Shown here: positions 1 through 64,000 of the stretch, piece after piece
Layout of the letters: each line of letters opens with the position of its first letter
How positions within the stretch are numbered: the first letter of the stretch is position 1
DNA from: Bifidobacterium eulemuris
Lineage (GTDB): Bacteria > Actinomycetota > Actinomycetes > Actinomycetales > Bifidobacteriaceae
Assembly (NCBI RefSeq): GCF_014898155.1
Contig: NZ_CP062938.1
Coordinates: 558,001-622,000 of the forward strand
Reading direction: 5' to 3'
Length of the DNA stretch: 64,000 nucleotides
The notes under the pieces: generated by a model
What the model was told of the DNA's origin: nothing
Databases searched by the model: none
Seen by the model: the letters and a program-made list of their open reading frames with translations, nothing else
Made by a program: the position numbers and the translations under genes

Positions 1-97
1 CGGTCGTGGCGGACACGATGCCCGTCGCGAGCATCGCGCCCACGTTGTCCGCATACGTTCGTGCCTCATCGGCCGCGAGGCTTGTCTGCGTTTCCAT
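1..97 (-). CDS. Partial unknown protein of the mobile element (N-terminal 32 residues)
   Basis: An ATG at 97 is preceded by a GGAGAAACC ribosome binding site directly after the stop of the gene at 110-1267. The visible N-terminus is an acidic, alanine-rich helix-like stretch beginning METQTSLAADEARTYADN. The rest lies outside the window, so no function can be given. The 12-bp spacing from the preceding stop marks it as the next gene of the same leftward operon. Confidence 0.6.
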   Translation of the reverse strand, partial: METQTSLAADEARTYADNVGAMLATGIVSATT

Positions 98-134
98 GAT
101 GGTTTCTCCTTATCGTGTTTTGGTGTGGGTTTTC
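93..134 (-). repeat. Copy A of the 42-bp tail/stop/RBS/start repeat
   Basis: This block matches 1263-1304 with one mismatch (position 124 against 1294). It contains the last codons of one gene (ending KTR), its TAA stop, the GGAGAAACC ribosome binding site and the ATG of the next gene. Weaker similarity continues into the upstream coding sequence for the shared C-terminal tail. Confidence 0.9.
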
Positions 135-1267
135 GAGGGATTGTCGCGTGTGGCGGATTGTCCTTCGACCCGCGCGTCCGCGCGTTGCTTGATGCCGTCG
201 AGCACGCTTGCTTTGTCCTTGTGCGGTTCGGTCTCCGCCGGCGACTGCTGCTGTTGCGTCGTCGGCTGGGGATAGCCGTCCAGCGGATCGTATGGTTGCC
301 CACCGAATGTTCTGGGAATACCGTCGCCTCTATATTCGCCTCGGTCGGAATTCAATTCCCAATCCAGCGGGTCAATGCTCCAGGGATCGTCTTGCGTATC
401 GATGGCAGTGGCAGATGCCTGCAATGCCGGCTCCGATGATTGTTGTTCAGGCGTGGAGGATGTTGGCTGCTCCTGCTGCGGTGCTTCGTGCGTCGTTTCC
501 GGTGTCGGCTCCGTTTTCTGCTGGTTGTTTTGCTTGGCGTGCGCGATGTATTCGTCCCGCTGAGCTTTGACGGCGCGGCATAGGGTCCAGGGGTCGTCGA
601 TGGTCAGCGTCTCGCGTTGTTCGCCAGCGCCGCGCCATAGGGTGACGGCTTCGCCCGGCTTGAAGCTCACGGTCACGGGCCTACCGTTGAGTTTGTCTTC
701 CTTGGATGATCGGCCCATGAAACGGTCGATTTGCCATCCGCCCATGTCGATGCCGTTGACGAACGTGCCCTTCGGGATGCTCACGCGCATCATCTCCCAT
801 TCGCGTCCGTCCCTCGCGGTGCGGGTGAACGGATGCACGAAGCTGTTGGGGAAATTGACGCGGGGCCAGATCTCCCGTTTGGGTTTCTTCGAGGTGTCCT
901 GGGAGAGTTGGAGCGAGTTGACTTTTTCCGCCGTCTGCGCGTCCCAATTGGCGTCGCTCCATGTCTGTTTGACGATGGTTTGCACGGCGAAGTTCATGCT
1001 TGTCACCGTCGCGAGGTCGGTCAATGTGTTGGATCGCATGATGCTGGCGTGGTAGCCGTTCTCGACCGGCGTGACCGCGCCCATCGCGACGAGCGCGCCC
1101 GCGTTGACGCTTGAGTAGAGACGCCACCGGTCCTCGCCCGGCACTTGTCCGATGATGACGGTCACCGTGTCTCCCGTCACGGTGTCGAAGGCCAGCGTCG
1201 TCGTGGGCACGTCGGCCAGTCCGGCTTCGGAGAGTTGGGCCGCCGTGATGTTGGGTGTCTGTTCCAT
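110..1267 (-). CDS. Unknown mobile-element protein with disordered linker and basic C-terminal tail
   Basis: The product is 385 aa and I do not recognise its family. Residues 1 to about 250 look folded, with a conserved-looking section FPNSFVHPF ... SIPKGTFVNGIDMGGW ... GRPVTVSFKPG. Residues about 255-345 are rich in Q, P, E and T and probably disordered. The last 35 residues form a basic tail (DGIKQRADARVEGQ ... KTHTKTR) closely matching the tail of the PcfB-like neighbour and resembling that of the AbiEii-like protein. It starts 12 bp after its neighbour with an RBS copied from the repeated 42-bp block. An accessory role in conjugation is inferred from the operon only. Confidence 0.75.
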   Translation of the reverse strand: MEQTPNITAAQLSEAGLADVPTTTLAFDTVTGDTVTVIIGQVPGEDRWRLYSSVNAGALVAMGAVTPVENGYHASIMRSNTLTDLATVTSMNFAVQTIVKQTWSDANWDAQTAEKVNSLQLSQDTSKKPKREIWPRVNFPNSFVHPFTRTARDGREWEMMRVSIPKGTFVNGIDMGGWQIDRFMGRSSKEDKLNGRPVTVSFKPGEAVTLWRGAGEQRETLTIDDPWTLCRAVKAQRDEYIAHAKQNNQQKTEPTPETTHEAPQQEQPTSSTPEQQSSEPALQASATAIDTQDDPWSIDPLDWELNSDRGEYRGDGIPRTFGGQPYDPLDGYPQPTTQQQQSPAETEPHKDKASVLDGIKQRADARVEGQSATRDNPSKTHTKTR

Positions 1268-1304
1268 GATGGTTTCTCCTTATCGTGTTTTGGCGTGGGT
1301 TTTC
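1263..1304 (-). repeat. Copy B of the 42-bp tail/stop/RBS/start repeat
   Basis: Partner of the repeat at 93-134. It covers the KTR end of the PcfB-like gene, its TAA stop, GGAGAAACC and the ATG of the next gene. Two successive operon junctions therefore share the same DNA module. Confidence 0.9.
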
Positions 1305-2182
1305 TTGGGCACGGAGGTCTTCTGGCCTTCGACGCGCTCCCTCGCGCGCTGTTTGATGGCCTTGATGGTCTCCGATTTGGTTTTCACATGCCGTGGCTTT
1401 TCCTCTGCCTGTTCGGGCGCGGGCATGTCACGGCTTGCGGTGTCGTGTTCCTGCGTCGGATGCATGTTGATGCGGCTCCAATCAAGTCCCGGCACGTATT
1501 CGTTGAAGTCGTTGAGCATTTCCGCCACGGCGTTGGAGCATTCCCTGGGATACGTGAATCGTTGGGTGGTTTCGCTGATCTGCTCCTGTTTGAATGGGCA
1601 TCCGAGTTCCGTGAGGTTGGATGAGACGATTGTGGCGTCGCGATCCCATTCCACGGTCTCGAAGTCGAACGTTCCGTTGTCCGGACTGTCCGGATTGAAC
1701 GGCACCTGCCCGTTGGGGATGGTGTACTGGGGACCCGTCGGAGTGTCCTCAAAAATTCCTAGGGGCGTGGACCGTTCGATCTCTTCCGCGTTTTGGTTGA
1801 GCAGGGCGACCACTTTATCGACCGCGTGCTTTACCTCGTCGGCGTCTTTGGCCGCGAAGTGCAGATACGTCTTGCCTGTCTCGCGGTCGCGTTCGATGTG
1901 GAACGCGACGCCGCTTTTCTTGAGCTGCTTGACGATGTTGCGGGATTCGTCCGCTTCGATCTCCACGACCTTGAGTGTGCCGCTGTCGCGTTGCAGGTCA
2001 CGGAGGAAGGCGAAGCCTCCGCTGCGGCGTAGCTCCTCGATTTTGTCTTTGGCGGTCTTCGCGCAAAGGCCCAGCGAACGGAACAGCGTTGACGTGCCCC
2101 ATTTGCCGAGTTCCATGACGGCTTTTGTGCCGTTTTCCGCGATGCGGATGACGTATTCCTGTGCTTGGTCTTCCACCGGCAT
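1280..2182 (-). CDS. PcfB-like (DUF3801-type) conjugation accessory protein
   Basis: 300 aa. Residues about 5-135 resemble the DUF3801/PcfB family: a GT-containing helical start, then FLRDLQRDSGTLKVVEI, a KQLKKSGVAFHIERD strand-helix, and a DADEVKHAVDKV helix. In Gram-positive conjugative elements PcfB accompanies the VirD4-type coupling protein and helps deliver relaxase-bound DNA to the type IV channel. The middle (140-255) is not recognised. The C-terminus carries the shared basic tail IKQRARERVEGQ ... KTHAKTR. An AAAGGAG site precedes the ATG. It lies just downstream of the relaxase; a coupling protein would be expected left of the window. The family call rests on pattern recognition. Confidence 0.6.
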   Translation of the reverse strand: MPVEDQAQEYVIRIAENGTKAVMELGKWGTSTLFRSLGLCAKTAKDKIEELRRSGGFAFLRDLQRDSGTLKVVEIEADESRNIVKQLKKSGVAFHIERDRETGKTYLHFAAKDADEVKHAVDKVVALLNQNAEEIERSTPLGIFEDTPTGPQYTIPNGQVPFNPDSPDNGTFDFETVEWDRDATIVSSNLTELGCPFKQEQISETTQRFTYPRECSNAVAEMLNDFNEYVPGLDWSRINMHPTQEHDTASRDMPAPEQAEEKPRHVKTKSETIKAIKQRARERVEGQKTSVPKKTHAKTR

Positions 2183-2205
2183 GTATGCTCCTTTCTGTCG
2201 GTTCG

Positions 2206-2221
2206 GCGGACTTTTGTCCGC
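2206..2221. other. Small hairpin between relaxase and PcfB-like gene
   Basis: GCGGAC-TTTT-GTCCGC is a 6-bp stem with a four-base loop in the short gap between the relaxase stop (2227) and the next start (2182). It may process or partly terminate the transcript. There is no clear U-tract. Confidence 0.5.
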
Positions 2222-2226
2222 TACTT

Positions 2227-3663
2227 TTAGCTTCGTCCTCGATGCCGGTGTTTTTGGGCGGACATTTCCTGTTGTTTCCGCTGCTGCTCGTTGTCGCTGC
2301 GTCGCATGAGGCGTCGCAGCGCGATCGCGTTGCGCGCGGTTTCGGCGCTATGGGTCTCGATCTGCACGAGCTGGAGTTCGAGCTGTGTCGTGTCGTCGCC
2401 GTGGTCCCGCGCTTCCGCGATCGCGGCGATCAGCGCGCGCATCTGGATGCCGTCTGATTCGACTTGCGCGGAGAGTTTGTCATATGCCTGCTGTCGTGTG
2501 TCTCCGGCACGCAAGGTGCGGCTGATCGCACGCAGTTCGTCCAGGCTGGATTCGATTTGGTCGCATGCGATGGCTTGGGCGATGGCGCGTCTTCCCAAGC
2601 CTCTGAGGTCGGACGGGTCGAGACGCCGCCGCGCGTAGTCCTCGATGCGGAAACTGGGGCGCGCGAACCACTTGTAGAGGTCGTCGCATTCCACCGTCCG
2701 CTTGTATCCGCCTTCGGGGTCGGTAATCACTTGGCGTGTGTCTTCGGGGAGATACGCGCGCCAGGTGCGTCCGTCTCGCACGATGCGGTCGATGGGGATG
2801 GTCAGCAGCAGTTTGCGGTGCGATCCCGGCAACCAGACCCGCACTTTGCCGTCACCGCGTTTGGCGATCATGCTTTGGTCGAAGCCAATCACGTTGAATG
2901 TGTCCCTGCCGATTTTGCCCATAACGCCCAGCTCGTTGTATCCGATGCCTAACCGGATGTCTCGGATGCGACGGTTCGAGTCCGCGAGTATGTAAGTGAG
3001 GTGGCTGCCGCGAACGTTCACCTCGATGCCTTTCACGGCGAGTTCTCGTTTGAATTCATCGAACGTTCCAGCTGTTGCGCATGCACGGTCGATCATCACG
3101 CACAATGCGTCTTTAAAGCTTTCGCCTCTGGCGGTTAGCTGCACTTCCTCCATGCTTGGCTCGGCGCGTTCCTTTGTGGTCGCGGGAATGACGTTCAACC
3201 CGATTTCCGCGCATAGCTTGTCGCTGATTTCCCGCCATTGCTTGAGGGAGCCTTTTTGGACTCTGATGTTTTTGTGCGTGATGTTGTTGTTCGGACATAG
3301 CAGGATGTGGTTGTGCAAGTGGTCTTTGTCCACATGCGTCGCGATCACGTAGTCGTGCGCGCCGCCGCTCAGCTCCTCGATGAATCGGACGCCGAGGCTG
3401 TGCGCTTCGTCGGCGGTGATGGGATCGTTTGGATCAAAACTTTGGATGATGTGATGTGCCAACACCGCGTTCTCCCTTTTGGCTCCGCCTTTGGCACGGT
3501 CAAGCGCCATCAGAAACGCTTGCGCCATCGCGTCGGGATTTTTTACGCGCTCCCCTGTCGTCGTGCTCACTAGGCGGTAGTTTTCCGTCTTGGCGGGATT
3601 GGTGATGTATGCCATCGTTTTTTGCAGCGTGGTTTTGATTTGTTTGACTTTTACGTACGCCAC
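2227..3663 (-). CDS. mobA: Relaxase / mobilization nuclease
   Basis: 478 aa. The N-terminal 200 residues form a relaxase of the MobA/VirD2-like mobilization nuclease family. AHHIIQSF (69-76) and the metal-binding triad segment HVDKDHLHNH (110-119) are clear; Tyr3 or Tyr19 are candidate nucleophiles. The family nicks one strand at oriT, stays covalently bound to the 5' end and pilots it through the mating channel. The C-terminal third is helical and charged, ending QKHRHRGRS, as expected for a transport signal. The start overlaps the mobC 3' end by 13 bp, and the oriT-like palindrome lies just upstream of mobC. Confidence 0.9.
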   Translation of the reverse strand: MAYVKVKQIKTTLQKTMAYITNPAKTENYRLVSTTTGERVKNPDAMAQAFLMALDRAKGGAKRENAVLAHHIIQSFDPNDPITADEAHSLGVRFIEELSGGAHDYVIATHVDKDHLHNHILLCPNNNITHKNIRVQKGSLKQWREISDKLCAEIGLNVIPATTKERAEPSMEEVQLTARGESFKDALCVMIDRACATAGTFDEFKRELAVKGIEVNVRGSHLTYILADSNRRIRDIRLGIGYNELGVMGKIGRDTFNVIGFDQSMIAKRGDGKVRVWLPGSHRKLLLTIPIDRIVRDGRTWRAYLPEDTRQVITDPEGGYKRTVECDDLYKWFARPSFRIEDYARRRLDPSDLRGLGRRAIAQAIACDQIESSLDELRAISRTLRAGDTRQQAYDKLSAQVESDGIQMRALIAAIAEARDHGDDTTQLELQLVQIETHSAETARNAIALRRLMRRSDNEQQRKQQEMSAQKHRHRGRS

Positions 3664-4052
3664 GACAACTCCTCATTCCCGATACGCATGTCGCGTTCCA
3701 TACGCTTGAGGCATCCCTTGATTTCCTCAAGCTCCGCCTGCAATTCGCGTAGGTCTGCGCTGTCCGCTTGGTTCTTGAGGTTGACCTTGTGTGCTATCTG
3801 ATTGATGTTGTTGCCGATGCGTGAGATCTGGCTGGATAAATCCTTGGCACCGGGTGGTGCTGCGATCCATAGGCGTCGCGATGTTATGAGTCTTTGTCGG
3901 GCGAACTGCATCCAGCCGACCGTCGGCAGTCCCGTCGCCGCACGTTGTTGGTTCTCGATTTTTCGTGAGTCCTCAAGCCAGCGAAGCTCTTCGTCGGTGA
4001 ATGTCACCGACCTGCGATGAGGACGGCTTCTGTTTCCTTTCCAAGATGCCAT
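3651..4052 (-). CDS. mobC: MobC-like relaxosome accessory protein
   Basis: 133 aa. The start is the ATG at 4052, preceded by GAAAGGACATACAG; an upstream in-frame ATG at 4157 would run through the oriT-like palindrome and is not preferred. The N-terminus is basic with RSVTFTDEELRWLE, typical of a ribbon-helix-helix or MobC DNA-binding segment. The end carries SSQISRIGNNINQIAHKVN, the characteristic MobC helix, followed by a short coiled coil. MobC proteins bind oriT and help the relaxase open the nic region. Its 3' end overlaps the relaxase start, so the two are translationally coupled. Confidence 0.85.
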   Translation of the reverse strand: MASWKGNRSRPHRRSVTFTDEELRWLEDSRKIENQQRAATGLPTVGWMQFARQRLITSRRLWIAAPPGAKDLSSQISRIGNNINQIAHKVNLKNQADSADLRELQAELEEIKGCLKRMERDMRIGNEELSWRT

Positions 4053-4141
4053 CTGTATGTCCTTTCGTTTGTATCGGGTGCGGGTGTCCCGCTCATGGCC
4101 GCGAGGCCGTGCCGGGCGACCCGTCAGGTCCGTCAGGTCGC

Positions 4142-4198
4142 GCAGGTGTACGTACACCTGCTATGCTCGCTACGACAAAACCTCCCCTCTGGGAGGGG
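4142..4198. other. Candidate origin of transfer (oriT)
   Basis: A perfect 20-bp palindrome (GCAGGTGTACGTACACCTGC, 4142-4161) is followed by CTATGCTCGCTACGACAAAA and a second hairpin (CCTCCC-CTCT-GGGAGG, 4181-4196). This pair lies 90 bp upstream of mobC-mobA, where oriT is usually found. The short unpaired segment between the two would hold the nick. The nic base cannot be fixed from sequence. The remainder of 4053-4364 shows no gene. Confidence 0.6.
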
Positions 4199-4328
4199 TT
4201 TGAAATCCACGGTTTTTTCGTTGATTCGAGCAGCGATTAGGGTATGGGTTCGGTGTGGTTTTCGTCATGACCCTCCTGCATGTCCGTGTGATGGCCCGTT
4301 ATGATTTTGCGTGCGTGCAATGCTGTTT

Positions 4329-4339
4329 TTGGGCGGACA
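4329..4339. repeat. TTGGGCGGACA repeat, copy 2 of 4
   Basis: The 11-mer TTGGGCGGACA also occurs at 2254-2264 and 6629-6639, and inverted at 7867-7877. Copies 1 and 2 share 18 identical bases (G, five T, then GGGCGGACATTT). All four lie inside the element, at or near gene borders. Confidence 0.8.
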
Positions 4340-4364
4340 TTTTCACGGTTTTGGATATGAGAAA

Positions 4365-4382
4365 GGCCGGCGAAGGCCGGCC
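4365..4382 (-). terminator. Intrinsic terminator after topB
   Basis: Read on the minus strand, GGCCGGC-CTTC-GCCGGCC is a 7-bp GC stem followed by TTTCTC, 28 bp past the topB stop. It would separate topB from the mob operon. Confidence 0.7.
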
Positions 4383-4409
4383 GAAATGTTGTTCCACGCG
4401 TCGCGGAGA

Positions 4410-6563
4410 TCAGTCGAACTGCATGCGTACGCCGCGTTCCTCATCGATGACGAGCGTCGCGGCGAAGGCTTTGCCGGTTCGTTTGCTGACGAATCCTGAC
4501 AGCTTCACCGCTTTTCCCGCGAGGAGTTTGCCGATGACGGAATCGGTAAGTTTCTTGCCGCTGAGTGTGGAGTAGATTTTGAATCCGCATCCGCCGGCCT
4601 GCTGCCATTGTCCGCTTTCGGTCTTCTCGCTTTTGTTGCTGGAGCATTGCCAGACACTGCCGGTTTTAATCACGTCTTCTCCGCATCGAGGGCATGCGCC
4701 GAGGCTCGCGCGGCGTGGTCCCGTGCTGATGGATTCGGTGCGCATCGAGGCTTGCACGTCGTGCGGTATCCTCGCGCACATGGCGCGAATTCCATCAAGG
4801 AAAACCGCTGATTGTATGCGGCCGTGCTCGATGTCGGAGAGCTGCGCTTCCATGCTGGCGGTGAGTTCGACGCTTTTGAGTTCCGGCGAAACCACATCGA
4901 TGAGCAGGCGTCCCTCATCCGTCGATACAAGCTGCTTGCCTTTGCGCTGGAGGTACTGGTTTCGCACGAGTTTTTCGATGATTTCAGCCCTTGTCGCAGG
5001 CGTGCCGATGCCGCCGGAATGCGATGCGTCATCATCGAGCGCGGCCTTCATGTCCTTATCTGCGACGAAGCGGCTGGCGTGCTCCATCGCCGCCAGCAAC
5101 GTAGCTTCGGTGTAGGGTTTCGGCGGCGCGCTGACGCCTTCCTCCAATGAGATCGCGTGCGCGCCCACCGGTATGCTCTGCCCTTCCATCAGGGATGATG
5201 GGATGGAGGGGGCGGCTTGTTCGTCGGTTTGCGGTCCGTCGATGAGACGCCATCCCGGATCCACCGGCATATCGCTCGATGCGGTCAGCAGGTGCTCGGT
5301 GATGTGGTCGAAGCATGCCGTGACGCTGGTGGTGTCGTGTGTGTATTCCGGCGAGCAGGCCGCCCACATGCGTTGCACGATACGGCATGCAACCAGTCGT
5401 TCATGCTCGCCCATCGATGCCAGGCTTGCCTGTGTGAGACGCTTGGTCGGTAGGATCGCGGTGTGGCCCGAGACCTTGTCGTCCGCGACGCATGCCGAGG
5501 GATTGAGCCTGTCTGTGTTCCGGTATTCCCGGACGGCTTCGGCGACCGTCACCGGCATCAGTTCATCCAACGATTCAGAGCGCGTCAGGGCCTCCAGTTC
5601 GGCGAGGTCGTCGTGCGTGATGTGGCATGAGTCGGTGCGTGGATAGGTGGTCAGCTTGGCGAGATACAGACGTTCCAACGCCTCCAGCGTCTGCGCCGCC
5701 GTCAGCCCGTGCAAGCGCGACATATCCTTTTGCAGGCCGGTCAGATCATAGAGGGTGGGTGCGTGGGTCTTCACTCGTTTGCGTTCCACTGACAGCATGT
5801 TGACCGATCGCCCTTGCGCTTCCGCGAGCAGGCTTTCGGCCTCGCTGCGGATGTTGATTTTGTCTTTGCTTCGCAGCTTCCATCCGCCCATGTCGATGGC
5901 GATTCGCCAGAACGGGGTCGGCTTGTGCTCGGCGATGGCGCGGTCCCGTTCCACCACCATCGCCAGTGTCGGCGTCTGCACGCGGCCCACCGATAGACGC
6001 CGGTGGTAGGCGATGGTGTTGGCGCGTGTGGCGTTCATGCCCACAAGCCAGTCGGCCTTCGCCCTGGCATCGGCTGCTGCCGCCAGACCGTTGTATTGGC
6101 TGCTGGGGAGCATGTTGTTCCATGCGTCGCGGATGGCTTGTTCTTCCAGGCTCGCGACCCATAGCCTTGATGATGGTTTGGCGGTCTGCGCGCGGTCGAT
6201 GATGCGTCGGAATATCGCTTCGCCTTCGCGGTCGGGATCGCAGGCGTTGACGATTTCGGTGATGTCAGGGCGTCGGATGAGGTCGGCCAGGTCTCGGTAT
6301 CTGCGGCTTGCGCCTTTGTCGGTGCTGACCTGCCAAAGCCATTGCTGCGGGTCGATGGGCAACTGTTCCATGCTCCATCGTTCCGCCGCCCACGGCATAC
6401 CGTCGTATTGGTCAGGGGTGGCGAGTTCCACGAGATGCCCCTGCGCCCATGACACGATGACATCTCCGGCTTGTATATATCCGTCGGATGGTATTGGGCT
6501 GCTTTCCAGTGCCTGCGCGATTGCCACGGCGACTGATTTTTTCTCCGCGATGACGAGCCTCAT
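4410..6563 (-). CDS. topB: Type IA DNA topoisomerase (topoisomerase III-like)
   Basis: 717 aa from the ATG at 6563, which follows GAAAGGAACGGAACC. The TOPRIM domain starts MRLVIAEKKSVA and includes DPDREGE (109-115). The active-site tyrosine lies in TTYPRTDS (Tyr307), and the C-terminus has a CPRCG zinc-finger-like segment (from about 615). TopB-family enzymes cut and pass single strands. Conjugative elements of Gram-positive bacteria often encode one, probably to unlink or remodel DNA during transfer. It is a stand-alone transcription unit between a terminator and the nuclease-like gene. Confidence 0.93.
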   Translation of the reverse strand: MRLVIAEKKSVAVAIAQALESSPIPSDGYIQAGDVIVSWAQGHLVELATPDQYDGMPWAAERWSMEQLPIDPQQWLWQVSTDKGASRRYRDLADLIRRPDITEIVNACDPDREGEAIFRRIIDRAQTAKPSSRLWVASLEEQAIRDAWNNMLPSSQYNGLAAAADARAKADWLVGMNATRANTIAYHRRLSVGRVQTPTLAMVVERDRAIAEHKPTPFWRIAIDMGGWKLRSKDKINIRSEAESLLAEAQGRSVNMLSVERKRVKTHAPTLYDLTGLQKDMSRLHGLTAAQTLEALERLYLAKLTTYPRTDSCHITHDDLAELEALTRSESLDELMPVTVAEAVREYRNTDRLNPSACVADDKVSGHTAILPTKRLTQASLASMGEHERLVACRIVQRMWAACSPEYTHDTTSVTACFDHITEHLLTASSDMPVDPGWRLIDGPQTDEQAAPSIPSSLMEGQSIPVGAHAISLEEGVSAPPKPYTEATLLAAMEHASRFVADKDMKAALDDDASHSGGIGTPATRAEIIEKLVRNQYLQRKGKQLVSTDEGRLLIDVVSPELKSVELTASMEAQLSDIEHGRIQSAVFLDGIRAMCARIPHDVQASMRTESISTGPRRASLGACPRCGEDVIKTGSVWQCSSNKSEKTESGQWQQAGGCGFKIYSTLSGKKLTDSVIGKLLAGKAVKLSGFVSKRTGKAFAATLVIDEERGVRMQFD

Positions 6564-6628
6564 TGGTTCCGTTCCTTTCAGTGATGGAGTACATTCCGTA
6601 TCCATCCTCACGCCCAACTGACGGATTT

Positions 6629-6639
6629 TTGGGCGGACA
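6629..6639. repeat. TTGGGCGGACA repeat, copy 3 of 4
   Basis: Located 66 bp upstream of the topB start and just after the stop of the 6663-7805 gene. Same 11-mer as at 2254, 4329 and (inverted) 7867. Confidence 0.8.
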
Positions 6640-6662
6640 ATTAAAGGCTCGGAATCAATGTT

Positions 6663-7805
6663 TTAGAAGATAAACGGATCCAGTGGCCCGTCCAACAACG
6701 GGGTTTTCGGATGTGTCATTTCCCATTGCTGAATTAGATGCCGCCATACGCGAGCACGTGCGAACCTGTTTAAGGAGTTGCCATCTTTATCTGTTTTTAG
6801 CGGTAGTTGGAAGACAAGCACCCTGTTTTGTAGATCGAGAATGTCTTCCTCCTTGAGCTTGCTGATTGGATATGTCCACGCTTTGCCCAGCCGTGGATTC
6901 CACACTCCTAATAGTTCGATGTTTTTGTATTCGAGATGTTTGGAATGTAATCCCAACTGCCAATACATCAGCAGCTGCAAACGATGCTTTGCCGTGGGAG
7001 ACCCTTTGCTGCATTTGAAATCCCATAAGCCGTTTTGCATCACGGTATCGCAGTCGCCGAAGGCAATGACTTCTGTGTATCCGCCGTGAAATGTGTTCAT
7101 TCCTGTGAACGCTGACCCGTATCGATTCATGAATCGTTGGCTGCGTTCGATCATAGTTCGAATATTCCCGATTGTAATACTGTCCATCTCAGGCAGATGG
7201 TCCAAGGGGAAATAAGCGCCAATGCCTCTTCTGTATATGCAGTCGAACGATGCCAGATTCATCGCCGCCTTTATTGAGGTGTCATCCAATCCCGTGATTT
7301 GATCCAGATAGTCGGGTATTTTTTCGGATTCACGCGCCGCTATTCCTCCGACGGTCTCCGGCTTGAGGCCCAGTTTTTCAGCACTTTTCCTTGCCTTCTC
7401 TCCACCAATTATCGGTATTGAAAAGGCTTGCTCTTTCGATGTTCCTTGCATGTAGCGTGTGAGGTAGTCCACCGTAATTCCAACCAACGCGGGACTTCTG
7501 TTTTCGGCTTTGATGTCAGTCAGATCCTTTCCGTCCTCGAAAGACTCAACATCCATCTCTTTAAGTCGGAAGTACCCGCCGTACGGTTGCTTCACATATG
7601 GGACATAGGTGACGCCCATGTCCCGCACTCCATTGATTCGGTGCGTCACGGACAGTCCACCTGCCAAAAGTCCCCGCAAGGCTCCTTGGTCCAGTTGAGG
7701 CAGAATGTCCTCCACTTCTTCCACACGATAGATATACAGTGAGGTGTCGGGGTTATCGGACAATTCTGCATAGAACGCTGCATCGGAGTCGATTTCTTTT
7801 TCCAT
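6663..7805 (-). CDS. PD-(D/E)XK (RecB/Cas4-like) nuclease-type protein
   Basis: 380 aa. The C-terminal half holds GDCDTVMQNGLWDFKCSKG (about 250-268), fitting the D...(D/E)xK core of the restriction-endonuclease-like fold, followed by HRLQLLMYWQLG, the QxxxY-like helix of RecB-family nucleases. The N-terminal half is not recognised. DNA cleavage or processing in element biology is therefore likely but unproven; a defence role is possible. GC and codon use are lower than in chromosomal genes. The 131-bp gap to the divergent gene at 7937 contains an inverted TTGGGCGGACA site. Confidence 0.6.
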   Translation of the reverse strand: MEKEIDSDAAFYAELSDNPDTSLYIYRVEEVEDILPQLDQGALRGLLAGGLSVTHRINGVRDMGVTYVPYVKQPYGGYFRLKEMDVESFEDGKDLTDIKAENRSPALVGITVDYLTRYMQGTSKEQAFSIPIIGGEKARKSAEKLGLKPETVGGIAARESEKIPDYLDQITGLDDTSIKAAMNLASFDCIYRRGIGAYFPLDHLPEMDSITIGNIRTMIERSQRFMNRYGSAFTGMNTFHGGYTEVIAFGDCDTVMQNGLWDFKCSKGSPTAKHRLQLLMYWQLGLHSKHLEYKNIELLGVWNPRLGKAWTYPISKLKEEDILDLQNRVLVFQLPLKTDKDGNSLNRFARARVWRHLIQQWEMTHPKTPLLDGPLDPFIF

Positions 7806-7866
7806 AACGTAGATCTCCTCATGTGGTAATCATCGTTGACTAGGTTCATTCTATATTCGCGCACAT

Positions 7867-7877
7867 TGTCCGCCCAA
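7867..7877. repeat. TTGGGCGGACA repeat, copy 4 of 4 (inverted)
   Basis: TGTCCGCCCAA lies in the divergent intergenic region between the nuclease-like gene (minus) and the 7937 gene (plus), where a shared regulator could act on both. Confidence 0.8.
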
Positions 7878-7936
7878 TCTAAAGAGTCATCGGACATATG
7901 GTGGATTTACCGATATTCGAATGAAAGGATTGGAAA

Positions 7937-8323
7937 ATGGCGAAGCCGAGTGAACGTAACAGGGCGATGCGTGAGCTTGCCGATGAGTCTGTGGATGCCG
8001 AGATTGAGGCGTTGCGCGCCAAGCGTGATTCGTTGCGCGCGGTCGGTGTGAAGCTGGATGATCTGCGTTGGGCGATCGAGCAGTTTCGTGTCGCCGCTGA
8101 TGACTTCATCGCAACGAGCGGTTCGACGCGGAGGTATTTGCAGGACACGTTGAAGATCGATAAACGTGAGATGAATATCGTGTGGCCTCCGACGGGAAAA
8201 CGGAAGAATGAAGCCTCCGATGAGCCTCAGCCGCCGGCGGACCAGGTGGAGAGTCAGGATCACGGCCAGTCTGATTATTCCGTGTCTGGAGAGTCTGGTT
8301 TTGTTCCTGGCTATGCGGGATAA
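7937..8323 (+). CDS. Unknown small helical protein
   Basis: 128 aa, start supported by GAAAGGATTGGAAA. Residues 5-75 are charged and helical, probably a coiled coil (ELADESVDAEIEALRAKRDSL ... DDLRWAIEQFRVAADDF). Residues 85-128 are polar and likely disordered. No membrane segment or catalytic motif is visible. It is one of only two rightward genes in the visible part of the element, followed 46 bp later by a membrane protein, so the two may be cotranscribed. Confidence 0.6.
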   Translation: MAKPSERNRAMRELADESVDAEIEALRAKRDSLRAVGVKLDDLRWAIEQFRVAADDFIATSGSTRRYLQDTLKIDKREMNIVWPPTGKRKNEASDEPQPPADQVESQDHGQSDYSVSGESGFVPGYAG

Positions 8324-8369
8324 TCACCGTGTGATGGTGTGACGGATTCCGATTGGAGGCGTGATAGCG

Positions 8370-8735
8370 ATGCCTATTATTGGATTGATGCTGCTTGGCA
8401 TAAGCCTGGTGTTTTGGCTGATCGGTTTGGCCGTGTCCGGTGTCAACGCGCTTGTGTTCGCGGTGACCCATCCGATTCGCGCCGTGGTCCGATTGGTCGC
8501 GACTTTGTGCATCGTCATCGCGACGATCGCGCTCATCGTCGTGGCGGTCTACGCGTACAATGTCTGGTTCGCCTCGACGCCTGACTGGCGGCTCGATGAG
8601 ACGTTTTGGGTGGCCGTCGCCGCTTTGTTCGTCGGTGGTCTCGCCAATCGTGGCTTGATGGAACTGGATCTCGTGTTGGAGCGGCGCGCGTATGAGCGTC
8701 AGATGCGGCGGCTGAATTATTCCGATGCCGATTAA
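8370..8735 (+). CDS. Unknown small membrane protein
   Basis: 121 aa. I prefer the ATG at 8370, nine bases after GGAGGC; a GTG at 8361 is too close to that site. Two strong membrane helices (about 3-25 and 40-65) are followed by a third hydrophobic stretch (80-95) and a basic, charged C-terminus. No family recognised. Small membrane proteins of this kind in conjugative elements may belong to the channel or to entry exclusion; that is inference. Confidence 0.6.
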   Translation: MPIIGLMLLGISLVFWLIGLAVSGVNALVFAVTHPIRAVVRLVATLCIVIATIALIVVAVYAYNVWFASTPDWRLDETFWVAVAALFVGGLANRGLMELDLVLERRAYERQMRRLNYSDAD

Positions 8736-8757
8736 CGGTCGTGGTGTGGTTTCCGTC

Positions 8758-8894
8758 GGTGCCGGGTATGGCGACATGCGCAAGTGTTTTCAGCTTGCGC
8801 ATGCCAGGAGGAGGGGCATAATTTTCTGCCCCGACGACGCAGATCCGACGCGCCGAACTTGTTCGCGCGCGGCGGATTCGCCATACCCGGCACC
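8758..8894. other. Highly structured non-coding block (single-strand origin or structured RNA candidate)
   Basis: A perfect 17-bp inverted repeat (GGTGCCGGGTATGGCGA at 8758-8774 and its complement at 8878-8894) closes a region with three internal hairpins: a perfect 10-bp stem at 8775-8784/8794-8803, a 6-bp stem at 8813-8818/8827-8832 that exposes AGGAGGAGG beside it, and a weaker GC-rich hairpin at about 8843-8877. Together they would form a four-way-junction shape. It lies between two converging genes. As single-stranded DNA it could be a priming origin of a transferred element; as RNA it could be an element-encoded non-coding RNA. Confidence 0.65.
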
Positions 8895-8914
8895 GTTTGC
8901 AAAAGTGCTTTGCT

Positions 8915-8992
8915 CCGTGTTCGGCGCGGCCTCCGTCGCCGCGCCGGACACGGTCCGTGTGGTGGTTTCGTCCGCCGCGCCCTATGGGCGCG
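8915..8992. other. Second structured block: 16-bp and 7-bp stem-loops
   Basis: A 16-bp stem (8915-8930 with 8938-8953, one mismatch that becomes G-U in RNA, loop of 7) is followed by CGCGCCC-TAT-GGGCGCG (8976-8992). With the neighbouring 8758-8894 block, nearly the whole 277-bp intergenic gap is self-complementary. A simple bidirectional terminator would not need this much structure. Confidence 0.65.
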
Positions 8993-9012
8993 ACGGTGAC
9001 GGAAGGTGGTCG

Positions 9013-9435
9013 TCACAGCGGCGGCAGTTCGTCGTAGCTGTGTTCCACGAGGTCATGAAAGCGGTCGAGTTCGGTTTTCGGTAGGATGGTTTTCCTTGTC
9101 GAATCGTTTTGTTTTTCATGCCACATGATTTCCAAGGCCTCCCACTCGCTTGTGCGCACGGAACTCATGCTGATTTTCGCGTCCACGCATAGCAGAGCTT
9201 TGTAGAAGCTCTTCGGGTTTTCGTCGAGCATCGTTTTAATCATGTTGATGTATGGCTGTATTAGATTGACTTCCACGCTGGCTTCCATCATTTCTTCGAT
9301 TGGTTTGCTCAGACAGTCTTTGTAGTGTTTTTTCGGCACTCTGGTTTGCTGGTAGGCGTAGGTCATATCCTCCATCGCTCCGGCCATCTTCTCGATGGTC
9401 TGCGTGCGGAAGTCATCGAAATAGTGCTTGCTCAT
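9013..9435 (-). CDS. Unknown element protein
   Basis: 140 aa; start supported by AAGGAGCAACA before the ATG at 9435. The protein is soluble and mostly helical (MSKHYFDDFRTQTIEKMAG), ending in acidic YDELPPL. No catalytic motif or family recognised. It is cotranscribed leftward after the DUF4192-like gene, with an 11-bp GC hairpin (9459-9483) in between. Confidence 0.6.
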   Translation of the reverse strand: MSKHYFDDFRTQTIEKMAGAMEDMTYAYQQTRVPKKHYKDCLSKPIEEMMEASVEVNLIQPYINMIKTMLDENPKSFYKALLCVDAKISMSSVRTSEWEALEIMWHEKQNDSTRKTILPKTELDRFHDLVEHSYDELPPL

Positions 9436-9458
9436 TGTTGCTCCTTGATGGTTGTGGG

Positions 9459-9483
9459 GCCGGCCCTCCGTGGGAGGGCCGGC
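9459..9483. terminator. Strong GC hairpin downstream of the DUF4192-like gene
   Basis: GCCGGCCCTCC-GTG-GGAGGGCCGGC is a perfect 11-bp stem ten bases past the stop at 9493. A U-tract is absent, so it may be a weak terminator or an mRNA-processing hairpin before the 9435 gene. Confidence 0.55.
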
Positions 9484-9492
9484 GGTTGGTGG

Positions 9493-10080
9493 TTAGAGGT
9501 ACATCGGTCGGATGTTGCCTTCGACGGCGAAGAACACGATGCTCGCTAGGGCGCATTCGGGGTCTACGCTGAGGGCGGCCAAGGCTCCAGCCGAGGCCGC
9601 TTGCGTGTGTCCTTGTATCCATGACAGGTAGGCTCGTGAGGCTATCGGTTGCGCGGACCATTGTTCTCCGGCGTAGTCGGCGGCGAAGCGTGAGAGTTGG
9701 GAGCTTGCTCGTTCCACACGGGGTGTGTCCAGTCGGTAGTCCGCGGATTCGAAAGCCTCTTCGAGTGTTTTGGTGATGAGCGCCACCGTTTGTTTTCTGT
9801 GTTGGCGGGTGGCGATGTCGAGCAGTTGCGTCGGGGTGAATCGTTTGAGGGATGAGAGGATTATCGCGTCCCGGAATGGGAGGGAATGGGCCATGAGCAT
9901 GACGGTCAGGGTCGATGTGTGGTCATCGAGCGGATGGCCGGTTTCCAGTGTTCTCGCCCATTGCGTGAGGACTGGGTGCATCCATTCGCGGTCGGTTTTC
10001 CTGATGCCGTTTTCACGGCATTCTCTGCGGTATTCGATGGTGAGGGTGTCGATATCGGGGCTGGTTCTTCTGGTGTCCAT
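9493..10080 (-). CDS. DUF4192-like protein
   Basis: 195 aa from the ATG at 10080, which follows GAAAGGAAATCTC; the ORF is open further upstream but without a site. MLMAHSLPFRDAIIL (about 75-90) and the C-terminal AYLSWIQGHTQAASAGALAA match the pattern of the actinobacterial DUF4192 family, whose function is unknown. DUF4192 genes occur on chromosomes and mobile elements of actinomycetes. No enzyme motif is visible. It heads a leftward two-gene unit, and a 297-bp non-coding space lies upstream. Confidence 0.55.
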   Translation of the reverse strand: MDTRRTSPDIDTLTIEYRRECRENGIRKTDREWMHPVLTQWARTLETGHPLDDHTSTLTVMLMAHSLPFRDAIILSSLKRFTPTQLLDIATRQHRKQTVALITKTLEEAFESADYRLDTPRVERASSQLSRFAADYAGEQWSAQPIASRAYLSWIQGHTQAASAGALAALSVDPECALASIVFFAVEGNIRPMYL

Positions 10081-10377
10081 GAGATTTCCTTTCTTGTCTC
10101 GGTTTTTCGGACACCACCCGCCTGCCATGTCGTAGCGAAGGCGACGAAGGCGTGGATCGCGACGCTGCGATCGGAATGGAGATGGCATCATTCATGCCAT
10201 CGGAATGGAGAGCGGGAGCGGCGTGAGACACGGCGAGGAACCGTAGCGGAGACGTGGCATGCTGGTGGTGCCCGAGACAGTGCCCTTGTGCTTCGGCCCG
10301 TCCCGCGCGAGCTTGCGAGCGGCAAAAGAAGAGGCCATGCGCGAAGCGCATGACCTGAGGGCCGGCGGAAATGTCAA
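10081..10377. other. Non-coding region with hairpins and short direct repeats
   Basis: No convincing gene. It holds GATGGCAT-CATTC-ATGCCATC (10181-10201), flanked by the direct repeat ATCGGAATGGAG (10170-10181 and 10199-10210), and a second hairpin CATGCGC-GAA-GCGCATG (10336-10352). The DUF4192-like promoter must lie at its left side. Base composition is GC-rich, unlike the adjoining AbiE genes. Confidence 0.55.
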
Positions 10378-11346
10378 TCAGATTCCTCGGTTACGGTTCT
10401 TCCGTACTTGGTCTGACGTGTGTGATTGCTCATCGATTCTGTTTTGAGCACGAGATTTTATCTGTGCCAGTATGGTTTTCTTCTGACTGACTTCTGGTTT
10501 CCATGGAGTCCTCCGACTTGCCTCGCATATCTCTTTTTCCGCTCGTTCCGTGATATGAGTGAAGGTTTCGTCATCGCCCCCTTCCTGATTGCGGAAGAGC
10601 TGCTGTAGCGTGGACTTATTGGGGATGTCATACGGTTGTTTGATTTCGCGTATTTCCATTTCGAACGCCAGCAGGGATCGGTATAGTTCAAGATTTCCCT
10701 CGCCGTCTAGGACGGGGAATAAGCGAACCATGTCGGTAAGATCGCTCGGCCGAGGATCTTTGGATGAGTACAACGCTGCGGTCTTCTGTGCCAATTGTGC
10801 TTCAACATCCAATAGCCTGGCTCCTGCCGGTTCTTCGAATCCCAGGTACTTCATCAAAGCTACGGAGTCGTCGGAGATACGGTAGGACGATGATGACCGT
10901 TCGTAGCCTTGAGCAGGGGTGATGTCCAACGGAAGAGTAGAGAACGACTTCCCTAGATAACGAAGTTTGATGTTCTTATAGATCACGTTGGGACGACCTG
11001 GATCACGCTCGTTTTTTTGCGTTTCTCCTTTGCCCCGGTCTTCCAGGGAACCGTCAAAGCCATTGGTTCCTTTTGCCAATCGAGCACGAAATTCGGTCTC
11101 CCATTCCAAGTAGCTGTCACCGAAGACCAGATCGAGATCCTTCGACATTCGAGAATCCTCCAGGGGGAAACGCAGGCCTAACGCATTGCCTCCCTTGATG
11201 ACGGTTCCTTCGGGCACGAGCTGCGAGACGATAATGACGGCGATCATCTTTTGAAGTCGTGCAAAAGGAATCCCCGTCTTATTCGCATGATGGTTGAGTT
11301 TGGCCGTGATGCCTCCGGAACTTGGCAGTTTCTTTTCCTGGTTCAT
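10378..11346 (-). CDS. abiEii: AbiEii/AbiGii-type nucleotidyltransferase toxin with extra C-terminal tail
   Basis: 322 aa. Residues about 50-80 contain the nucleotidyltransferase core KGGNALGLRF ... SKDLDLVF (GG followed by DxD), typical of AbiEii toxins of type IV toxin-antitoxin systems, which modify an RNA target and stop growth. The last ~40 residues (TILAQIKSRAQNRIDEQ, then a basic end) resemble the tails of two conjugation-operon proteins 9-10 kb away and look like an added transfer or binding signal. Its ATG overlaps the antitoxin stop by 4 bp, as is usual for this family. GC is lower than in neighbours, suggesting separate acquisition. Confidence 0.82.
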   Translation of the reverse strand: MNQEKKLPSSGGITAKLNHHANKTGIPFARLQKMIAVIIVSQLVPEGTVIKGGNALGLRFPLEDSRMSKDLDLVFGDSYLEWETEFRARLAKGTNGFDGSLEDRGKGETQKNERDPGRPNVIYKNIKLRYLGKSFSTLPLDITPAQGYERSSSSYRISDDSVALMKYLGFEEPAGARLLDVEAQLAQKTAALYSSKDPRPSDLTDMVRLFPVLDGEGNLELYRSLLAFEMEIREIKQPYDIPNKSTLQQLFRNQEGGDDETFTHITERAEKEICEASRRTPWKPEVSQKKTILAQIKSRAQNRIDEQSHTSDQVRKNRNRGI

Positions 11347-11897
11347 ACGATCACACCTTTCTTAAGCACGTCTCGTAACATGTCTGCCTGTATCGGTGAC
11401 AGCAGATTACGCTGTTCCGCTTCATCGACGGCCTCTAAACGGTAATCCAGACGCGTGTCTTTTGCTTCCAAAAACGCATCAGAAAGGTTCTGCAATCTGA
11501 TTCCTCGAATGACATCCACATTCCTCGACTGTCTACGATCATGGATGACGCGTAGCCATCCCGGTAATTTGCGCGATATATGGTGCGGCGTGCGCACTGT
11601 CGTCCATCGCGGATTGGCATTCGCAAGATTATAGAAATCAAGTACCGATGATCCGGACAAATATGACTCGTCTCCCGTCATCGCCAGCGCGGCTGCATAC
11701 GACGCATCCCGAGGATCGACGCCGTCGGCATCATAAACCATGTATACGCCGCCGCCCTGTTTGCCAATGATGTCATCATTGCGACGCGCGAACTGCCGTA
11801 AGGCCGATTCGGAATAGCCTAAAGCCTTAATATCTTTTACTGTCACGATACCGTTATTTTTCTTAGCGACATCTAATACAGCATTTTCCATCTTCAT
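11343..11897 (-). CDS. abiEi: AbiEi-type antitoxin / transcriptional repressor
   Basis: 184 aa. The N-terminal winged helix (VAKKNNGIVTVKDIKALGYSESALRQFARR) and the mixed C-terminal domain fit AbiEi antitoxins, which repress their own promoter and counter AbiEii. It is the first gene of the pair and overlaps the toxin by 4 bp. A likely promoter on the minus strand has TTGAAA, a 17-bp spacer and CAAAAT just before an AGAGGT site. The pair sits beside the integrase and may stabilise the element or block phage. Confidence 0.8.
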   Translation of the reverse strand: MKMENAVLDVAKKNNGIVTVKDIKALGYSESALRQFARRNDDIIGKQGGGVYMVYDADGVDPRDASYAAALAMTGDESYLSGSSVLDFYNLANANPRWTTVRTPHHISRKLPGWLRVIHDRRQSRNVDVIRGIRLQNLSDAFLEAKDTRLDYRLEAVDEAEQRNLLSPIQADMLRDVLKKGVIV

Positions 11898-11956
11898 ACC
11901 TCTATTTTGTCACGTTTTGGTACATTTTTCAATCTGTTCGTATCTTTCATGCAATC

Positions 11957-11982
11957 CATAATGCGTGAAATCATGCATTATG
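11957..11982. other. Inverted repeat downstream of the integrase
   Basis: CATAATGC (11957-11964) and GCATTATG (11975-11982) form an 8-bp stem immediately after the integrase stop and about 60 bp upstream of the antitoxin start. It could terminate the integrase transcript or serve as an operator for AbiEi. Confidence 0.5.
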
Positions 11983-11985
11983 AAA

Positions 11986-13317
11986 TCAGGCGCTGATGCT
12001 CATTTCATGGCGCACCTTGACCAGGAACGTCTGGAGCCTCCGCATTTCGATTTCGGTGCTCTTTATCAGATCCTCATAGGGATTGCCCTCGGCATTCTGC
12101 GCGGGCCGCATATAATCGGCCGCGAGCAGATTAACCATCTCATCACGATGCTCGGCCACCAGGCGCTGATAATGCTTAATCGCGACTCTTTCGCTGGTAT
12201 GCCCCAGCTGCTCCATCACCTCCCGCAAGGTCGCCCCTTTGAGCATCAGCATCGTGGCATGCGAGGCGCGAAGCGTATGCGGAGTGATGTCCGGCCTGCC
12301 GGCAACCTCTTTCGCTTTATCGAATTGCTTCCGTAGAGTGTTCGGCCCGAGAACTCTTGTCCGCTTCGGCACGAACACCTGGGAATCCGGATTATCGAGA
12401 TTGCAAAAGGTCTTTAGATGCCGTTCGATGACCCAAACCAGGCTATCGGGGATAGGCACTGTCCTGACGCTGGATTTTGTTTTGGCCGGGGATAGCCGCA
12501 TCGATCCGAGATCGTCAGGCCCTCTGTTAACGGAATGTCGAACATTTAGTTTGCGATTGACGAGATCGATGTCTTTGACTCGCAAAGCGCAGACCTCGCC
12601 CCATCGCAGGCCTCCCACAAGAGCGGCCAGAAGCACGGATAGCTGCGTATAGTCCGGCATGGCGTCGTAGAGCGCCTGCAACTCCTGCGGAGTGACAGGT
12701 GGGATGCCTTCTCTGCTTGATTCCGGTGCAGGAGGCACGGGAAAGATGAAGGGATTATCCTCTCTCAGGGGCGCGGTCCCGTCCAGCTGCTCCATCGTCG
12801 CGGATCGGAAAATTGATTTCAGTCTCTGGCATGAGCGGTGGAATGCCCAGGGCCCCTCCGGGTGCGGTGAGTCAAGCCATTTCTTGATATCCGCCGGCGT
12901 GATGTCTTTAAGCAGTTTGTCCTGAAAGACTGGAAGAAAGTGCCCGATGTCGGCGCGGATGTTTCTGCGCGTGCTTCCCGCTATCGGCTGCCCATTGGAA
13001 AGGCGATAGTTTTGGAACCATATCTCAACGTAATCGCCGAACTTGATTCGTCGGCGCTTCTCTATTTGTTCTCTTTCCGTCGGATGTACCCAGGTCTCGA
13101 TGCCTTTGCGATGCATGGTGACCAACCAGTGTTCCTGGTCTAGCCATCGCTGTGCCTCGGCGCGAAGCTCTGGTTTGAACTGTCTCTGGACTTTTCGGCT
13201 ATCAATCGGACTGGTGTAGCGCGCCTGCCATCCGATCAGATCGCCTTGCTTGTCGTATCTGGCAATGATGGTGCCAAATTTGCTGCGTCGCGACTGTGTT
13301 TGGTTGAGAGCTGCCAT
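11986..13317 (-). CDS. int: Tyrosine recombinase / integrase
   Basis: 443 aa from the ATG at 13317, preceded by AAGGAGGCATAGCT. There is an N-terminal arm-binding region, a SAM-like core-binding domain (about 75-180), then the catalytic domain with GLRWGEVCAL (first Arg), TPHTLRASH (His-x-x-Arg), LGHTS and the nucleophile in IKHYQRL. This is the Tn916/phage-type integrase class that excises and inserts circular elements. Its 5' end faces the chromosomal pyk gene, so the right attachment site should lie between 13317 and about 13700. No tRNA gene is present there. Confidence 0.93.
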   Translation of the reverse strand: MAALNQTQSRRSKFGTIIARYDKQGDLIGWQARYTSPIDSRKVQRQFKPELRAEAQRWLDQEHWLVTMHRKGIETWVHPTEREQIEKRRRIKFGDYVEIWFQNYRLSNGQPIAGSTRRNIRADIGHFLPVFQDKLLKDITPADIKKWLDSPHPEGPWAFHRSCQRLKSIFRSATMEQLDGTAPLREDNPFIFPVPPAPESSREGIPPVTPQELQALYDAMPDYTQLSVLLAALVGGLRWGEVCALRVKDIDLVNRKLNVRHSVNRGPDDLGSMRLSPAKTKSSVRTVPIPDSLVWVIERHLKTFCNLDNPDSQVFVPKRTRVLGPNTLRKQFDKAKEVAGRPDITPHTLRASHATMLMLKGATLREVMEQLGHTSERVAIKHYQRLVAEHRDEMVNLLAADYMRPAQNAEGNPYEDLIKSTEIEMRRLQTFLVKVRHEMSISA

Positions 13318-13335
13318 AGCTATGCCTCCTTGTAA

Positions 13336-13397
13336 AACGCACGTTGTTGTGCGTTGAAGGCAGATTAATTTTGGAATGATGCACTTATCTGTGCATC
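13336..13397. promoter_or_regulatory. Twin GCAC-N6-GTGC inverted repeats upstream of int
   Basis: Two inverted repeats share the same layout: AACGCAC-gttgtt-GTGCGTT (13336-13355) and GATGCAC-ttatct-GTGCATC (13378-13397). Both have 7-bp arms, a six-base spacer and a GCAC/GTGC core, with centres 42 bp apart (about four helical turns). They could be integrase/Xis arm sites or operators for int. Confidence 0.6.
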
Positions 13398-13465
13398 TTC
13401 GCTTGCAGATGAGGCACACAAAAGAATGCCTGCAATCGCAGCGACCATAACGGGCGTAATACCGG

Positions 13466-13487
13466 GAAGAGGTACCAACACCTCTTC
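13466..13487 (+). terminator. Hairpin with T-tract in the candidate right-end region
   Basis: GAAGAGGT-ACCAAC-ACCTCTTC is an 8-bp stem followed by TTTTTCC on the plus strand. No plus-strand gene ends here, so it may block transcription entering pyk from the element or be a remnant of the insertion locus. Confidence 0.5.
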
Positions 13488-13531
13488 TTTTTCCATGCTT
13501 TGGCTATTCCCCACCGGGGGCACGACTTGGA

Positions 13532-13578
13532 CGTCGTCGATTTCGCAGTTCAACGAACCGTGTGCGAAATCGGCGACG
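13532..13578. repeat. REP-like 47-bp palindrome, copy A
   Basis: The unit has 16-bp arms CGTCGTCGATTTCGCA and TGCGAAATCGGCGACG with a 15-base loop. The same layout occurs at 13595-13641 and 50871-50917. Confidence 0.8.
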
Positions 13579-13594
13579 TTTTTCTTTTCCGAAA

Positions 13595-13641
13595 CGTCGT
13601 GGATTTCGCACATCATCCGTCGAAGTGCGAAATCCACGACG
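13595..13641. repeat. REP-like 47-bp palindrome, copy B
   Basis: The arms CGTCGTGGATTTCGCA and TGCGAAATCCACGACG are perfectly complementary over 16 bp, with a 15-base loop. The first four and last eight arm bases match copy A, while the GG/CC change is compensated in the other arm. Confidence 0.8.
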
Positions 13642-13673
13642 GCTGGCCGGTACCGGCATTCGCCGGATACGCG

Positions 13674-13706
13674 TGTGGCCCCGTCCGACGAATCGGACGG
13701 GGCCAC
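13674..13706 (-). terminator. Hairpin terminator downstream of pyk
   Basis: TGTGGCCCCGTCCGA-CGAA-TCGGACGGGGCCACA is a near-perfect GC-rich stem (about 14-15 bp) 38 bp past the pyk stop. A U-tract is not evident, but its strength and position suit termination of pyk. Confidence 0.65.
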
Positions 13707-13743
13707 ACGATTAGGGATGTATCACGTCAGACGGCGTTCGCAA

Positions 13744-15186
13744 TCAGTCGCAGGCGCCGACGGTGTGCACGTAGATGGAGTCGGTGCTGCCCGGCTTGTG
13801 GTCGCCCTGGGCGGAGCTCAGCACGACGATCTTGTCGCCATCGGACACCTTGCCGGCGGCGCGCAGGATCTTGTCGGTGAAGATCATGAGCTCCTTGCGG
13901 GACTTGTCGTGGTAGTCCTCCTCGACCAGGAACGCCTCGGTGCCCCAGCTCAGAGCCAGCCAGTGGTAGGTGTGCTCCTTGTTGGTCAGGCCGTAGATCG
14001 GGGTGGCCGGACGCTCGCGGGAGACGCGGTGCACGGTGGAGCCGGTCTGGGTGTAGGCGACGATGGCCTTGGCGTTGAGCTTGTCGGCCAGGTCGACGGC
14101 GGCGGAGGACACGGCGCCGGTGGACGACATGTCGAGGTTCTTGAGCTCCGGGATGCGGTCGAAGCCGTGCTCGGTGGCGTAGCCGGAGATGCGGCCCATC
14201 GTGTCGACGGTCACAGCCGGGTACTTGCCGACGGCGGTCTCGTTGGAGGTCATGGTGGCGTCGGCGCCGTCAAGCACGGCGTTGGCGCAGTCGGAGGCCT
14301 CGGCGCGGGTCGGCACCGGGGAGTTGACCATGGAGCCGAGCACCTCGGTGGCGACGATCACGGGCTTGGCATACTGACGGGCCAGCTCGATGCAGCGCTT
14401 GGTGGCCAGCGGCACCTCTTCGAGCGGGCACTCGACGGCCATATCGCCACGGGCGACCATGATGCCGTCGAAGGCCTTGACGATCTCTTCGAGGTTCTCG
14501 AGGGCCTGCGGCTTCTCGATCTTGGCGACGATCGGGATGCGGCGGCCTTCCTCGTCCATGATCTCGTGGGCGCGGTCGATGTCGGTGGCGAAACGCACGA
14601 AGGACATGGCGATGATGTCGGCGCCGGTCTGGATGGCCCAGCGCAGGTCCTCCTCGTCCTTCTCGGTCAGCGCCGGCAGGGAGACGGCGACGCCGGGCAG
14701 GTTGATGCCCTTGTGGGAGGAGACGGGGCCGGCCACGATGACCTTGGTGTGCACGTTGTTGCCCTCGACCTTGGTGACCTCGAGACGGACCTTGCCGTCG
14801 TCGATGAGGATCGGGTCGCCCGGATGGCAGTCGCCCGGCAGTCCCTTGAAGGTGGTGGAGGTGATGGTCTCATCGCCCTCGACGTCGTCGGTGGTGATGA
14901 TGAACTCCTGGCCTTCGGTCAGATGGATCTTGTCCTCGCCCTCGGCGTTCTTCTTGAACCATCCGCAGCGGATCTTCGGGCCCTGCAGGTCGACCAGGGC
15001 GGCCACGTTGCGGCCGGTGGACTTGGAGGCCTCGCGGATGTTGTTGTAGACGCGGAGGTGGTCCTCGGGGGTGCCGTGGGAGCGGTTCAGACGAGCGACG
15101 TCCATACCGGCTTCGACGAGCTTGGTGAGGTTCTCGAGGGATTCGGTAGCGGGACCGATGGTATCTACAATCTTGGCTTTACGCAT
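13744..15186 (-). CDS. pyk: Pyruvate kinase
   Basis: 480 aa. Converts phosphoenolpyruvate and ADP to pyruvate and ATP at the end of the bifid shunt/glycolysis. It starts MRKAKIVDTIGPATES and has ARLNRSHG, the MARGDMAVE metal/phosphate-binding motif, the PVIVATEVLGSM region and the C-terminal allosteric domain. I chose the ATG at 15186, as the homologous N-terminus begins there; 18 further codons upstream do not look conserved. A perfect LacI-type palindrome is centred about 115 bp upstream and is shared with eno, pointing to carbon-catabolite control. Confidence 0.97.
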   Translation of the reverse strand: MRKAKIVDTIGPATESLENLTKLVEAGMDVARLNRSHGTPEDHLRVYNNIREASKSTGRNVAALVDLQGPKIRCGWFKKNAEGEDKIHLTEGQEFIITTDDVEGDETITSTTFKGLPGDCHPGDPILIDDGKVRLEVTKVEGNNVHTKVIVAGPVSSHKGINLPGVAVSLPALTEKDEEDLRWAIQTGADIIAMSFVRFATDIDRAHEIMDEEGRRIPIVAKIEKPQALENLEEIVKAFDGIMVARGDMAVECPLEEVPLATKRCIELARQYAKPVIVATEVLGSMVNSPVPTRAEASDCANAVLDGADATMTSNETAVGKYPAVTVDTMGRISGYATEHGFDRIPELKNLDMSSTGAVSSAAVDLADKLNAKAIVAYTQTGSTVHRVSRERPATPIYGLTNKEHTYHWLALSWGTEAFLVEEDYHDKSRKELMIFTDKILRAAGKVSDGDKIVVLSSAQGDHKPGSTDSIYVHTVGACD

Positions 15187-15293
15187 GCATGCCTGCCTAT
15201 TCTTGAATTGGTTCCGGGGCGGTGCCGCCCCACTTGCCAAGTCCCCAGTCTACCCGTTGTCCCACGGCGAGACAACGCTTTCGACCGGGTGTG

Positions 15294-15309
15294 TTGTGAG
15301 CGCTCACAA
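15294..15309. promoter_or_regulatory. LacI-family operator upstream of pyk
   Basis: TTGTGAGCGCTCACAA is a perfect 16-bp palindrome. Its 14-bp core TGTGAGCGCTCACA recurs upstream of eno (58261-58274). The site type fits the bifidobacterial LacI-family regulators of central carbon metabolism (AraQ, MalR1). Confidence 0.85.
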
Positions 15310-15353
15310 TCGCATGGAACGGCGATATTGAGGCCGTCTGGCGGGGTATGCGC

Positions 15354-16340
15354 TCAGGCCTTGGGCGCCGATTCGAGCGACTTCATCTTGACCACGCTGG
15401 CCAGGGCCGCGCCGCCGATGGCGACGACGATCACGCCCAGCGACAGCCACGTCGGCACCTCGGGCACCCAGTGGACGCCTTCGCCGCCGTTGATGAACGG
15501 CAGGGTGTTGCCGTGCAGCGCCTCCATAATGAGCTTGACGCCGATGAAGCCCAGCACGATCGACAGGCCGACGGGCAGATAGACGAGCTTGTCGAGCAGC
15601 GCGCCGAGCAGGAAGTACAGCTGCTGCAGACCCAGCAGGGCGAACACGTTCGAGGTGAATACGAGGAAGGGATCCTTGGTCAGGCCGAAGATGGCGGGGA
15701 TCGAATCGAAGGCGAACATCACGTCGGTGGTGCCGATGGTGAGGAACACGATCAGCATCGGGGTCCAGTAGCGCACGCCGTTCTTGGTGGTGCGCAGCTT
15801 CTCGCCGTCGTATTCGTCCGAGATCTTGATCACCTTGCGCAGGGTGCGGATCACGCCGTTCTCGTGGTATTCCTCATCCTCGTCCTTGCCGGTGACCAGG
15901 CTGATGGCCGTGTAGATGAGGAACGCACCGAACAGGAAGAACACCCAGGTGAACCGGGAGATCAGCGCGGCGCCGATCAGGATGAAGATGCCGCGGAACA
16001 CCAGCGCGATGGTGATGCCGACGCTGAGCACGTACTTCTGCAGATGCTTGGGCACCGCGAAATTCGACATGATGATGACGAACACGAACAGGTTGTCGAT
16101 GGACAGACTGTATTCGGTCAGCCAGCCGGAATAGAACTCGATGGCCGGCTTGGAACCGGCGAAGAACCAGATGCAGCCGCCGAAGATCAGGGCCATCACC
16201 ACGAAGAAGGCGATATGCTGCACGCATTCCTTGGTGGAGGGCACATGCGGCCTGCGGCCGATCACGAACAGATCGACGATGAAGAACAGCGCGAGCACCA
16301 CGAAGGTGACGATTTCAAATGCAAGAGGGGTTTCAGCCAT
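15354..16340 (-). CDS. terC: TerC-family integral membrane protein
   Basis: 328 aa with about nine membrane helices. The TerC hallmarks are visible: SLSIDNLFVFVIIMSNF near residue 75 and FLTIGTTDVMFAFDSIPAIFGLT near residue 205, which carry the conserved acidic residues in the membrane. TerC-like proteins are linked to tellurite resistance and, in better studied members, to manganese export that metallates exported enzymes. A start at 16340 (MAETPLAF) is preferred; an ATG eight codons earlier is possible, and neither has a strong ribosome binding site. Transcribed alone, toward pyk. Confidence 0.9.
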   Translation of the reverse strand: MAETPLAFEIVTFVVLALFFIVDLFVIGRRPHVPSTKECVQHIAFFVVMALIFGGCIWFFAGSKPAIEFYSGWLTEYSLSIDNLFVFVIIMSNFAVPKHLQKYVLSVGITIALVFRGIFILIGAALISRFTWVFFLFGAFLIYTAISLVTGKDEDEEYHENGVIRTLRKVIKISDEYDGEKLRTTKNGVRYWTPMLIVFLTIGTTDVMFAFDSIPAIFGLTKDPFLVFTSNVFALLGLQQLYFLLGALLDKLVYLPVGLSIVLGFIGVKLIMEALHGNTLPFINGGEGVHWVPEVPTWLSLGVIVVAIGGAALASVVKMKSLESAPKA

Positions 16341-16468
16341 GAGACACCAGTGTAAGGAAAGCATGTGACGGACGGGAAACCGCGGTCATATGCCGTCGAG
16401 TACGGGCATCGTCGGCATCGGCCTCACCGCAGAATCCGCGCAGAAAGTCGGCGCGCGGCAAATCGCGG

Positions 16469-18580
16469 CTACTTCTGGGCTTCGGTGAGCTGGCGCAGCT
16501 CCTTCTTCAGATCGCGGATCTCGTCGCGTAGGCGCGCGGCGAGCTCGAACTGCAATTGTTCGGCCGCCGTGTGCATCTGCTCGCTGAGCTGGCGGATGAG
16601 GTTGGCGAGATCCTGCGCGGGGAGCCCCGCCTTGAGAATCTCCTCGTGGCGTTTGCCGGCCTCGTCCTTGTCGAGCGTGGGCACGCCCAGATGCGTGTTG
16701 CCGGTCTTGCCCGCGTTGCGGTAGCCGCCCTCCAGCAGGGTCTGGGTGTCCACATCCTCTTTGGCGAGCATGTCGTTGACGTCGCTGATCTTCTTGATCA
16801 GCGGCTTGGGGTCGATGCCGTGCTCCGTGTTGTAGGCGATCTGCTTGTCGCGGCGGCGGTTCGTCTCGTCGATGGCTTTGCGCATGGCGTCGGTCACATC
16901 GTCGGCGTACATGATCACCGTGCCGTCCACGTTGCGGGCCGCGCGGCCGATCGTCTGGATGAGGGAACGGTAGGAGCGCAGGAATCCCTCCTTGTCCGCG
17001 TCGAGGATCGCCACCAGCGACACTTCGGGCAGGTCGAGGCCCTCGCGCAGCAGGTTGATGCCGACGATCACGTCGATCACGCCCTCGCGCAGCTCGCGCA
17101 GCAGCTCCACGCGCCGCAGGGTGTCCACGTCGGAATGCAGGTATTCGACCTTGATGCCACGTTCGAGCAGATAGTCGGTCAGATCCTCGGCCATCTTCTT
17201 GGTCAGCGTCGTCACCAGCGCGCGTTCGTTCCGCGCCACGCGCTCCTTGATCTCGGCCAGCAGGTCGTCGATCTGCCCCTCCACCGGACGCACGTCGATT
17301 TTGGGATCGACCAGACCGGTGGGGCGGATGATCTGTTCGACCACGCCGTCGCTCAATCCCATCTCATAGTCGCCCGGCGTGGCCGACAGGTACACGGTCT
17401 GGCCGACGCGCTCGAGGAATTCGGGCCATTTCAAAGGCCGGTTGTCCATCGCGGAGGGCAGGCGGAATCCATGCTCGACCAGGGTCCTCTTTCGTGAGGC
17501 GTCGCCTTCGTACATCGCGCCGATCTGCGGCACCGTCACATGCGATTCGTCGATGACAAGCAGAAAATCGTCGGGGAAGAAGTCGAGCAGCGTGTGTGGC
17601 GGCGTGCCCGGCTCACGTCCGTCGAAATGCCGCGAATAGTTCTCCACGCCGGAGCACACGCCCACTTGGGTGAGCATCTCCAGATCGTAGGTGGTGCGCA
17701 TGCTCAGACGCTGCGCCTCCAACTCCTTGCCCTGTTTCTTCAGCTCGGCCACACGCTCGTCGAGCTCCTCGCGGATGGTGCCGAGCGCGCGCTCCATGCG
17801 GGCGGGACCGGCCACGTAATGCGAGGCGGGGAAGATATGCACCTCGTCCACATGCGCGATCTCGTCGCCGGTGAGCGGATGCAGGGTGGAGATGCGGTCG
17901 ATCTCGTCGCCGAAGAATTCGATGCGCACGGCGAGCTCCTCGTAGACGGGGATGATCTCGACGGTATCGCCGCGTACGCGGAAGGTGCCGCGGGTGAAGG
18001 CGATGTCGTTGCGCTTGTACTGCATGGCGACGAATTGCCGCAGCAGCTGGTCGCGGTCGATCTGCTGGCCCTCGCGCAAGAACAGCATGCGTCCGGCGTA
18101 TTCCTCGGGCGTGCCGAGGCCGTAGATGCAGGAGACGGTGGCCACGACCACGCAGTCGCGCCGGGTGAGCAGATTCGCGGTGGCGGCGTGGCGCAGACGC
18201 TCCACGTCGTCGTTGATATTGGAGTCTTTTTCGATATAGGTGTCGGTCTGCGGAATATACGCTTCGGGCTGGTAATAGTCGTAGTAGCTCACGAAGTAGC
18301 TCACGGCGTTGTCGGGCATGAGCTCGCGGAATTCGGCGCACAGCTGCGCGGCCAACGTCTTGTTCGGCTCGATGATCAGGGTCGGGCGCTGGAGTTTTTC
18401 GATCAGCCATGCGGTGGTGGCGGTTTTGCCGGTGCCGGTGGCGCCCATCAGCACCACGTCGTTCTCGCCGTTCTCCAGACGCTCGGCGAGCTCCTCGATG
18501 GCGGCCGGCTGATCGCCGGACGGACGGTACGGCGATTTGACGACGACCGGCTTGTTCGTGCGCTCGATATTGAATCCCAT
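16469..18580 (-). CDS. uvrB: Excinuclease ABC subunit B
   Basis: 703 aa. UvrB receives damaged DNA from UvrA and positions UvrC for dual incision. The start at 18580 ([11 protein letters not shown]) follows a GGAGGTCACGACT site; the long upstream extension of the reading frame is not real. Walker A is GATGTGKT (about 46-53), the damage-probing beta-hairpin lies in [16 protein letters not shown], Walker B is LLVIDESH, and the helicase motif QTIGRAARN follows. A UVR domain ([17 protein letters not shown]) ends the protein. It begins 22 bp after the sensor kinase gene ends, in the same direction. Confidence 0.97.
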
Positions 18581-18602
18581 AGTCGTGACCTCCTGTCCCA
18601 TC

Positions 18603-19787
18603 CTACGGCACGGTATGAGATAACGGGATTTTCGCCGAGAGGCTCCAATACCCTTCCTCATCGCGGATACGCACCGTTCCGCCTTGTTCCTCGATGAGCT
18701 GACGCAAGTGGGGCAAACCGAATCCCATGCCCAAAGCCGTTGGCTCCGAGGACGGGCATCGATCCGCCGCCGGAGCATCGGCGACGGACACATGCGCGTA
18801 ATCGCCGTTCGCGGACACCGCGACCACATACCCCCGTTCGGGATCCGCATGTTTCGAGATATTCGCGAAGATCTCCCGCAACAGCGTATGCAGCAATCGC
18901 ATCGTCGCCTCATCCACACGATTCAGGTCAACAGGTGAATCCACCATGATGGTTTCACCGTGAAACCCCAGTGCGGACAATTCTTTTCGACGCCGGTCGA
19001 GTTCGTCGTTCATCCATGCGAAGGCATCGCATGAGGTCCGTTCCTTGGTGGGCTCCGTCTTAAGCCGATCCGAATCCAAACGAGAGACGTCATCGTCCGC
19101 AAGCACCGCAATGACCTCATGCGTCTGGTCTAAGGCCCGTTGCGCGACCTCACGCATCAGCGATAAGTCAGAAATCCCCATATCCGTATGTCGCTCGGCC
19201 AGAAGTTTGTCAATGCACATGATCAGATAGGACAGGTCATTGGTCGTCGAATCATGCAGACGGGCCGCTAGTTCCAATGATTCCAAACGACGGCGATCGT
19301 CCGCAGCCCACTGCCGTTCGCGATGCAGCCATTTCAGCGCGACGCCGATCCCCACGCATGCGACGCTCGGCATGATGATCCAAGGCAACGAACGCGCAAG
19401 ATCCGACGACAAGGAACGTCCCGTCACTCCGCTTTGCCATGTCAACTGTGCGATACGAGACACCGTCACCGCCGCCGCCAGCGTCATCCCCCACCATGCA
19501 CGGTGATAGGAGAGCGTGACCAACGGCAATACGATGAGCAGGCTAAGCCCCATGGAGAGATTCACCGGCATCGGAAAGACGACGCACCAGACAATCCCTA
19601 AAGCTATGCTTCCACCAATCGGCTTCGCCGCGCAAACCAGCAGCATGACGGCGAAAACAAGCGCTATAGGCAGCGTCCGCATACCTCCAACCGAATCGGC
19701 GAACGATTCCAAAGCCGCGTCAACAAACACCAGCAAGGAGCATGCGATCGCCGCGGCCTTCCACACTATGCCGGATTCAGCCTCCAT
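18603..19787 (-). CDS. NarL/DesK-type sensor histidine kinase
   Basis: 394 aa; start at 19787 with a GGAAGGACCATCA site. Five to six membrane helices fill residues 1-150 with almost no extracellular domain, typical of intramembrane-sensing kinases. The phosphoacceptor is in [16 protein letters not shown] (HisKA_3-like, His in LHD), and the ATPase domain ends with [18 protein letters not shown]. The second gene after its response regulator (29-bp gap), it lies divergent from a DUF1430-like membrane protein and ABC ATPase. It probably senses a cell-envelope signal such as a peptide and controls that transporter. Confidence 0.88.
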
Positions 19788-19816
19788 TGATGGTCCTTCC
19801 ACACGAACACCTGCGA

Positions 19817-20488
19817 TCACAGGAGATGGTACCGGTCGCAGTATTCAAGAAGTTCGCTTCGTCTCGTCACGCCGACCTTGCGCATGGCGCGTTTCACATG
19901 GCTGTATACCGTCTCGACATTAACTCCCAGACGCCGGGCTATCTGGACGGTGGACGCATGATGCCCGTAGAGACGTAAAACGGCCAGTTCCCGATCGGAG
20001 AACGACGCCTGACCGCCGGCATTCACATCGACACGCATCAACCGGCAGGCATCGGTAGCGGTATGAAATCCCCAATCCGCGGGATATACCCCTCCATCGG
20101 CCACCGCTTTGACCGCAGAGCCGATCGTTGAGGCGAAATCCCTTTTGGACACCATTGCCTGAGCCCCACAACGCACGACGTCGTCGCGATACATCTTCGC
20201 ATCATATGAGGTGACGATGATGATTCCCATCGACGAGTCGCGACGCCGAAGACGTTCCGACAGTTGCAATCCATTCAACCCGTCCATCATAAGATCGCAG
20301 ACAAGAACATCCGGCTTGTTCGAATCGAACAGACACCTTTCCAACGCCAGACTCGGGTTATCCGTGTTCCACAACACCTTGGATCCAGGCACCTGCCTGC
20401 CTATGAGCAACGTCATCATATCCGCAGAACAGCGATCATTATCCACCACCGCGATCCCGACCGAACCCATGGTCTGATTCCCCGCCAT
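19817..20488 (-). CDS. LuxR/NarL-family response regulator
   Basis: 223 aa. Receiver domain with the phosphoacceptor in [10 protein letters not shown], conserved Thr/Ser in IIIVTSYD and Lys in VSKRDF. The C-terminal LuxR helix-turn-helix is [44 protein letters not shown]. The start at 20488 follows GGGGGAGTCGC; a second ATG six codons later is possible. It pairs with the downstream kinase. The divergent transporter promoter lies in the 157-bp gap upstream and is its most likely target. Confidence 0.9.
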
Positions 20489-20645
20489 GCGACTCCCCCA
20501 TTCCCACGACCTGTCGACGGCTGTCACACTACCATGACGTTTTCCGTCACACCAAGTTCCCGATCAAAAAACCAAACCCTATCGTGGTGTTCGCCATCGG
20601 TATCACGACGCACGACGCGCCGATAAGCAGAGGAGGCATCATCCG

Positions 20646-22604
20646 ATGCATTGGACCTACAAAATCGCGAGCATATTGGCTCTGGCACTTATTGTCGTCA
20701 CCGGCGGGCTCTACGCGCAGAATTGCGAGGAGACCTATCCGTCAGGGCCTCAGCAGGACATCATCATCTCGAACACTCACAACGGAACGTTGTCGCAGTT
20801 GCTGAATATCGCCGCCTCCCATCGCACCATGATCGCCCGTTACACATTCGAGCCCAGCGGGCATGGCGGCAACGAGCGCGTGATCTCCGTATTCGGTTCA
20901 ACGGATGATGGTGCGGATTTCGCCGCCGACCAGCCATACCCCGATTACGGCTTCTCCATCCGCACACGTGTGAGGCAGGGAGACGACATGACCGACCCTC
21001 TTGGCCGTTGGCTGGTATACGGCGGCAAGAACGATGCCGAGGCCATGGTCAATGACGTGCGCGCCGCAGGCTTCGAGCTCGCCATATGCGATGGCGTCGA
21101 TTTTCCTGTGCTGGTCAGCCGTTTCTTCTCCAATTCACTCGCGTCCATCGTCTTCGTGGGTTTCATTGTCGTCTTCGTTTCGGCGGCGTTATCGGCTTCC
21201 GTCTCCTCACGGATGTGCGCGATCCAATCGCTTCATGGTATGAATCAGCCGAATATCGTCATACGCCAGTCGCTCAGACATGCGGCGTTTTTCTTCGGAT
21301 GCTCGCTCACCGGCTGGTTCGCTTGGGCCGTTCTCGGCTTGATATTCTGGCCTTCCGCCTCTCCCTTCGGTTTTGCCGGTCGGATGCTGTTGTCCATTAT
21401 GGCGATATCCGCCGGTGTTTGCCTGATACTGACCTCACTGGCCATCGCCATGGTACGTATCATGGTTCCTCACGCCCTTGCCTTGCTGAAAGGTCGTCGC
21501 CCCATGAGGTTCCTTATGGCCGTCAGCTGCATCGGAGCCGTCACGCTGCTCTGTCTCGTCAACGCCAGTGCTGGGACGTCCCTCTCCAAATTGGAGCAGG
21601 CTCAGGCTTCAGCCAAATCCTTGAAGCAGTCGCAATCCTCATCGCGCGGCCTCCAATTGCAATTGTGGTACGTCAGCGATCAGACACGAACGACCTACAT
21701 GCCCAACTGGAATGGTTTCATCAAACAATCCACCGACGCGGAACGCATACGGTTCTCCTCATTGGATGAGACATGCACATGGGTGGATGCCTCAGGAGAG
21801 TCCGCGTGCATCATCATGGATCCCCAGACGGCCGTCCAACAACATCTCATGACGTCGGCATCATCAGGCGGTTCAATCACCGTTCTCTTGCCCAGCGACG
21901 GCCAATGGGACACCGGCACGCTGACCGACAATGTGCTCACCACGTACGCATTACAGCAGAGCCAAGCGATGCGCGAGGGCACGGCTCTGCCACCGCTGGA
22001 CGCACGAGACGTTGTGGTCGATGTTCGCTCGCGAGACGGAGTTCCGACACCCTTCAACGCGGATGCCGATTATCCGCACGCGCCGGTCATTATTATGAGC
22101 GCCTCGCTGCTGAGCGGAGATGCGACCTCGGCCATGGTCTCCACCGGCGCGATGATATTCGACAATGTCACACGCCAGCAGATCATCACCGATCTTGACG
22201 ACAGTGGAGCACGGCCTTTGGTGGCTTCGGTGGTGAACCGAAGCGACGAAATTCAAACTCGCCTGGCCAGAAACCTTCAGGAAATCGCGTTTTTCGCCAC
22301 AACCGCCGTCATATCCTTCATCTGCGCGATCGGAAGCGGAATCATGGTGGCTTTGACCTTATGCACGCTTCGACGGCAATCCATGTTCGTGGAATACATA
22401 CACGGGGCGTCAATATGTCTGCGATTCGGACCGGCGATGACGTTGGCTGTGGCGCTGTGTGCGCCGGCATGTCTGATATCGCCGTTTGTCGGCACCAGCA
22501 TCATGCTTTCGTTATCCATCACCGTGATGTTCGCCCTCGCCTTGTTGGCCACGACCGTCGCCTACGATTCACGGCTTCGCGCGGACAGCATCAAGCATCC
22601 GTAA
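20646..22604 (+). CDS. DUF1430-like bacteriocin-associated integral membrane protein
   Basis: 652 aa with an AGAGGAGG ribosome binding site. Topology: an N-terminal helix (7-25), a ~130-residue outside domain, three helices (about 160-275), a fourth near 285-305, a second large outside domain (about 310-545), then three helices to the end. This resembles the DUF1430 family encoded beside lactococcin-972-type bacteriocins, which partners a dedicated ABC ATPase in export or self-immunity. The ATPase gene follows 45 bp downstream. No bacteriocin-like short peptide gene was found nearby, so the pair may act in resistance instead. Confidence 0.65.
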   Translation: MHWTYKIASILALALIVVTGGLYAQNCEETYPSGPQQDIIISNTHNGTLSQLLNIAASHRTMIARYTFEPSGHGGNERVISVFGSTDDGADFAADQPYPDYGFSIRTRVRQGDDMTDPLGRWLVYGGKNDAEAMVNDVRAAGFELAICDGVDFPVLVSRFFSNSLASIVFVGFIVVFVSAALSASVSSRMCAIQSLHGMNQPNIVIRQSLRHAAFFFGCSLTGWFAWAVLGLIFWPSASPFGFAGRMLLSIMAISAGVCLILTSLAIAMVRIMVPHALALLKGRRPMRFLMAVSCIGAVTLLCLVNASAGTSLSKLEQAQASAKSLKQSQSSSRGLQLQLWYVSDQTRTTYMPNWNGFIKQSTDAERIRFSSLDETCTWVDASGESACIIMDPQTAVQQHLMTSASSGGSITVLLPSDGQWDTGTLTDNVLTTYALQQSQAMREGTALPPLDARDVVVDVRSRDGVPTPFNADADYPHAPVIIMSASLLSGDATSAMVSTGAMIFDNVTRQQIITDLDDSGARPLVASVVNRSDEIQTRLARNLQEIAFFATTAVISFICAIGSGIMVALTLCTLRRQSMFVEYIHGASICLRFGPAMTLAVALCAPACLISPFVGTSIMLSLSITVMFALALLATTVAYDSRLRADSIKHP

Positions 22605-22649
22605 ACCAACACAGAATCCGTCCCATTCCGACTCACAAAGGAGCATCCA

Positions 22650-23333
22650 ATGACCTCACCAACAACTCTTGACGCCACGGCAACCGATCACAATGTCGTC
22701 CCATCGTTGGACACCCATAACCTTGGCAAAAGCATGGGCGGACGAACGCTATGGTCGAATCTGAACCTCCGGTTCCAGCCGGGAGAACTGACCGCCCTCA
22801 CCGGCGAAAGCGGCTGCGGCAAAACCACATTGCTCAATATTCTGGGATTGCTGGAGCCTCCAAGCTCCGGAACGATCACCTATGGAGGCCAATCCCTCAC
22901 CGGCGCCTCTCCAAGAACGGCGCGTCTCATGCACCGCCACACCATGGGGTTCATGTTTCAGAACTACGCCTTGGTGGAACAATGGACCGTCAAAAGGAAT
23001 CTGACGCTGGCGCTACGCAGTATAGGCATTGCGGCAGGCGGTCGATCCCAGCGTATCCGCAAAGCCCTGCGCAACGTGCATATGGAGGGGTATGGCGACC
23101 GGCTCGTCTACACGCTCAGCGGAGGCGAACAGCAACGGATAGCCATCGCACGGCTGCTCATCCGATCCCCACGCATTATTCTCGCCGACGAGCCGACCTC
23201 ATCGCTTGACGTGGACAACCGTGCCATGGTCATGCATCATCTGCGCGCGTTCGCCGATGACGGCGCGATTGTGATATACACGACCCATAATCAGGAGGAC
23301 GCGCATATCGCCGATCGCATCATCAAGCTGTAG
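22650..23333 (+). CDS. ABC transporter ATP-binding protein (bacteriocin-export type)
   Basis: 227 aa. Walker A GESGCGKTT, Q-loop FQNYALVE, signature LSGGEQQR, Walker B IILADEP and H-loop TTHN are all intact, so it should be active. The NYALVEQWTV segment is typical of ATPases that pair with DUF1430 proteins. Start supported by AAAGGAGCATCC. Partner of the upstream membrane protein, and probably controlled by the divergent two-component system. Its last 11 bp overlap the 3' end of the convergent coaE, leaving no room for a terminator. Confidence 0.88.
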   Translation: MTSPTTLDATATDHNVVPSLDTHNLGKSMGGRTLWSNLNLRFQPGELTALTGESGCGKTTLLNILGLLEPPSSGTITYGGQSLTGASPRTARLMHRHTMGFMFQNYALVEQWTVKRNLTLALRSIGIAAGGRSQRIRKALRNVHMEGYGDRLVYTLSGGEQQRIAIARLLIRSPRIILADEPTSSLDVDNRAMVMHHLRAFADDGAIVIYTTHNQEDAHIADRIIKL

Positions 23334-23967
23334 TCTGTACGTACCATCGCGCGTACAGACCGTCAACCTGTTCGAGCATCCGTTCCAGCGACTGGGTGGA
23401 GTCAATCACCACGTCGGCGATGGCCTCGCGCTCAGCCCGGCTCGACTGGTGGCGGATGCGAGCCTCCGCCTGTTCGCGAGTCATGCCGCGCTCCCCCATC
23501 ATGCGTGCGATCCGTAAGTCCTCGGGCGCCTCCACCGTGACGATATGGTCGAAATCGAACGGCATGGCGCCGATCACCTCGGCCAGCAACGGCACGTCGT
23601 GCACGATCACCAGCCGGCCCACGCCGCCTTTGGATTCATGCGCGCCGATGGCCTCGCGTTCCAATCGCTGTGATTCGGCGTAGATCAGCGGATGCTCGAT
23701 CGCATCCAACCGCTCCCTCGCGCCCGGTTCGGCGTGCGCGCCGAACACATGGTCGGCCATCCACGCGCGATCCAACGTGCCGTCCGGGGCGATGGATTCA
23801 GGTCCGAATTCGCGCGCGATGCGGGCCAGTCCCACACTGCCCGGCTCCACCACCTTGCGAGCCAACGCGTCATCATCGATGATGAATGCCCCCAACTGGC
23901 GCAGTCTTGCGGCCACCGTGCTTTTGCCGGCGGCTATGCCGCCCGTCAATCCGACCCGTACCGTCAT
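23323..23967 (-). CDS. coaE: Dephospho-CoA kinase
   Basis: 214 aa. Phosphorylates dephospho-CoA at the 3' hydroxyl, the last step of coenzyme A synthesis. P-loop GGIAAGKST (9-17), the DDDALARKVVEPGS substrate segment, and the lid region RIARMMGERGMTREQAEARI are present. Located downstream of rpsA on the same strand, past a terminator hairpin. The 3' end overlaps the converging ABC ATPase gene by 11 bp. Confidence 0.95.
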   Translation of the reverse strand: MTVRVGLTGGIAAGKSTVAARLRQLGAFIIDDDALARKVVEPGSVGLARIAREFGPESIAPDGTLDRAWMADHVFGAHAEPGARERLDAIEHPLIYAESQRLEREAIGAHESKGGVGRLVIVHDVPLLAEVIGAMPFDFDHIVTVEAPEDLRIARMMGERGMTREQAEARIRHQSSRAEREAIADVVIDSTQSLERMLEQVDGLYARWYVQTTA

Positions 23968-23982
23968 AGCTTCCCAACATAC

Positions 23983-24014
23983 AAGAAACCCGACCCTTAC
24001 GGGCCGGGTTTCTT
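23983..24014 (-). terminator. rpsA terminator
   Basis: On the minus strand AAGAAACCCG...CGGGTTTCTT forms a 10-bp stem extended by a GGG/CCC pair and closed by a four-base loop. It lies 42 bp past the rpsA stop, and the T-rich right arm supports termination. Confidence 0.75.
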
Positions 24015-24055
24015 CAGCGATTCATGCCATCAGACGCGTTGAACGCGCCTTGGGC

Positions 24056-25534
24056 TCACTTGTTCTCGCCGAGGAGCTGATCGCGCAGGGCGGCCAGCTG
24101 GTCGGAGTCGGCAAGCGTGCCGGTGGAAGAGGTCTCGGAGGAGTAGTTGGACACTTCCTCGACCTTCTCTTCCTTCGGGCCCTGGCCGTCGGCGGCTGCG
24201 GATTCGGCAGCGTTCTCCAGCTCCTTGGCCACAAACTCCTTGTGCTCCTCCCACAGATCGTGGGCGGCGGCGTACTGGGCTTCCCACTCCTCGCGCTGCT
24301 TCTCGTAACCGGCGATCCACTCGTTGGTCTCCGGGTCGAAGCCTTCGGGGTACTTGTAGTTGCCCTGCTCGTCGTACTCGGCCGGCATGCCGTACAGAGC
24401 CGGATCGAAGTCCTCGGAGGACGGGTCGACGGAGTCGTTGGCCTGCTTGAGGGACAGGGAGATGCGGCGACGATCGAGATCGACGTCGATCACCTTGACG
24501 AACACGGCCTCGCCCGGCTTGACCACGGTCTCCGGGTTCTCGACGTGACGGTTGGCGAGCTCGGAGATGTGCACCAGGCCCTCGATGCCGTCCTCGACGG
24601 AGATGAACACGCCGAACTGCACGATCTTGGTGACCTTGCCCTTGACGATCTGGCCGGGAACGTGGGTGCGGGCGAAGCGCTGCCACGGATCCTCCTGGGT
24701 CGCCTTGAGGGACAGGGAGATGCGCTCGCGATCGAGATCGACGTCCAGCACCTCGACGGTGACCTTGTCGCCGACCTTGACGACCTCGGACGGGTGGTCG
24801 ATGTGCTTCCAGGACAGCTCGGAGACGTGGATGAGACCGTCGACGCCGCCGAGGTCCACGAACGCACCGAAGTTGACGATGGAGGACACGACGCCTTCGC
24901 GGATCTGGCCCTTCTTGAGCTGCGAGAGGAAGGTCTCGCGCACTTCGGACTGGGTCTCCTCGAGGTACTGGCGACGGGACAGGACCACGTTGTTGCGGTT
25001 CTTGTCGAGTTCGAGGATCTTGGCCTTGATCTTCTGGCCGATGTACGGGGAGAGGTCGCGGACGCGACGCATCTCGACCAGGGACGCCGGCAGGAAGCCA
25101 CGCAGACCGATGTCCACGATGAGGCCGCCCTTGACGGCTTCGATGACGGTGCCTTCGACGATGCCGTCGGCTTCCTTGATCTTCTCGATGTCGCCCCAGG
25201 CGCGCTCGTACTGGGCGCGCTTCTTCGACAGGATCAGACGGCCTTCCTTGTCTTCCTTGGTGACGACAAGGGCCTCGATGGTGTCGCCGACCTCGACGAC
25301 CTCGTCAGGATCGACGTCCTTCTTGATGGAAAGCTCACGGGAGGGGATCACACCCTCGGTCTTGTAGCCGATGTCCAGGAGGACCTCGTCGTGATCGATC
25401 TTGACGACCGTGCCCTCAACCAGATCACCATCATCGAAGTTCTTGATGGTGGAATCGACTGCCTTGATGAAGTCCTCTTCGGTGCCGATATCGTTGATCG
25501 CGACCTTGGTGACTTCAGTGTTGTTCTCTGCCAT
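24056..25534 (-). CDS. rpsA: 30S ribosomal protein S1
   Basis: 492 aa. Four S1 RNA-binding repeats are visible (starting near residues 35, 120, 205 and 290, with SIVNFGAFVDLGGVDGLIHVSEL and KIVQFGVFISVEDGIEGLVHIS regions), followed by an acidic C-terminal extension with EWEAQYAAAHDLWEEHKEF. S1 brings mRNAs to the ribosome. The ATG at 25534 lacks a clear Shine-Dalgarno, common for rpsA. A 361-bp gap with repeats separates it from folD. Confidence 0.96.
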   Translation of the reverse strand: MAENNTEVTKVAINDIGTEEDFIKAVDSTIKNFDDGDLVEGTVVKIDHDEVLLDIGYKTEGVIPSRELSIKKDVDPDEVVEVGDTIEALVVTKEDKEGRLILSKKRAQYERAWGDIEKIKEADGIVEGTVIEAVKGGLIVDIGLRGFLPASLVEMRRVRDLSPYIGQKIKAKILELDKNRNNVVLSRRQYLEETQSEVRETFLSQLKKGQIREGVVSSIVNFGAFVDLGGVDGLIHVSELSWKHIDHPSEVVKVGDKVTVEVLDVDLDRERISLSLKATQEDPWQRFARTHVPGQIVKGKVTKIVQFGVFISVEDGIEGLVHISELANRHVENPETVVKPGEAVFVKVIDVDLDRRRISLSLKQANDSVDPSSEDFDPALYGMPAEYDEQGNYKYPEGFDPETNEWIAGYEKQREEWEAQYAAAHDLWEEHKEFVAKELENAAESAAADGQGPKEEKVEEVSNYSSETSSTGTLADSDQLAALRDQLLGENK

Positions 25535-25679
25535 GTAAATATATGGTTTCTAATAGTTGGATGGATACTAATCGATGTTCAGTTATCATGAGCGCGCCCT
25601 AGCGGACACGCAAATATCAACGATACAGCCATCACTGCCCAAAAACCCTCAAAAATTTCGGGCGTGTCGCACGCACCTT

Positions 25680-25838
25680 CCCTCCAACGGAACGCAGGTA
25701 GAGACGCGAAAGAAGTGGGAGGGGCGGATATCCTTTTCTCGACCGTAAAGACTTGGCCCTCCCTCCAGCGGAATGCAGGTAGAGACGCAAAGGAGTGGAC
25801 GGAGGCTGGTATGCGTTGCTCGACCGTAGGCTTGGCCG
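25680..25838. repeat. Two tandem ~80-bp hairpin-forming repeats
   Basis: Units start at 25680 and 25761. Each begins CCCTCCARCGGAAYGCAGG, continues with TAGAGACGC, and ends with CTCGACCGTA..CTTGGC. CCCTCC pairs with GGGAGG (unit 1), and CCTCC with GGAGG (unit 2), closing a conserved ~30-base loop. The remaining bases of 25535-25895 hold the rpsA promoter region and no gene. Confidence 0.75.
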
Positions 25839-25895
25839 AACGGCCTTGAGTGTGTCGAGCGACGTATACCAGCCGTAGTCCACGGACCCACCGTC

Positions 25896-26768
25896 TTACT
25901 GACGTTCCGCCATTTCTACGACGTTCGCCAGCAGCATCGCACGCGTCATAGGCCCGACGCCGCCAGGATTGGGCGAATAGGCCGCCGCCTTGGCATAGCA
26001 GGCTTTGTCGATGTCGCCCTTGATGCGGTAACGTCCGGCTTCCTCGTCGAAGACGCGCGAGACGCCCACATCCATCAGGATCGCACCGTCCTTGATGTCT
26101 TCGGGTTTGACGAAGCCCGCGTTGCCCATGGCGGCGACGATCACGTCGGCGCGGCGCATGTGCCCGCGCACGTCTCGGGTGCCGGTGTGGCACAGGGTGA
26201 CGGTGGCGTTGACGGCGTTGCGGGTGAGCATCAGTCCGATGGTGCGGCCGATGGTGATGCCGCGGCCGAGCACGCACACCTCTTTGCCGTTGAGGTCGAT
26301 GTCGTAGGCGGCGAGCAGTTCGATGACTCCGCGCGGCGTGCAGGGCAGCGGTGTGGCGACGCCGCCCCGCACATGCAGCACGAGTTCGCCGAGATTGTAG
26401 GGATGCATGCCGTCGGCGTCCTTGGCCGGGTCGATGAGGTCGATGATCGCGTTCTCGTCGATGCCTTTGGGCAACGGCAGCTGCACGATGAAGCCGGTGC
26501 AGGCGGGATCCTCGTTGAGTTCGCGCACGGCGGCGGCGATGTCGTCGAAACTCGCGTCGGCGGGCAGTTCGCGTTTGATCGAACGGATGCCCACTTCGGC
26601 GCAGTCGGCGTGCTTGCCGGCCACGTATTTGACCGAGCCGGGATCCTCGCCCACCAGCAGCGTGCCCAGCCCAGGTTCGACGCCGCGGGCTTTCAGCCGT
26701 TCGACGCGCGCGGCCAGATCGGCTTTGATGGTCGCGGACACCGCCTTGCCGTCAAGTGTGATGGACAT
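25896..26768 (-). CDS. folD: Bifunctional methylenetetrahydrofolate dehydrogenase / cyclohydrolase
   Basis: 290 aa. Interconverts methylene-, methenyl- and formyl-tetrahydrofolate for purine and methionine supply. Recognised by [14 protein letters not shown] (catalytic Lys), [26 protein letters not shown] (NADP loop) and the ending [19 protein letters not shown]. The start at 26768 is six bases after AAAGGA; an ATG two codons earlier sits too close to that site. Divergent from the metal ABC importer. Confidence 0.95.
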
Positions 26769-26858
26769 GCTCATTCCTTTCGATGCGGACGCTTCCTTCC
26801 GCTCGATAGGCTATCGTTAAGTGGAGTCAACGATGTTTCCCATGGATAAGAAGGCATC

Positions 26859-28028
26859 ATGATGACGAAAGCGTTCAGGAACGGATTCACCCGCGTGATG
26901 GCCGTGGTCGCGGCCACCGCTATGCTGGCGGGCGGCGCGGCGTGCGGCACGACGGCCGCCGACCCGTCGTCGGGCGACCGCAACGCCTCCGAGGTGCCCA
27001 CGCCCAACGCTCCGATTCAGGTGGTGGCGTCCGTCAACCAGTGGGGCGCACTGGCCGCGCAGATCGGCGGCGACGACGTGCAGGTCACCTCGATCCTCTC
27101 GTCAACCGCGGTGGACGCGCATGATTTCGAGCCGCAGACCGCTGATATGACGTCGCTGTCCACGGCGGATGTGGTGGTGGCCAACGGCGCCGGCTACGAC
27201 TCGTGGGCCGCGAAGAACCTCGGCAAGAGCACGACGTTGGTTTCGGCGGCGCAGATGGTGGGGGCCATGGAGGGAGACAATCCCCATCTGTGGTTCTCGA
27301 GGGACGCGCGCATCGCCATGGCCGAGGAACTGGCCAATGAGTTCTCCAAACAGCGCCCCGAGCAGAAGGATGAGTTCGCGGCCCGGCTCAAAGAGTTCAA
27401 GGCTCAGGAACAGGAGCTCGACGACTGGATGTCGGATTGGATGTCCAGCTATACGAGCGGATCAGCGAAACCCACATATGCCGCCACCGAAGCGGTGGCC
27501 TACTATCTCATGTCGGATCTGGGATTCGAGGATCTGACGCCCGAGGGCTACGCGCAGGCCGCGGCGGCCGAGGGCGAGGTGGCCGCGGCCGATCTGCAGG
27601 ATTTTCAGGAGCTGATCGAAAGCCGCGGCATCGATCTGCTGATCAACAACACGCAGTCGGCCTCGGATGCGACGAATATGCTCACCGGCACGGCGGGCCG
27701 TTCCGAAGTGCCGGTGGTCGACATCAGCGAGCAGATGCCCGAGGACGCCGAAACGCTGACCGATTGGATCTTTTCGCTGGTCAAGCAGATCGCCTCGGCG
27801 GTGGATCCCGAGTATGAAGGACTGCTGGAATGCGTCGCCGACGCCGATGGCACCACTGACGCCGGCACGCAGGATGGCGTTTCCGACGGCGCCGAGTCCG
27901 ACGGCTCCGGCGATTCGTCATCCGTTTGCGGCACGGCTGGCTCGTCCGGTGACGATGCAGACGCCGGTGACGACGGTGATTCCGGCGATGCCTCGTCAAC
28001 CGAGGGACAGACCGACCCGGGCAAGTGA
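26859..28028 (+). CDS. znuA: Zinc/manganese-type ABC transporter substrate-binding lipoprotein with acidic C-terminal tail
   Basis: 389 aa. Signal peptide with lipobox LAGGAAC (cleavage before Cys29). Cluster A-I binding-protein features: His of DAHDFEPQ, the second His in NPHLWF, and the acidic ligand region near DLLINNTQ. It captures divalent metal outside the membrane for the ATPase and permease that follow. The final ~65 residues are a low-complexity Asp/Ser/Gly tail with two cysteines, unusual for the family, whose metal-rich loops are usually internal. It is followed by a separate Zur-like promoter for the ATPase gene. A manganese role cannot be excluded. Confidence 0.88.
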   Translation: MMTKAFRNGFTRVMAVVAATAMLAGGAACGTTAADPSSGDRNASEVPTPNAPIQVVASVNQWGALAAQIGGDDVQVTSILSSTAVDAHDFEPQTADMTSLSTADVVVANGAGYDSWAAKNLGKSTTLVSAAQMVGAMEGDNPHLWFSRDARIAMAEELANEFSKQRPEQKDEFAARLKEFKAQEQELDDWMSDWMSSYTSGSAKPTYAATEAVAYYLMSDLGFEDLTPEGYAQAAAAEGEVAAADLQDFQELIESRGIDLLINNTQSASDATNMLTGTAGRSEVPVVDISEQMPEDAETLTDWIFSLVKQIASAVDPEYEGLLECVADADGTTDAGTQDGVSDGAESDGSGDSSSVCGTAGSSGDDADAGDDGDSGDASSTEGQTDPGK

Positions 28029-28122
28029 TTCCTCTAGACGCGAGTAGTTTCGAAGGGAAATCGCCCATCTTTCCGTCGTCTCACACCTCGCCCATAGCTG
28101 TGTCGGACGAACGACACCACTA

Positions 28123-28139
28123 TTGAGAACGATTGTCAA
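28123..28139. promoter_or_regulatory. Zur-like operator before the metal ABC ATPase
   Basis: TTGAGAACGATTGTCAA is an imperfect palindrome (6 of 8 pairs) with the TGAnAAn-ATTnTCA shape of actinobacterial Zur boxes. A GATAAT -10-like hexamer follows at 28150-28155, placing the transcript start at or next to the ATG at 28162, so the mRNA may be leaderless. Confidence 0.6.
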
Positions 28140-28161
28140 CATCATTTGCGATAATCGCTCC

Positions 28162-29085
28162 ATGACCCACACCTCCAGCGACTGCATCGTGTTCCATGAC
28201 GCCGCCATACGACGCGGCGGCACCACGATCTGGCAACACGGCACCTTCTCCATTCCCTCCGGCTCCGTCACGGCCATCGTCGGCACGAACGGCGCGGGCA
28301 AAACCACGATGATGCGTGCCGAGCTCGGCTTGCTGCCGCTCGCGGCCGGCTCCCTCACCGTGCTGGGAAAACCGGCCGGCGAGATGAACCATCGCATCGG
28401 CTACGTGCCGCAAAGCTACACCTCCGACGTCGATTCGAACCTCACCGCGATCCAATCCGTGCTGCTGGGACTCACCGGCACCCGCTTCGGCATCCATCCG
28501 GTGACCAAAGCCCAACGCGCCAAAGCCATGGAGGCCTTGGATTTCGTCGGTCTGTCCGACAAGGCGCGGCTGCGGCTCTCCCAGCTCTCGGGAGGATTGC
28601 GCCAGCGCGTCGCCATCGCGCAGGCCCTGGTATGCGACCCGGAGCTGCTGATGCTCGACGAGCCGCTCGCCAATCTCGATCTCGCTTCGCAGCAGGCCAC
28701 CGTGCAGGTGCTCGCCAAACTCAACCGCGAACTCGGCATGACGATCCAAGTGGTGGCGCATGACCTCAATATGCTGCTGCCGATCCTCACCGGCGCTGTC
28801 TATCTGCTCGACGGACACCCCCACTACGCCGCGATGAACGAGGTGCTCGACTCCGATCTGCTCACGCATCTCTACGGCACGCAGGTGCAGGTGGTCACCA
28901 CCCCGCAGGGCGATATGTTCGTCACCCCGTCGCCGGAGGGCGGCGCGACTCTCTCCGCCGACATGCATGAGGCGCACGAACTGGTCGGGCTGCACGACCA
29001 CACGCACGCCGACGCGGACGGATCGCCCGGCTCTTCGACGACCGAAAACCTCACGGATTCCCAGGCAGGAGGGAAGCAGGCATGA
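28162..29085 (+). CDS. znuC: Metal ABC transporter ATP-binding protein
   Basis: 307 aa. Walker A GTNGAGKTT, Q-loop VPQSYTSD, signature LSGGLRQR, Walker B LLMLDEPLAN and H-loop AHDLN place it with ZnuC/MntB-type ATPases. The start at 28162 (MTHTSSD) has no Shine-Dalgarno but lies six bases after a -10-like GATAAT, suggesting leaderless translation. The C-terminal ~50 residues contain a His/Asp-rich stretch (HEAHELVGLHDHTHADADG) that could bind metal. Overlaps the permease gene by 4 bp. Confidence 0.93.
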   Translation: MTHTSSDCIVFHDAAIRRGGTTIWQHGTFSIPSGSVTAIVGTNGAGKTTMMRAELGLLPLAAGSLTVLGKPAGEMNHRIGYVPQSYTSDVDSNLTAIQSVLLGLTGTRFGIHPVTKAQRAKAMEALDFVGLSDKARLRLSQLSGGLRQRVAIAQALVCDPELLMLDEPLANLDLASQQATVQVLAKLNRELGMTIQVVAHDLNMLLPILTGAVYLLDGHPHYAAMNEVLDSDLLTHLYGTQVQVVTTPQGDMFVTPSPEGGATLSADMHEAHELVGLHDHTHADADGSPGSSTTENLTDSQAGGKQA

Positions 29086-29918
29086 GCGCCATCGATTTCT
29101 CATTCGACCCCGACTGGATGGACACGCTGAGTGCCCCGTTCATGACCAACGCGTTCCTGGCCGGCTTAGCCATCGCCGTGGCGGCCGGCGTGATGGGGTA
29201 TTTCACCATCGCCCGCCGTTCCACCTTCGCGGCGCACGCGCTGGCACATATCGGTCTTCCCGGTGCCACCGGCGCGGTGTTGCTTGGACTGCCGGTGTCG
29301 CTGGGGCTCGGCGCATTCGCCTTGGGTGGCGCGCTGGTGATCGGCGCGCTTGGCCGACGCGTCTCCGAACGTGAGATCGCCACCGGCACCGTGCTCGCCT
29401 TCGCCACCGGCTTGGGCCTGTTCTTCGCGAGACTGTCGAGCTCGGCGTCCTCGCAGATGCAGTCGATTCTGTTCGGATCGATTCTGACCATCACCACCGA
29501 GCAGATCATCGGATTCGCCATCTTCGACGTGGTGCTGGTACTGGTACTGGCGGTGATCTACCGACCGCTGCTGTTCAGTTCGCTGGACGAGCAGGTGGCG
29601 CAGGCCAAAGGCGTGCCGATCGGCCTGATGAATGTGGCGTTCATGGCGATTATGGCCGGCGTGATCACCATCGCCGTGCCGGCCGTGGGCACGCTGCTGA
29701 TCTTCGCGCTGGTGATCACGCCGGCGGCCAGCGCGAATATGGTCGCGTCCTCGCCGCTGGGCGCCATGATCGGCGCCAGCGTGATCTGTCTGGCCTCCAT
29801 CTGGGGAGGCCTGGTGCTTTCCGCGATGTTCCCCGCTCCCCCGAGCTTCATCATCGTGACGCTCTCCACGCTGATTTGGGCGGTCATCAAAGCCGCACAA
29901 TCATTCGCCGTCAGGTAA
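29082..29918 (+). CDS. znuB: Metal ABC transporter permease
   Basis: 278 aa with eight predicted membrane helices. The ABC-3 family pattern is clear: FTIARRSTFAAHALAHIGLPGA near residue 45 and PAVGTLLIFALVITPAASANM near residue 205. It forms the membrane channel for the zinc/manganese importer. Start and ATPase stop overlap as ATGA. Its TAA stop directly abuts the large inverted-repeat element at 29919. Confidence 0.93.
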   Translation: MSAIDFSFDPDWMDTLSAPFMTNAFLAGLAIAVAAGVMGYFTIARRSTFAAHALAHIGLPGATGAVLLGLPVSLGLGAFALGGALVIGALGRRVSEREIATGTVLAFATGLGLFFARLSSSASSQMQSILFGSILTITTEQIIGFAIFDVVLVLVLAVIYRPLLFSSLDEQVAQAKGVPIGLMNVAFMAIMAGVITIAVPAVGTLLIFALVITPAASANMVASSPLGAMIGASVICLASIWGGLVLSAMFPAPPSFIIVTLSTLIWAVIKAAQSFAVR

Positions 29919-30106
29919 CTGCGTTACCGGTAGTGGTTTTACGGTCTTGCGAAAGTCGATCTGCGTTAGCGGTAGTGCCGTCACGAGGCAACGGCATATA
30001 TGAGCCGCGGAATACCAGGCTTGTTAGACGCGGTAAGGCCGATAGGGCACTACCGGTAACGCAGATCGATGTTCGCGAAGCCTCAAATCCACTACCGCTA
30101 ACGCAG
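29919..30106. repeat. Nested inverted-repeat element filling the znuB-ispF gap
   Basis: Four copies of CTGCGTTASCGGTAGTG are arranged as two nested inverted pairs: plus-strand copies at 29919 and 29961, minus-strand copies ending at 30064 and 30106. The inner pair extends to 24 bp with one mismatch (29956-29979 and 30046-30069), and the segments between copies are also partly complementary. The arms are thus about 61 bp with a ~66-bp centre. Both converging genes end at or within its outer arms; the ispF stop codon is inside it. Confidence 0.8.
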
Positions 30107-30589
30107 ATTGTCTTCGTCCGGCGACGTCACCAAAGCGTTGGCGATGGCGGCGATGCCTTCGCCCGAGCCGGTGAAGCCCATATGGTCGGTGGTGGTGGCG
30201 GTGAGGGACACCGCGCATCCGATGGCCTCGGAAAGCGCGGCTTCGGCCTCGGCCCGCCGCGCCCCCACTTTCGGACGGTTGCCGACGACCACCACGGAGA
30301 CACTGACGGGGACAAATCCCGACTCACGCAGATGGGCGACGGTTTCTCGCAACATGGGAACGCCATGCATGCCGACGCCTCGCGAGGCCGATCCCACGCC
30401 GAACAAGGAGCCGATATCCCCCAGGCCGGCCGCGGAAAGCAGCGCATCGATCAACGCATGGGCGGCGACGTCGCCGTCGGACTCCCCTTCGATGCCTTCG
30501 CCCTCCCAGAGCAGGCCGGCCAGCCATAGCTCGCGCCCAGTGCCCGGCTCGGCGAATCGGTGGGCGTCGAATCCTTGGCCTATGCGCAT
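30098..30589 (-). CDS. ispF: 2-C-methyl-D-erythritol 2,4-cyclodiphosphate synthase
   Basis: 163 aa. Cyclises CDP-ME 2-phosphate in the non-mevalonate isoprenoid pathway. The metal ligands are in GFDAHRF (Asp8, His10) and in the following AAHALIDALL (His), the substrate loop is SDGDV, and TTTDHMGFTGSGEGI is the conserved end. The last codons and the stop lie in the outer arm of the inverted-repeat element. No neighbouring isoprenoid gene is present. Confidence 0.95.
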   Translation of the reverse strand: MRIGQGFDAHRFAEPGTGRELWLAGLLWEGEGIEGESDGDVAAHALIDALLSAAGLGDIGSLFGVGSASRGVGMHGVPMLRETVAHLRESGFVPVSVSVVVVGNRPKVGARRAEAEAALSEAIGCAVSLTATTTDHMGFTGSGEGIAAIANALVTSPDEDNLR

Positions 30590-30621
30590 GTGAGATCCTT
30601 CGACTCGGCTCCGCCTCGCTC

Positions 30622-30713
30622 AGGATGACGGAGGAGGGTGGGTCCGCCTCATAAGGATGACGGAGAAGATGACCTCACCATCATTCAGAATGACGAAAGA
30701 GGGTGGGTTCGCC
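30622..30713. repeat. Pair of 27-bp imperfect direct repeats
   Basis: AGGATGACGGAGGAGGGTGGG... (30622-30648) and AGAATGACGAAAGAGGGTGGG... (30687-30713) agree at most positions and are 65 bp apart. A third AAGGATGACGGAG lies between them. They fill the gap between ispF and carD. Confidence 0.7.
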
Positions 30714-30775
30714 GTCCAGAGTGGCGGGATGATATGGAAAACCGCACGAGGCATGGCCTGCGTGCGGTTGGAACG

Positions 30776-31369
30776 TCACTTCTTCTTGGATTTCTTTTCG
30801 GCCTCGACGCGGGCCAGCGTGTCGGCGGCGGCCTCCTCGGGCTCCTTGGTGTGGTGCTTGTCGTCACCGGGCTCGGCGGGCGTGTAGCCGAGATTCACAT
30901 CAAGCAGACGCTGCGCCTGCGGCTCCTCGAGCTCCTCCGAAAGCGCGATCTCAGAGGTGAGGATCGCGCGGGCCTTGGTCAGCATACGCTTCTCTCCGGC
31001 GGACAGACCATGCTCGTCGACATCGCGCTGGGCGAGGTCGCGCACCACTTCGGCGATTTTGTTGACGTCGCCGGTGGCGATCTTCTCAACATTCAGCTTG
31101 TAGCGACGAGACCAGTTCATCTCCTTCTCGATGATCGGGGTGCGCAGGATCTCGAACACCTTGGCCACCTCAGAGGCGGAGACGATGTCGCGCACACCCA
31201 CCTTCTTGGCGTTGTCGACGGGAACGTTGATGACCAGACCGTCGGACGAAAGGACCGACAGCTGCAGATACTCGCGGGTCACGCCCTTAACCGTCCGCTC
31301 GGTGATGTCCTCGATCCTTGCCGCGCCATGACGCGGATAGACGACCATATCGCCGACCTTGTAACCCAT
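30776..31369 (-). CDS. carD: CarD-family transcription regulator
   Basis: 197 aa from the ATG at 31369, preceded by CCGGAGGATTC. The N-terminal RNA-polymerase interaction domain is [22 protein letters not shown], followed by a helical domain with [13 protein letters not shown], the tryptophan that wedges into the promoter. CarD binds the RNAP beta subunit and stabilises open complexes, especially at rRNA promoters. The C-terminal ~35 residues are a charged Lys/Glu-rich tail. Divergent from glgB. Confidence 0.93.
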
Positions 31370-31520
31370 GAATCCTCCGGTTTGCAGAACACACAAAACT
31401 CGAACAATCATGCCAGACGGTGTGGACCTCTCCTTTATACCCGAAAAAAATCCGAAAACACGAGGGGTTGCGACGCGCCAATGTCGCGTGTTCCGCCCAC
31501 GCCCACGTAGACTTTGGGGC

Positions 31521-33776
31521 ATGGCAAAAAACACGAAGATCAATGAAGATACCGTTGCAGTGCCAGTCAACCAGAGCAATCTGGATGCGGTCAGCAACGC
31601 CGAGTACTACAACCCCCACGCGATTCTCGGCGGCCACCTCGCCGAGGGCAGGCATGCGAACCAGACCACGGTGCGCGTGCTGCGCCCCCTGGCGAAAACC
31701 GTCACCATCGTGACCCAGGACGGAGAATACGAGGCCAACCATGAATACAACGGCGTGTTCATGGCCGTCGTGCCCTCCGTCGCCAACGAATACGGATTCG
31801 GCGTGCCCGACTATCGCGTGCGCGTCTCCTACGAGGACGGCACCGTCCTCACCCAGGACGATCCGTACCGCTACCTGCCCACGCTTGGCGAGATGGACAC
31901 CTACCTCTTCGGCGAGGGCCGCCACGAGCGGCTCTGGGAGGCGTTGGGCGCGCGCGTCATCCGCTATGACGATCCGATGGGCGGCGCGGACGGCACGCCC
32001 GGCGAGCCCGTCGTCGGCACGTCGTTCAGCGTGTGGGCGCCGAACGCCCACGCCGTGCGCGTGATCGGCAACTTCAACTCGTGGGACGGCCGCCGCCACG
32101 CCATGCGCGCGCTCGGATCCTCCGGCGTGTGGGAGATCTTCATCCCCGGCGTCGGCGCGGGCGAGGTCTACAAGTACGAGATCCTCAACGCCAACTACGA
32201 GTGGATCCAGAAGGCCGACCCGATGGAGCGCAGCCACGAGATCCCGCCGGCGACCGGCTCCGTCGTGGCCGAGTCGACGCACGAATGGGGAGACGACGCG
32301 TGGATGGAGCGCCGCCGCACCACCGACCCGCACAACGGCCCCGTCTCGATCTACGAGATGCACGCCAACAGCTGGCGCACCGATGTGTCCAACTACCGTG
32401 AGCTGGCCGACAAGCTGGTGCCGTACATCGAGAAAATGGGCTTCACCCACGTGGAGTTCATGCCGCTGGCGGAGCATCCGTTCTCCGGTTCGTGGGGATA
32501 CCAGGTGACCGGCTACTACGCGGTCGACTCGCGTCTGGGATCGCCCGACGACTTCAAGTACCTCGTCGACAAGCTGCACGAGGCGGGTATCGGCGTGATC
32601 ATGGACTGGGTGCCCGCGCATTTCCCGAAGGACGCCTTCGCGCTGGGCCGCTTCGACGGCACGCCGCTGTATGAGGATCCGGACCCGACCCGCGGCGAGC
32701 ATCCCGACTGGGGCACCTACATCTTCAACTTCGGCCGCCGTGAGGTGCGCAACTTCCTGGTGGCCAACGCCTGCTTCTGGCTGGGCGAATACCATGTGGA
32801 CGCGCTGCGCGTGGACGCGGTGAGCTCGATGCTTTACCTCGACTACAGCCGCGAGGACGGCCAGTGGCATCCGAACATCTACGGCGGACGTGAGAACCTC
32901 GAGGCGATCGACTTCCTCAAGGAGGCGAACGCCACGGCCTACAAGAACAACCCCGGCGTGATGATGATCGCCGAGGAGTCCACCGCCTACCCGGGCATCA
33001 CCGCGCCGACGAACGCGGGAGGCATCGGATTCGGCCTCAAGTGGAATATGGGCTGGATGCACGACACCCTCGCCTATCTGCACGAGGAGCCGATCAACCG
33101 CAAGTGGCACCACAACGAGATCACCTTCTCGATGGTGTACGCCTACTCCGAGCACTATGTGCTGCCGATCAGCCACGACGAGGTCGTGTACGGCAAGGGC
33201 GCGCTGTTCGGCAAGATGCCGGGCAACGACTGGCAGCGCTACGCCGGCGTGCGCGCGCTGTTCTCCTACCAGTGGGCGCATCCGGGCAAGAAGCTCACCT
33301 TCATGGGCAACGAGTTCGCCCAATACGGCGAGTGGAACCACAACACGTCCATCGACTGGGATTGCCTCAACTGGCGCGAGCATCAGGGCATCCAGGAGAT
33401 GGTCGCCGACCTCAACGCCTTCTATAAGGACACGCCGGCGCTGTGGAGCCAGGATTTCACCTCGGACGGATTCCAGTGGCTCACCAGCGACGACGCCGAC
33501 CACAACACGCTGAGCTTCCTGCGCCTGGGCAGTCAGGGCGAGGAGGTCGTCGTGGTCACCAACTTCTCCGGCGAGGCATGGCAGAACTATCAGGTTCCCC
33601 TGCCCCACGGCGGACGTTGGACGGAGGCGTTCACCACGGATGACCTGAAATACGGCGGATCCGACATCCATAACGGCACATTCGAGGCCACCGCAGGCGA
33701 GTACCACGCGCGACCCGCATCGGCACGTCTCACCATTCCGGCGTTGGGAACGGTATTCTTGAAGCCAGTAGACTGA
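31521..33776 (+). CDS. glgB: 1,4-alpha-glucan branching enzyme
   Basis: 751 aa. Makes alpha-1,6 branches in glycogen. An N-terminal region, then a CBM48 domain ([22 protein letters not shown], about 170-190), then the GH13 barrel with the nucleophile in [12 protein letters not shown], the acid in MIAEEST and the ISHDEV histidine/aspartate. The start at 31521 ([10 protein letters not shown]) has only a weak upstream site; a TAGACT hexamer 8 bases before may be the -10. A two-component system follows 8 bp downstream and may be cotranscribed. Confidence 0.96.
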
Positions 33777-33784
33777 AAGGCGAC

Positions 33785-34516
33785 ATGAATATGCTCAACA
33801 CAACAGCGCATCAGAACGCGACCCCACGCACGGTGCTGGTGGTCGAGGACGAGCCCACGCTCGCCACGGCCATCGCGCAGCGCATCACCGCCGAGGGCTG
33901 GACGGCCCGCGTCGCCGGTGATGGCGCCAGCGCCGTGCAGGCGGCCTCCCAGCTCCGCCCTGACCTGGTCATCATGGATATCATGCTGCCGGTGATGGAT
34001 GGGTTGGAGGCCACCAAGCGCATCGTCGCGGACCGGCCCGTTCCCGTGCTCATCCTCACCGCGCGTGACGACGAGGCGGACAAGGTCATCGGTCTGGGCG
34101 CGGGAGCGGACGACTATATGACCAAGCCGTTCTCCATGCGCGAGCTGATCGCCCGATGCAAGGCGCTGTTGCGACGTGTCGAGCGTGCGAAGGTGATCGC
34201 CAAGAACTCCGAAAACGAGAAGCTGCTCGATTTTGGTTCGTTGGTGATCGATCCCGCGCAGCGCATCGTGACTGTGGACGGCGAGCAGGTGCATCTGACG
34301 CCCACCGAATTCGATCTGCTGGCCACGCTCGCCCGCAAGCCGAAGTCGGTGCTCACCCGCGAGAAGCTGTTGGAGGAGGTCTGGGACTGGGTCGACGCCT
34401 CCGGCACCCGCACGGTCGACTCGCATGTCAAGGCGCTGCGCCATAAGCTCGGCGCCGACACGATCCGCACCGTGCATGGCGTGGGATACGCTTTCGAACC
34501 GCCGGTGGCCGACTGA
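33785..34516 (+). CDS. OmpR/PhoB-family response regulator
   Basis: 243 aa. Receiver domain with VLVVEDEP acidic pair, phosphoacceptor in LVIMDIMLPVMDG, Thr in LILTARDD and Lys in YMTKPFSM; the C-terminal winged helix carries LTPTEFDLLATLARKPKSVLTREKLLEEVW. Only 8 bp after glgB and 6 bp before its cognate kinase. The genes it controls cannot be told from the window. Confidence 0.94.
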   Translation: MNMLNTTAHQNATPRTVLVVEDEPTLATAIAQRITAEGWTARVAGDGASAVQAASQLRPDLVIMDIMLPVMDGLEATKRIVADRPVPVLILTARDDEADKVIGLGAGADDYMTKPFSMRELIARCKALLRRVERAKVIAKNSENEKLLDFGSLVIDPAQRIVTVDGEQVHLTPTEFDLLATLARKPKSVLTREKLLEEVWDWVDASGTRTVDSHVKALRHKLGADTIRTVHGVGYAFEPPVAD

Positions 34517-34522
34517 CGTTCC

Positions 34523-35596
34523 ATGGCCAGACGACCCCATACGCACGTTCCTCGAGCGGGCGCACGGATGAAGCCCGTGCGCCCGCTCGGGCTGTTCTCC
34601 TCGCTCAAACTCGAGCTCGCCACCATCATCGTCACCGCCACGGCCATCGCCTTCGCGATGTGCTGGTTCCTGCTGAAATTCGGCTGGAGCGGATGGATCG
34701 CCATGCCGCTGACGCTGGTGGTCGCCCTGTCGTTCACCTACTACTTCTCCCGCGGCCTCACCGCTCCCCTGCGGCAGATGCGCGATGCCGCCGAGGCCAT
34801 GGCAGAAGGCGACTATTCCGTGCGAGTCGACCTCGATTCGACACGGCACGACGAGGTCGGCCAGTTGGCCCGTTCCTTCAACGAGATGGCCGAGGAACTG
34901 GAGCACGCCGACCAGATGCGCCGCGATATGGTGGCCAATGTGAGCCACGAACTGCGCACCCCCGTCTCGGCCCTGCAGGCGATGGTCGAGAATATGGCCG
35001 ACGGCGTGGTGGAGCCGACGCCGGCCAATATGGAAAGCATCCTCAACCAGACCCGACGGCTGTCCGATCTCATCGCCTTCCTGCTCGATCTGAGCCGCAT
35101 GGAGGCGGGCGCGGCCAGTCTGAATATCGAACGCTTCAATGTGGGCGAATTCCTCGACGAGACGGTGGAGCCGTTGGAGATCGCCGACGCGGGGCATGCC
35201 CATGACATCCATATGCGCGTGGACGGCGACATCGTGATGGAGGGCGATCAGGATCGCCTGCGCCAGCTGTTCACCAATATCATCGCCAACGCGCTGAAGC
35301 ATTCCGCGGACGGCACCACGGTGCTCGTCGAGGCACGTGAGGACGAGACGCACGGCACCGTGGTGGTGAACGTCGTCAATTTCGGCTCGCAGATCCCCGT
35401 CTCCGACCGTTCGGATATCTTCCGCCGTTTCGTCAAAGGCAAAACCGGCCCCGGCACCGAATCGGGCGGCACCGGTCTCGGCCTGTCCATCGCCCGTTGG
35501 GCCGCCCAACTGCACGGCGGCACCGTCAAGGTGGTGGACGACGCGCGCGGCGCGGATTTCGAAGTCACGCTGCCGAAATACCACATCAGCGAGTAG
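34523..35596 (+). CDS. Membrane sensor histidine kinase
   Basis: 357 aa. Two adjacent membrane helices (about 30-52 and 55-77) with almost no outside loop, a HAMP domain (RGLTAPLRQMRDAAEAMAEGDYSVRV), HisKA with the phosphoacceptor in NVSHELRTP, and an HATPase domain with NALKHS and GTGLGLSIARW. The short loop implies sensing within the membrane. A second ATG 15 codons in is an alternative start. Its last 11 bp overlap the converging comF gene. Confidence 0.93.
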   Translation: MARRPHTHVPRAGARMKPVRPLGLFSSLKLELATIIVTATAIAFAMCWFLLKFGWSGWIAMPLTLVVALSFTYYFSRGLTAPLRQMRDAAEAMAEGDYSVRVDLDSTRHDEVGQLARSFNEMAEELEHADQMRRDMVANVSHELRTPVSALQAMVENMADGVVEPTPANMESILNQTRRLSDLIAFLLDLSRMEAGAASLNIERFNVGEFLDETVEPLEIADAGHAHDIHMRVDGDIVMEGDQDRLRQLFTNIIANALKHSADGTTVLVEAREDETHGTVVVNVVNFGSQIPVSDRSDIFRRFVKGKTGPGTESGGTGLGLSIARWAAQLHGGTVKVVDDARGADFEVTLPKYHISE

Positions 35597-36302
35597 CCGC
35601 GGACGGCGTCTGCGCCAACGCCAGCAGGGTCGCCACCCGCGCGCCGGCGTCCGCCGCCACCGCGGTGCACTGCCGCATGGTGGCGCCGGTGGTGATGATG
35701 TCGTCCACCAGCACCACCGTATGCCCACGGATGTCGTAGGCGTCGTCAAGCACGATATGGCCGCCGATGCGCCGGCCCCGGTCGGCGGCGCTCCCCTGTT
35801 CCACGGAACGTCCTCCTGTGGCGGTGCTGCGCAAGGCCGGCAGCATCCTCGCCTCGATCCCCCGCTCCCCCATACGGGCCGCCACGGCCTTGGCCAAAGG
35901 CACGGTATGCCATCGGCCCCTTGCCCGCATCGAAGCGGCCGAGGATGGCAACGGCACCACCCATACCGGACCATTCGCACAGGATTCGCGGCACCACGAC
36001 ATCAGGCCGCAACGTTGGGCCAAATCGGCCAACAGTTCGCCAAAAGGGCCGTCGAGCTCCTCGTCGCCATGGTCCTTCCACCCGAGAATCGCATGGCGTG
36101 CCACACCGCGATACGGCGCGCAGGCCGCGGCGCCACCCATCGCGCAACCCGGCAAATCCCGTGGCTCATATCCTTGGAATACGGCGCGACAGTCCTCGCA
36201 TAGCACCGCGTCGGGCAAGTCGCAGCCGGCGCAGCCGCGCGGCAACAGCAGATCGCGCACCGCCGCCACCGATTCCCGCATCACGTCCGGCAGGCCGCCC
36301 AT
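35586..36302 (-). CDS. comF: ComF-family phosphoribosyltransferase-like protein
   Basis: 238 aa. N-terminal zinc-finger cysteines in CAGCDLPDAVLCEDC and a C-terminal PRTase loop VVLVDDIITTGATM. ComF proteins assist DNA uptake in competent bacteria, where they act at the inner membrane with the ComFA helicase; in actinobacteria the role is unclear. The ATG shares one base with the TGA of the upstream HAD gene (TGATG), so the two are translationally coupled. Long open frame upstream of 36302 is a shadow. Confidence 0.87.
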   Translation of the reverse strand: MGGLPDVMRESVAAVRDLLLPRGCAGCDLPDAVLCEDCRAVFQGYEPRDLPGCAMGGAAACAPYRGVARHAILGWKDHGDEELDGPFGELLADLAQRCGLMSWCRESCANGPVWVVPLPSSAASMRARGRWHTVPLAKAVAARMGERGIEARMLPALRSTATGGRSVEQGSAADRGRRIGGHIVLDDAYDIRGHTVVLVDDIITTGATMRQCTAVAADAGARVATLLALAQTPSAATR

Positions 36303-37105
36303 CAGCCACCGAGCCGTCTGATCAGCTCGTCGCACAACGCCAGCGTGTCCTCCGGATCGCGCACGCGCAGCGCCATCGCCCCGGCCAGAGCCGTCGGATA
36401 ATCGTTGCCGCCCGGATCCATACGGTCGCCGATGAACGCGACCTGCGCGGGCTCGATGCCGAGACTGTCGGCCAACGAGGCGATCGCATAGGATTTGTCC
36501 GTGCCGGGCTCGCTCACATCCACGCTGGTCATACCTCCCGTACGCACCAGCATATGGGGCAGATCCGCCTGCACGGCCTGCGCCAGACGGCGTTTGCGCG
36601 TGTCGTCGGGATCCCAGGCGCGTTTGGCCTCCACAGGCGCCCACTGGCCCAACGCCGAAAACGTGATCTGGCTGCCGCGGTCCTCGATGCGCTCCCCCCA
36701 CACCTGCCGTTCCCACGCCCCCTGCTCGCGGGCGCGGCGTTCCAGACTGGAGATGATGGCGGCACGGTCCTCCTCACCCAGGTCATGGTCGTACACCAAC
36801 GTCCACTCCTCGCCGTTCCAGCGGTAGTAGCGGGTGCCGCTGGTGGGCATCACATGCAGATCCGTCTTCCTGGCGGTTGCGTCCAGCGCGTCCAGCACCT
36901 GATGGCGGACCACGGCATAACTGCCGCCGGAGATCAACGCGATGGGGGTCAGACGGGTGAGCGTCGAGAAACGCCGCGCCATCGGCGGCGTCATCGGCTG
37001 TTTGGATTTGGCCAGCGTGTTGTCCAGATCGAATCCGAATACCTTCGCGCGGGCGCAGACGGCATCCAGATCGCAGTCTCTCCACGATGGGACAACCACC
37101 ACCAT
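36302..37105 (-). CDS. HAD-IIB hydrolase, phosphomannomutase-like
   Basis: 267 aa; start at 37105 after GGGAGGAGCGACGT. HAD motif I is FGFDLDNTLA, motif II ALISGG, the lysine is in GTDKSY and motif IV is FIGDRMDPGGNDYP. The NDY and GTDK patterns resemble eukaryotic-type phosphomannomutases, and cap-domain elements fit the IIB class. It may make mannose-1-phosphate for cell-wall glycans, fitting the nearby glycosyltransferase block, or may be a generic sugar phosphatase. Divergent from the zincin-like gene. Confidence 0.8.
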   Translation of the reverse strand: MVVVVPSWRDCDLDAVCARAKVFGFDLDNTLAKSKQPMTPPMARRFSTLTRLTPIALISGGSYAVVRHQVLDALDATARKTDLHVMPTSGTRYYRWNGEEWTLVYDHDLGEEDRAAIISSLERRAREQGAWERQVWGERIEDRGSQITFSALGQWAPVEAKRAWDPDDTRKRRLAQAVQADLPHMLVRTGGMTSVDVSEPGTDKSYAIASLADSLGIEPAQVAFIGDRMDPGGNDYPTALAGAMALRVRDPEDTLALCDELIRRLGG

Positions 37106-37187
37106 ACGTCGCTCCTCCCTAGTCGCACGCAACGGCCAATGACAGTATCGTAACGCAATGCCGCCGCCTTGTCCTATGGTGGAAGGC

Positions 37188-37616
37188 ATGTTTGAGCCGC
37201 CTTGGAACGCACGTGTGTATCGCAACCGCCATGGACGGGGCACCCGCACCCCGATGTTCGGCACCCGTCTGCCCCGTTATCGCACGAGGTCGGGTATGTT
37301 CGACGATATGGTGGCGGCGCAGATCCGCCGGCTGAACGGCGCTTGGCCGCAGCTGGTGCGTCCCGTGCAGTTCGCCGTGGAGGATGTGCCGCCCTCCGAT
37401 CCCGCGCCGTGGGAGATCGAAACGCGCCCCACCTCGCAATGCTTCCCCGCCTCGCATGGCATTCCCGCACGCATCGTGCTCTACCGTCTGCCGTTGCAGA
37501 CGCACGCGTTTTCGCGTATGGAACTGCAATGGGCGATTCGCGACGAGTTGGTGGGGCGTCTGGCGCAGCTCTACGGACGCAGGCCCGAGGAGATCGATCC
37601 CGACTGGGGGATGTGA
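37188..37616 (+). CDS. Metallopeptidase-family (zincin_1-like) protein without HExxH
   Basis: 142 aa from the ATG at 37188 (GGTGGA upstream); an ATG ten codons earlier is also in frame. The pattern VQFAVEDVPP ... ARIVLYRLPLQTHA ... LVGRLAQLYGR matches the actinobacterial branch of the small zincin family. Where the active family has HExxH this protein has IRDELVGRLAQ, so catalysis by the usual zinc site is unlikely. In mycobacteria the homologue sits beside whiB2 and the phosphomannomutase gene, as here. Confidence 0.65.
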   Translation: MFEPPWNARVYRNRHGRGTRTPMFGTRLPRYRTRSGMFDDMVAAQIRRLNGAWPQLVRPVQFAVEDVPPSDPAPWEIETRPTSQCFPASHGIPARIVLYRLPLQTHAFSRMELQWAIRDELVGRLAQLYGRRPEEIDPDWGM

Positions 37617-37630
37617 GTCTCGGGGTGCCT

Positions 37631-37667
37631 GTTCGACGGCCTGATTCCGCCCGTCGAACGGAATCAG
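37631..37667. terminator. Competing stem-loops between convergent genes
   Basis: GTTCGACGG (37631-37639) pairs with CCGTCGAAC (37651-37659), while CTGATTCCG (37641-37649) pairs with CGGAATCAG (37659-37667). The stems are mutually exclusive. The structure lies between the zincin-like stop (37616) and the DUF5719 stop (37664), and probably works as a bidirectional terminator. Confidence 0.55.
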
Positions 37668-39196
37668 TGGACGATGCCGTTCTGGGATCGTGCCCACACC
37701 TGCGTGTGCTGAGGCATCAGCGAGGTGGCCTCCAGCGTGGCCAGTCCGGCCATATCCGCCTCATCCACGGCTGAGTTCGTCAGGAGCACGCCCCAGCCGA
37801 TCTCATGTGATTCGTCATCCAACACCAGCACGGCCGCCGTGCCGTCGTCGCCGGACAGATCGTCGCCGGTGAGCGAGACCGCGGCGTTCGCCCCCACTTC
37901 GATGTCATGGTCGCCCAGGTGCGAACCGGACGTATCGTAGACGTGCAATGTCACCGTATGCGCGGCGTCGGAGGCATTCGCCAACGTCACGCGAGCGGAC
38001 ATGCCGTCGGGAATCACCACGGCGGAGCTTTCCACGGGATGGGCGGCGTTGGTCAATGCGAAATCGGCCTGGTTGTCCGCGCCCGAACGCGCGGTGGCGA
38101 CGGCGAGATTCACCTCGGTTTCGGCGTCGACGGCCAACGCCAACGCGCCTTGCGGCGCCTGGCCCAAATCGATGACCGTGACACGCCGCGCCTCCAACGT
38201 CACCTCTTCGGCCTGATCCAAACCGTCCTCACCCACCCACGACAGCACCGCGTCGGTGTCTTCGGTGGAGAACAGATACGCGGTGGTCTCATCCCCTTGG
38301 GCGATCGACGGCACCACCGAGGCGGTGCTCGCCTCGCCCAACGGCATCGCGAAATCGGAGCCCTTGGAGTCCAGACCGTCCATCGACACCGTGCGCACCA
38401 CCGCCGCCACCGGCGTCTGGGCGCTGGAGACGGTCATGTACAGACCATCCTGTCCGCTTGCGGCGGCGGCGATATCCATGGTGCTTTCGCCGTACGCGGG
38501 CACGGCCAACGTGGATGAGGTGGCCAGGGTCAGCGCTCCGCTCGCGTCGCTTCCCCACGCCTGGATATCCACGGTGGTCGCCTTCGATGAGGGATTGGCG
38601 ACGATCAGTTGCTGGGTGGTGCCGGTTTCGGTGCCCGCCAGCAGGAAGGAGTGGGTCAGGTCGGTTGCGATGCAGCTGGCGGCGGAGACGCCTTTCAGGT
38701 CGCCGTCGGTGGCTTGTGAGGCCACCGCGCCGGCCACACCCACGCCTTGCCCGGATGACAGCAGACGCGTGTCCATCAGTCGGCTCGCCGAATTCTGCGC
38801 GAGTTCCTCACCGTCCACCAGAACAGCATCGGCATCGTTCAGACCGGTGCTCTCCAACGATAGGGAGTCCTCTTCGCCATCGTCGGCGCCGAAGGCGGAG
38901 ATCGTGGAGCGGTATACCGAACCGAACGCCGCGTATCGGGCGGTTGAGGACTGGTTGCCCACGGAGGCCTGATAGGCGCTGTCGCCGTAGGTTTCCGTAT
39001 CGGACAGCCCCATCGGGGACGGACAGTACGTGGAGAGCTGCGTAGGACTGACGGTGTGGGATACGGCGGTGCCGCTCTCGGAGCTCGTGTCGTCCACCCA
39101 CGAGGACGGACCGGGCAGGAACACCAATACCGCGGATATGGCGAGGATCACCAGCATGGTCAGCAGGCCGAAGCCGATACGTGCCGCTTTTCTCAT
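37664..39196 (-). CDS. DUF5719-like membrane-anchored extracellular protein
   Basis: 510 aa from the ATG at 39196. One membrane helix (about 7-28) near the N-terminus, then a large Thr/Ser/Ala/Asp-rich exported domain of repeated beta-type segments (TTVDIQAWGSDASG, VTLHVYDTSGSHLG). This fits the actinobacterial DUF5719 family of unknown function, always next to the large GT2 membrane glycosyltransferase. Its ATG overlaps the GT2 stop by 4 bp. A role in presenting or modifying a surface polysaccharide is inferred from this coupling. Confidence 0.75.
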   Translation of the reverse strand: MRKAARIGFGLLTMLVILAISAVLVFLPGPSSWVDDTSSESGTAVSHTVSPTQLSTYCPSPMGLSDTETYGDSAYQASVGNQSSTARYAAFGSVYRSTISAFGADDGEEDSLSLESTGLNDADAVLVDGEELAQNSASRLMDTRLLSSGQGVGVAGAVASQATDGDLKGVSAASCIATDLTHSFLLAGTETGTTQQLIVANPSSKATTVDIQAWGSDASGALTLATSSTLAVPAYGESTMDIAAAASGQDGLYMTVSSAQTPVAAVVRTVSMDGLDSKGSDFAMPLGEASTASVVPSIAQGDETTAYLFSTEDTDAVLSWVGEDGLDQAEEVTLEARRVTVIDLGQAPQGALALAVDAETEVNLAVATARSGADNQADFALTNAAHPVESSAVVIPDGMSARVTLANASDAAHTVTLHVYDTSGSHLGDHDIEVGANAAVSLTGDDLSGDDGTAAVLVLDDESHEIGWGVLLTNSAVDEADMAGLATLEATSLMPQHTQVWARSQNGIVH

Positions 39197-42100
39197 GCTT
39201 CCTCCTCCAGACGGATGCGACGGCTTCGGGGCAAAGCCACCAGACAGTACAGCGCGACCACCACGCCAAGGCAGATCAGCCACGCGAGTCGCCATGGACT
39301 GGATTGGGTGCGCGTCTGCCAGGACGTGTCGATGTTCTGCAAGGCGCTGTCGTTCAACGTCAGGCGATAGTAGGTGCCGGTTTCGGAGCTCACCAGCGAT
39401 TGGGTGCCTTCGGATGCGGTCAGATGCGAAACGAGCTGGTCGTAGGCGTCGCGACCGTCCTCGTCCGACGCCACGACGAAGATGCCTCCGATGCCCAATC
39501 CGCTGATCTGCTCGATGGCGTCGGCGTCGATGTCGGCCAACAGGCTGGCGCACGCCTGCGCCAACGTCTGACTGGCCTGGTCGCTCGCTCCGGAGATCTC
39601 ACGCACGCGCTGCGCCGGAGAGCTGTCGATCAGATCGCCCCGGCCCGTGCGCATCACCGTATAGTCGATGGAGTTCGCGTCCTGGGCGCGCAACGCCAGC
39701 ACACGATGGTCGGATCCGCTGTCCAGATAGTCCACCGCGACCATGGGCAGCGACGTGGTGGAGAAGCCGACGGTGGCATCGTCGAGATGCCCGACGGCGA
39801 ACGCGCATTGCACGGACACGCAGGCGGCCAACACCACCGACAGGACGGCGCGGCCCACGCGAATGGCCACCGCGGAGCCACGCGACGCGCGTGAGAGCTC
39901 GACCTGCGCGTCGCGCGTATGCAATGCGAAGAAACGCTTCACCGCGCCGCCCGCGACCAAACACACGCAGGAGAACAAGCCCAAGGCGGCCAACGCCATT
40001 CCCGGCAAGGCGGATCCGGCCACGGAGCCGTCCGCGTCGACTTGAATGGTCACACGCGTCGACACCAGACACAACGCCGCTCCGGTCACGGTCACCACCC
40101 ACATCAGACGCGAGGCGCGCAACGCGAACGGCAGAACCAGCGCCGCCACCGCCAGCAGGGCGACCACCGCGGCCACCACGGTGAGCATCACATCAAGAGG
40201 CGCCCACGATGCGATGTTCCAGCCCAACGCGCGCTGCGCGACATCCGCCAACGACAACGCGGCGGGCGAACCGTTCCTTGCCACGGACGGTTCCATGATG
40301 TCGCCGAATATCTGCCGCCACGCGCCCTCATCGGCGTAGCGGATCGCGTTCAGCAAAGTCGGGGCCACCACGAAGGCCGAGGGAACGGGAATCAGCAGCA
40401 GACGCACGCGACGGGCGGGCACGAAAACGAAAAACGCCAGGAAGGAGAGGATCAACGGCAACAGCAGCTGCGGTTCGGCGGCCACCACCGGCATGAAGCA
40501 CAATGCCGATATCGCCGCCGCCTGCACGGAGGGACGCGGTTTGACCATATCCTCGGTGTGGTACATGCCGACCGCTCGAAACACGAACGCGAACGCCGCG
40601 GGCAGGAACACCATCACGGTGAGCATGGCGAGATTGGCCTCGGCGTACAGCCCCATGCTCAAGCCCAGCGAGAACCACATCAGGCCTCCCAGCACGCGCA
40701 CCACGTCCGAGCGGGTGAACACGCCGGCCAGTGCCCAGAACGACAGCGCGCTCAACGGGGCGGCGAGGAAGAAGATCATCGTCAGCGCGGCGCCCACATG
40801 TCCAACGGTGAATATGGAGGCGACCATCAGCACCAGCAGCCACGGCGTCGGAGGTGCCGGAATGCCCGCGCCGGCGCCGAACACCCAAGGAGTGGTCGCC
40901 GCGGACACCAGCTGGCCGAAGGTGGCGTCGGTGGACAGCAGCGACGACGAATACAGCGAGCCATCGGCGAAGGCCGCGCGCAGCACATCCCAATGCATCA
41001 CGGCCACCGCCAGCAGACATAACGCGGCCATCGCCAGGGCCAGCGTCCACCGTCTGACGGCGCGCGCACGCAGATGCGCCTTAGCCAACGGACTGAGCAG
41101 CACAACACGGCTTTGGTCCTCGAACGCCTGTTTGCGGTCATGCCACAGTTTGCGCTGTTCCTTATCGATGGTAAGCATGCGCAGATTCGACATCGACACC
41201 TTGGTCTGTCTGGCCACCATGCGACGGGCGCGCCGCGCTCCCGGAATCGACGTCAGCGCCAGCCACGGCAGACACAGCTCGCACCAGGCCTCCCAAGGCT
41301 TCTTGCCGAACAGGCAGGCCACAGCCAGTCCCAGCCCGCGCAGCACGCTCCACAGCCACATCCATATCCAGTTCGCCTTGGGGACGTCCGTGTACCGATA
41401 GCGTTGGGCGGCGCGTCTCACCGACAGCGCGGCGTTCGTGCCGCGCTCGGCGGCCAGCGGCTCGCCGTCGCGTGAACGCACGCCCTCATAGCGCGCGCGA
41501 CGGTGCGCGATGCGCGCCTGCGGCACCACCACCACGCGGCCGCCGCTGAGGCACACCCTGCGGCAGAAGTCGCGGGATTCGCCGAATGTGGTGAACCACG
41601 GATTGACGCCTTCCAGGGCGCGGTACTGTTCCATCGACACCAGCGCGCCGGCGAGCGAGACGGCGAACACATCCTGCCGGCCGTCGTACTGCTCCTGATC
41701 GGGCTCTCCTTCGACCACCAGGCTCTCCACAGTATGGCGGCCGACGTAGGAGCCCACGTCATGCAGGCGTTCGGCCTCCCAGTCAAGCTGTTTGGCGCCC
41801 AGCACGCTGGCGCCCGGCGCATTGTGCCACGCCTCCAGCAGATTCTCCAAGCACTGGTCGTCGGCGGGACGCGAATCGTCATGCAACAGCCACAACGCCT
41901 TGATCGAGGAATCCAGACGCGCGTGCTGCAGCGCCTTGGCCACGGCGTCCGCGAACGAACGGGCGCCCTTGGCCCGCACGACGCGAATCGTCACGTGTTT
42001 GCTTTCCGGAATCTCCAATGCGGGACCAGCGGGAGAGGGAATGACTTCGAAACTCGCCTGGATCGGCTGTGCGGTCGCGCCGGTCGTATCCGCGACGACG

Positions 42101-42285
42101 ATCACGCCGGGCAATATGGTCTGGGTCAGCAGCGCGCACAGTGTGGAGGTGAGGAAACGCGTGTCCTCCTCCACCGTGATAACCGCCGCCACCGACGCGT
42201 CGACGTCCTGACGGTGCGTATACGGACGACTCGCCATGGCGTCGGCCAGTGCCTGTTGAATATCGCTGTTGCCTGTCGGATTCAT
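39193..42285 (-). CDS. GT2 glycosyltransferase fused to a polytopic membrane domain
   Basis: 1030 aa. Residues 28-300 form a GT-A family 2 domain: AAVITVEEDTRFL, the acidic LLHDDSRP (metal and sugar-nucleotide site) and FTTFGESRDFCRRV (catalytic region). Residues about 405-860 contain about a dozen membrane helices, and the C-terminus is extracellular with one last helix ending in RSRRIRLEEEA. Proteins of this design in actinobacteria polymerise or transfer cell-wall glycan at the membrane. Overlaps the DUF5719 gene, and whiB2 lies 30 bp upstream on the same strand. Confidence 0.85.
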   Translation of the reverse strand: MNPTGNSDIQQALADAMASRPYTHRQDVDASVAAVITVEEDTRFLTSTLCALLTQTILPGVIVVADTTGATAQPIQASFEVIPSPAGPALEIPESKHVTIRVVRAKGARSFADAVAKALQHARLDSSIKALWLLHDDSRPADDQCLENLLEAWHNAPGASVLGAKQLDWEAERLHDVGSYVGRHTVESLVVEGEPDQEQYDGRQDVFAVSLAGALVSMEQYRALEGVNPWFTTFGESRDFCRRVCLSGGRVVVVPQARIAHRRARYEGVRSRDGEPLAAERGTNAALSVRRAAQRYRYTDVPKANWIWMWLWSVLRGLGLAVACLFGKKPWEAWCELCLPWLALTSIPGARRARRMVARQTKVSMSNLRMLTIDKEQRKLWHDRKQAFEDQSRVVLLSPLAKAHLRARAVRRWTLALAMAALCLLAVAVMHWDVLRAAFADGSLYSSSLLSTDATFGQLVSAATTPWVFGAGAGIPAPPTPWLLVLMVASIFTVGHVGAALTMIFFLAAPLSALSFWALAGVFTRSDVVRVLGGLMWFSLGLSMGLYAEANLAMLTVMVFLPAAFAFVFRAVGMYHTEDMVKPRPSVQAAAISALCFMPVVAAEPQLLLPLILSFLAFFVFVPARRVRLLLIPVPSAFVVAPTLLNAIRYADEGAWRQIFGDIMEPSVARNGSPAALSLADVAQRALGWNIASWAPLDVMLTVVAAVVALLAVAALVLPFALRASRLMWVVTVTGAALCLVSTRVTIQVDADGSVAGSALPGMALAALGLFSCVCLVAGGAVKRFFALHTRDAQVELSRASRGSAVAIRVGRAVLSVVLAACVSVQCAFAVGHLDDATVGFSTTSLPMVAVDYLDSGSDHRVLALRAQDANSIDYTVMRTGRGDLIDSSPAQRVREISGASDQASQTLAQACASLLADIDADAIEQISGLGIGGIFVVASDEDGRDAYDQLVSHLTASEGTQSLVSSETGTYYRLTLNDSALQNIDTSWQTRTQSSPWRLAWLICLGVVVALYCLVALPRSRRIRLEEEA

Positions 42286-42315
42286 AACCCCTAAGTGTAC
42301 GCACCCGGGCGAACG

Positions 42316-42615
42316 CTACGCCCGCTCCTTACGTTCCCTTTTGTAACGGCGGCGTTCGCGCTCGCTCATCCCACCCCAGATGCCGAAGCGCTCATCATGG
42401 TCGATGGCCCACTGCAGGCACTGCTCGCGCACCTCGCATTTGGCGCATACGCGTTTCGCGTCGCGCGTCGATCCACCCTTTTCGGGAAAGAACGCCTCCG
42501 GATCGGTTTGCGAGCACAAGGCTTTGTGCTGCCAAAACACATCCCCCTCAGGCGCGAACAACCCCCACAGGTCGTTCAACGGCTCGTCGCCCGGCTCCTC
42601 GATCACACCCCACAT
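42316..42615 (-). CDS. whiB2: WhiB2/WhmD-like iron-sulfur regulator
   Basis: 99 aa. The four cluster cysteines are C34, C57, C60 and C66 (CxxC with a further Cys), followed by the FGIWGG turn that contacts sigma factor and a basic C-terminus RERRRYKRERKERA. WhiB proteins hold a 4Fe-4S cluster, bind the primary sigma factor and adjust promoter choice. The WhiB2/WhmD/WhiB branch is required for septation in actinobacteria. Assignment to WhiB2 rests on the neighbourhood (zincin, PMM, glycosyltransferase). Confidence 0.85.
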   Translation of the reverse strand: MWGVIEEPGDEPLNDLWGLFAPEGDVFWQHKALCSQTDPEAFFPEKGGSTRDAKRVCAKCEVREQCLQWAIDHDERFGIWGGMSERERRRYKRERKERA

Positions 42616-42871
42616 GCGATCCTCCTTGCCTCGAGCGTGTTTTCGTCGCTTAAATTACACACATGTGACTTCGCATTTGTCAAATTCTCACCCTGTGTCG
42701 ATACACCCCTTTCGGGGATGCTGTGGTATATAGGGGCACGCGAATGTTTCGCGAATATCTGTGCCGTTTGCCTCGTTCCGAATGCCGTTCTCATGTGGAT
42801 GCCTTACAATTCAATGGTTCACAGGGCGTCGGCTCGGCCGGCGAACATCTCCTCACAAGGAAGGCAACAGC

Positions 42872-44290
42872 GTGACACCGTATAGCAACGACGACGCCGG
42901 GATTCCCAATCTGCACCATCTGGACGCCACCCGTCCTCGGCACAGCACGGGGTACCGGGTCAGCCATCGCGTGCGCACCGCCATCGCCTGCGTCATCGTC
43001 GCGCTGCTCTGCTGCGCGGGAACCGCCACCGCGGCCACGCTGCTTGATCTCGATGGCACGATCCAGAACCGAGCCGTCGACATGCTTCCCCAGGACGGCG
43101 ACAGCGCGAGCTCGCAGATCATCGATCCGAACGCCGGCCAAAGCATCGAATTCGTGGTGCTCGGACAGGACACGCGCGAGGGCGAGGGCAACGCCGCCAT
43201 CGGAGGCTCCGACGAGGACACCGCGAATCTGCACAATGCCGACACCACGATGGTGGTGCAGGTGGCCGCCGACCGCTCATGGATCAATCTCGTCTCCATC
43301 CCGCGCGACTCCATCGTGGACGTGCCCAGCTGCGAAACCTCCAACGGCACCATCCCCGCGCAGTACGACGTGATGTTCAACTCGATCTTCCCCAACGCCT
43401 ATTCCGTCGGCGGCGACCTCGCCTCGGCCGCCAGCTGCACGGTGAGCGCGATCAACTCGCTGACCGGTCTGGACATCCAGAACTTCATCGTCGTGGACTT
43501 CCAAGGCCTGAGCTCCATGATCGACGCGCTTGGCGGCGTGGACATCTGCATCCCCGTGGACACCGAGGACGCCTACACCGGACTGTCGCTGACCCAGGGC
43601 CTGCATCATCTCGACGGCAACACGGCCACCCAGTACGCGCGCATGCGCCACGGCACCGGCACCGACGGCACCGACATCATGCGCACCACCAGACAGCAGT
43701 ACCTCATCAAACAGCTGTTGAGCGAAGCCATGTCCAAGAATCTGTTCACGCAGACCAGCCAGCTCTACCAGTTGGCGAAATCCGCCCTCCAGTCGCTGAA
43801 CATCAGCCGAGGTCTGGCCAACACCACCACGCTCGCCGGTCTGGCCATGAGCCTGGCCGACTTCGATATGACGCATCTGTACGCGCAGACCGTGCCGGTC
43901 CAGGAGTGGGCGCTGGACACCAACCGCCGCGTGTGGACCTCCGACGCGGACACGCTGTGGGCGAAGATGCGTGAGGGCAAGCCGATCACCATCGCGGACG
44001 ACACCACCGACGACACGTCCGCCACCGACGACGCGACGGGAGACTCCGGCGACACCTCCGACGGCACGGATACCTCCACCGATACCGAAGGCACCGACGA
44101 CACCACGCAACAGGTCGATCCGGACACCGGTCTGATCACGTTGGACGACGGCACGCTGATCGACCCCGACACCGGCGGCATCGTCAATCCCGAGAACGGA
44201 TCCATCACCGATCCGAACACCGGCGAGTACATAGGAATCGCCGATCGTTACCTGAACGTGACGGTATGTGCCGTTACTGCGCAGGAATAA
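42872..44290 (+). CDS. LytR-CpsA-Psr (LCP) family wall-polymer ligase
   Basis: 472 aa from a GTG at 42872, placed after AAGGAAGGCAACAGC; the ATG-led longer frame has no site and unlikely composition. N-terminal cytoplasmic stretch, one membrane helix (about 30-52), then the LCP domain with LVSIPRDSIVDVP, VDFQGLSSMIDALGGVDICI and YARMRHGTGTDGTDI. The last ~110 residues are a Thr/Asp-rich extension ending in repeated DPDTG/NPENG-like units. LCP enzymes attach wall polymers to peptidoglycan from polyprenyl-linked precursors. A second LCP gene follows. Confidence 0.88.
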   Translation: MTPYSNDDAGIPNLHHLDATRPRHSTGYRVSHRVRTAIACVIVALLCCAGTATAATLLDLDGTIQNRAVDMLPQDGDSASSQIIDPNAGQSIEFVVLGQDTREGEGNAAIGGSDEDTANLHNADTTMVVQVAADRSWINLVSIPRDSIVDVPSCETSNGTIPAQYDVMFNSIFPNAYSVGGDLASAASCTVSAINSLTGLDIQNFIVVDFQGLSSMIDALGGVDICIPVDTEDAYTGLSLTQGLHHLDGNTATQYARMRHGTGTDGTDIMRTTRQQYLIKQLLSEAMSKNLFTQTSQLYQLAKSALQSLNISRGLANTTTLAGLAMSLADFDMTHLYAQTVPVQEWALDTNRRVWTSDADTLWAKMREGKPITIADDTTDDTSATDDATGDSGDTSDGTDTSTDTEGTDDTTQQVDPDTGLITLDDGTLIDPDTGGIVNPENGSITDPNTGEYIGIADRYLNVTVCAVTAQE

Positions 44291-44356
44291 CCGAGCGCGG
44301 CCGACACGCGGGCGCAGCCGTGTAAAAGTGGGGCAGACAGACGGACATATGGAGGC

Positions 44357-45772
44357 ATGATGACACAGGACGCAGGCGGAGCCGATCCGCGGAACATTCC
44401 GCCGAGCTTCGTCCCTTCGGCGTCCCGACGTCCACGTGCCACCGCCCCCGGTGACACCGGAGCGACCGGCGGCACCGGGGAATCCGCCACCCCGCCACCC
44501 AGCTTCACTCCGCGGGTCTCGCGCGGCGCGGAAACGCCCCATAGCATTCCGCCGGCCGCCTCACGTGCGCGGCGTGGCGGTTCGACCCCCCGCACGTCCC
44601 GCGCCGCCACGCCGCCGGATGCCGCGTCGTCCAAGCAGCAACCTTCCGCAGCGGCGGCACCGGAGTCGATCACCCCGCGCGCGGCACGCACTTCACGCGC
44701 CTCACGCACTTCGCGCGCCTCGTCGGCCTATGTGCAGCCCGCGGCGAAGCCGGTGCGGTATGGGGCGGGCGTCCCGGCCACGGCGACCGCCGCCAAGGCC
44801 GTGTCCATGCCTCGCAAGCGAGGACCCAAAGCGCTGCTCATCGCCGGCACCGTATTGCTGGTATTGGTCGCCATCATGGCGCTGACGGTGTTCGGCGCAT
44901 GGAATTGGGTTGACGGACGGCTGAACAAAACCAGCTGGCTCACCGACACCGCCGACACGCCCGCTTCGACATGGCTGATCCTCGGCTCCGACGAACGAGA
45001 CGGCACCACCGGTGACGAATCGGATGTGCAGGGCTCGCGCACCGACACGATTCTTGTGCTCACCAAGCCGAAAAGCGGCGCCAGCTCGTTGATCTCCATT
45101 CCGCGCGACTCGTTGGTCGTCGTTGAGGACACTTATATGAAGATCAACGCCGTCGCCGAGATCTTCGGGTCGCAGGCGCTTGTGAGCGAAATCGAGCAGA
45201 TCACCGGGCAGAAAATCGACCATGTGGCCCAAATCCAGTTCGGCGGCCTCACCCAGGTGGTGGACGCGCTGGGCGGGATCGAACTGTGCTATGACGACGA
45301 CGTCAGCGACCCGTATTCCGGTTTGGAATGGCAGGCCGGATGCCACACCGCGGACGGCACCACCGCGTTGGCGTTCTCCCGCATGCGTTACGCGGACGCC
45401 ACCGGGGACTTCGGCCGCAACGCCCGGCAACGCCAGGTGATCTCGGCCATCGTGTCCAAGGCGTCCAGCGGACAGACGCTGACGAATATCGGCACGGTGA
45501 TGTCCGTGGCGCAGGCCGGTCTGGATTCGATCACCGTGGATGAGGACACCAACCCCTACAGCCTGCTGATGATGGCATTGGCCTTCAAGGGCGCCACCGG
45601 CGACGAGGGGGTGTCCGGCAGCGTGTATTGGACGGATCCCGACTACTACGTCGACGGGGTCGGATCCTCCGTGCTGCTCGACGACGCAAAAAATCTGGAG
45701 CTGTTCTCCCAACTCGCCGATGGCACCCATGCCGCGGGAACCGTCGGCACACTTGCGGAAAGCCAAAGCTGA
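44357..45772 (+). CDS. LCP family protein with long basic proline-rich N-terminus
   Basis: 471 aa. GGAGG precedes two adjacent ATG codons (44357, 44360); either could start. Residues 1-155 are a Pro/Arg/Ala/Ser-rich disordered cytoplasmic tail with repeated (S)RASR(T) motifs, likely a kinase target or protein docking region. One membrane helix (about 160-185) precedes the LCP domain with LISIPRDSLVVV, IQFGGLTQVVDALGGIEL and FSRMRYADATGDFGRNARQRQ (the substrate-binding arginines). Paralogous to the preceding gene but with a different tail arrangement. Confidence 0.88.
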   Translation: MMTQDAGGADPRNIPPSFVPSASRRPRATAPGDTGATGGTGESATPPPSFTPRVSRGAETPHSIPPAASRARRGGSTPRTSRAATPPDAASSKQQPSAAAAPESITPRAARTSRASRTSRASSAYVQPAAKPVRYGAGVPATATAAKAVSMPRKRGPKALLIAGTVLLVLVAIMALTVFGAWNWVDGRLNKTSWLTDTADTPASTWLILGSDERDGTTGDESDVQGSRTDTILVLTKPKSGASSLISIPRDSLVVVEDTYMKINAVAEIFGSQALVSEIEQITGQKIDHVAQIQFGGLTQVVDALGGIELCYDDDVSDPYSGLEWQAGCHTADGTTALAFSRMRYADATGDFGRNARQRQVISAIVSKASSGQTLTNIGTVMSVAQAGLDSITVDEDTNPYSLLMMALAFKGATGDEGVSGSVYWTDPDYYVDGVGSSVLLDDAKNLELFSQLADGTHAAGTVGTLAESQS

Positions 45773-45879
45773 TCCATCGGTTTGTCTCCCGCCGCCCGCG
45801 ATGGTGGATAACTGCAGGCTCGGACCACATCACCCCGTTCCGCTTGCGTTCCCGGTTCTTTATCATCCACGCTGGAACC

Positions 45880-47748
45880 ATGTCCGGATCATCTCGCCCC
45901 CATGCCCGCCGTGTCGCACGCCGGCACGGCGCAAGGCGCATCGTCCGGCATCGGCGGCTGCTGGCTTTCGTGGCTTTGGGCGCGCCCTTGCTGGCGCAGA
46001 CCGTCATGCTTGCGGCGATGCTCGCGCAACGCCAATGGCTGTTCGCCACCATGGTGGCACCCGGCATCATCGCCTGCGCGGCCTCCATGCTTTCCACGTG
46101 GGCGTCCGTCGGCGACGACGCGAAGGATGCCGCCGCACATCGTATCGGGGATGACACGCGGCGGCCGACGCACGGCACCGTCATCGACGGCACGAACGCA
46201 GGCGTCCCTGCGGACGCGGGCGGCGAGGTCGGTGCCGTCATGCATGCCCTCGGCACCGCCTCTTTGGAACGTCTGCTGCAGTGGGGACATCTGCCGTGGC
46301 GTGACGTCGTTCGCGCATGGCTGAATCCACCCACCATGCGCGTATGCGTCGGCGTCGGCGCATACGGAGTCTTCCGCATCGATCTACGCGGCCAAGGACC
46401 GCACGCGTTGGTGGCTGGAACCACCGGATCAGGCAAATCCGTACTGCTGCAAAGCTGGTGCCTAGCGTTGGCCGCGGCCAACGATCCCCGTCGTCTCAAC
46501 TTCGTGCTGTTGGATTTCAAAGGTGGCTCGGCCTTTCGCCCGCTTGAGGGACTGCCCCACACCGTGGGCGTCGTATGCGATCTCGATCTCAAGCACGCCG
46601 TGCGCGCGCTCGAGGCGCTGGAGGCCGAACTGCGGCGACGCGAACGTTTGGCCGCGGACCATCATGTCGCCGATCTCGACGCGATGGCGGAACCGCCGGC
46701 CCGGCTGGTGATCGTCGTCGACGAATTCCACGCGCTTAAGGACCAACTGCCCGATTATGTGGGACGGCTGGTACGCGTCGCATCGCTGGGCCGTTCCCTG
46801 GGCATGCATCTCATCGCCTGCACGCAGAATCCGCTGGGACAGATCAGCGCGGATATGAAGGCGAACATCTCACTGAATCTGTGTCTGCGGGTGCGCGACG
46901 ATATGCAGTCGCACGAGCTGCTCGCCGATTCCCGCGCCGCGCGCATCCCTCCTTCGCTGCCCGGCGCCGCCTTCTGCAACGACGCGGATACGGTGACGGC
47001 GTTGCGCTGCGCGGCCCCCGCCAGCATCGACCGTTGCTGCGAGGCGATCCGCTTGGCGGCGATGATGATGCAGATACCTCCCCCGCCGCCGTTGTTCACC
47101 GCTCCGCTGCCCGCGCGATTGCGCGCATCGCAGATCGCCGCCACGTTTCGGGACGCGGACGAAGGGATCGTCGAGGTGCCTTTCGGCTTGTCCGATGATG
47201 GCGTGCGGCTGCACACCGCGCGATTGCGCGTCGACCACGGCAATATCGGCGTCATCGGGCCTGATGGGCGAGGCAAAAGCGCTCTGCTGCGGCTGCTGGA
47301 ACACAAGCTTGTCGAAACGCGGCATTGCGCGGTGCGGGTCACGTCCCTGTCGCGCTTCGGATACCGCACCACGACGCCAGGACCGCACGGAAAGGACATC
47401 CCACCTCCGCCGCCCGCCCCGCATTCGGTGTGGCTGGTCGACGATGCGGACCAACTGTTCGATCCGTTTTCGACGGATCCGCAGAGGGAAGCCTTCCATA
47501 CGGCGTTGGCCGATCCGGACGTGACGGTCGTGTTCGCGGTCCGATCCGCGCGGCATGTGCGCGTTCCGGAGCATTGCGGCACCAGAATCGTATTCCCGTG
47601 CGGGGAACGCACGGCCGATCTGGTCAGCGGGATCCCATCCAAACTCCTGGCCTCGTTCGACGCGGACGATATCGCAACCCCGGGCCGCGCGGCGCTGATC
47701 TCGGGCGGCTCGGCGGCCATCGTGCAATGCGCGTTCGCGGACCGTTGA
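45880..47748 (+). CDS. Orphan EccC/FtsK-like ATPase with degenerate second domain
   Basis: 622 aa from the ATG at 45880; the reading frame runs further upstream over the LCP gene, which is not coding here. Two membrane helices (about 25-70) precede an FtsK/SpoIIIE domain with Walker A GTTGSGKS and LLDFKGGSAFRPLEGLPHT, a pattern typical of EccC/EssC ATPases of type VII secretion, plus Walker B LVIVVDEFH. A second ATPase domain follows with altered P-loop GPDGRGKS and VWLVDDADQ. No WXG100 substrates or other Esx components are visible nearby, so the role is unclear. Confidence 0.72.
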   Translation: MSGSSRPHARRVARRHGARRIVRHRRLLAFVALGAPLLAQTVMLAAMLAQRQWLFATMVAPGIIACAASMLSTWASVGDDAKDAAAHRIGDDTRRPTHGTVIDGTNAGVPADAGGEVGAVMHALGTASLERLLQWGHLPWRDVVRAWLNPPTMRVCVGVGAYGVFRIDLRGQGPHALVAGTTGSGKSVLLQSWCLALAAANDPRRLNFVLLDFKGGSAFRPLEGLPHTVGVVCDLDLKHAVRALEALEAELRRRERLAADHHVADLDAMAEPPARLVIVVDEFHALKDQLPDYVGRLVRVASLGRSLGMHLIACTQNPLGQISADMKANISLNLCLRVRDDMQSHELLADSRAARIPPSLPGAAFCNDADTVTALRCAAPASIDRCCEAIRLAAMMMQIPPPPPLFTAPLPARLRASQIAATFRDADEGIVEVPFGLSDDGVRLHTARLRVDHGNIGVIGPDGRGKSALLRLLEHKLVETRHCAVRVTSLSRFGYRTTTPGPHGKDIPPPPPAPHSVWLVDDADQLFDPFSTDPQREAFHTALADPDVTVVFAVRSARHVRVPEHCGTRIVFPCGERTADLVSGIPSKLLASFDADDIATPGRAALISGGSAAIVQCAFADR

Positions 47749-47857
47749 GAAAAAACATCGCTTCTTTTCTTGCGAAACCTCTTGAAAAACCGTCCGGTTC
47801 ATGATTACCTAATACAGGACAATATGAGTGTATGCGAACAGCGTCGAGAGGAACGAT

Positions 47858-48136
47858 ATGAGCAGTGCATTTGATTGGCGAGCGAAGGCCGCATGCCGCG
47901 ATAAGGATCCGGAGCTGTTCTTCCCCGTGGGCAACACGGGTGCCGCCTACCAGCAGATCGAAGAGGCCAAGGCCGTGTGCCGCACCTGCAAGGTGATCGA
48001 CGCCTGCCTCAAGTGCGCGCTGGACACCAACCAGGATTATGGCGTGTGGGGTGGTTTGAGCGAGGACGAGCGTCGCGCGCTGAAGCGTCGCGCCATGCGC
48101 GCCCGCCGATCCCAGGCCATGCAGATGCAGATCTGA
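47858..48136 (+). CDS. whiB1: WhiB1-like iron-sulfur regulator
   Basis: 92 aa; ATG at 47858 after GAGAGGAACGAT. It starts MSSAFDWRAKAACRDKDPELFFP and has cluster cysteines C13, C41, C44 and C50, the YGVWGGLSEDER sigma-binding turn and a basic C-terminus (RRALKRRAMRARR). WhiB1 of mycobacteria is essential and its cluster reacts with nitric oxide. A strong bidirectional terminator follows at 48168. Confidence 0.92.
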   Translation: MSSAFDWRAKAACRDKDPELFFPVGNTGAAYQQIEEAKAVCRTCKVIDACLKCALDTNQDYGVWGGLSEDERRALKRRAMRARRSQAMQMQI

Positions 48137-48167
48137 CCGCCGGACTTTCAAGAACCGAAACGTTTAC

Positions 48168-48212
48168 AGAGTAAACCCCTTCCGCCCATGGATGGCGGAA
48201 GGGGTTTACTCT
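48168..48212. terminator. Bidirectional terminator (whiB1 / pdtaS)
   Basis: A perfect 19-bp stem (48168-48186 with 48194-48212) with a seven-base loop lies between converging genes whiB1 and pdtaS. The A- and T-rich parts near the base of the arms fit termination in both directions. Confidence 0.85.
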
Positions 48213-48239
48213 ATCCATGCCGTTGAGCGCGGCGACGCG

Positions 48240-49730
48240 TCATGCGTGGGGCTGCGCCGCGCGCAGCTTCATATCGAGCACCACGCGCGTACCTCCCTCG
48301 CGGCGGGGCTCCCAATGCACGGTGCCGCCGAAGTCGTTGGTCACGAAGGTGTTGATGATCTGCGTGCCCAGGCCGGATCCGGAGGAACGCGCCATGCCGT
48401 CATGTTCCTCGGAGTCCAGTCCGGTGCCGTCGTCTTCGACCACCACGTTGAGGTTGCTGCCCGAACGGCCGACGGATACCGTGATGGTGCCCTCCTTGCG
48501 CCCGACGAAGCCGTGCTCCATGGAGTTGGTGATGAGCTCGGTGAGCACCAGCGACAACGGGGTGGCGTCCTGGGCGGGCATCATGCCGAATTTGCCCATG
48601 AAGTTCACGCTGATGTGCTGATCGCGCATCGTGGCCAGTCCGACCGACATGTTGAGCAGGTTGGAGATCACCTTATCGAAGTCGACCACCTCGTCGGCGG
48701 TCTGGCTCAATCCCTCATGCACCATCGCGATGGTCTGCACGCGACGCTGCGCCTCCTGCAGTTCCTTCTTGACCTCATCGCTTTTGGTTTTGCGCGCCTG
48801 CAGACGCAGCAGGGCGGAGACGGACTGGAGGTTGTTCTTGACGCGATGGTGGATCTCGGAGATCGTCGCGTCCTTGGTCTGCAATTCCTGCTCGCGGCGA
48901 CGCAGCTCGGTCACGTCGCGGCACAGCACGATGCCGCCGGTGCGGCCGTTCTCGTCATACAAAGGCAGCGAGCGCATCGAGACGGTGGAACGGTTGGCGT
49001 TGAGTTCGGCGTCCACGGCGGCTTTGCCCGACAGCAGAAGCGGCAATGATTCGGGAACGGGATCGTTCTCGTGCAGCAGCTGGGCGCCGAGTTCGCTCAG
49101 ATAGTGCCCCGGCATGGTGGTGAGCAGGCCCAGGCGGCGGAAACAGCTGATGGCGTTCGGCGCGGCGTAGCGCACGATGCCGTCCACAGAGAGGATGATG
49201 AATCCGTCCGCCACGCGCGCGTTGTGACGTTGGCTCATCACCGCGTCGGAGAAGGGGAACTGGCCGCGGGGGATCATCTCGTACAGGTGTTTGCCGGCGA
49301 TGATGCTTTCCGACTCGTAACGGCCGTTCGACTCGCGCGTGGCCATATTCGTCTCGCGCACCACCAGGCCCAAGGTTTTGCCGTTGTGGCGGACCGGCGC
49401 GTACACGTTGCATACCGTGGATTTGCCGACGGTACGCAGCACGGTGGAACGGAACACCACGCTGGAGCGCATGGCGGCGTCCAATTCCGCGGTCATGTCG
49501 TCGGGCATGATGTTGCCCACGACGTCCTCCGTACGCAATGTCATCACCGTGGAGGGGCGGCACTGTTCGGCCACCACGTACCTGCCATCGCCGTCCTGCA
49601 CCAACAGCAGCAGATCGGCGAAACTCAAATCGGCGATCACCTGCCAGTCGGCCACGAGCTGATGGAGCCACTCGCGGTCCTCGTCTTCAAAATCGGGTCG
49701 GGTCGCCAGGATATGTGTGAAATCTGCCAT
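48240..49730 (-). CDS. pdtaS: PdtaS-like sensor histidine kinase
   Basis: 496 aa, start at 49730 (MADFTHILATRP); the longer frame upstream to 49844 lacks support. No membrane helix: a GAF-like domain (about 1-150), a PAS domain (about 170-290), then a HisKA_2 region with EIHHRVKNNLQSVSALLRLQ and an HATPase domain with LTELITNSMEHGF and GSGLGTQIINTFV. This layout is that of PdtaS, which phosphorylates PdtaR, an ANTAR-domain RNA-binding regulator. No PdtaR gene is in the window. Divergent from hlyIII. Confidence 0.88.
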   Translation of the reverse strand: MADFTHILATRPDFEDEDREWLHQLVADWQVIADLSFADLLLLVQDGDGRYVVAEQCRPSTVMTLRTEDVVGNIMPDDMTAELDAAMRSSVVFRSTVLRTVGKSTVCNVYAPVRHNGKTLGLVVRETNMATRESNGRYESESIIAGKHLYEMIPRGQFPFSDAVMSQRHNARVADGFIILSVDGIVRYAAPNAISCFRRLGLLTTMPGHYLSELGAQLLHENDPVPESLPLLLSGKAAVDAELNANRSTVSMRSLPLYDENGRTGGIVLCRDVTELRRREQELQTKDATISEIHHRVKNNLQSVSALLRLQARKTKSDEVKKELQEAQRRVQTIAMVHEGLSQTADEVVDFDKVISNLLNMSVGLATMRDQHISVNFMGKFGMMPAQDATPLSLVLTELITNSMEHGFVGRKEGTITVSVGRSGSNLNVVVEDDGTGLDSEEHDGMARSSGSGLGTQIINTFVTNDFGGTVHWEPRREGGTRVVLDMKLRAAQPHA

Positions 49731-49859
49731 GCGACCATCATACGCACGACCGGGCGCGCATACGCGGTTTTTCGCGCTGCGTCCCAACGTATGGGTTACA
49801 CGTGCGCGCGACGTGCGACGGATATTCGCATGCAGGGGTAGCATATGGAAGACAGATAT

Positions 49860-49889
49860 GTTACGGTGACGTAAGTTACGGTAACGTAA
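49860..49889. promoter_or_regulatory. Tandem 15-bp near-palindromic repeats before the haemolysin-III gene
   Basis: GTTACGGTGACGTAA and GTTACGGTAACGTAA follow each other without a gap, one mismatch apart. Each is close to a palindrome around TTACG..CGTAA. They lie 32 bp upstream of the HlyIII ATG and look like a double operator. Confidence 0.65.
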
Positions 49890-49921
49890 GGTTCCTGAAC
49901 GTCAATCATGAAGGCGGCGAT

Positions 49922-50809
49922 ATGACACAGCGCGACGACAGCGAGATAGCGGCCAAACAGCAGGCGGTGTTCGACACGCGCGAGGGCGCGGTGCGGGCCA
50001 AGGCCGACGCCGTGCGCGCCAAAGCGGCCTACAAGGCAGAGGCGATACGGTCGAAGGCCGAGGAACGCGCCAAGTTGGCGCTGGCCAAAGGCGAGGCCCG
50101 CGCCGCGCGCATCGAAGGCATCGAGGGCATCGATCCGCCCCGCAAAATCCGTCTCGACGTGCATGGACGCCCCAAACCGGCCATGCGCGGATGGATCCAC
50201 GCCGTCGCCGCACCACTGGCTCTGGCCGCGGGCATCGTGCTCATCTGTCTGGCGCAGGGCGCCGGACTCAAATGGGCGTGCGCGGTGTTCATGACCAGCT
50301 CGTTGGTGCTGTTCGCCAACTCCGCCGCCTACCATCTGGGCGACTGGAGTCCCAAAGTCACCGATGTGCTGCGCCGAATCGACCACGTGAACATCTTCCT
50401 GCTGATCGCCGGCACGTACACGCCGGTGTCGTTCGCGCTCGAACCGTTCTGGCGCGACTTCATCATCATTTCGATGTGGGCGTGCACCGCGATCGCCATC
50501 GTCATCCACGTGATCTGGATCAACGCGCCCCGCTGGCTCTACACCGTGGTGTACATCATCTTCGGCGTGTACGGCGTCGGATTCATGGGCCTGTTCTGGA
50601 TCTCCCCCGCCGCCGGTCCCGCCGTGGTGGTCCTGCTCGCCTCCGGAGGCGCCTGCTACATCGCCGGCGCGATCGTCTACGCGCTGCGCAAGCCGGACCC
50701 GTGGCCGCGCGTCTTCGGATTCCATGAGATCTTCCACTGCGGAACCGTCGCCGGCTACGCCTGCCACATGGTCGCCATCTATATGGTCATCGTGGCACTG
50801 TGGACCTGA
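49922..50809 (+). CDS. Haemolysin III / PAQR-family membrane protein with charged N-terminal extension
   Basis: 295 aa from the ATG at 49922. Residues 1-75 are a long Ala/Lys/Arg/Glu helix with repeated RAKA/KAEE units, an extension not usual for the family (about 210-220 aa). Seven membrane helices follow, with the family ligands in SAAYHLGDW and the ending HEIFHCGTVAGYACH, a likely metal site. Family members act as membrane hydrolases or lipid-linked receptors; haemolysis is shown only for one. Tandem repeats lie in its promoter region. Confidence 0.87.
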   Translation: MTQRDDSEIAAKQQAVFDTREGAVRAKADAVRAKAAYKAEAIRSKAEERAKLALAKGEARAARIEGIEGIDPPRKIRLDVHGRPKPAMRGWIHAVAAPLALAAGIVLICLAQGAGLKWACAVFMTSSLVLFANSAAYHLGDWSPKVTDVLRRIDHVNIFLLIAGTYTPVSFALEPFWRDFIIISMWACTAIAIVIHVIWINAPRWLYTVVYIIFGVYGVGFMGLFWISPAAGPAVVVLLASGGACYIAGAIVYALRKPDPWPRVFGFHEIFHCGTVAGYACHMVAIYMVIVALWT

Positions 50810-50870
50810 TTCCCCGCAACGCCGTTCCAACACTCCGCATCCAATGGGCCAGATGCCCAATGTCCTCCAA

Positions 50871-50917
50871 CGTCGTAGGCTTCGCAGTTCGACGCCCCTT
50901 GTGCGAAATCGGTGACG
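50871..50917. repeat. REP-like 47-bp palindrome, copy C
   Basis: Arms CGTCGTAGGCTTCGCA and TGCGAAATCGGTGACG with a 15-base loop. It has the same arm and loop lengths as the two copies near 13.5-13.6 kb and lies between hlyIII and the greA terminator. Confidence 0.75.
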
Positions 50918-50954
50918 TCCTATCCGAAGGTCTGCCGCGGCGACGGATATGACG

Positions 50955-50999
50955 AAGGCGGGTGTCCCACTCTTTCGTAAAGAATGGGACACCCGCCTT
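50955..50999. terminator. Bidirectional terminator (hlyIII / greA)
   Basis: AAGGCGGGTGTCCCA (50955-50969) pairs perfectly with 50985-50999, and TCTTT/AAAGA extends the stem to a three-base CGT loop. Converging genes on either side support bidirectional use. Confidence 0.85.
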
Positions 51000-51054
51000 A
51001 TTCGTTGTACGGCATCGGTCTCAGCGGACCGCCTCACAATCAGCCGCGCAGTAC

Positions 51055-51534
51055 TTACTGCAGGGGCTTGGCGTCCTTGATGGTCACGGAGATCTCACGG
51101 CCGTTGGGCGCCTGGTAGTTCACCGTGTCGCCGACCTTCGCGCCGTCGATGGCCTTGCCGATCGGGGATTCGGGGCTGATCACGTCGTAGTCGGTGGCCA
51201 CGGTCAGGTCGCGCGAGCCCAGCACATAGGTCATCTCGCGGCCGGCGAGGTCGATCGTCACCACGGAACCGTTGCCCACGGTGCCGGCGGGCGGCGCCAC
51301 CAGGATCTTCGAGTCGCGCAGCTTGACGGTCAGCTCGATGATGCGGCCCTCATTCTTGCTCTGCTCCTCACGCGCGGCATGATAGCCGCCGTTTTCGGAC
51401 AGATCACCCTCGGCGCGCGCGGCGGCGATGCGTTCGGTGATCTCGTCGCGATACTCGCCCTCACGCCAGGTGAGTTCTTCCTTCATCTTGTCATATGCGT
51501 CCTGCGTCAGCAGGTAGACCTTATCCTCGGCCAT
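51055..51534 (-). CDS. greA: Transcription elongation factor GreA
   Basis: 159 aa from the ATG at 51534, preceded by AAGGAGGGTTGAAT. The N-terminal coiled coil carries the acidic pair region ISAARAEGDLSENGGYHAAREEQ typical of GreA, which reactivates backtracked RNA polymerase by stimulating cleavage. The C-terminal FKBP-like globule has SPIGKAIDGAKVGDTVNYQAPNGREI. Follows the FKBP isomerase gene by 30 bp in the same direction. Confidence 0.95.
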   Translation of the reverse strand: MAEDKVYLLTQDAYDKMKEELTWREGEYRDEITERIAAARAEGDLSENGGYHAAREEQSKNEGRIIELTVKLRDSKILVAPPAGTVGNGSVVTIDLAGREMTYVLGSRDLTVATDYDVISPESPIGKAIDGAKVGDTVNYQAPNGREISVTIKDAKPLQ

Positions 51535-51564
51535 ATTCAACCCTCCTTAAGCCTGGGTGTTTGT

Positions 51565-51975
51565 TCAGCGGGTGGAGATGATGTCGATGACGAACACCAG
51601 CGTATCGCCGCCGCCGATGCCGGCCTGCGGCACACCACGCGAGCCGTAGCCGTATTCCGGCGGAATCGACACCACCAAGCGGGAACCGACGTTGTGGCCG
51701 GGCACGGTCTGGTCCCAGCCCTTGATGACCTGTCCCACGCCGATGCCGAAGCTGGCCGGCTGATGGCGGTCGAAGCTGGAATCGAAAGGATCGGTTTTGC
51801 CCCACACCACACCGTGGTAGTTCACGGTCACGGTGTCGCCACGGCGCACCATCGGGCCGTCGCCTTCCTCCAACTCCACAACCTTGAGACCCTTGGGGGC
51901 TTCGGCGGTCGGAAACTCGATCACCGGGGCGGTGCCGAATTCGGCGTTCACCACGGGCATGGTCGTATCTGCCAT
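51565..51975 (-). CDS. FKBP-type peptidyl-prolyl isomerase
   Basis: 136 aa from the ATG at 51975, which follows CAAGGAGGTATTGAT. Single FKBP domain with VNYHGVVWGKTDPFDSSFDR, IKGWDQTVPGHNVGSR and IPPEYGYGSR; no signal peptide, so it acts in the cytoplasm. It accelerates proline isomerisation during folding. Lies immediately upstream of greA and is likely cotranscribed. Confidence 0.93.
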   Translation of the reverse strand: MADTTMPVVNAEFGTAPVIEFPTAEAPKGLKVVELEEGDGPMVRRGDTVTVNYHGVVWGKTDPFDSSFDRHQPASFGIGVGQVIKGWDQTVPGHNVGSRLVVSIPPEYGYGSRGVPQAGIGGGDTLVFVIDIISTR

Positions 51976-52132
51976 ATCAATACCTCCTTGAAACACAATG
52001 CCAACCAGATTAGCACCACATGCCGTCGAGACCAATGGTTCCAGAAATCCTCCACCTTCGCTCAGGACGAAAGGCATGGAAGATTCCGTCGCAACGGCTA
52101 CGCCCCATCGGAGGCGAACCGACGGTAGGTCG

Positions 52133-53590
52133 CTAGCATTCGACGACGTTGACGGCGAGGCCGCCTTTGGAGGTCTCCTTGTATTTCGCCATCATGTCCT
52201 CGCCGGTCTGCTTCATGGTGCGGATCGCCTGGTCGAGGGTGACGATGTGACTGCCGTCGCCGAGCATGGCCATGCGCACGGCGTTGATCGCCGTGTTCGA
52301 CGCCATGGCATTGCGTTCGATGCAGGGGATCTGCACCAGTCCGCCCACCGGGTCGCAGGTCAGGCCCAGATTGTGTTCGATGCCGATTTCGGCCGCGTTC
52401 TCCACCTGGGCGGGGTTTCCTCCCATCACCGCCGCCAGACCGGCCGCAGCCATCGAACAGGCGACCCCCACCTCCCCCTGGCATCCGACCTCGGCGCCGG
52501 AGATCGAGGCGTTGCGCTTGAACAGGTACCCGATGGCACCCGCGGTGAGCAGAAAATCGGCCACGCCCTGTTCATTGGCGTTGTCGACGAAATGCCAGTA
52601 GTAGTGCAGCACCGCAGGGATGATGCCGGCCGCGCCGTTGGTCGGAGCGGTGACCACACGCCCTCCCCCGGCGTTCTCCTCGGAGACGGCGAGGGCGAAT
52701 AGATTCACCCATGCCGCGTCGGAGGATTCCAGCACGGCGTCGGCGCGTCGGCGGTTGCGCGCGAGCACGTCGGCGTTCGAGGAGAGACGTTCGTACATCC
52801 TCGGCGCGCGACGGGGCACGTCGAGCCCGCCCGGCAGCAGCAGTTCGTCGGAGGTACAGCCGTGGTGCACGCAGTCGCGCATCACCTGCCAGATGCGTGC
52901 GATGCGTTCGCGCACCTCATGTTCGGTATATTGCGCGGTTTCGTTGGCCCATACGAGTTCGGCGATGCCGACCCGATGTTCGCGGCAGAGCGCCATCAAC
53001 TCGTCGCAGGACGAGAAGGGGTAGGGCACGCCGTCCATATCGCTTTCGGGAACATTCGCATCGTCCACCGGCGCGGCATCGTGCGTGGATCGGTCGTGGA
53101 TGCCGACCAGTGGATCGTCCGCATGTCCAAGGCGCACGAATCCGCCGCCGACGGAATACCACACCTGTTCGGACAGAGGCGTCATCGCCCCATCGTAGGC
53201 GACGAAACGCATGCCGTTGGGATGGGCGGCCAAGCGTTTCCACTGCTCGAACACCATATCCGCGTCGTAGTCGAAGGGAACGCGACGGCGCCCCGCAAGG
53301 TTCAACGTATGGTCGAGGGCCGAGGTTTCGCGGATGCGCAACATGTACGCCGTGTCGACGGAGTCGGGAACGTTGCCCTCCAGTCCCGCCATAACGGCGC
53401 GGTCGGTGCCGTGACCGATGCCGGTCAACGACAGCGAGCCGTACAAAGTGACCCGAACGTGTTCCACACGCTCCAACAGTCCGGCCGCGTCAAGCGATGC
53501 GGAGAACTCGCGGGCGGCGCGCATCGGCCCCACGGTATGCGAGGAACTGGGTCCCACTCCGATGGTGAACATATCGAGCACACTGAACAT
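52133..53590 (-). CDS. sdaA: L-serine dehydratase (single-chain, iron-sulfur type)
   Basis: 485 aa from the ATG at 53590 with a GAGGAAGCC site; the reading frame is open further upstream across the next gene but that part is out of frame with any homology. [23 protein letters not shown] begins the beta domain, and the alpha domain has [17 protein letters not shown] and the cysteines of [37 protein letters not shown] that bind a 4Fe-4S cluster. It deaminates serine to pyruvate and ammonia. Confidence 0.94.
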
Positions 53591-53625
53591 GGCTTCCTCG
53601 CTTTCATGCCATGCAGCGTACGGAA

Positions 53626-54192
53626 TCAGTACAGCTGCCTGAACATGATCACCATAACAGCCAGTCCGGCCACGGCGAGCGCCGCTTCGGCCACGATCAG
53701 AGCGATGGCCGGCGTGCGTCGGACTGCGAGCTTCTCCCCCAGCATGCGCGCCAGGAAGAACGCCACCGCACCCAGCGCGCCGCTGTTCACCGTGACGGCG
53801 ACGACCTGCCCATTGCTCAGCAGGGGCTGCGCGAGAGGCTCGAGCACGGAGTTGAGAGACGAGGTGAAGACGAATAATCCCCATACGCCATAGCCGATCA
53901 GTCCGACCGCCGCGTAGGCGAAGGGCTGGAGGGTGTCGCGCATGCGGTTGGTGAAGGCTTCCGAGCACCACAGCAACGCGAATCCGATGATGTAGGAGAA
54001 CGCGACCGCGATGAAGCAGGCCATCAGCGCCCACGGCACCAAAGCCACGGATTGCGCCAGCAGATTGAAATACAGCGGAGAGCAGGCGATCTCGCCCACG
54101 CACAGCGTGGCGGCGACGATCGCCGCCTGCGCCAACATCGTCGGCATCGCGTCCTGTGAGGTTCTCTCCGTATCCATCCAGTTCGAGGGCAT
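53626..54192 (-). CDS. Unknown integral membrane protein
   Basis: 188 aa from the ATG at 54192 (ATGGAGCATT upstream). About five membrane helices (from residue 18), including VGEIACSPLYFNLLAQSVALVP and ALIVAEAALAVAGLAVMVIM. No family motif recognised. Cotranscribed with and ending 35 bp before sdaA, which makes a serine- or pyruvate-linked transport role conceivable but unproven. Confidence 0.65.
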   Translation of the reverse strand: MPSNWMDTERTSQDAMPTMLAQAAIVAATLCVGEIACSPLYFNLLAQSVALVPWALMACFIAVAFSYIIGFALLWCSEAFTNRMRDTLQPFAYAAVGLIGYGVWGLFVFTSSLNSVLEPLAQPLLSNGQVVAVTVNSGALGAVAFFLARMLGEKLAVRRTPAIALIVAEAALAVAGLAVMVIMFRQLY

Positions 54193-54343
54193 AATGCTCC
54201 ATTCATCGCGGTCATGCAACTGCGTGGAACATTAGCGGCGATTTGCAACGACCATGTTTCCGCCGGATGGCGCGGCGGTGTCCGACCTTCCACAGGCCGT
54301 CATGCGAATGGCACCGCCAAACAAGCGATGCCATTGTTTCAGG

Positions 54344-54424
54344 TGCCCCCGGCGGGACTCGAACCCGCAAGCCAAAGGCGATGGATTTTAAGTCCACTGC
54401 GTCTACCGATTTCGCCACAGGGGC
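54344..54424 (-). tRNA. tRNA-Leu (anticodon UAA)
   Basis: Read on the minus strand: acceptor GCCCCTG pairs with CGGGGGC, the D-arm has GAAATCGGTAGACGC, the anticodon loop is CTTAAAA (UAA), a long variable arm is present as expected for Leu, and the T-loop is GGTTCGAGTCC. CCA is not encoded (CCT follows the discriminator A). It lies between the ppx stop and the unknown membrane gene. Confidence 0.95.
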
Positions 54425-54456
54425 GTGGCGTCGGCGTTGATGCCGACTTGGATATT

Positions 54457-55455
54457 CTAGCGCGTTTTGAGCAGACGACGCCCGTAATCGAGCACAATGC
54501 CGTCGAGCAGGCCGTGTTCGCTGGCGATGAACGAATCGATCGGCGTGCCGTGATCCTCGGCGGCGGCCTGTCCGATGCGTGCCAGCACGCGGTTCCACAC
54601 CAATGCGCCGCCGCCCACCACATCGATACGCCCCGGATGGATGGTTTTGTACCGACCGCGCTCCTCGCGGGTCATACCGAGGAATTTGTCGTCCACGGCG
54701 AAGGCCTCGTCGAAGCCGATGCGCTGCCCATCGACGGCCGAATGGTCGTATTCGGTCAATCCCATGGCCAGCGCGGTCATGGTGGTGACCGTGCCGGACA
54801 CGCCGATGATGGTGCGGGCCTTGCCCGCGGGCACCGTACGGAACGCCTCGTCGATATGCTCGTCGATGTCGACGATGGCCGATGCGATCTGTTCGGCGGT
54901 GGGCGGGTCGTTTTTCAGATGACGCTCGGTCATGCGCACGGAGCCGATATCCATTGAGAACGCCGCCTGCACCTGCGTGTTGGGTGTGGACACGCCGTCG
55001 CCGCCGAGTACCAGTTCGGTGGAGCCGCCGCCCAGGTCGACCACCACATAGGGCGCTTCGAAGGCGCTGCGGTCGATCACGCTGGTGGCGCCGAGGAAGC
55101 TCAGGTCGGCCTCCTCCGTACCGGGGATGACCTCAGGGCGCACTCCGAGGATCGATTCCATGGCGGATTCGAATTCCTCGCGGTTCTCGGCGTCGCGTGT
55201 GGCCGACGTGGCCACGAACCGCAGTCCGTCGATTTCGTATTGGGCGAGGATGTCGGCGAACTCGCGCGCCGCCGCATAGGCGCGTTCCAACGCCTCATCC
55301 GCGAAGCGATGGGTTTTGTCGACGTCCTGGCCGAGGCGGATCACCCTCAGGACGCGAGGCACCACCTCCCGCATGCCCCGCGCGTCGACGCGAGCCACCT
55401 TCAATCGGATGGAATTCGTGCCGCAATCGATGCCCGCCACCAATACCGAATCCAT
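54457..55455 (-). CDS. ppx: Ppx/GppA exopolyphosphatase-family phosphatase
   Basis: 332 aa. ASKHA-fold enzyme with GIDCGTNSIRLKV (phosphate loop 1), FVATSATRDAENR, VVVDLGGGSTELVL (loop 2) and IIGVSGTVTTMTAL. It hydrolyses polyphosphate or guanosine pentaphosphate; the short single-domain form resembles mycobacterial Ppx1. Last gene of the conserved order eno-divIC-DUF501-ppx. The tRNA-Leu follows. Confidence 0.93.
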   Translation of the reverse strand: MDSVLVAGIDCGTNSIRLKVARVDARGMREVVPRVLRVIRLGQDVDKTHRFADEALERAYAAAREFADILAQYEIDGLRFVATSATRDAENREEFESAMESILGVRPEVIPGTEEADLSFLGATSVIDRSAFEAPYVVVDLGGGSTELVLGGDGVSTPNTQVQAAFSMDIGSVRMTERHLKNDPPTAEQIASAIVDIDEHIDEAFRTVPAGKARTIIGVSGTVTTMTALAMGLTEYDHSAVDGQRIGFDEAFAVDDKFLGMTREERGRYKTIHPGRIDVVGGGALVWNRVLARIGQAAAEDHGTPIDSFIASEHGLLDGIVLDYGRRLLKTR

Positions 55456-55582
55456 AAGTATGCCGCCTTCTTTCCCATCTCGTTCGACATCCGTCGATAC
55501 CCATATATGCTTCTCTTTTGCTCGATTGCCGAGCGCGGCCGATCGGTATGGCGACCGGTCGGCCCGTCTGACGCCTCGCCCT

Positions 55583-56161
55583 CTACTCCTCGGGAGCGCA
55601 GCGGCAGATCGTCGGCGAAAACTCCTGTGATACGCGCTCGAGCAGCAAGTCGCCGATCGGATTGGCGCCGGGGCCCATCACCAGGGTCTGCGCCATCAGC
55701 GCATGCAGACATTTGACGCGTACGGGCATGCCGCCCGCCGAAATACCTTCGATATGATCCTCGTCGTCCCCCAAACGGACGGCCAGTTCATGACGGAACG
55801 CCAGATATAGCTCGTGCGCGCGTTCGTAGGCGGCGCGGATCGTCTCATCCGAGGACAGCAGGTCGTTATATTCCTGCATGATGCCGTCCGCCTCCACATG
55901 CGAGGCGGCTTTGACGGCTTCAGGACCCGTCAGATAGCAGGTGGTCGGGAACGGAATGCCACCGGGCAGCAACGGTCGGGTGACGACGGCCAGCGGCCGG
56001 CCGCACACGCATCGGGCACCCACGCAGACCATACCGCGCGGATAGCGGCCCAGCTGCCGTTCCACGGTGGCGATGTCCTCGTCGCTCGCCGGCTCGGCCA
56101 GGCAGCGGTCGGCCAAGGCGGCCGCCAGCGTTTTGAGATCGCGGGTGTCGGATGCGGTCAC
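55583..56161 (-). CDS. DUF501-family protein
   Basis: 192 aa from a GTG at 56161 (AAGGGGAGTACT upstream). VERQLGRYPRGMVCVGARCVCGRPLAVVTRPLLPGGIPFPTTCYLT is the hallmark of the DUF501 family; a three-cysteine group (C46, C51, C53) and further cysteines at the end (TICRCAPEE) could bind metal. Function unknown. Always found between divIC and ppx in actinobacteria, as here, which suggests a link to cell division or phosphate metabolism. Confidence 0.9.
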   Translation of the reverse strand: MTASDTRDLKTLAAALADRCLAEPASDEDIATVERQLGRYPRGMVCVGARCVCGRPLAVVTRPLLPGGIPFPTTCYLTGPEAVKAASHVEADGIMQEYNDLLSSDETIRAAYERAHELYLAFRHELAVRLGDDEDHIEGISAGGMPVRVKCLHALMAQTLVMGPGANPIGDLLLERVSQEFSPTICRCAPEE

Positions 56162-56189
56162 AGTACTCCCCTTCGGTGTGGATGGATGT

Positions 56190-56699
56190 CTATTCGGTAT
56201 CGGATGTCGCGTTCTGGCTATCGGTCGTCGTGCCGCCGGATGACGCGTCGTCCTTCGGCTCGTCCGCCTGCTCAAAGGAGTAGGCGAGCTCGCTGTACCA
56301 TGGCAGGCTATTCTGTTCCGCGGAGGTGGAGGTCGACGTCGTGTCGTCCTCGTCGTCCGTATCACCGGTCACCGCCTCGGGATGCAGCACGCGCACCGCC
56401 TGCTCGCCGGGGAACACGAATCCCAATCGCTCGCGTGCCTGCGCGGTGACGTAGGCCTTGTCGTCCCAACGGGCGATATCGTCCTCCAGATCCTGCTTCT
56501 GCGCCAGCAGCGAGGACTCCTCGCGTTTGAGACCGTTGAGTTCGGCGAGATTCAGCGCATAGGTGTGGAAGGTGGATACCAGCTGGATGGTGCCCAACGC
56601 CACGATGAACAAGGAGACGAAGAAGGCGATGGGTCCCGCCCCACGATTGTTCCGGGCGGGTTTGCCTCCGGTGCTGCGCGTGCGGGTCGATTTGCTCAT
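56190..56699 (-). CDS. divIC: Septum formation initiator (DivIC/FtsB-like)
   Basis: 169 aa from the ATG at 56699. Basic cytoplasmic N-terminus, one membrane helix (about 25-45), then a coiled coil ELNGLKREESSLLAQKQDLEDDI and the family end AYVTAQARERLGFVFPGE. A long Asp/Thr/Ser-rich C-terminal extension (about 115-169) goes beyond the usual family end. DivIC links early and late divisome proteins. Lies 174 bp downstream of eno. Confidence 0.88.
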   Translation of the reverse strand: MSKSTRTRSTGGKPARNNRGAGPIAFFVSLFIVALGTIQLVSTFHTYALNLAELNGLKREESSLLAQKQDLEDDIARWDDKAYVTAQARERLGFVFPGEQAVRVLHPEAVTGDTDDEDDTTSTSTSAEQNSLPWYSELAYSFEQADEPKDDASSGGTTTDSQNATSDTE

Positions 56700-56801
56700 A
56701 CGCATAAAATACCCGTCATACATGACGAACCGAACGTCCGCTCCGCACGTCATGCGCATGCTTCCAACCGGCCGGCCCGGCCCGGTATCGCACGCATAAC
56801 G

Positions 56802-56841
56802 GAACGGGCGAGCGATCCGTCTAGGGATCCCTCGCCCGTTC
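56802..56841 (-). terminator. eno terminator
   Basis: GAACGGGCGAG pairs with CTCGCCCGTTC (56802-56812 / 56831-56841), with an inner GATCC/GGATC extension. It lies 33 bp past the eno stop. Confidence 0.75.
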
Positions 56842-56873
56842 GTTCGCTTACGCGGTTACGCTATGCGCACAAC

Positions 56874-58181
<1,308 letters not shown>

Positions 58182-58260
58182 TTAAAACGGTTGTGTTTTG
58201 ATGACAACCCTTAGCCTAGTGCGCTTTATGGACGTTGTGAACAACACGCCCGAAAAAGCA

Positions 58261-58274
58261 TGTGAGCGCTCACA
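58261..58274. promoter_or_regulatory. LacI-family operator upstream of eno
   Basis: TGTGAGCGCTCACA, a perfect palindrome identical to the core of the pyk site at 15294-15309. Located 89 bp before the eno start. Confidence 0.85.
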
Positions 58275-58386
58275 ATACAATGGCCGCACCGGATATGCCC
58301 CTATGGCACACCCGATGCGGCCGCAATATGTCGCGAGACAACCGCAATCCCCGAAAGCTCCGTATGACGCAGGGCTCGGGCCGGAC

Positions 58387-58752
58387 TCAGTCGCCGATGA
58401 TCGCGCCGACGATGCCGGAGACGATCGCCATGACCAGAGAGCCGAGCACGGCCCACCAGAAACCGTCGATGGCGATGCCGAAGCCGAAGATCGACACCGA
58501 CAGCCACGAGGCGAGCCGCATGAACAGCACGTTGATGATCAGCGACACCAGTCCCAGGCTCAGGATGGAGAACGGCAGCGCCAGCAGATGCACGATCGGT
58601 TTGATCGAGGCGTTGATCAGCGCCATGAACAGCGCGAATCCGCCCACGGCGAACAACGTGTTGTCGCCGATCGGCCGCATGCCGGGCAGCAGCCACACCA
58701 TCACGCCGGCGGCGATCGTCAGAGTAATCCATTGCGCGATAAAACGTCCCAT
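58387..58752 (-). CDS. Phage-holin-family-IV-like (DUF360-type) membrane protein
   Basis: 121 aa from the ATG at 58752 (GGTGGGT upstream). Four membrane helices, with the family pattern INASIKPIVHLLALPFSILSLGLVSLIIN near residues 45-75. These small proteins occur widely in bacteria outside prophages and have no proven lytic role. Located between eno and the S10 peptidase, transcribed leftward. Confidence 0.82.
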   Translation of the reverse strand: MGRFIAQWITLTIAAGVMVWLLPGMRPIGDNTLFAVGGFALFMALINASIKPIVHLLALPFSILSLGLVSLIINVLFMRLASWLSVSIFGFGIAIDGFWWAVLGSLVMAIVSGIVGAIIGD

Positions 58753-58890
58753 ACCCACCATTCTTGCAGATGGCACGCCCCGACGTCCTCGTCCGCGCGG
58801 ATGAGTCCCGCGGTGGACAAGGATATATCGGGGGCGGAGCAGGACGTCGTGCGGAGCAGGACGTCGGGCGGACGAGGGCCCGCGGCGGCG

Positions 58891-60477
58891 TCAGAAAAGG
58901 GATCCGCCGAGCGGCGAAGAGGGCGTGGGACGCTCGTCGAGGGCGGCCACGTCGGCCGGATCGGCGGCGTAGAAGCGGCGCAGGTCGGCCGTGAACTTGG
59001 CCAGGCTCGCTTCGGCGCTGTACAGCATGTGTCCGGCCGGATAGTAGGCGAACGCGATGTTGCCTCGCAGCGGCTTGGGCAGTCCCAGATGGTCGATGTC
59101 GTATTCGGTCTGCCCGAATGGCGTGCACAGGTCGTAGACGCCGTTGGCCACCAGCACCTTCAAAGTGTGTTGGTGCGTGATCGCGGCGGCGAGATCGGGC
59201 ACGACGTTCGGGAACGGGATGTTCGACCCCCATGAGGATTTCGTCATGGCCGGCTGCTTGTGCCACCAGACCCACCCCTTGCCGGGCTCCGTGGCGTCCC
59301 AGTCGAAGTCGGCGAATCCCCGGCGTTCCGCCTCGCCGTCCCAGCCGAGCTCGTCGCGCAGGTAGGCGTTGGCGAGGCTGGAATAGGCGGGGTCGAGGAA
59401 GGCGTCGTCCACCACGAAGGTCTCCTCGTCGTTCATGCGGTCGAGGTCGTAACCGGCCACGCGGCCGTCATAACGGCCCACGATGCGGTCCTCGCCGCGC
59501 AGCAGCGTCTTGCGGAAGCGCATGTCGACCACACGCAGATCGGAGTCGGCGACATAGCGCGGGTCCAGGCCGGTCAATTCGCCGTAGCGCTCCGCCACGC
59601 GCCGTTTCTCCTCCTCGTCCAGCGAGGCGCCGGCGGCCAGGGCGAGACGCAAAGGTCCGTTCGCGAACGCGCGGGCCTGCCGCAGATGGTCGGCGAGTTC
59701 GACGCCCTCGCCGGCGCGCCCGTGGTAGTGGGCCACCGCGGCGTAGGTCGGGAAGTATCCGACGTAGAACTGGTCGGAGGTGTCGAGCGTGAACGCGTAG
59801 TCGAGGATGTTGGAGACGAGCACCAGACCGTTGAGCGCGACGCCGTCCTGCTGCAGACGGTAGGCGAGCGCCGCGCCGCGCGTGGTGCCGTAGGATTCGC
59901 CGAGCACATACTTGGGGGAATTCCAACGACGGTGTTTGCTCAGGTATTGGCGGATGAACGCGCTGAAGCCCGCCACGTCGCCGTCCACGCTCCACAGTTC
60001 GGGCTTGGCCGTCTCGAGGATGGCGGAGAAGCCCGCGCCGGCCGCGTCGATGAACACGAGGTCGGAGTCGGGCAGCAGCGTGTGCGCGTTGTCCGCGAGC
60101 GCATAGGGCGCCGCGGGCACGGGGGCCGCGTCGGGCACGTCGATGCGTTTGGGGGCGATGGAGCCCATAAGCAGGAACGTCGTGGATGAGCCGGGACCGC
60201 CGTTGAAGATGAACGTCACCGGGCGGCGAGGGTCGATCGCGCCGGTTTCGGGGTCCACGGCGTTGAACGCCGCGTAGAAGATGCTGGCGGCGGGTTTGAC
60301 CTTCGCCGTGTCGATGTTCAACGTGCCGAGGGTCGCGTCGTACGTCCATTCGCGTCCGTCGAGCGTGATCGTATGGCGGGTGGTGATCTCGCGCGGATCG
60401 GGCAGTCGGCCCCGGTTGGCACCGTCGCCCGCAGGTGCGGATTCCTGGGCGTTCACGGTGTTCTTGTCGTCGGTCAT
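58891..60477 (-). CDS. Serine carboxypeptidase-like (peptidase S10) enzyme, cytoplasmic
   Basis: 528 aa from the ATG at 60477, ten bases after AGGAGG. The oxyanion segment is FNGGPGSS, the nucleophile VLGESYGTTRG (GESYG), the aspartate NGVYDLCTPFGQTEYD and the histidine YYPAGHMLY, so the triad is complete. S10 enzymes remove C-terminal amino acids. No signal peptide or membrane helix is present, although eukaryotic S10 enzymes are secreted or vacuolar; a cytoplasmic role in peptide turnover is inferred. Adjoins an MFS exporter gene, same strand. Confidence 0.9.
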   Translation of the reverse strand: MTDDKNTVNAQESAPAGDGANRGRLPDPREITTRHTITLDGREWTYDATLGTLNIDTAKVKPAASIFYAAFNAVDPETGAIDPRRPVTFIFNGGPGSSTTFLLMGSIAPKRIDVPDAAPVPAAPYALADNAHTLLPDSDLVFIDAAGAGFSAILETAKPELWSVDGDVAGFSAFIRQYLSKHRRWNSPKYVLGESYGTTRGAALAYRLQQDGVALNGLVLVSNILDYAFTLDTSDQFYVGYFPTYAAVAHYHGRAGEGVELADHLRQARAFANGPLRLALAAGASLDEEEKRRVAERYGELTGLDPRYVADSDLRVVDMRFRKTLLRGEDRIVGRYDGRVAGYDLDRMNDEETFVVDDAFLDPAYSSLANAYLRDELGWDGEAERRGFADFDWDATEPGKGWVWWHKQPAMTKSSWGSNIPFPNVVPDLAAAITHQHTLKVLVANGVYDLCTPFGQTEYDIDHLGLPKPLRGNIAFAYYPAGHMLYSAEASLAKFTADLRRFYAADPADVAALDERPTPSSPLGGSLF

Positions 60478-60628
60478 CGGCGTCTCGCCTCCTCGTCGTT
60501 TGGATCCTGGACATCCCGTCTTCGGGAATCCGCCTTGGTTCTCCAACCATAACGCGTGCCGTGGCTCGCGTTATCCGCGACATGCGCAGCGGATGGCGCG
60601 AGCCGAAAGGAATATCACCGACACACGC

Positions 60629-62098
60629 CTATGCCGGCGTCACCTCGACGAGTTCCGGGGCGCGATGTGTGGAGAAACGGAACATCAGCGCGGCGAGCAC
60701 GACACCGGCCAACCCGACGCCCAGCAGTACCGTCATGCTGGAGGGGAAGGCGTGCAGATACGCTTCGGACTGGCTCATGCCTTGGGCCATATTGGCCGCG
60801 CTGGCCTCGGTGATCAACGTGCTGGCGACCGCCGTGCCGATCGCGCCGGCCAGCTGCTGGATGGTGTTCATCGCGGCCGAACCGTCGGCGTTCATGCGGG
60901 CGGGCAGCTGGTTGAGCGCATGCGTCTGGTCGGGCACGAGCACGAAGCCCGATGCGGCCATGAACAGGGCGTAGGAGACGGCCACCACCCATTCGGTCTG
61001 TCCGCCGAACGCCATCATCACCGCGTCCATCGCGCTTACGCCAAGAAAGCCGCAGATGATGAATTTGGGTGGGAAGTGGTTCTTCAGCGCGCTGCCGATC
61101 AACGGCGCGGAGACGGCGCCGATAACCGCTCCCGGCAGCAGGATCAGCGCCGCGAGCATACTGGTCTGTCCGAAGCCGCGCTGCAGCAGAATCGGCAGCA
61201 TGAAGTTCAGACCGAGCACGCCGCCTGAGCTCATGATGAGGATGAGCATGCCGAGGCTGAAGCCCGGATAGGAGAACACGCGCACTTCGATAAGCGGATG
61301 CTCCATCTTGAGCTGCGCCACGGCGAACAGGGCGAGAAGAACGACGCTGACCGCCAGGGTGGCCCAGAAACGCCAGTCGCCGTTCCATTCGCTGTAGAAG
61401 CTCACCGCCACGATGAGTCCGGACAGGCCGAGGGCGACCACCAGCAGCGAAGGAACGGAGATGTACCCCTGCTCCCCCTTGCGGATGTCGGGCACGGTGG
61501 CGACGCCGAGCGCGAAGGAGAGCACGAGGAACGGAAGCATCGCGTAGAAGATCCAATGCCAGTCGAGGTATTCCATCACCACGCCGCCGTACACGGGGCC
61601 GATGGCGGGGGCCGCGCAGGTGACGAGGCTGACGAGGCCGAGCATCATGCCGCGTTGTTCAAGAGGCGCCTTCTCGAGGATGATGTTGGTCAGCAGCGGC
61701 AGCGAGATGCCGGTTCCCAACGCCATGACCAGTCTGGCGGCGAGCAGCATCGGGAAGCTCGCCGCCACCGCGCCGAGCAGGGTGCCCGCGGTGAAAATGG
61801 CCACCGCCGTGACGAACAGCGTTTTGGTCGAGAAGGTGCGCACGAGGAACGGCGAGGTGGGGATCGACACCGACAGCAGCAGCAGGTAGCCGGTGGTGAG
61901 CCACTGCACGACGGATGCGGAGATGGAGAATTCGGTCATCAGCGTCGAATACGCGATGTTGAGGCTGGTCTCCGAGAGGATGCCGAGGAACGTGAGGATC
62001 GCGAGCGCGACCACCACGACGACGAGTTTGCTTTCGACGGCCCGTTTGCCGCCGTTGGGAGTGGGTTGGACGGAGCCGTCCGTTCGGTTGGTTGTCAT
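60629..62098 (-). CDS. DHA2-family MFS drug/proton antiporter
   Basis: 489 aa with about fourteen membrane helices. Typical EmrB/QacA-like features: LNIAYSTLMTEFSISASVVQWLTTGYLL in helix 1-2, RLVMALGTGISLPLLTNIILE, and the motif-C-like AAPAIGPVYGGVV in helix 5. Substrates are probably toxic amphipathic compounds. Divergent from the DUF2975/XRE pair across a 363-bp gap, so its promoter and the operators near 62.4 kb could be jointly regulated. A TetR gene lies 1.4 kb away. Confidence 0.88.
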   Translation of the reverse strand: MTTNRTDGSVQPTPNGGKRAVESKLVVVVVALAILTFLGILSETSLNIAYSTLMTEFSISASVVQWLTTGYLLLLSVSIPTSPFLVRTFSTKTLFVTAVAIFTAGTLLGAVAASFPMLLAARLVMALGTGISLPLLTNIILEKAPLEQRGMMLGLVSLVTCAAPAIGPVYGGVVMEYLDWHWIFYAMLPFLVLSFALGVATVPDIRKGEQGYISVPSLLVVALGLSGLIVAVSFYSEWNGDWRFWATLAVSVVLLALFAVAQLKMEHPLIEVRVFSYPGFSLGMLILIMSSGGVLGLNFMLPILLQRGFGQTSMLAALILLPGAVIGAVSAPLIGSALKNHFPPKFIICGFLGVSAMDAVMMAFGGQTEWVVAVSYALFMAASGFVLVPDQTHALNQLPARMNADGSAAMNTIQQLAGAIGTAVASTLITEASAANMAQGMSQSEAYLHAFPSSMTVLLGVGLAGVVLAALMFRFSTHRAPELVEVTPA

Positions 62099-62368
62099 AG
62101 TGATAGATGAAGCCCTTTATGTTCGATGTGATTGCGATGGGTCGGGTCGGCGCTTGCGTGCGCCGACCGGTATGCCGGATACGTGGGCCTGTCTGGCCGT
62201 CGCGCGGCATGCGGAATCGCTTTAGTCGAACAGGTCCGACATGGGGACCAGTTGGCGGGGGTTCTTGCTGTTCATCGGTTCCCTACTGTACGCACCCGCC
62301 CGAATATCGACGACACGCGCCGTCTTCGCCTAACACGAAGGCGTGTTTTATCGTGACGCATACAAGTG

Positions 62369-62421
62369 TTATTGACAAACGATAAATTTGCGAGCATACT
62401 GGATTTATCGACAAACGATAA
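62369..62421 (+). promoter_or_regulatory. Promoter with two matching operators before the DUF2975 gene
   Basis: A -35 TTGACA (62372-62377), a 17-bp spacer and a -10 CATACT (62395-62400) form a near-consensus promoter. O1 (TTATTGACAAACGATAA, 62369-62385) overlaps the -35, and O2 (TTATCGACAAACGATAA, 62405-62421) lies at the start site, 36 bp further. O2 is a perfect TTATCG-N5-CGATAA palindrome. A third half-site TTTATCGT lies at 62347-62354. Confidence 0.75.
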
Positions 62422-62461
62422 CACCATCATCGTCGATGGACACCTTACCGAGGAGGCCATC

Positions 62462-63130
62462 ATGGCCAACGAACCGCGCACAACCGTAAAGCCCGACGGA
62501 ACGACGGCACGCCTGCGTGCGTTCAACCGCATCGCATGGGTCATCGCCGTCATCGCACAGATGCTGATGTGGATCGCGGCCGCGACGACCGCGGCGATCG
62601 GCGTCATACTCATCGTCGCCGCGGCGAAACCAGACGGACCTTTCACCGTCTCCGCCGACGGCGACGCCGTTCAGACCGGATTCGACGGCTCCGACTTCCA
62701 TCTCTCCATCCACCCGACCGTTCTGGACACGACGTTCAACGCCGTCCAAAGCGAGCGATCCATCGAATGGTTGAATCTCGCGCTGGCCTTGACCGCGGCC
62801 ATCGCCATCTACACGCTGTTCGCGCTTACCTTGCGCGAGGTCGCGGGCATGTGCCGAGACCTGAGCGGTTGGGCCGAAAACCGCCCGGAAGGCACGCCGT
62901 TCATCGCCTCCATCACACAACGGCTCCGGCGCGCGGGATGGTTCATGATCGCGGCCCCGCTGGCCACATTCATCCTTGGCGCGACCGCCATCCTCGTCAC
63001 CGACCGCGGCGCCAGCGTCTCCGTCGGATCCAATGCGATATGCGTGATGGTCGGATTCATCCTGCTGACGTTGGCGCATGCGTTCGACTATGGGTTCCAG
63101 TTGCAGACGGAAGTGGACGGGCTGCTATGA
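62462..63130 (+). CDS. DUF2975 membrane protein
   Basis: 222 aa from the ATG at 62462, after CGAGGAGGCCATC. Four membrane helices (about 22-48, 98-120, 150-175 and 188-210) with LREVAGMCRDLSGWAENRPEGTPF between helices 2 and 3, typical of DUF2975 proteins. The family is usually encoded next to a small XRE regulator, as here; function unknown. Start and stop with the XRE gene overlap as ATGA. Confidence 0.85.
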   Translation: MANEPRTTVKPDGTTARLRAFNRIAWVIAVIAQMLMWIAAATTAAIGVILIVAAAKPDGPFTVSADGDAVQTGFDGSDFHLSIHPTVLDTTFNAVQSERSIEWLNLALALTAAIAIYTLFALTLREVAGMCRDLSGWAENRPEGTPFIASITQRLRRAGWFMIAAPLATFILGATAILVTDRGASVSVGSNAICVMVGFILLTLAHAFDYGFQLQTEVDGLL

Positions 63131-63429
63131 GCGGGTCTCGTGAACCCGGAGCGGCGACCGCTCGCGACTCCGCGCAATCCCCCGGCATCGCGAGCGACGC
63201 CGCAGACGCCGGAAACGCGACCGGCCGCATCGTCCTGCGGCTCGACCGGATGATGGTCGAGCGTGGCCGGTCGTTGAACTGGTTGGCCGAGCAGGTGGGC
63301 ATCACGAACGTGAACCTCTCGAAGATCAAAAACAACCGGGTCAGTGCGATCCGCTTCTCCACGCTTGCCGCGATCTGCGAGGCCTTGGACTGTCAGCCCG
63401 GCGACATCCTCGAATACGAGCGCGACTGA
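63127..63429 (+). CDS. Small XRE/Cro-type regulator
   Basis: 100 aa. The first 30 residues are disordered and Ala/Ser/Asp-rich. The helix-turn-helix follows: LDRMMVERGRSLNWLAEQVGITNVNLSKIKNNRVSAIRFSTLAAICEALDCQPGDILEYE, the YozG-like form that partners DUF2975 proteins. It probably represses its own operon through the paired operators at 62369-62421. Overlap of 4 bp with the membrane gene ties their expression. Confidence 0.88.
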   Translation: MSGSREPGAATARDSAQSPGIASDAADAGNATGRIVLRLDRMMVERGRSLNWLAEQVGITNVNLSKIKNNRVSAIRFSTLAAICEALDCQPGDILEYERD

Positions 63430-63488
63430 TGCACCCACGCCGCCCCTCGCGCAGGTAACGCACACGCGGTTTCGTCGGCGGCACGCGC

Positions 63489-64000
63489 TCACGCCGCCGG
63501 CGTCGCCATGCCGGCCGAGCCGCCCATCGCCTCGACAAGCCGGCCGAACACCATGTCGCCGTCCCCCACCGATTCCATGACGGACAGCAGACGTTCGGTC
63601 ATATCCCGCGGACTGGACGGCATCTCGTTGCTCACCCATTTGAACACCACGGCGGACACGCCGCCCAGCTGGTACATCAGCATGTCGCTGCCGAAGCTGT
63701 CGGAGGCTTTCGACAGGTCCTTCGGGAACGACTCCATCCCCGCGACCGCGTCGAGCAGGGCGTCCTGCAACGCCAGCATCATCGTGCCCCTCGGCACCGA
63801 AGCGACCAACGCGATCACGTCGTCCTTATGCGCGTACAGCGTCTCGAACACCAATTCGACGGCGCGGCGACGGCCGAGCCCTTCGCGTTCGCGCACGAAC
63901 GCGGCGCGATAGTCGGCGAAGATCATGGAGAGGTAGCGGCTGACGACGGCGTCCTTCGATTCGAAATTCCTATAGAAGCTCTGCCGCGACACGTCGGCCT
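63489..64000 (-). CDS. TetR-family regulator (N-terminus cut by the window)
   Basis: At least 170 aa, start lies beyond 64000. The visible N-terminal end reads ADVSRQSFYRNFESKDAVVSRYL, the end of a TetR helix-turn-helix; the rest is an all-helical ligand domain ending GGSAGMATPAA. TetR repressors commonly regulate adjacent transporters, and the DHA2-type MFS gene upstream on the same strand is a candidate. A role at the TTATCG operators at 62.4 kb is also possible. Confidence 0.88.
   Translation of the reverse strand, partial: ADVSRQSFYRNFESKDAVVSRYLSMIFADYRAAFVREREGLGRRRAVELVFETLYAHKDDVIALVASVPRGTMMLALQDALLDAVAGMESFPKDLSKASDSFGSDMLMYQLGGVSAVVFKWVSNEMPSSPRDMTERLLSVMESVGDGDMVFGRLVEAMGGSAGMATPAA

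Follow-up and report, generated by a model that had tools for sequence, protein, structure and literature searches.

In the 64,000-nucleotide stretch of Bifidobacterium eulemuris DNA analyzed here (the window), three unrelated proteins, one of them a predicted toxin, end in a similar basic tail, which raises the question of what the tail does on a toxin. The signals that direct export through Gram-positive conjugation machines are, to our knowledge, not well defined, and a tail readable from sequence would permit a direct prediction of what these elements pass to recipients and a test of whether toxins travel with the DNA. The open reading frame translations placed the tails where the sequence-only reading had seen them. 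The 385-amino-acid protein (positions 110 to 1267, minus strand) ends in ...VLDGIKQRADARVEGQSATRDNPSKTHTKTR, with tail bases at about 113 to 211; it had no match in Pfam or NCBIfam, and similar proteins (the L family) are encoded at the same place in other elements. The 300-amino-acid DUF3801/PcfB-like protein (1280 to 2182, minus strand; PF12687, 8e-17) ends in ...TIKAIKQRARERVEGQKTSVPKKTHAKTR (tail bases about 1283 to 1375), and its model places a helix at residues 269 to 286 between a loose linker and an unstructured end, although with low confidence (mean pLDDT 52). The AbiEii-like nucleotidyltransferase, the predicted toxin (10378 to 11346, minus strand; PF08843, 2e-10), ends in ...TILAQIKSRAQNRIDEQSHTSDQVRKNRNRGI (tail bases about 10381 to 10479). 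A fourth tail was found just beyond the window on a 177-amino-acid protein (556707 to 557240 of the host genome, G000, minus strand) whose gene adjoins the coupling-protein gene.

The element probably extends about 36 kb from a tRNA-Leu(CAA) gene (G000, 535843 to 535919). The 3' end of this gene is repeated over 14 bases at 13510 to 13523 of the window, the probable right end of the element, although a 14-base match alone could be due to chance. DUF3801 occurs there together with a relaxase (2227 to 3663, minus strand; PF03432, 1.5e-29), a MobC relaxosome protein (3651 to 4157, minus strand; PF05713, 1.5e-11), a VirB4-like ATPase (detected as P-loop_TraG, 7e-10), and a CHAP hydrolase. A DNA topoisomerase (4410 to 6617, minus strand; PF01131, 8e-97) is also encoded, as is a candidate integrase (11986 to 13419, minus strand), which was recognized from its sequence and, used as a query, matched ORFs in L182, L199, and L200. 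An AbiEi-like antitoxin gene (11343 to 11897, minus strand; PF13338, 5e-6) lies directly upstream of the AbiEii gene and overlaps its start. The pair is the same as in AbiE type IV toxin-antitoxin systems, with both Pfam families matched, but the C-terminal tail is an addition here. No tail was seen on MobC, the topoisomerase, or the AbiEi-like protein, and the C terminus of the relaxase was basic, with no tail helix.

Within the host genome, the likeness among the tails stood out from the background. When the C-terminal 80 residues of 818 ORFs (at least 60 amino acids each, in 144 kb) were searched with a loose core pattern, the three tailed ORFs of the window were the only matches, and the AbiEii tail was recovered by a profile built without it (E = 0.0033 among 1,171 ORFs). 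Searched with the four-tail profile, the 2.92-Mb genome gave four places with E values between 3e-18 and 1e-13, against 0.4 for the next one; these are the profile's own members, and only the gap in E values is informative. At 18 of the 21 residues in which the AbiEii tail is identical to the other three tails, the codons differ, so the toxin did not come to resemble them through a recent copying of DNA. When the three conjugation proteins were compared with one another, different codons were found at 11 of 26 identical residues, a mixed result with regard to recent copying.

Profile searches of bifidobacterial elements bore out the expectation that the tail would recur on varied cargo, and they showed that it follows the element type. 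DUF3801 and at least one neighbor carried a common tail in 24 of the 26 other DUF3801/PcfB regions scanned, with the tail version going with the element type. The mean score between DUF3801 and L tails was 54.8 within an element and 34.8 with another element (n = 8, P = 5e-5). The corresponding values were 39.4 and 28.9 for DUF3801 and S, the product of the gene next to the coupling gene (n = 9, P = 0.004), and 38.8 and 28.7 for L and S (n = 6, P = 0.012), although the own tail was the best in its row in only 4 of 8, 3 of 9, and 1 of 6 cases, respectively. The S protein of G047a was missed by its own-type profile and found by those of types G and D. All 10 coupling proteins tested fell in the NCBIfam CD1115 family (NF045973, above its cut-off), in line with the earlier suggestion that the tail would accompany one kind of coupling protein. 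In the elements examined, no tail was seen on the coupling protein, VirB4, the CHAP hydrolase, or TopB, and MobC gave a single doubtful match (G003, E = 0.08). The elements' own relaxases surely cross the channel, yet the C termini that we read were basic and had no tail helix.

Tails were present on toxins of four families, AbiEii, zeta (B. aerophilum), Fic, and HipA-like, all from one genus and from few independent elements. For eight of nine cargo tails the best-fitting element type was their own; for the zeta tail, the ninth, it was a related one (permutation P = 2.5e-4). Because these tails had been found with own-type profiles, we applied a mismatched-profile control to the six non-IKxRA cargo candidates available for it; five were matched by the own-type profile but by none of the other 10 (E < 0.25), while the sixth, the HipA of G010:C54, was matched by no type at this threshold. 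Within the IKxRA group, the own type did not always score highest: types B and D gave the window AbiEii, and type A gave the zeta tail, a slightly higher score than the own type did. The shuffled-tail P value was 0.003 or less in seven of eight cargo proteins, but the tail of the G010:C54 HipA was not significant (P = 0.08).

The same toxin family was found with different tails or with none. AbiEii bears the A tail in the window but in G010 (at C54; PF08843, 3.7e-34) an I tail, preceded there by an ORF that looks like AbiEi, and of two HipA cores that are 43% identical, that of G015 has the E tail and that of G010 the I tail. In G015, the Fic adjoining the tagged HipA is untailed, and the HipA tail is very similar to the Fic tail of a sister element; G040 retains a remnant consisting of a Fic end plus the tail. 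A 93% identical Fic occurs without the tail in G069, which has no DUF3801 match. The Fic and DUF3801 tails differ in codon at 8 of 11 identical residues. The G003 zeta (PF06414, 1.2e-31) has the zeta fold with Walker A, and its model (pLDDT 91) matches 1gvn and 3q8x (TM-score 0.74 by query and 0.81 to 0.82 by target length); in this model a helix of declining confidence terminates in the tail, whose end is loose. In the ORF lists, inspected by eye, no antitoxin gene was recognized beside the tagged Fic, zeta, or HipA.

That the tail might be a normal part of AbiEii was rejected, since 28 of the 30 C termini read among 55 places in the genus lacked it, a few of these untailed frames being possibly broken or misread. 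One untailed AbiEii relative with 93% identity (P0001) lies on a 1,705-base contig and does not result from a simple frame shift of the window's tail; we gave it little weight. Nor is a tail obligatory on toxins near such elements: an AbiEii adjoining the relaxase in a Vescimonas element has none, nor has a zeta of the host genome 20 kb from its second DUF3801 gene. Among zeta relatives at 25 loci, including Bifidobacterium, several had basic ends and two from Actinomyces had a tail-like end; no window-type coupling protein was found near these loci outside B. aerophilum, except for one weak Janibacter match.

Of the tail groups, which also include F, G/K, and J, three (IKxRA, E, and I/H) were scanned as profiles against 112 genomes. 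Strong places lay near a DUF3801 gene on the same contig in 68 of 68 cases for IKxRA (E ≤ 1e-4), 17 of 17 for E, and 5 of 6 for I/H. Clear tails in strains without such elements, which would have spoken against a conjugation signal, were thus not seen for the three groups scanned, with one short-contig exception, an AbiEii on a 14.8-kb contig about 7 kb from an integrase-like ORF. Weak matches elsewhere (E = 0.0007 to 0.05 a genome) were at chance expectation, as were those of the weak four-window-tail profile, which had matches in 65 of the 112 genomes at E ≤ 1; this profile also matched three genomes without DUF3801 at E = 0.002. Scans of 16 further stretches yielded no additional toxin, and a match at E = 0.005, located upstream of the G003 element, resembles a spurious frame. 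Among 396 genomes sampled from the phylum, PF12687 was positive in 2, that of the window and one more.

The presence of similar tails, in each element's own version, on unrelated proteins including toxins suggests that the toxins are labeled to travel with the DNA. We consider it probable that the tail is a two-part type IV secretion label of DUF3801/CD1115-type elements, onto which toxins have repeatedly been spliced. Its first part would be a helix some 20 residues long and its second a flexible basic end, and each element type's own version would have a single reader, for which the CD1115-family coupling protein, by itself or together with DUF3801, is the likeliest candidate. The label would mark accessory proteins for passage with the DNA through the type IV channel, and toxins of unrelated folds (AbiEii, zeta, Fic, and HipA-like) may repeatedly have gained it by splicing. 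A toxin would then enter the recipient with the DNA, from which the antitoxin must first be made; arriving before its antitoxin, it would make the recipient dependent on the element from the first minutes. More tentatively, Gram-positive conjugative elements may use private address labels, each coupling protein reading its own tail like a lock its key, so that any toxin could be enlisted by gaining the tail and gut bifidobacteria would pass on, along with their DNA, a shifting repertoire of toxins (AbiEii, zeta, Fic, and HipA-like). Such a label would account for the occurrence of tailed and untailed members within one toxin family. In the sequence-only reading, the tail suggested a recognition signal, possibly for the coupling protein, with which the toxin might travel into the recipient. 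There is good support for a recognition signal that toxin cargo has in common with conjugation proteins, but the identity of the receptor, the transfer of the toxin, and the purpose of the tail are what we infer from sequence.

The tail could instead gather proteins at the coupling protein, DUF3801, or the relaxosome on the donor side, with nothing exported and with toxins held at the channel, e.g., to act on the donor only during mating. The tailed DUF3801 and coupling-adjacent protein could indeed be parts of a donor complex, and the lack of a tail helix on the relaxases fits as well. However, the tail is found on toxins and very large accessory proteins and was not seen on VirB4, the coupling protein, TopB, or, the doubtful match aside, MobC, and toxins spliced to a docking tag would bring no clear benefit without export, so we regard this reading as unlikely. 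We think it quite improbable that the tail is bound by a chaperone, protease adaptor, or neutralizer of the element that keeps the proteins stable or harmless in the donor. The tag does follow the element type, and the tagged Fic, zeta, and HipA lack a recognized adjoining antitoxin gene, but both the window AbiEii and that of G010 follow an AbiEi or AbiEi-looking ORF, accessory proteins are tagged too, and a near-identical Fic exists untagged.

Two readings without a dedicated signal fare worse. Convergence, or base composition, could make basic nucleic-acid-binding or low-complexity ends alike, given that the ends are rich in K, R, T, and Q and the DNA is GC-rich; the ordered hydrophobic/basic pattern, the mismatched-profile control, the shuffled-tail values, and the rarity of such ends elsewhere in the 112 genomes make this very improbable. 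Chance likeness was rejected on the shuffles, that control, and the genus scans. Functionless shuffling of gene ends by recombination would account for the very similar tails on Fic in one element and a neighboring HipA in another, for the G040 remnant, and for the E element, where the codons of the three conjugation proteins' tails differ at only 0 to 2 of 9 to 12. Toxin and conjugation tails differ in codon at most identical residues, however, so these residues look kept by selection, and the tail version follows the element type; we thus hold such shuffling to be highly unlikely. Recent DNA copying was rejected for the toxins on the same codon differences, but it may have occurred among the conjugation proteins.

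For the secretion label that we favor, the closest known systems are VbhT and other BID-tagged toxins encoded by Bartonella conjugative plasmids. In PMC5675462, toxins of toxin-antitoxin systems from different families (FicT and PezT) carry a C-terminal signal of a conjugative type IV system, and transfer was demonstrated for VbhT; toxin tagging is termed repeated evolution with more cases expected, and short charged signals are called hard to predict. Toxins of several families with a C-terminal tag are common to both, whereas the putative signal described here is about 35 residues long, occurs in Gram-positive hosts, differs between element types, is also carried by several accessory proteins, and adds AbiEii and HipA-like toxins. 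According to PMC6509941, a BID domain plus a positively charged end is a bipartite type IV secretion signal of toxins and relaxases; the order of a structured part and a basic end is the same, but BID is a four-helix bundle and the present tail a single short helix. Proteins of the F plasmid conjutome are cotransferred with DNA by signals that can be C-terminal and positively charged, but these vary and are partly internal, with no common element-specific tail described in the part of PMC11288057 consulted. No BID family match was found in our Pfam scans, and a tail of this length could not accommodate a four-helix bundle.

The clostridial PcfB/DUF3801-CD1115 VirD4 elements, which we take to be Tn1549-like, have the same gene neighbors as those described here. 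Their tail is analogous but differs in sequence (KPSIRxxL...E(V/L)), and it occurs on PcfB, a 314- to 317-amino-acid protein, and very large proteins, YodL and ArdA among them. In the clostridial regions read, no toxin had a KPSIRxxL tail, and the single AbiEii was untagged. Two MobQ relaxases of nested units in these elements approach the tail (E = 0.009 and 0.59 among 564 ORFs).

The start of the window (G000:C1:558001-622000) falls inside an integrative conjugative element of the 2.92-Mb Bifidobacterium eulemuris genome (G000). The element's minus strand carries, in order, an integrase, AbiEi/AbiEii, further genes, TopB, MobC, a relaxase, the DUF3801 (PcfB-like) protein, and a 385-aa protein, followed by three short open frames and then by a 177-aa protein and a VirD4-type coupling protein; its plus strand encodes a VirB4-like ATPase and also a CHAP hydrolase. 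The coupling protein (G000 554977-556707, minus strand) belongs to the CD1115 family (427 bits; cut-off, 250), and the gene for the 177-aa protein (556707-557240, minus strand) adjoins it. Since the 14-base 3′ end of a tRNA-Leu gene (535843-535919) is repeated beside the integrase at window positions 13510-13523, the element is probably about 36 kb long. A 380-aa protein encoded inside it (window 6663-7805, minus strand) had no Pfam or NCBIfam match.

The sequence-only reading had proposed one C-terminal tail common to the 385-aa protein, the DUF3801 protein, and the AbiEii toxin, and all three were found as described. A fourth (VLELIRQRAENRVARQ) was present on the 177-aa protein whose gene adjoins that of the coupling protein, and an alignment of the four showed I, R-A, R, and Q to be the invariant positions. 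The model of the window DUF3801 protein, weak overall, has a separate helix at residues 269-286 with loose flanks.

Across the genus, 35 of the 112 genomes had DUF3801, with 44 places listed. Besides the window's own, we scanned the surroundings of 26 of these (20 plus six more, several being near copies), with partner tails initially chosen by eye. In 24 of the 26 regions, DUF3801 and at least one neighbour had like ends. No partner tail for DUF3801 was seen in the G099 region, and no tail in G067:C23, where the DUF3801 gene lies at the contig edge. The version of the tail varied by element type, examples being IKQRAxxR in the window, G003, and their relatives, LLERFKTRLNENL in the G020 group, DALKLLDERAAAHL in a second element of G000, DTLAELRARIERKL in the G073 group, and MDDFKNLLDKKTKEIL in G010; further element types have others. 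Mean likeness across types was higher within elements than between them, although no more than 4 of 8, 3 of 9, and 1 of 6 of the comparisons had a protein's own partner scoring best in its row.

For each region, we then searched the open reading frames (ORFs) with a profile built only from the conjugation proteins of the element concerned. This recovered the window AbiEii and, apart from the G015 HipA, the tailed proteins named next. Tailed toxins of other families were a zeta toxin (PF06414, 1.2e-31) in G003, a member of the window's genus group, the toxin being identical to a protein of Bifidobacterium aerophilum and the contig that of the same species; Fic proteins in G020 and G060 (PF02661, 5e-17 for G020); and HipA-like proteins in the second G000 element (PF07804, 8e-11), in the G015 element with a type E tail (9.5e-10), and in G010, where the PF07804 match was only 0.0074, under the family cut-off, yet the protein was 43% identical to the G015 HipA. 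The motifs visible in the zeta toxin (GGQPGAGKT) and in Fic (HPFMDGNGRTGR) are presumably catalytic. The second G000 element also encodes a tailed 325-aa coiled-coil-like protein of no known family (G000:C1:1665920-1666897, plus strand), on the strand opposite its relaxase-DUF3801 genes. A tailed AbiEii of G010 (PF08843, 3.7e-34) lies on a 14.8-kb contig, about 7 kb from an integrase-like ORF, and we infer that this contig is part of the G010 element because its tail version and integrase fit. A further HipA on it had no significant tail, and an ORF near the integrase-like one (L199 6319-8019, minus strand) resembles a Cascade large-subunit (Cse1) gene.

The tail was present in 2 of 30 AbiEii loci and 1 of 15 zeta loci read. 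Fic was found at 17 places in 16 genomes; among the 16 C-termini read, some from broken or partial frames, two had the tail, one (G040) had a diverged end, and the rest had none. The nearest untailed Fic, that of G069, is 93% identical as far as the tail start, in a genome without a DUF3801 match. In G015, Fic is untailed and the adjacent HipA has a tail close to that of the G020 Fic, including part of the distal linker. In G040, a Fic end plus tail is left about 3 kb away from the Fic gene. The model of the G003 zeta toxin, from 29 sequences and with pLDDT 91, agrees with solved structures of epsilon/zeta toxins. The tail core forms part of its last helix (253-286), where confidence falls, dropping below 50 at residues 294-301.

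When 12 regions were scanned with their own-type profiles, 11 matches other than seeds came up: two proteins that had supplied seeds in the form of shortened tails, one MobC at E 0.08, and eight cargo or accessory proteins, of which seven are named above and the eighth is a 169-aa protein of G098. Mismatched scans, 120 in all, produced 42 matches, of which 11 were related IKxRA types recovering one another, in some cases with an E slightly better than that of the own type; a few were other accessory proteins, that of G047a being recovered by types G and D and not by its own type, and the remainder mostly look like spurious frames. Over the genus, at E≤1e-4, the IKxRA profile matched 68 places, each on a contig with DUF3801 and no more than about 9 kb from it (next, 6.7e-4); the E profile matched 17 at E≤3.1e-6, none farther than about 15 kb from DUF3801 (next, 1.7e-3); and the I/H profile matched 6 at E≤1e-12 (next, 0.033). 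These counts and distances were judged by eye and include the profiles' own members, so the informative result is the absence of matches elsewhere.

The simplest account would be that the tail is a secretion label, private to each element type, that the coupling protein reads. Consistent with this are the private versions, the repeated capture of toxins, the lack of a tail on parts of the channel, and the analogy to BID-tagged toxins; the coupling protein as receptor and the transfer of tagged proteins are both inferred. Toxins would be captured repeatedly by gaining the label of the element type. Within a limited coverage of the literature, we know of no other short tail that is private to an element type and shared by accessory proteins and four toxin families in Gram-positive elements. 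Toxins tagged for conjugative transfer are as such already known, and for the BID-tagged toxin VbhT transfer was shown (PMC5675462). If the idea put forward in that paper applies to these elements, the benefit would be that the recipient depends on the element from the moment of transfer.

Clostridial-type DUF3801 elements, found in G056 (same genus), G483 (same phylum), and plasmid records of Vescimonas and Monoglobus, have a different common tail, KPSIRxxL...K..(D/E)xE(V/L). It is carried by PcfB, by a 314-317-aa protein (G056, Monoglobus, and Vescimonas), and by proteins 815 to 2162 aa long. In Pusillibacter, PcfB was the only protein seen with it. In clostridial plasmids, nested mobile units encode MobQ relaxases (L296 14803-16572, L297 6238-7818, and L292 26034-27614) with ends like the tail of the host element, as if they borrowed its label. 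Two such relaxases in Subdoligranulum plasmids matched at E 0.009 and 0.59 among 564 ORFs, and a close relative in Vescimonas was absent from that match list. A Vescimonas element also has an AbiEi/AbiEii pair directly adjoining a relaxase (L295 18682-20117, minus strand), its toxin untagged.

Two Actinomyces zeta toxins (L194 9896-10912 and L198 10200-10700) have a tail-like end, VRSKADVLGQIAERSK..., and no window-type coupling protein was found near them. Other actinobacterial zeta toxins have basic RDTGPTR-like ends. The 313-aa forms P0015 and P0020 are extended by a tail-like stretch of about 40 residues, which is absent from their 272-aa relatives P0014 and P0024; P0014 and P0020 are both named Actinotignum.
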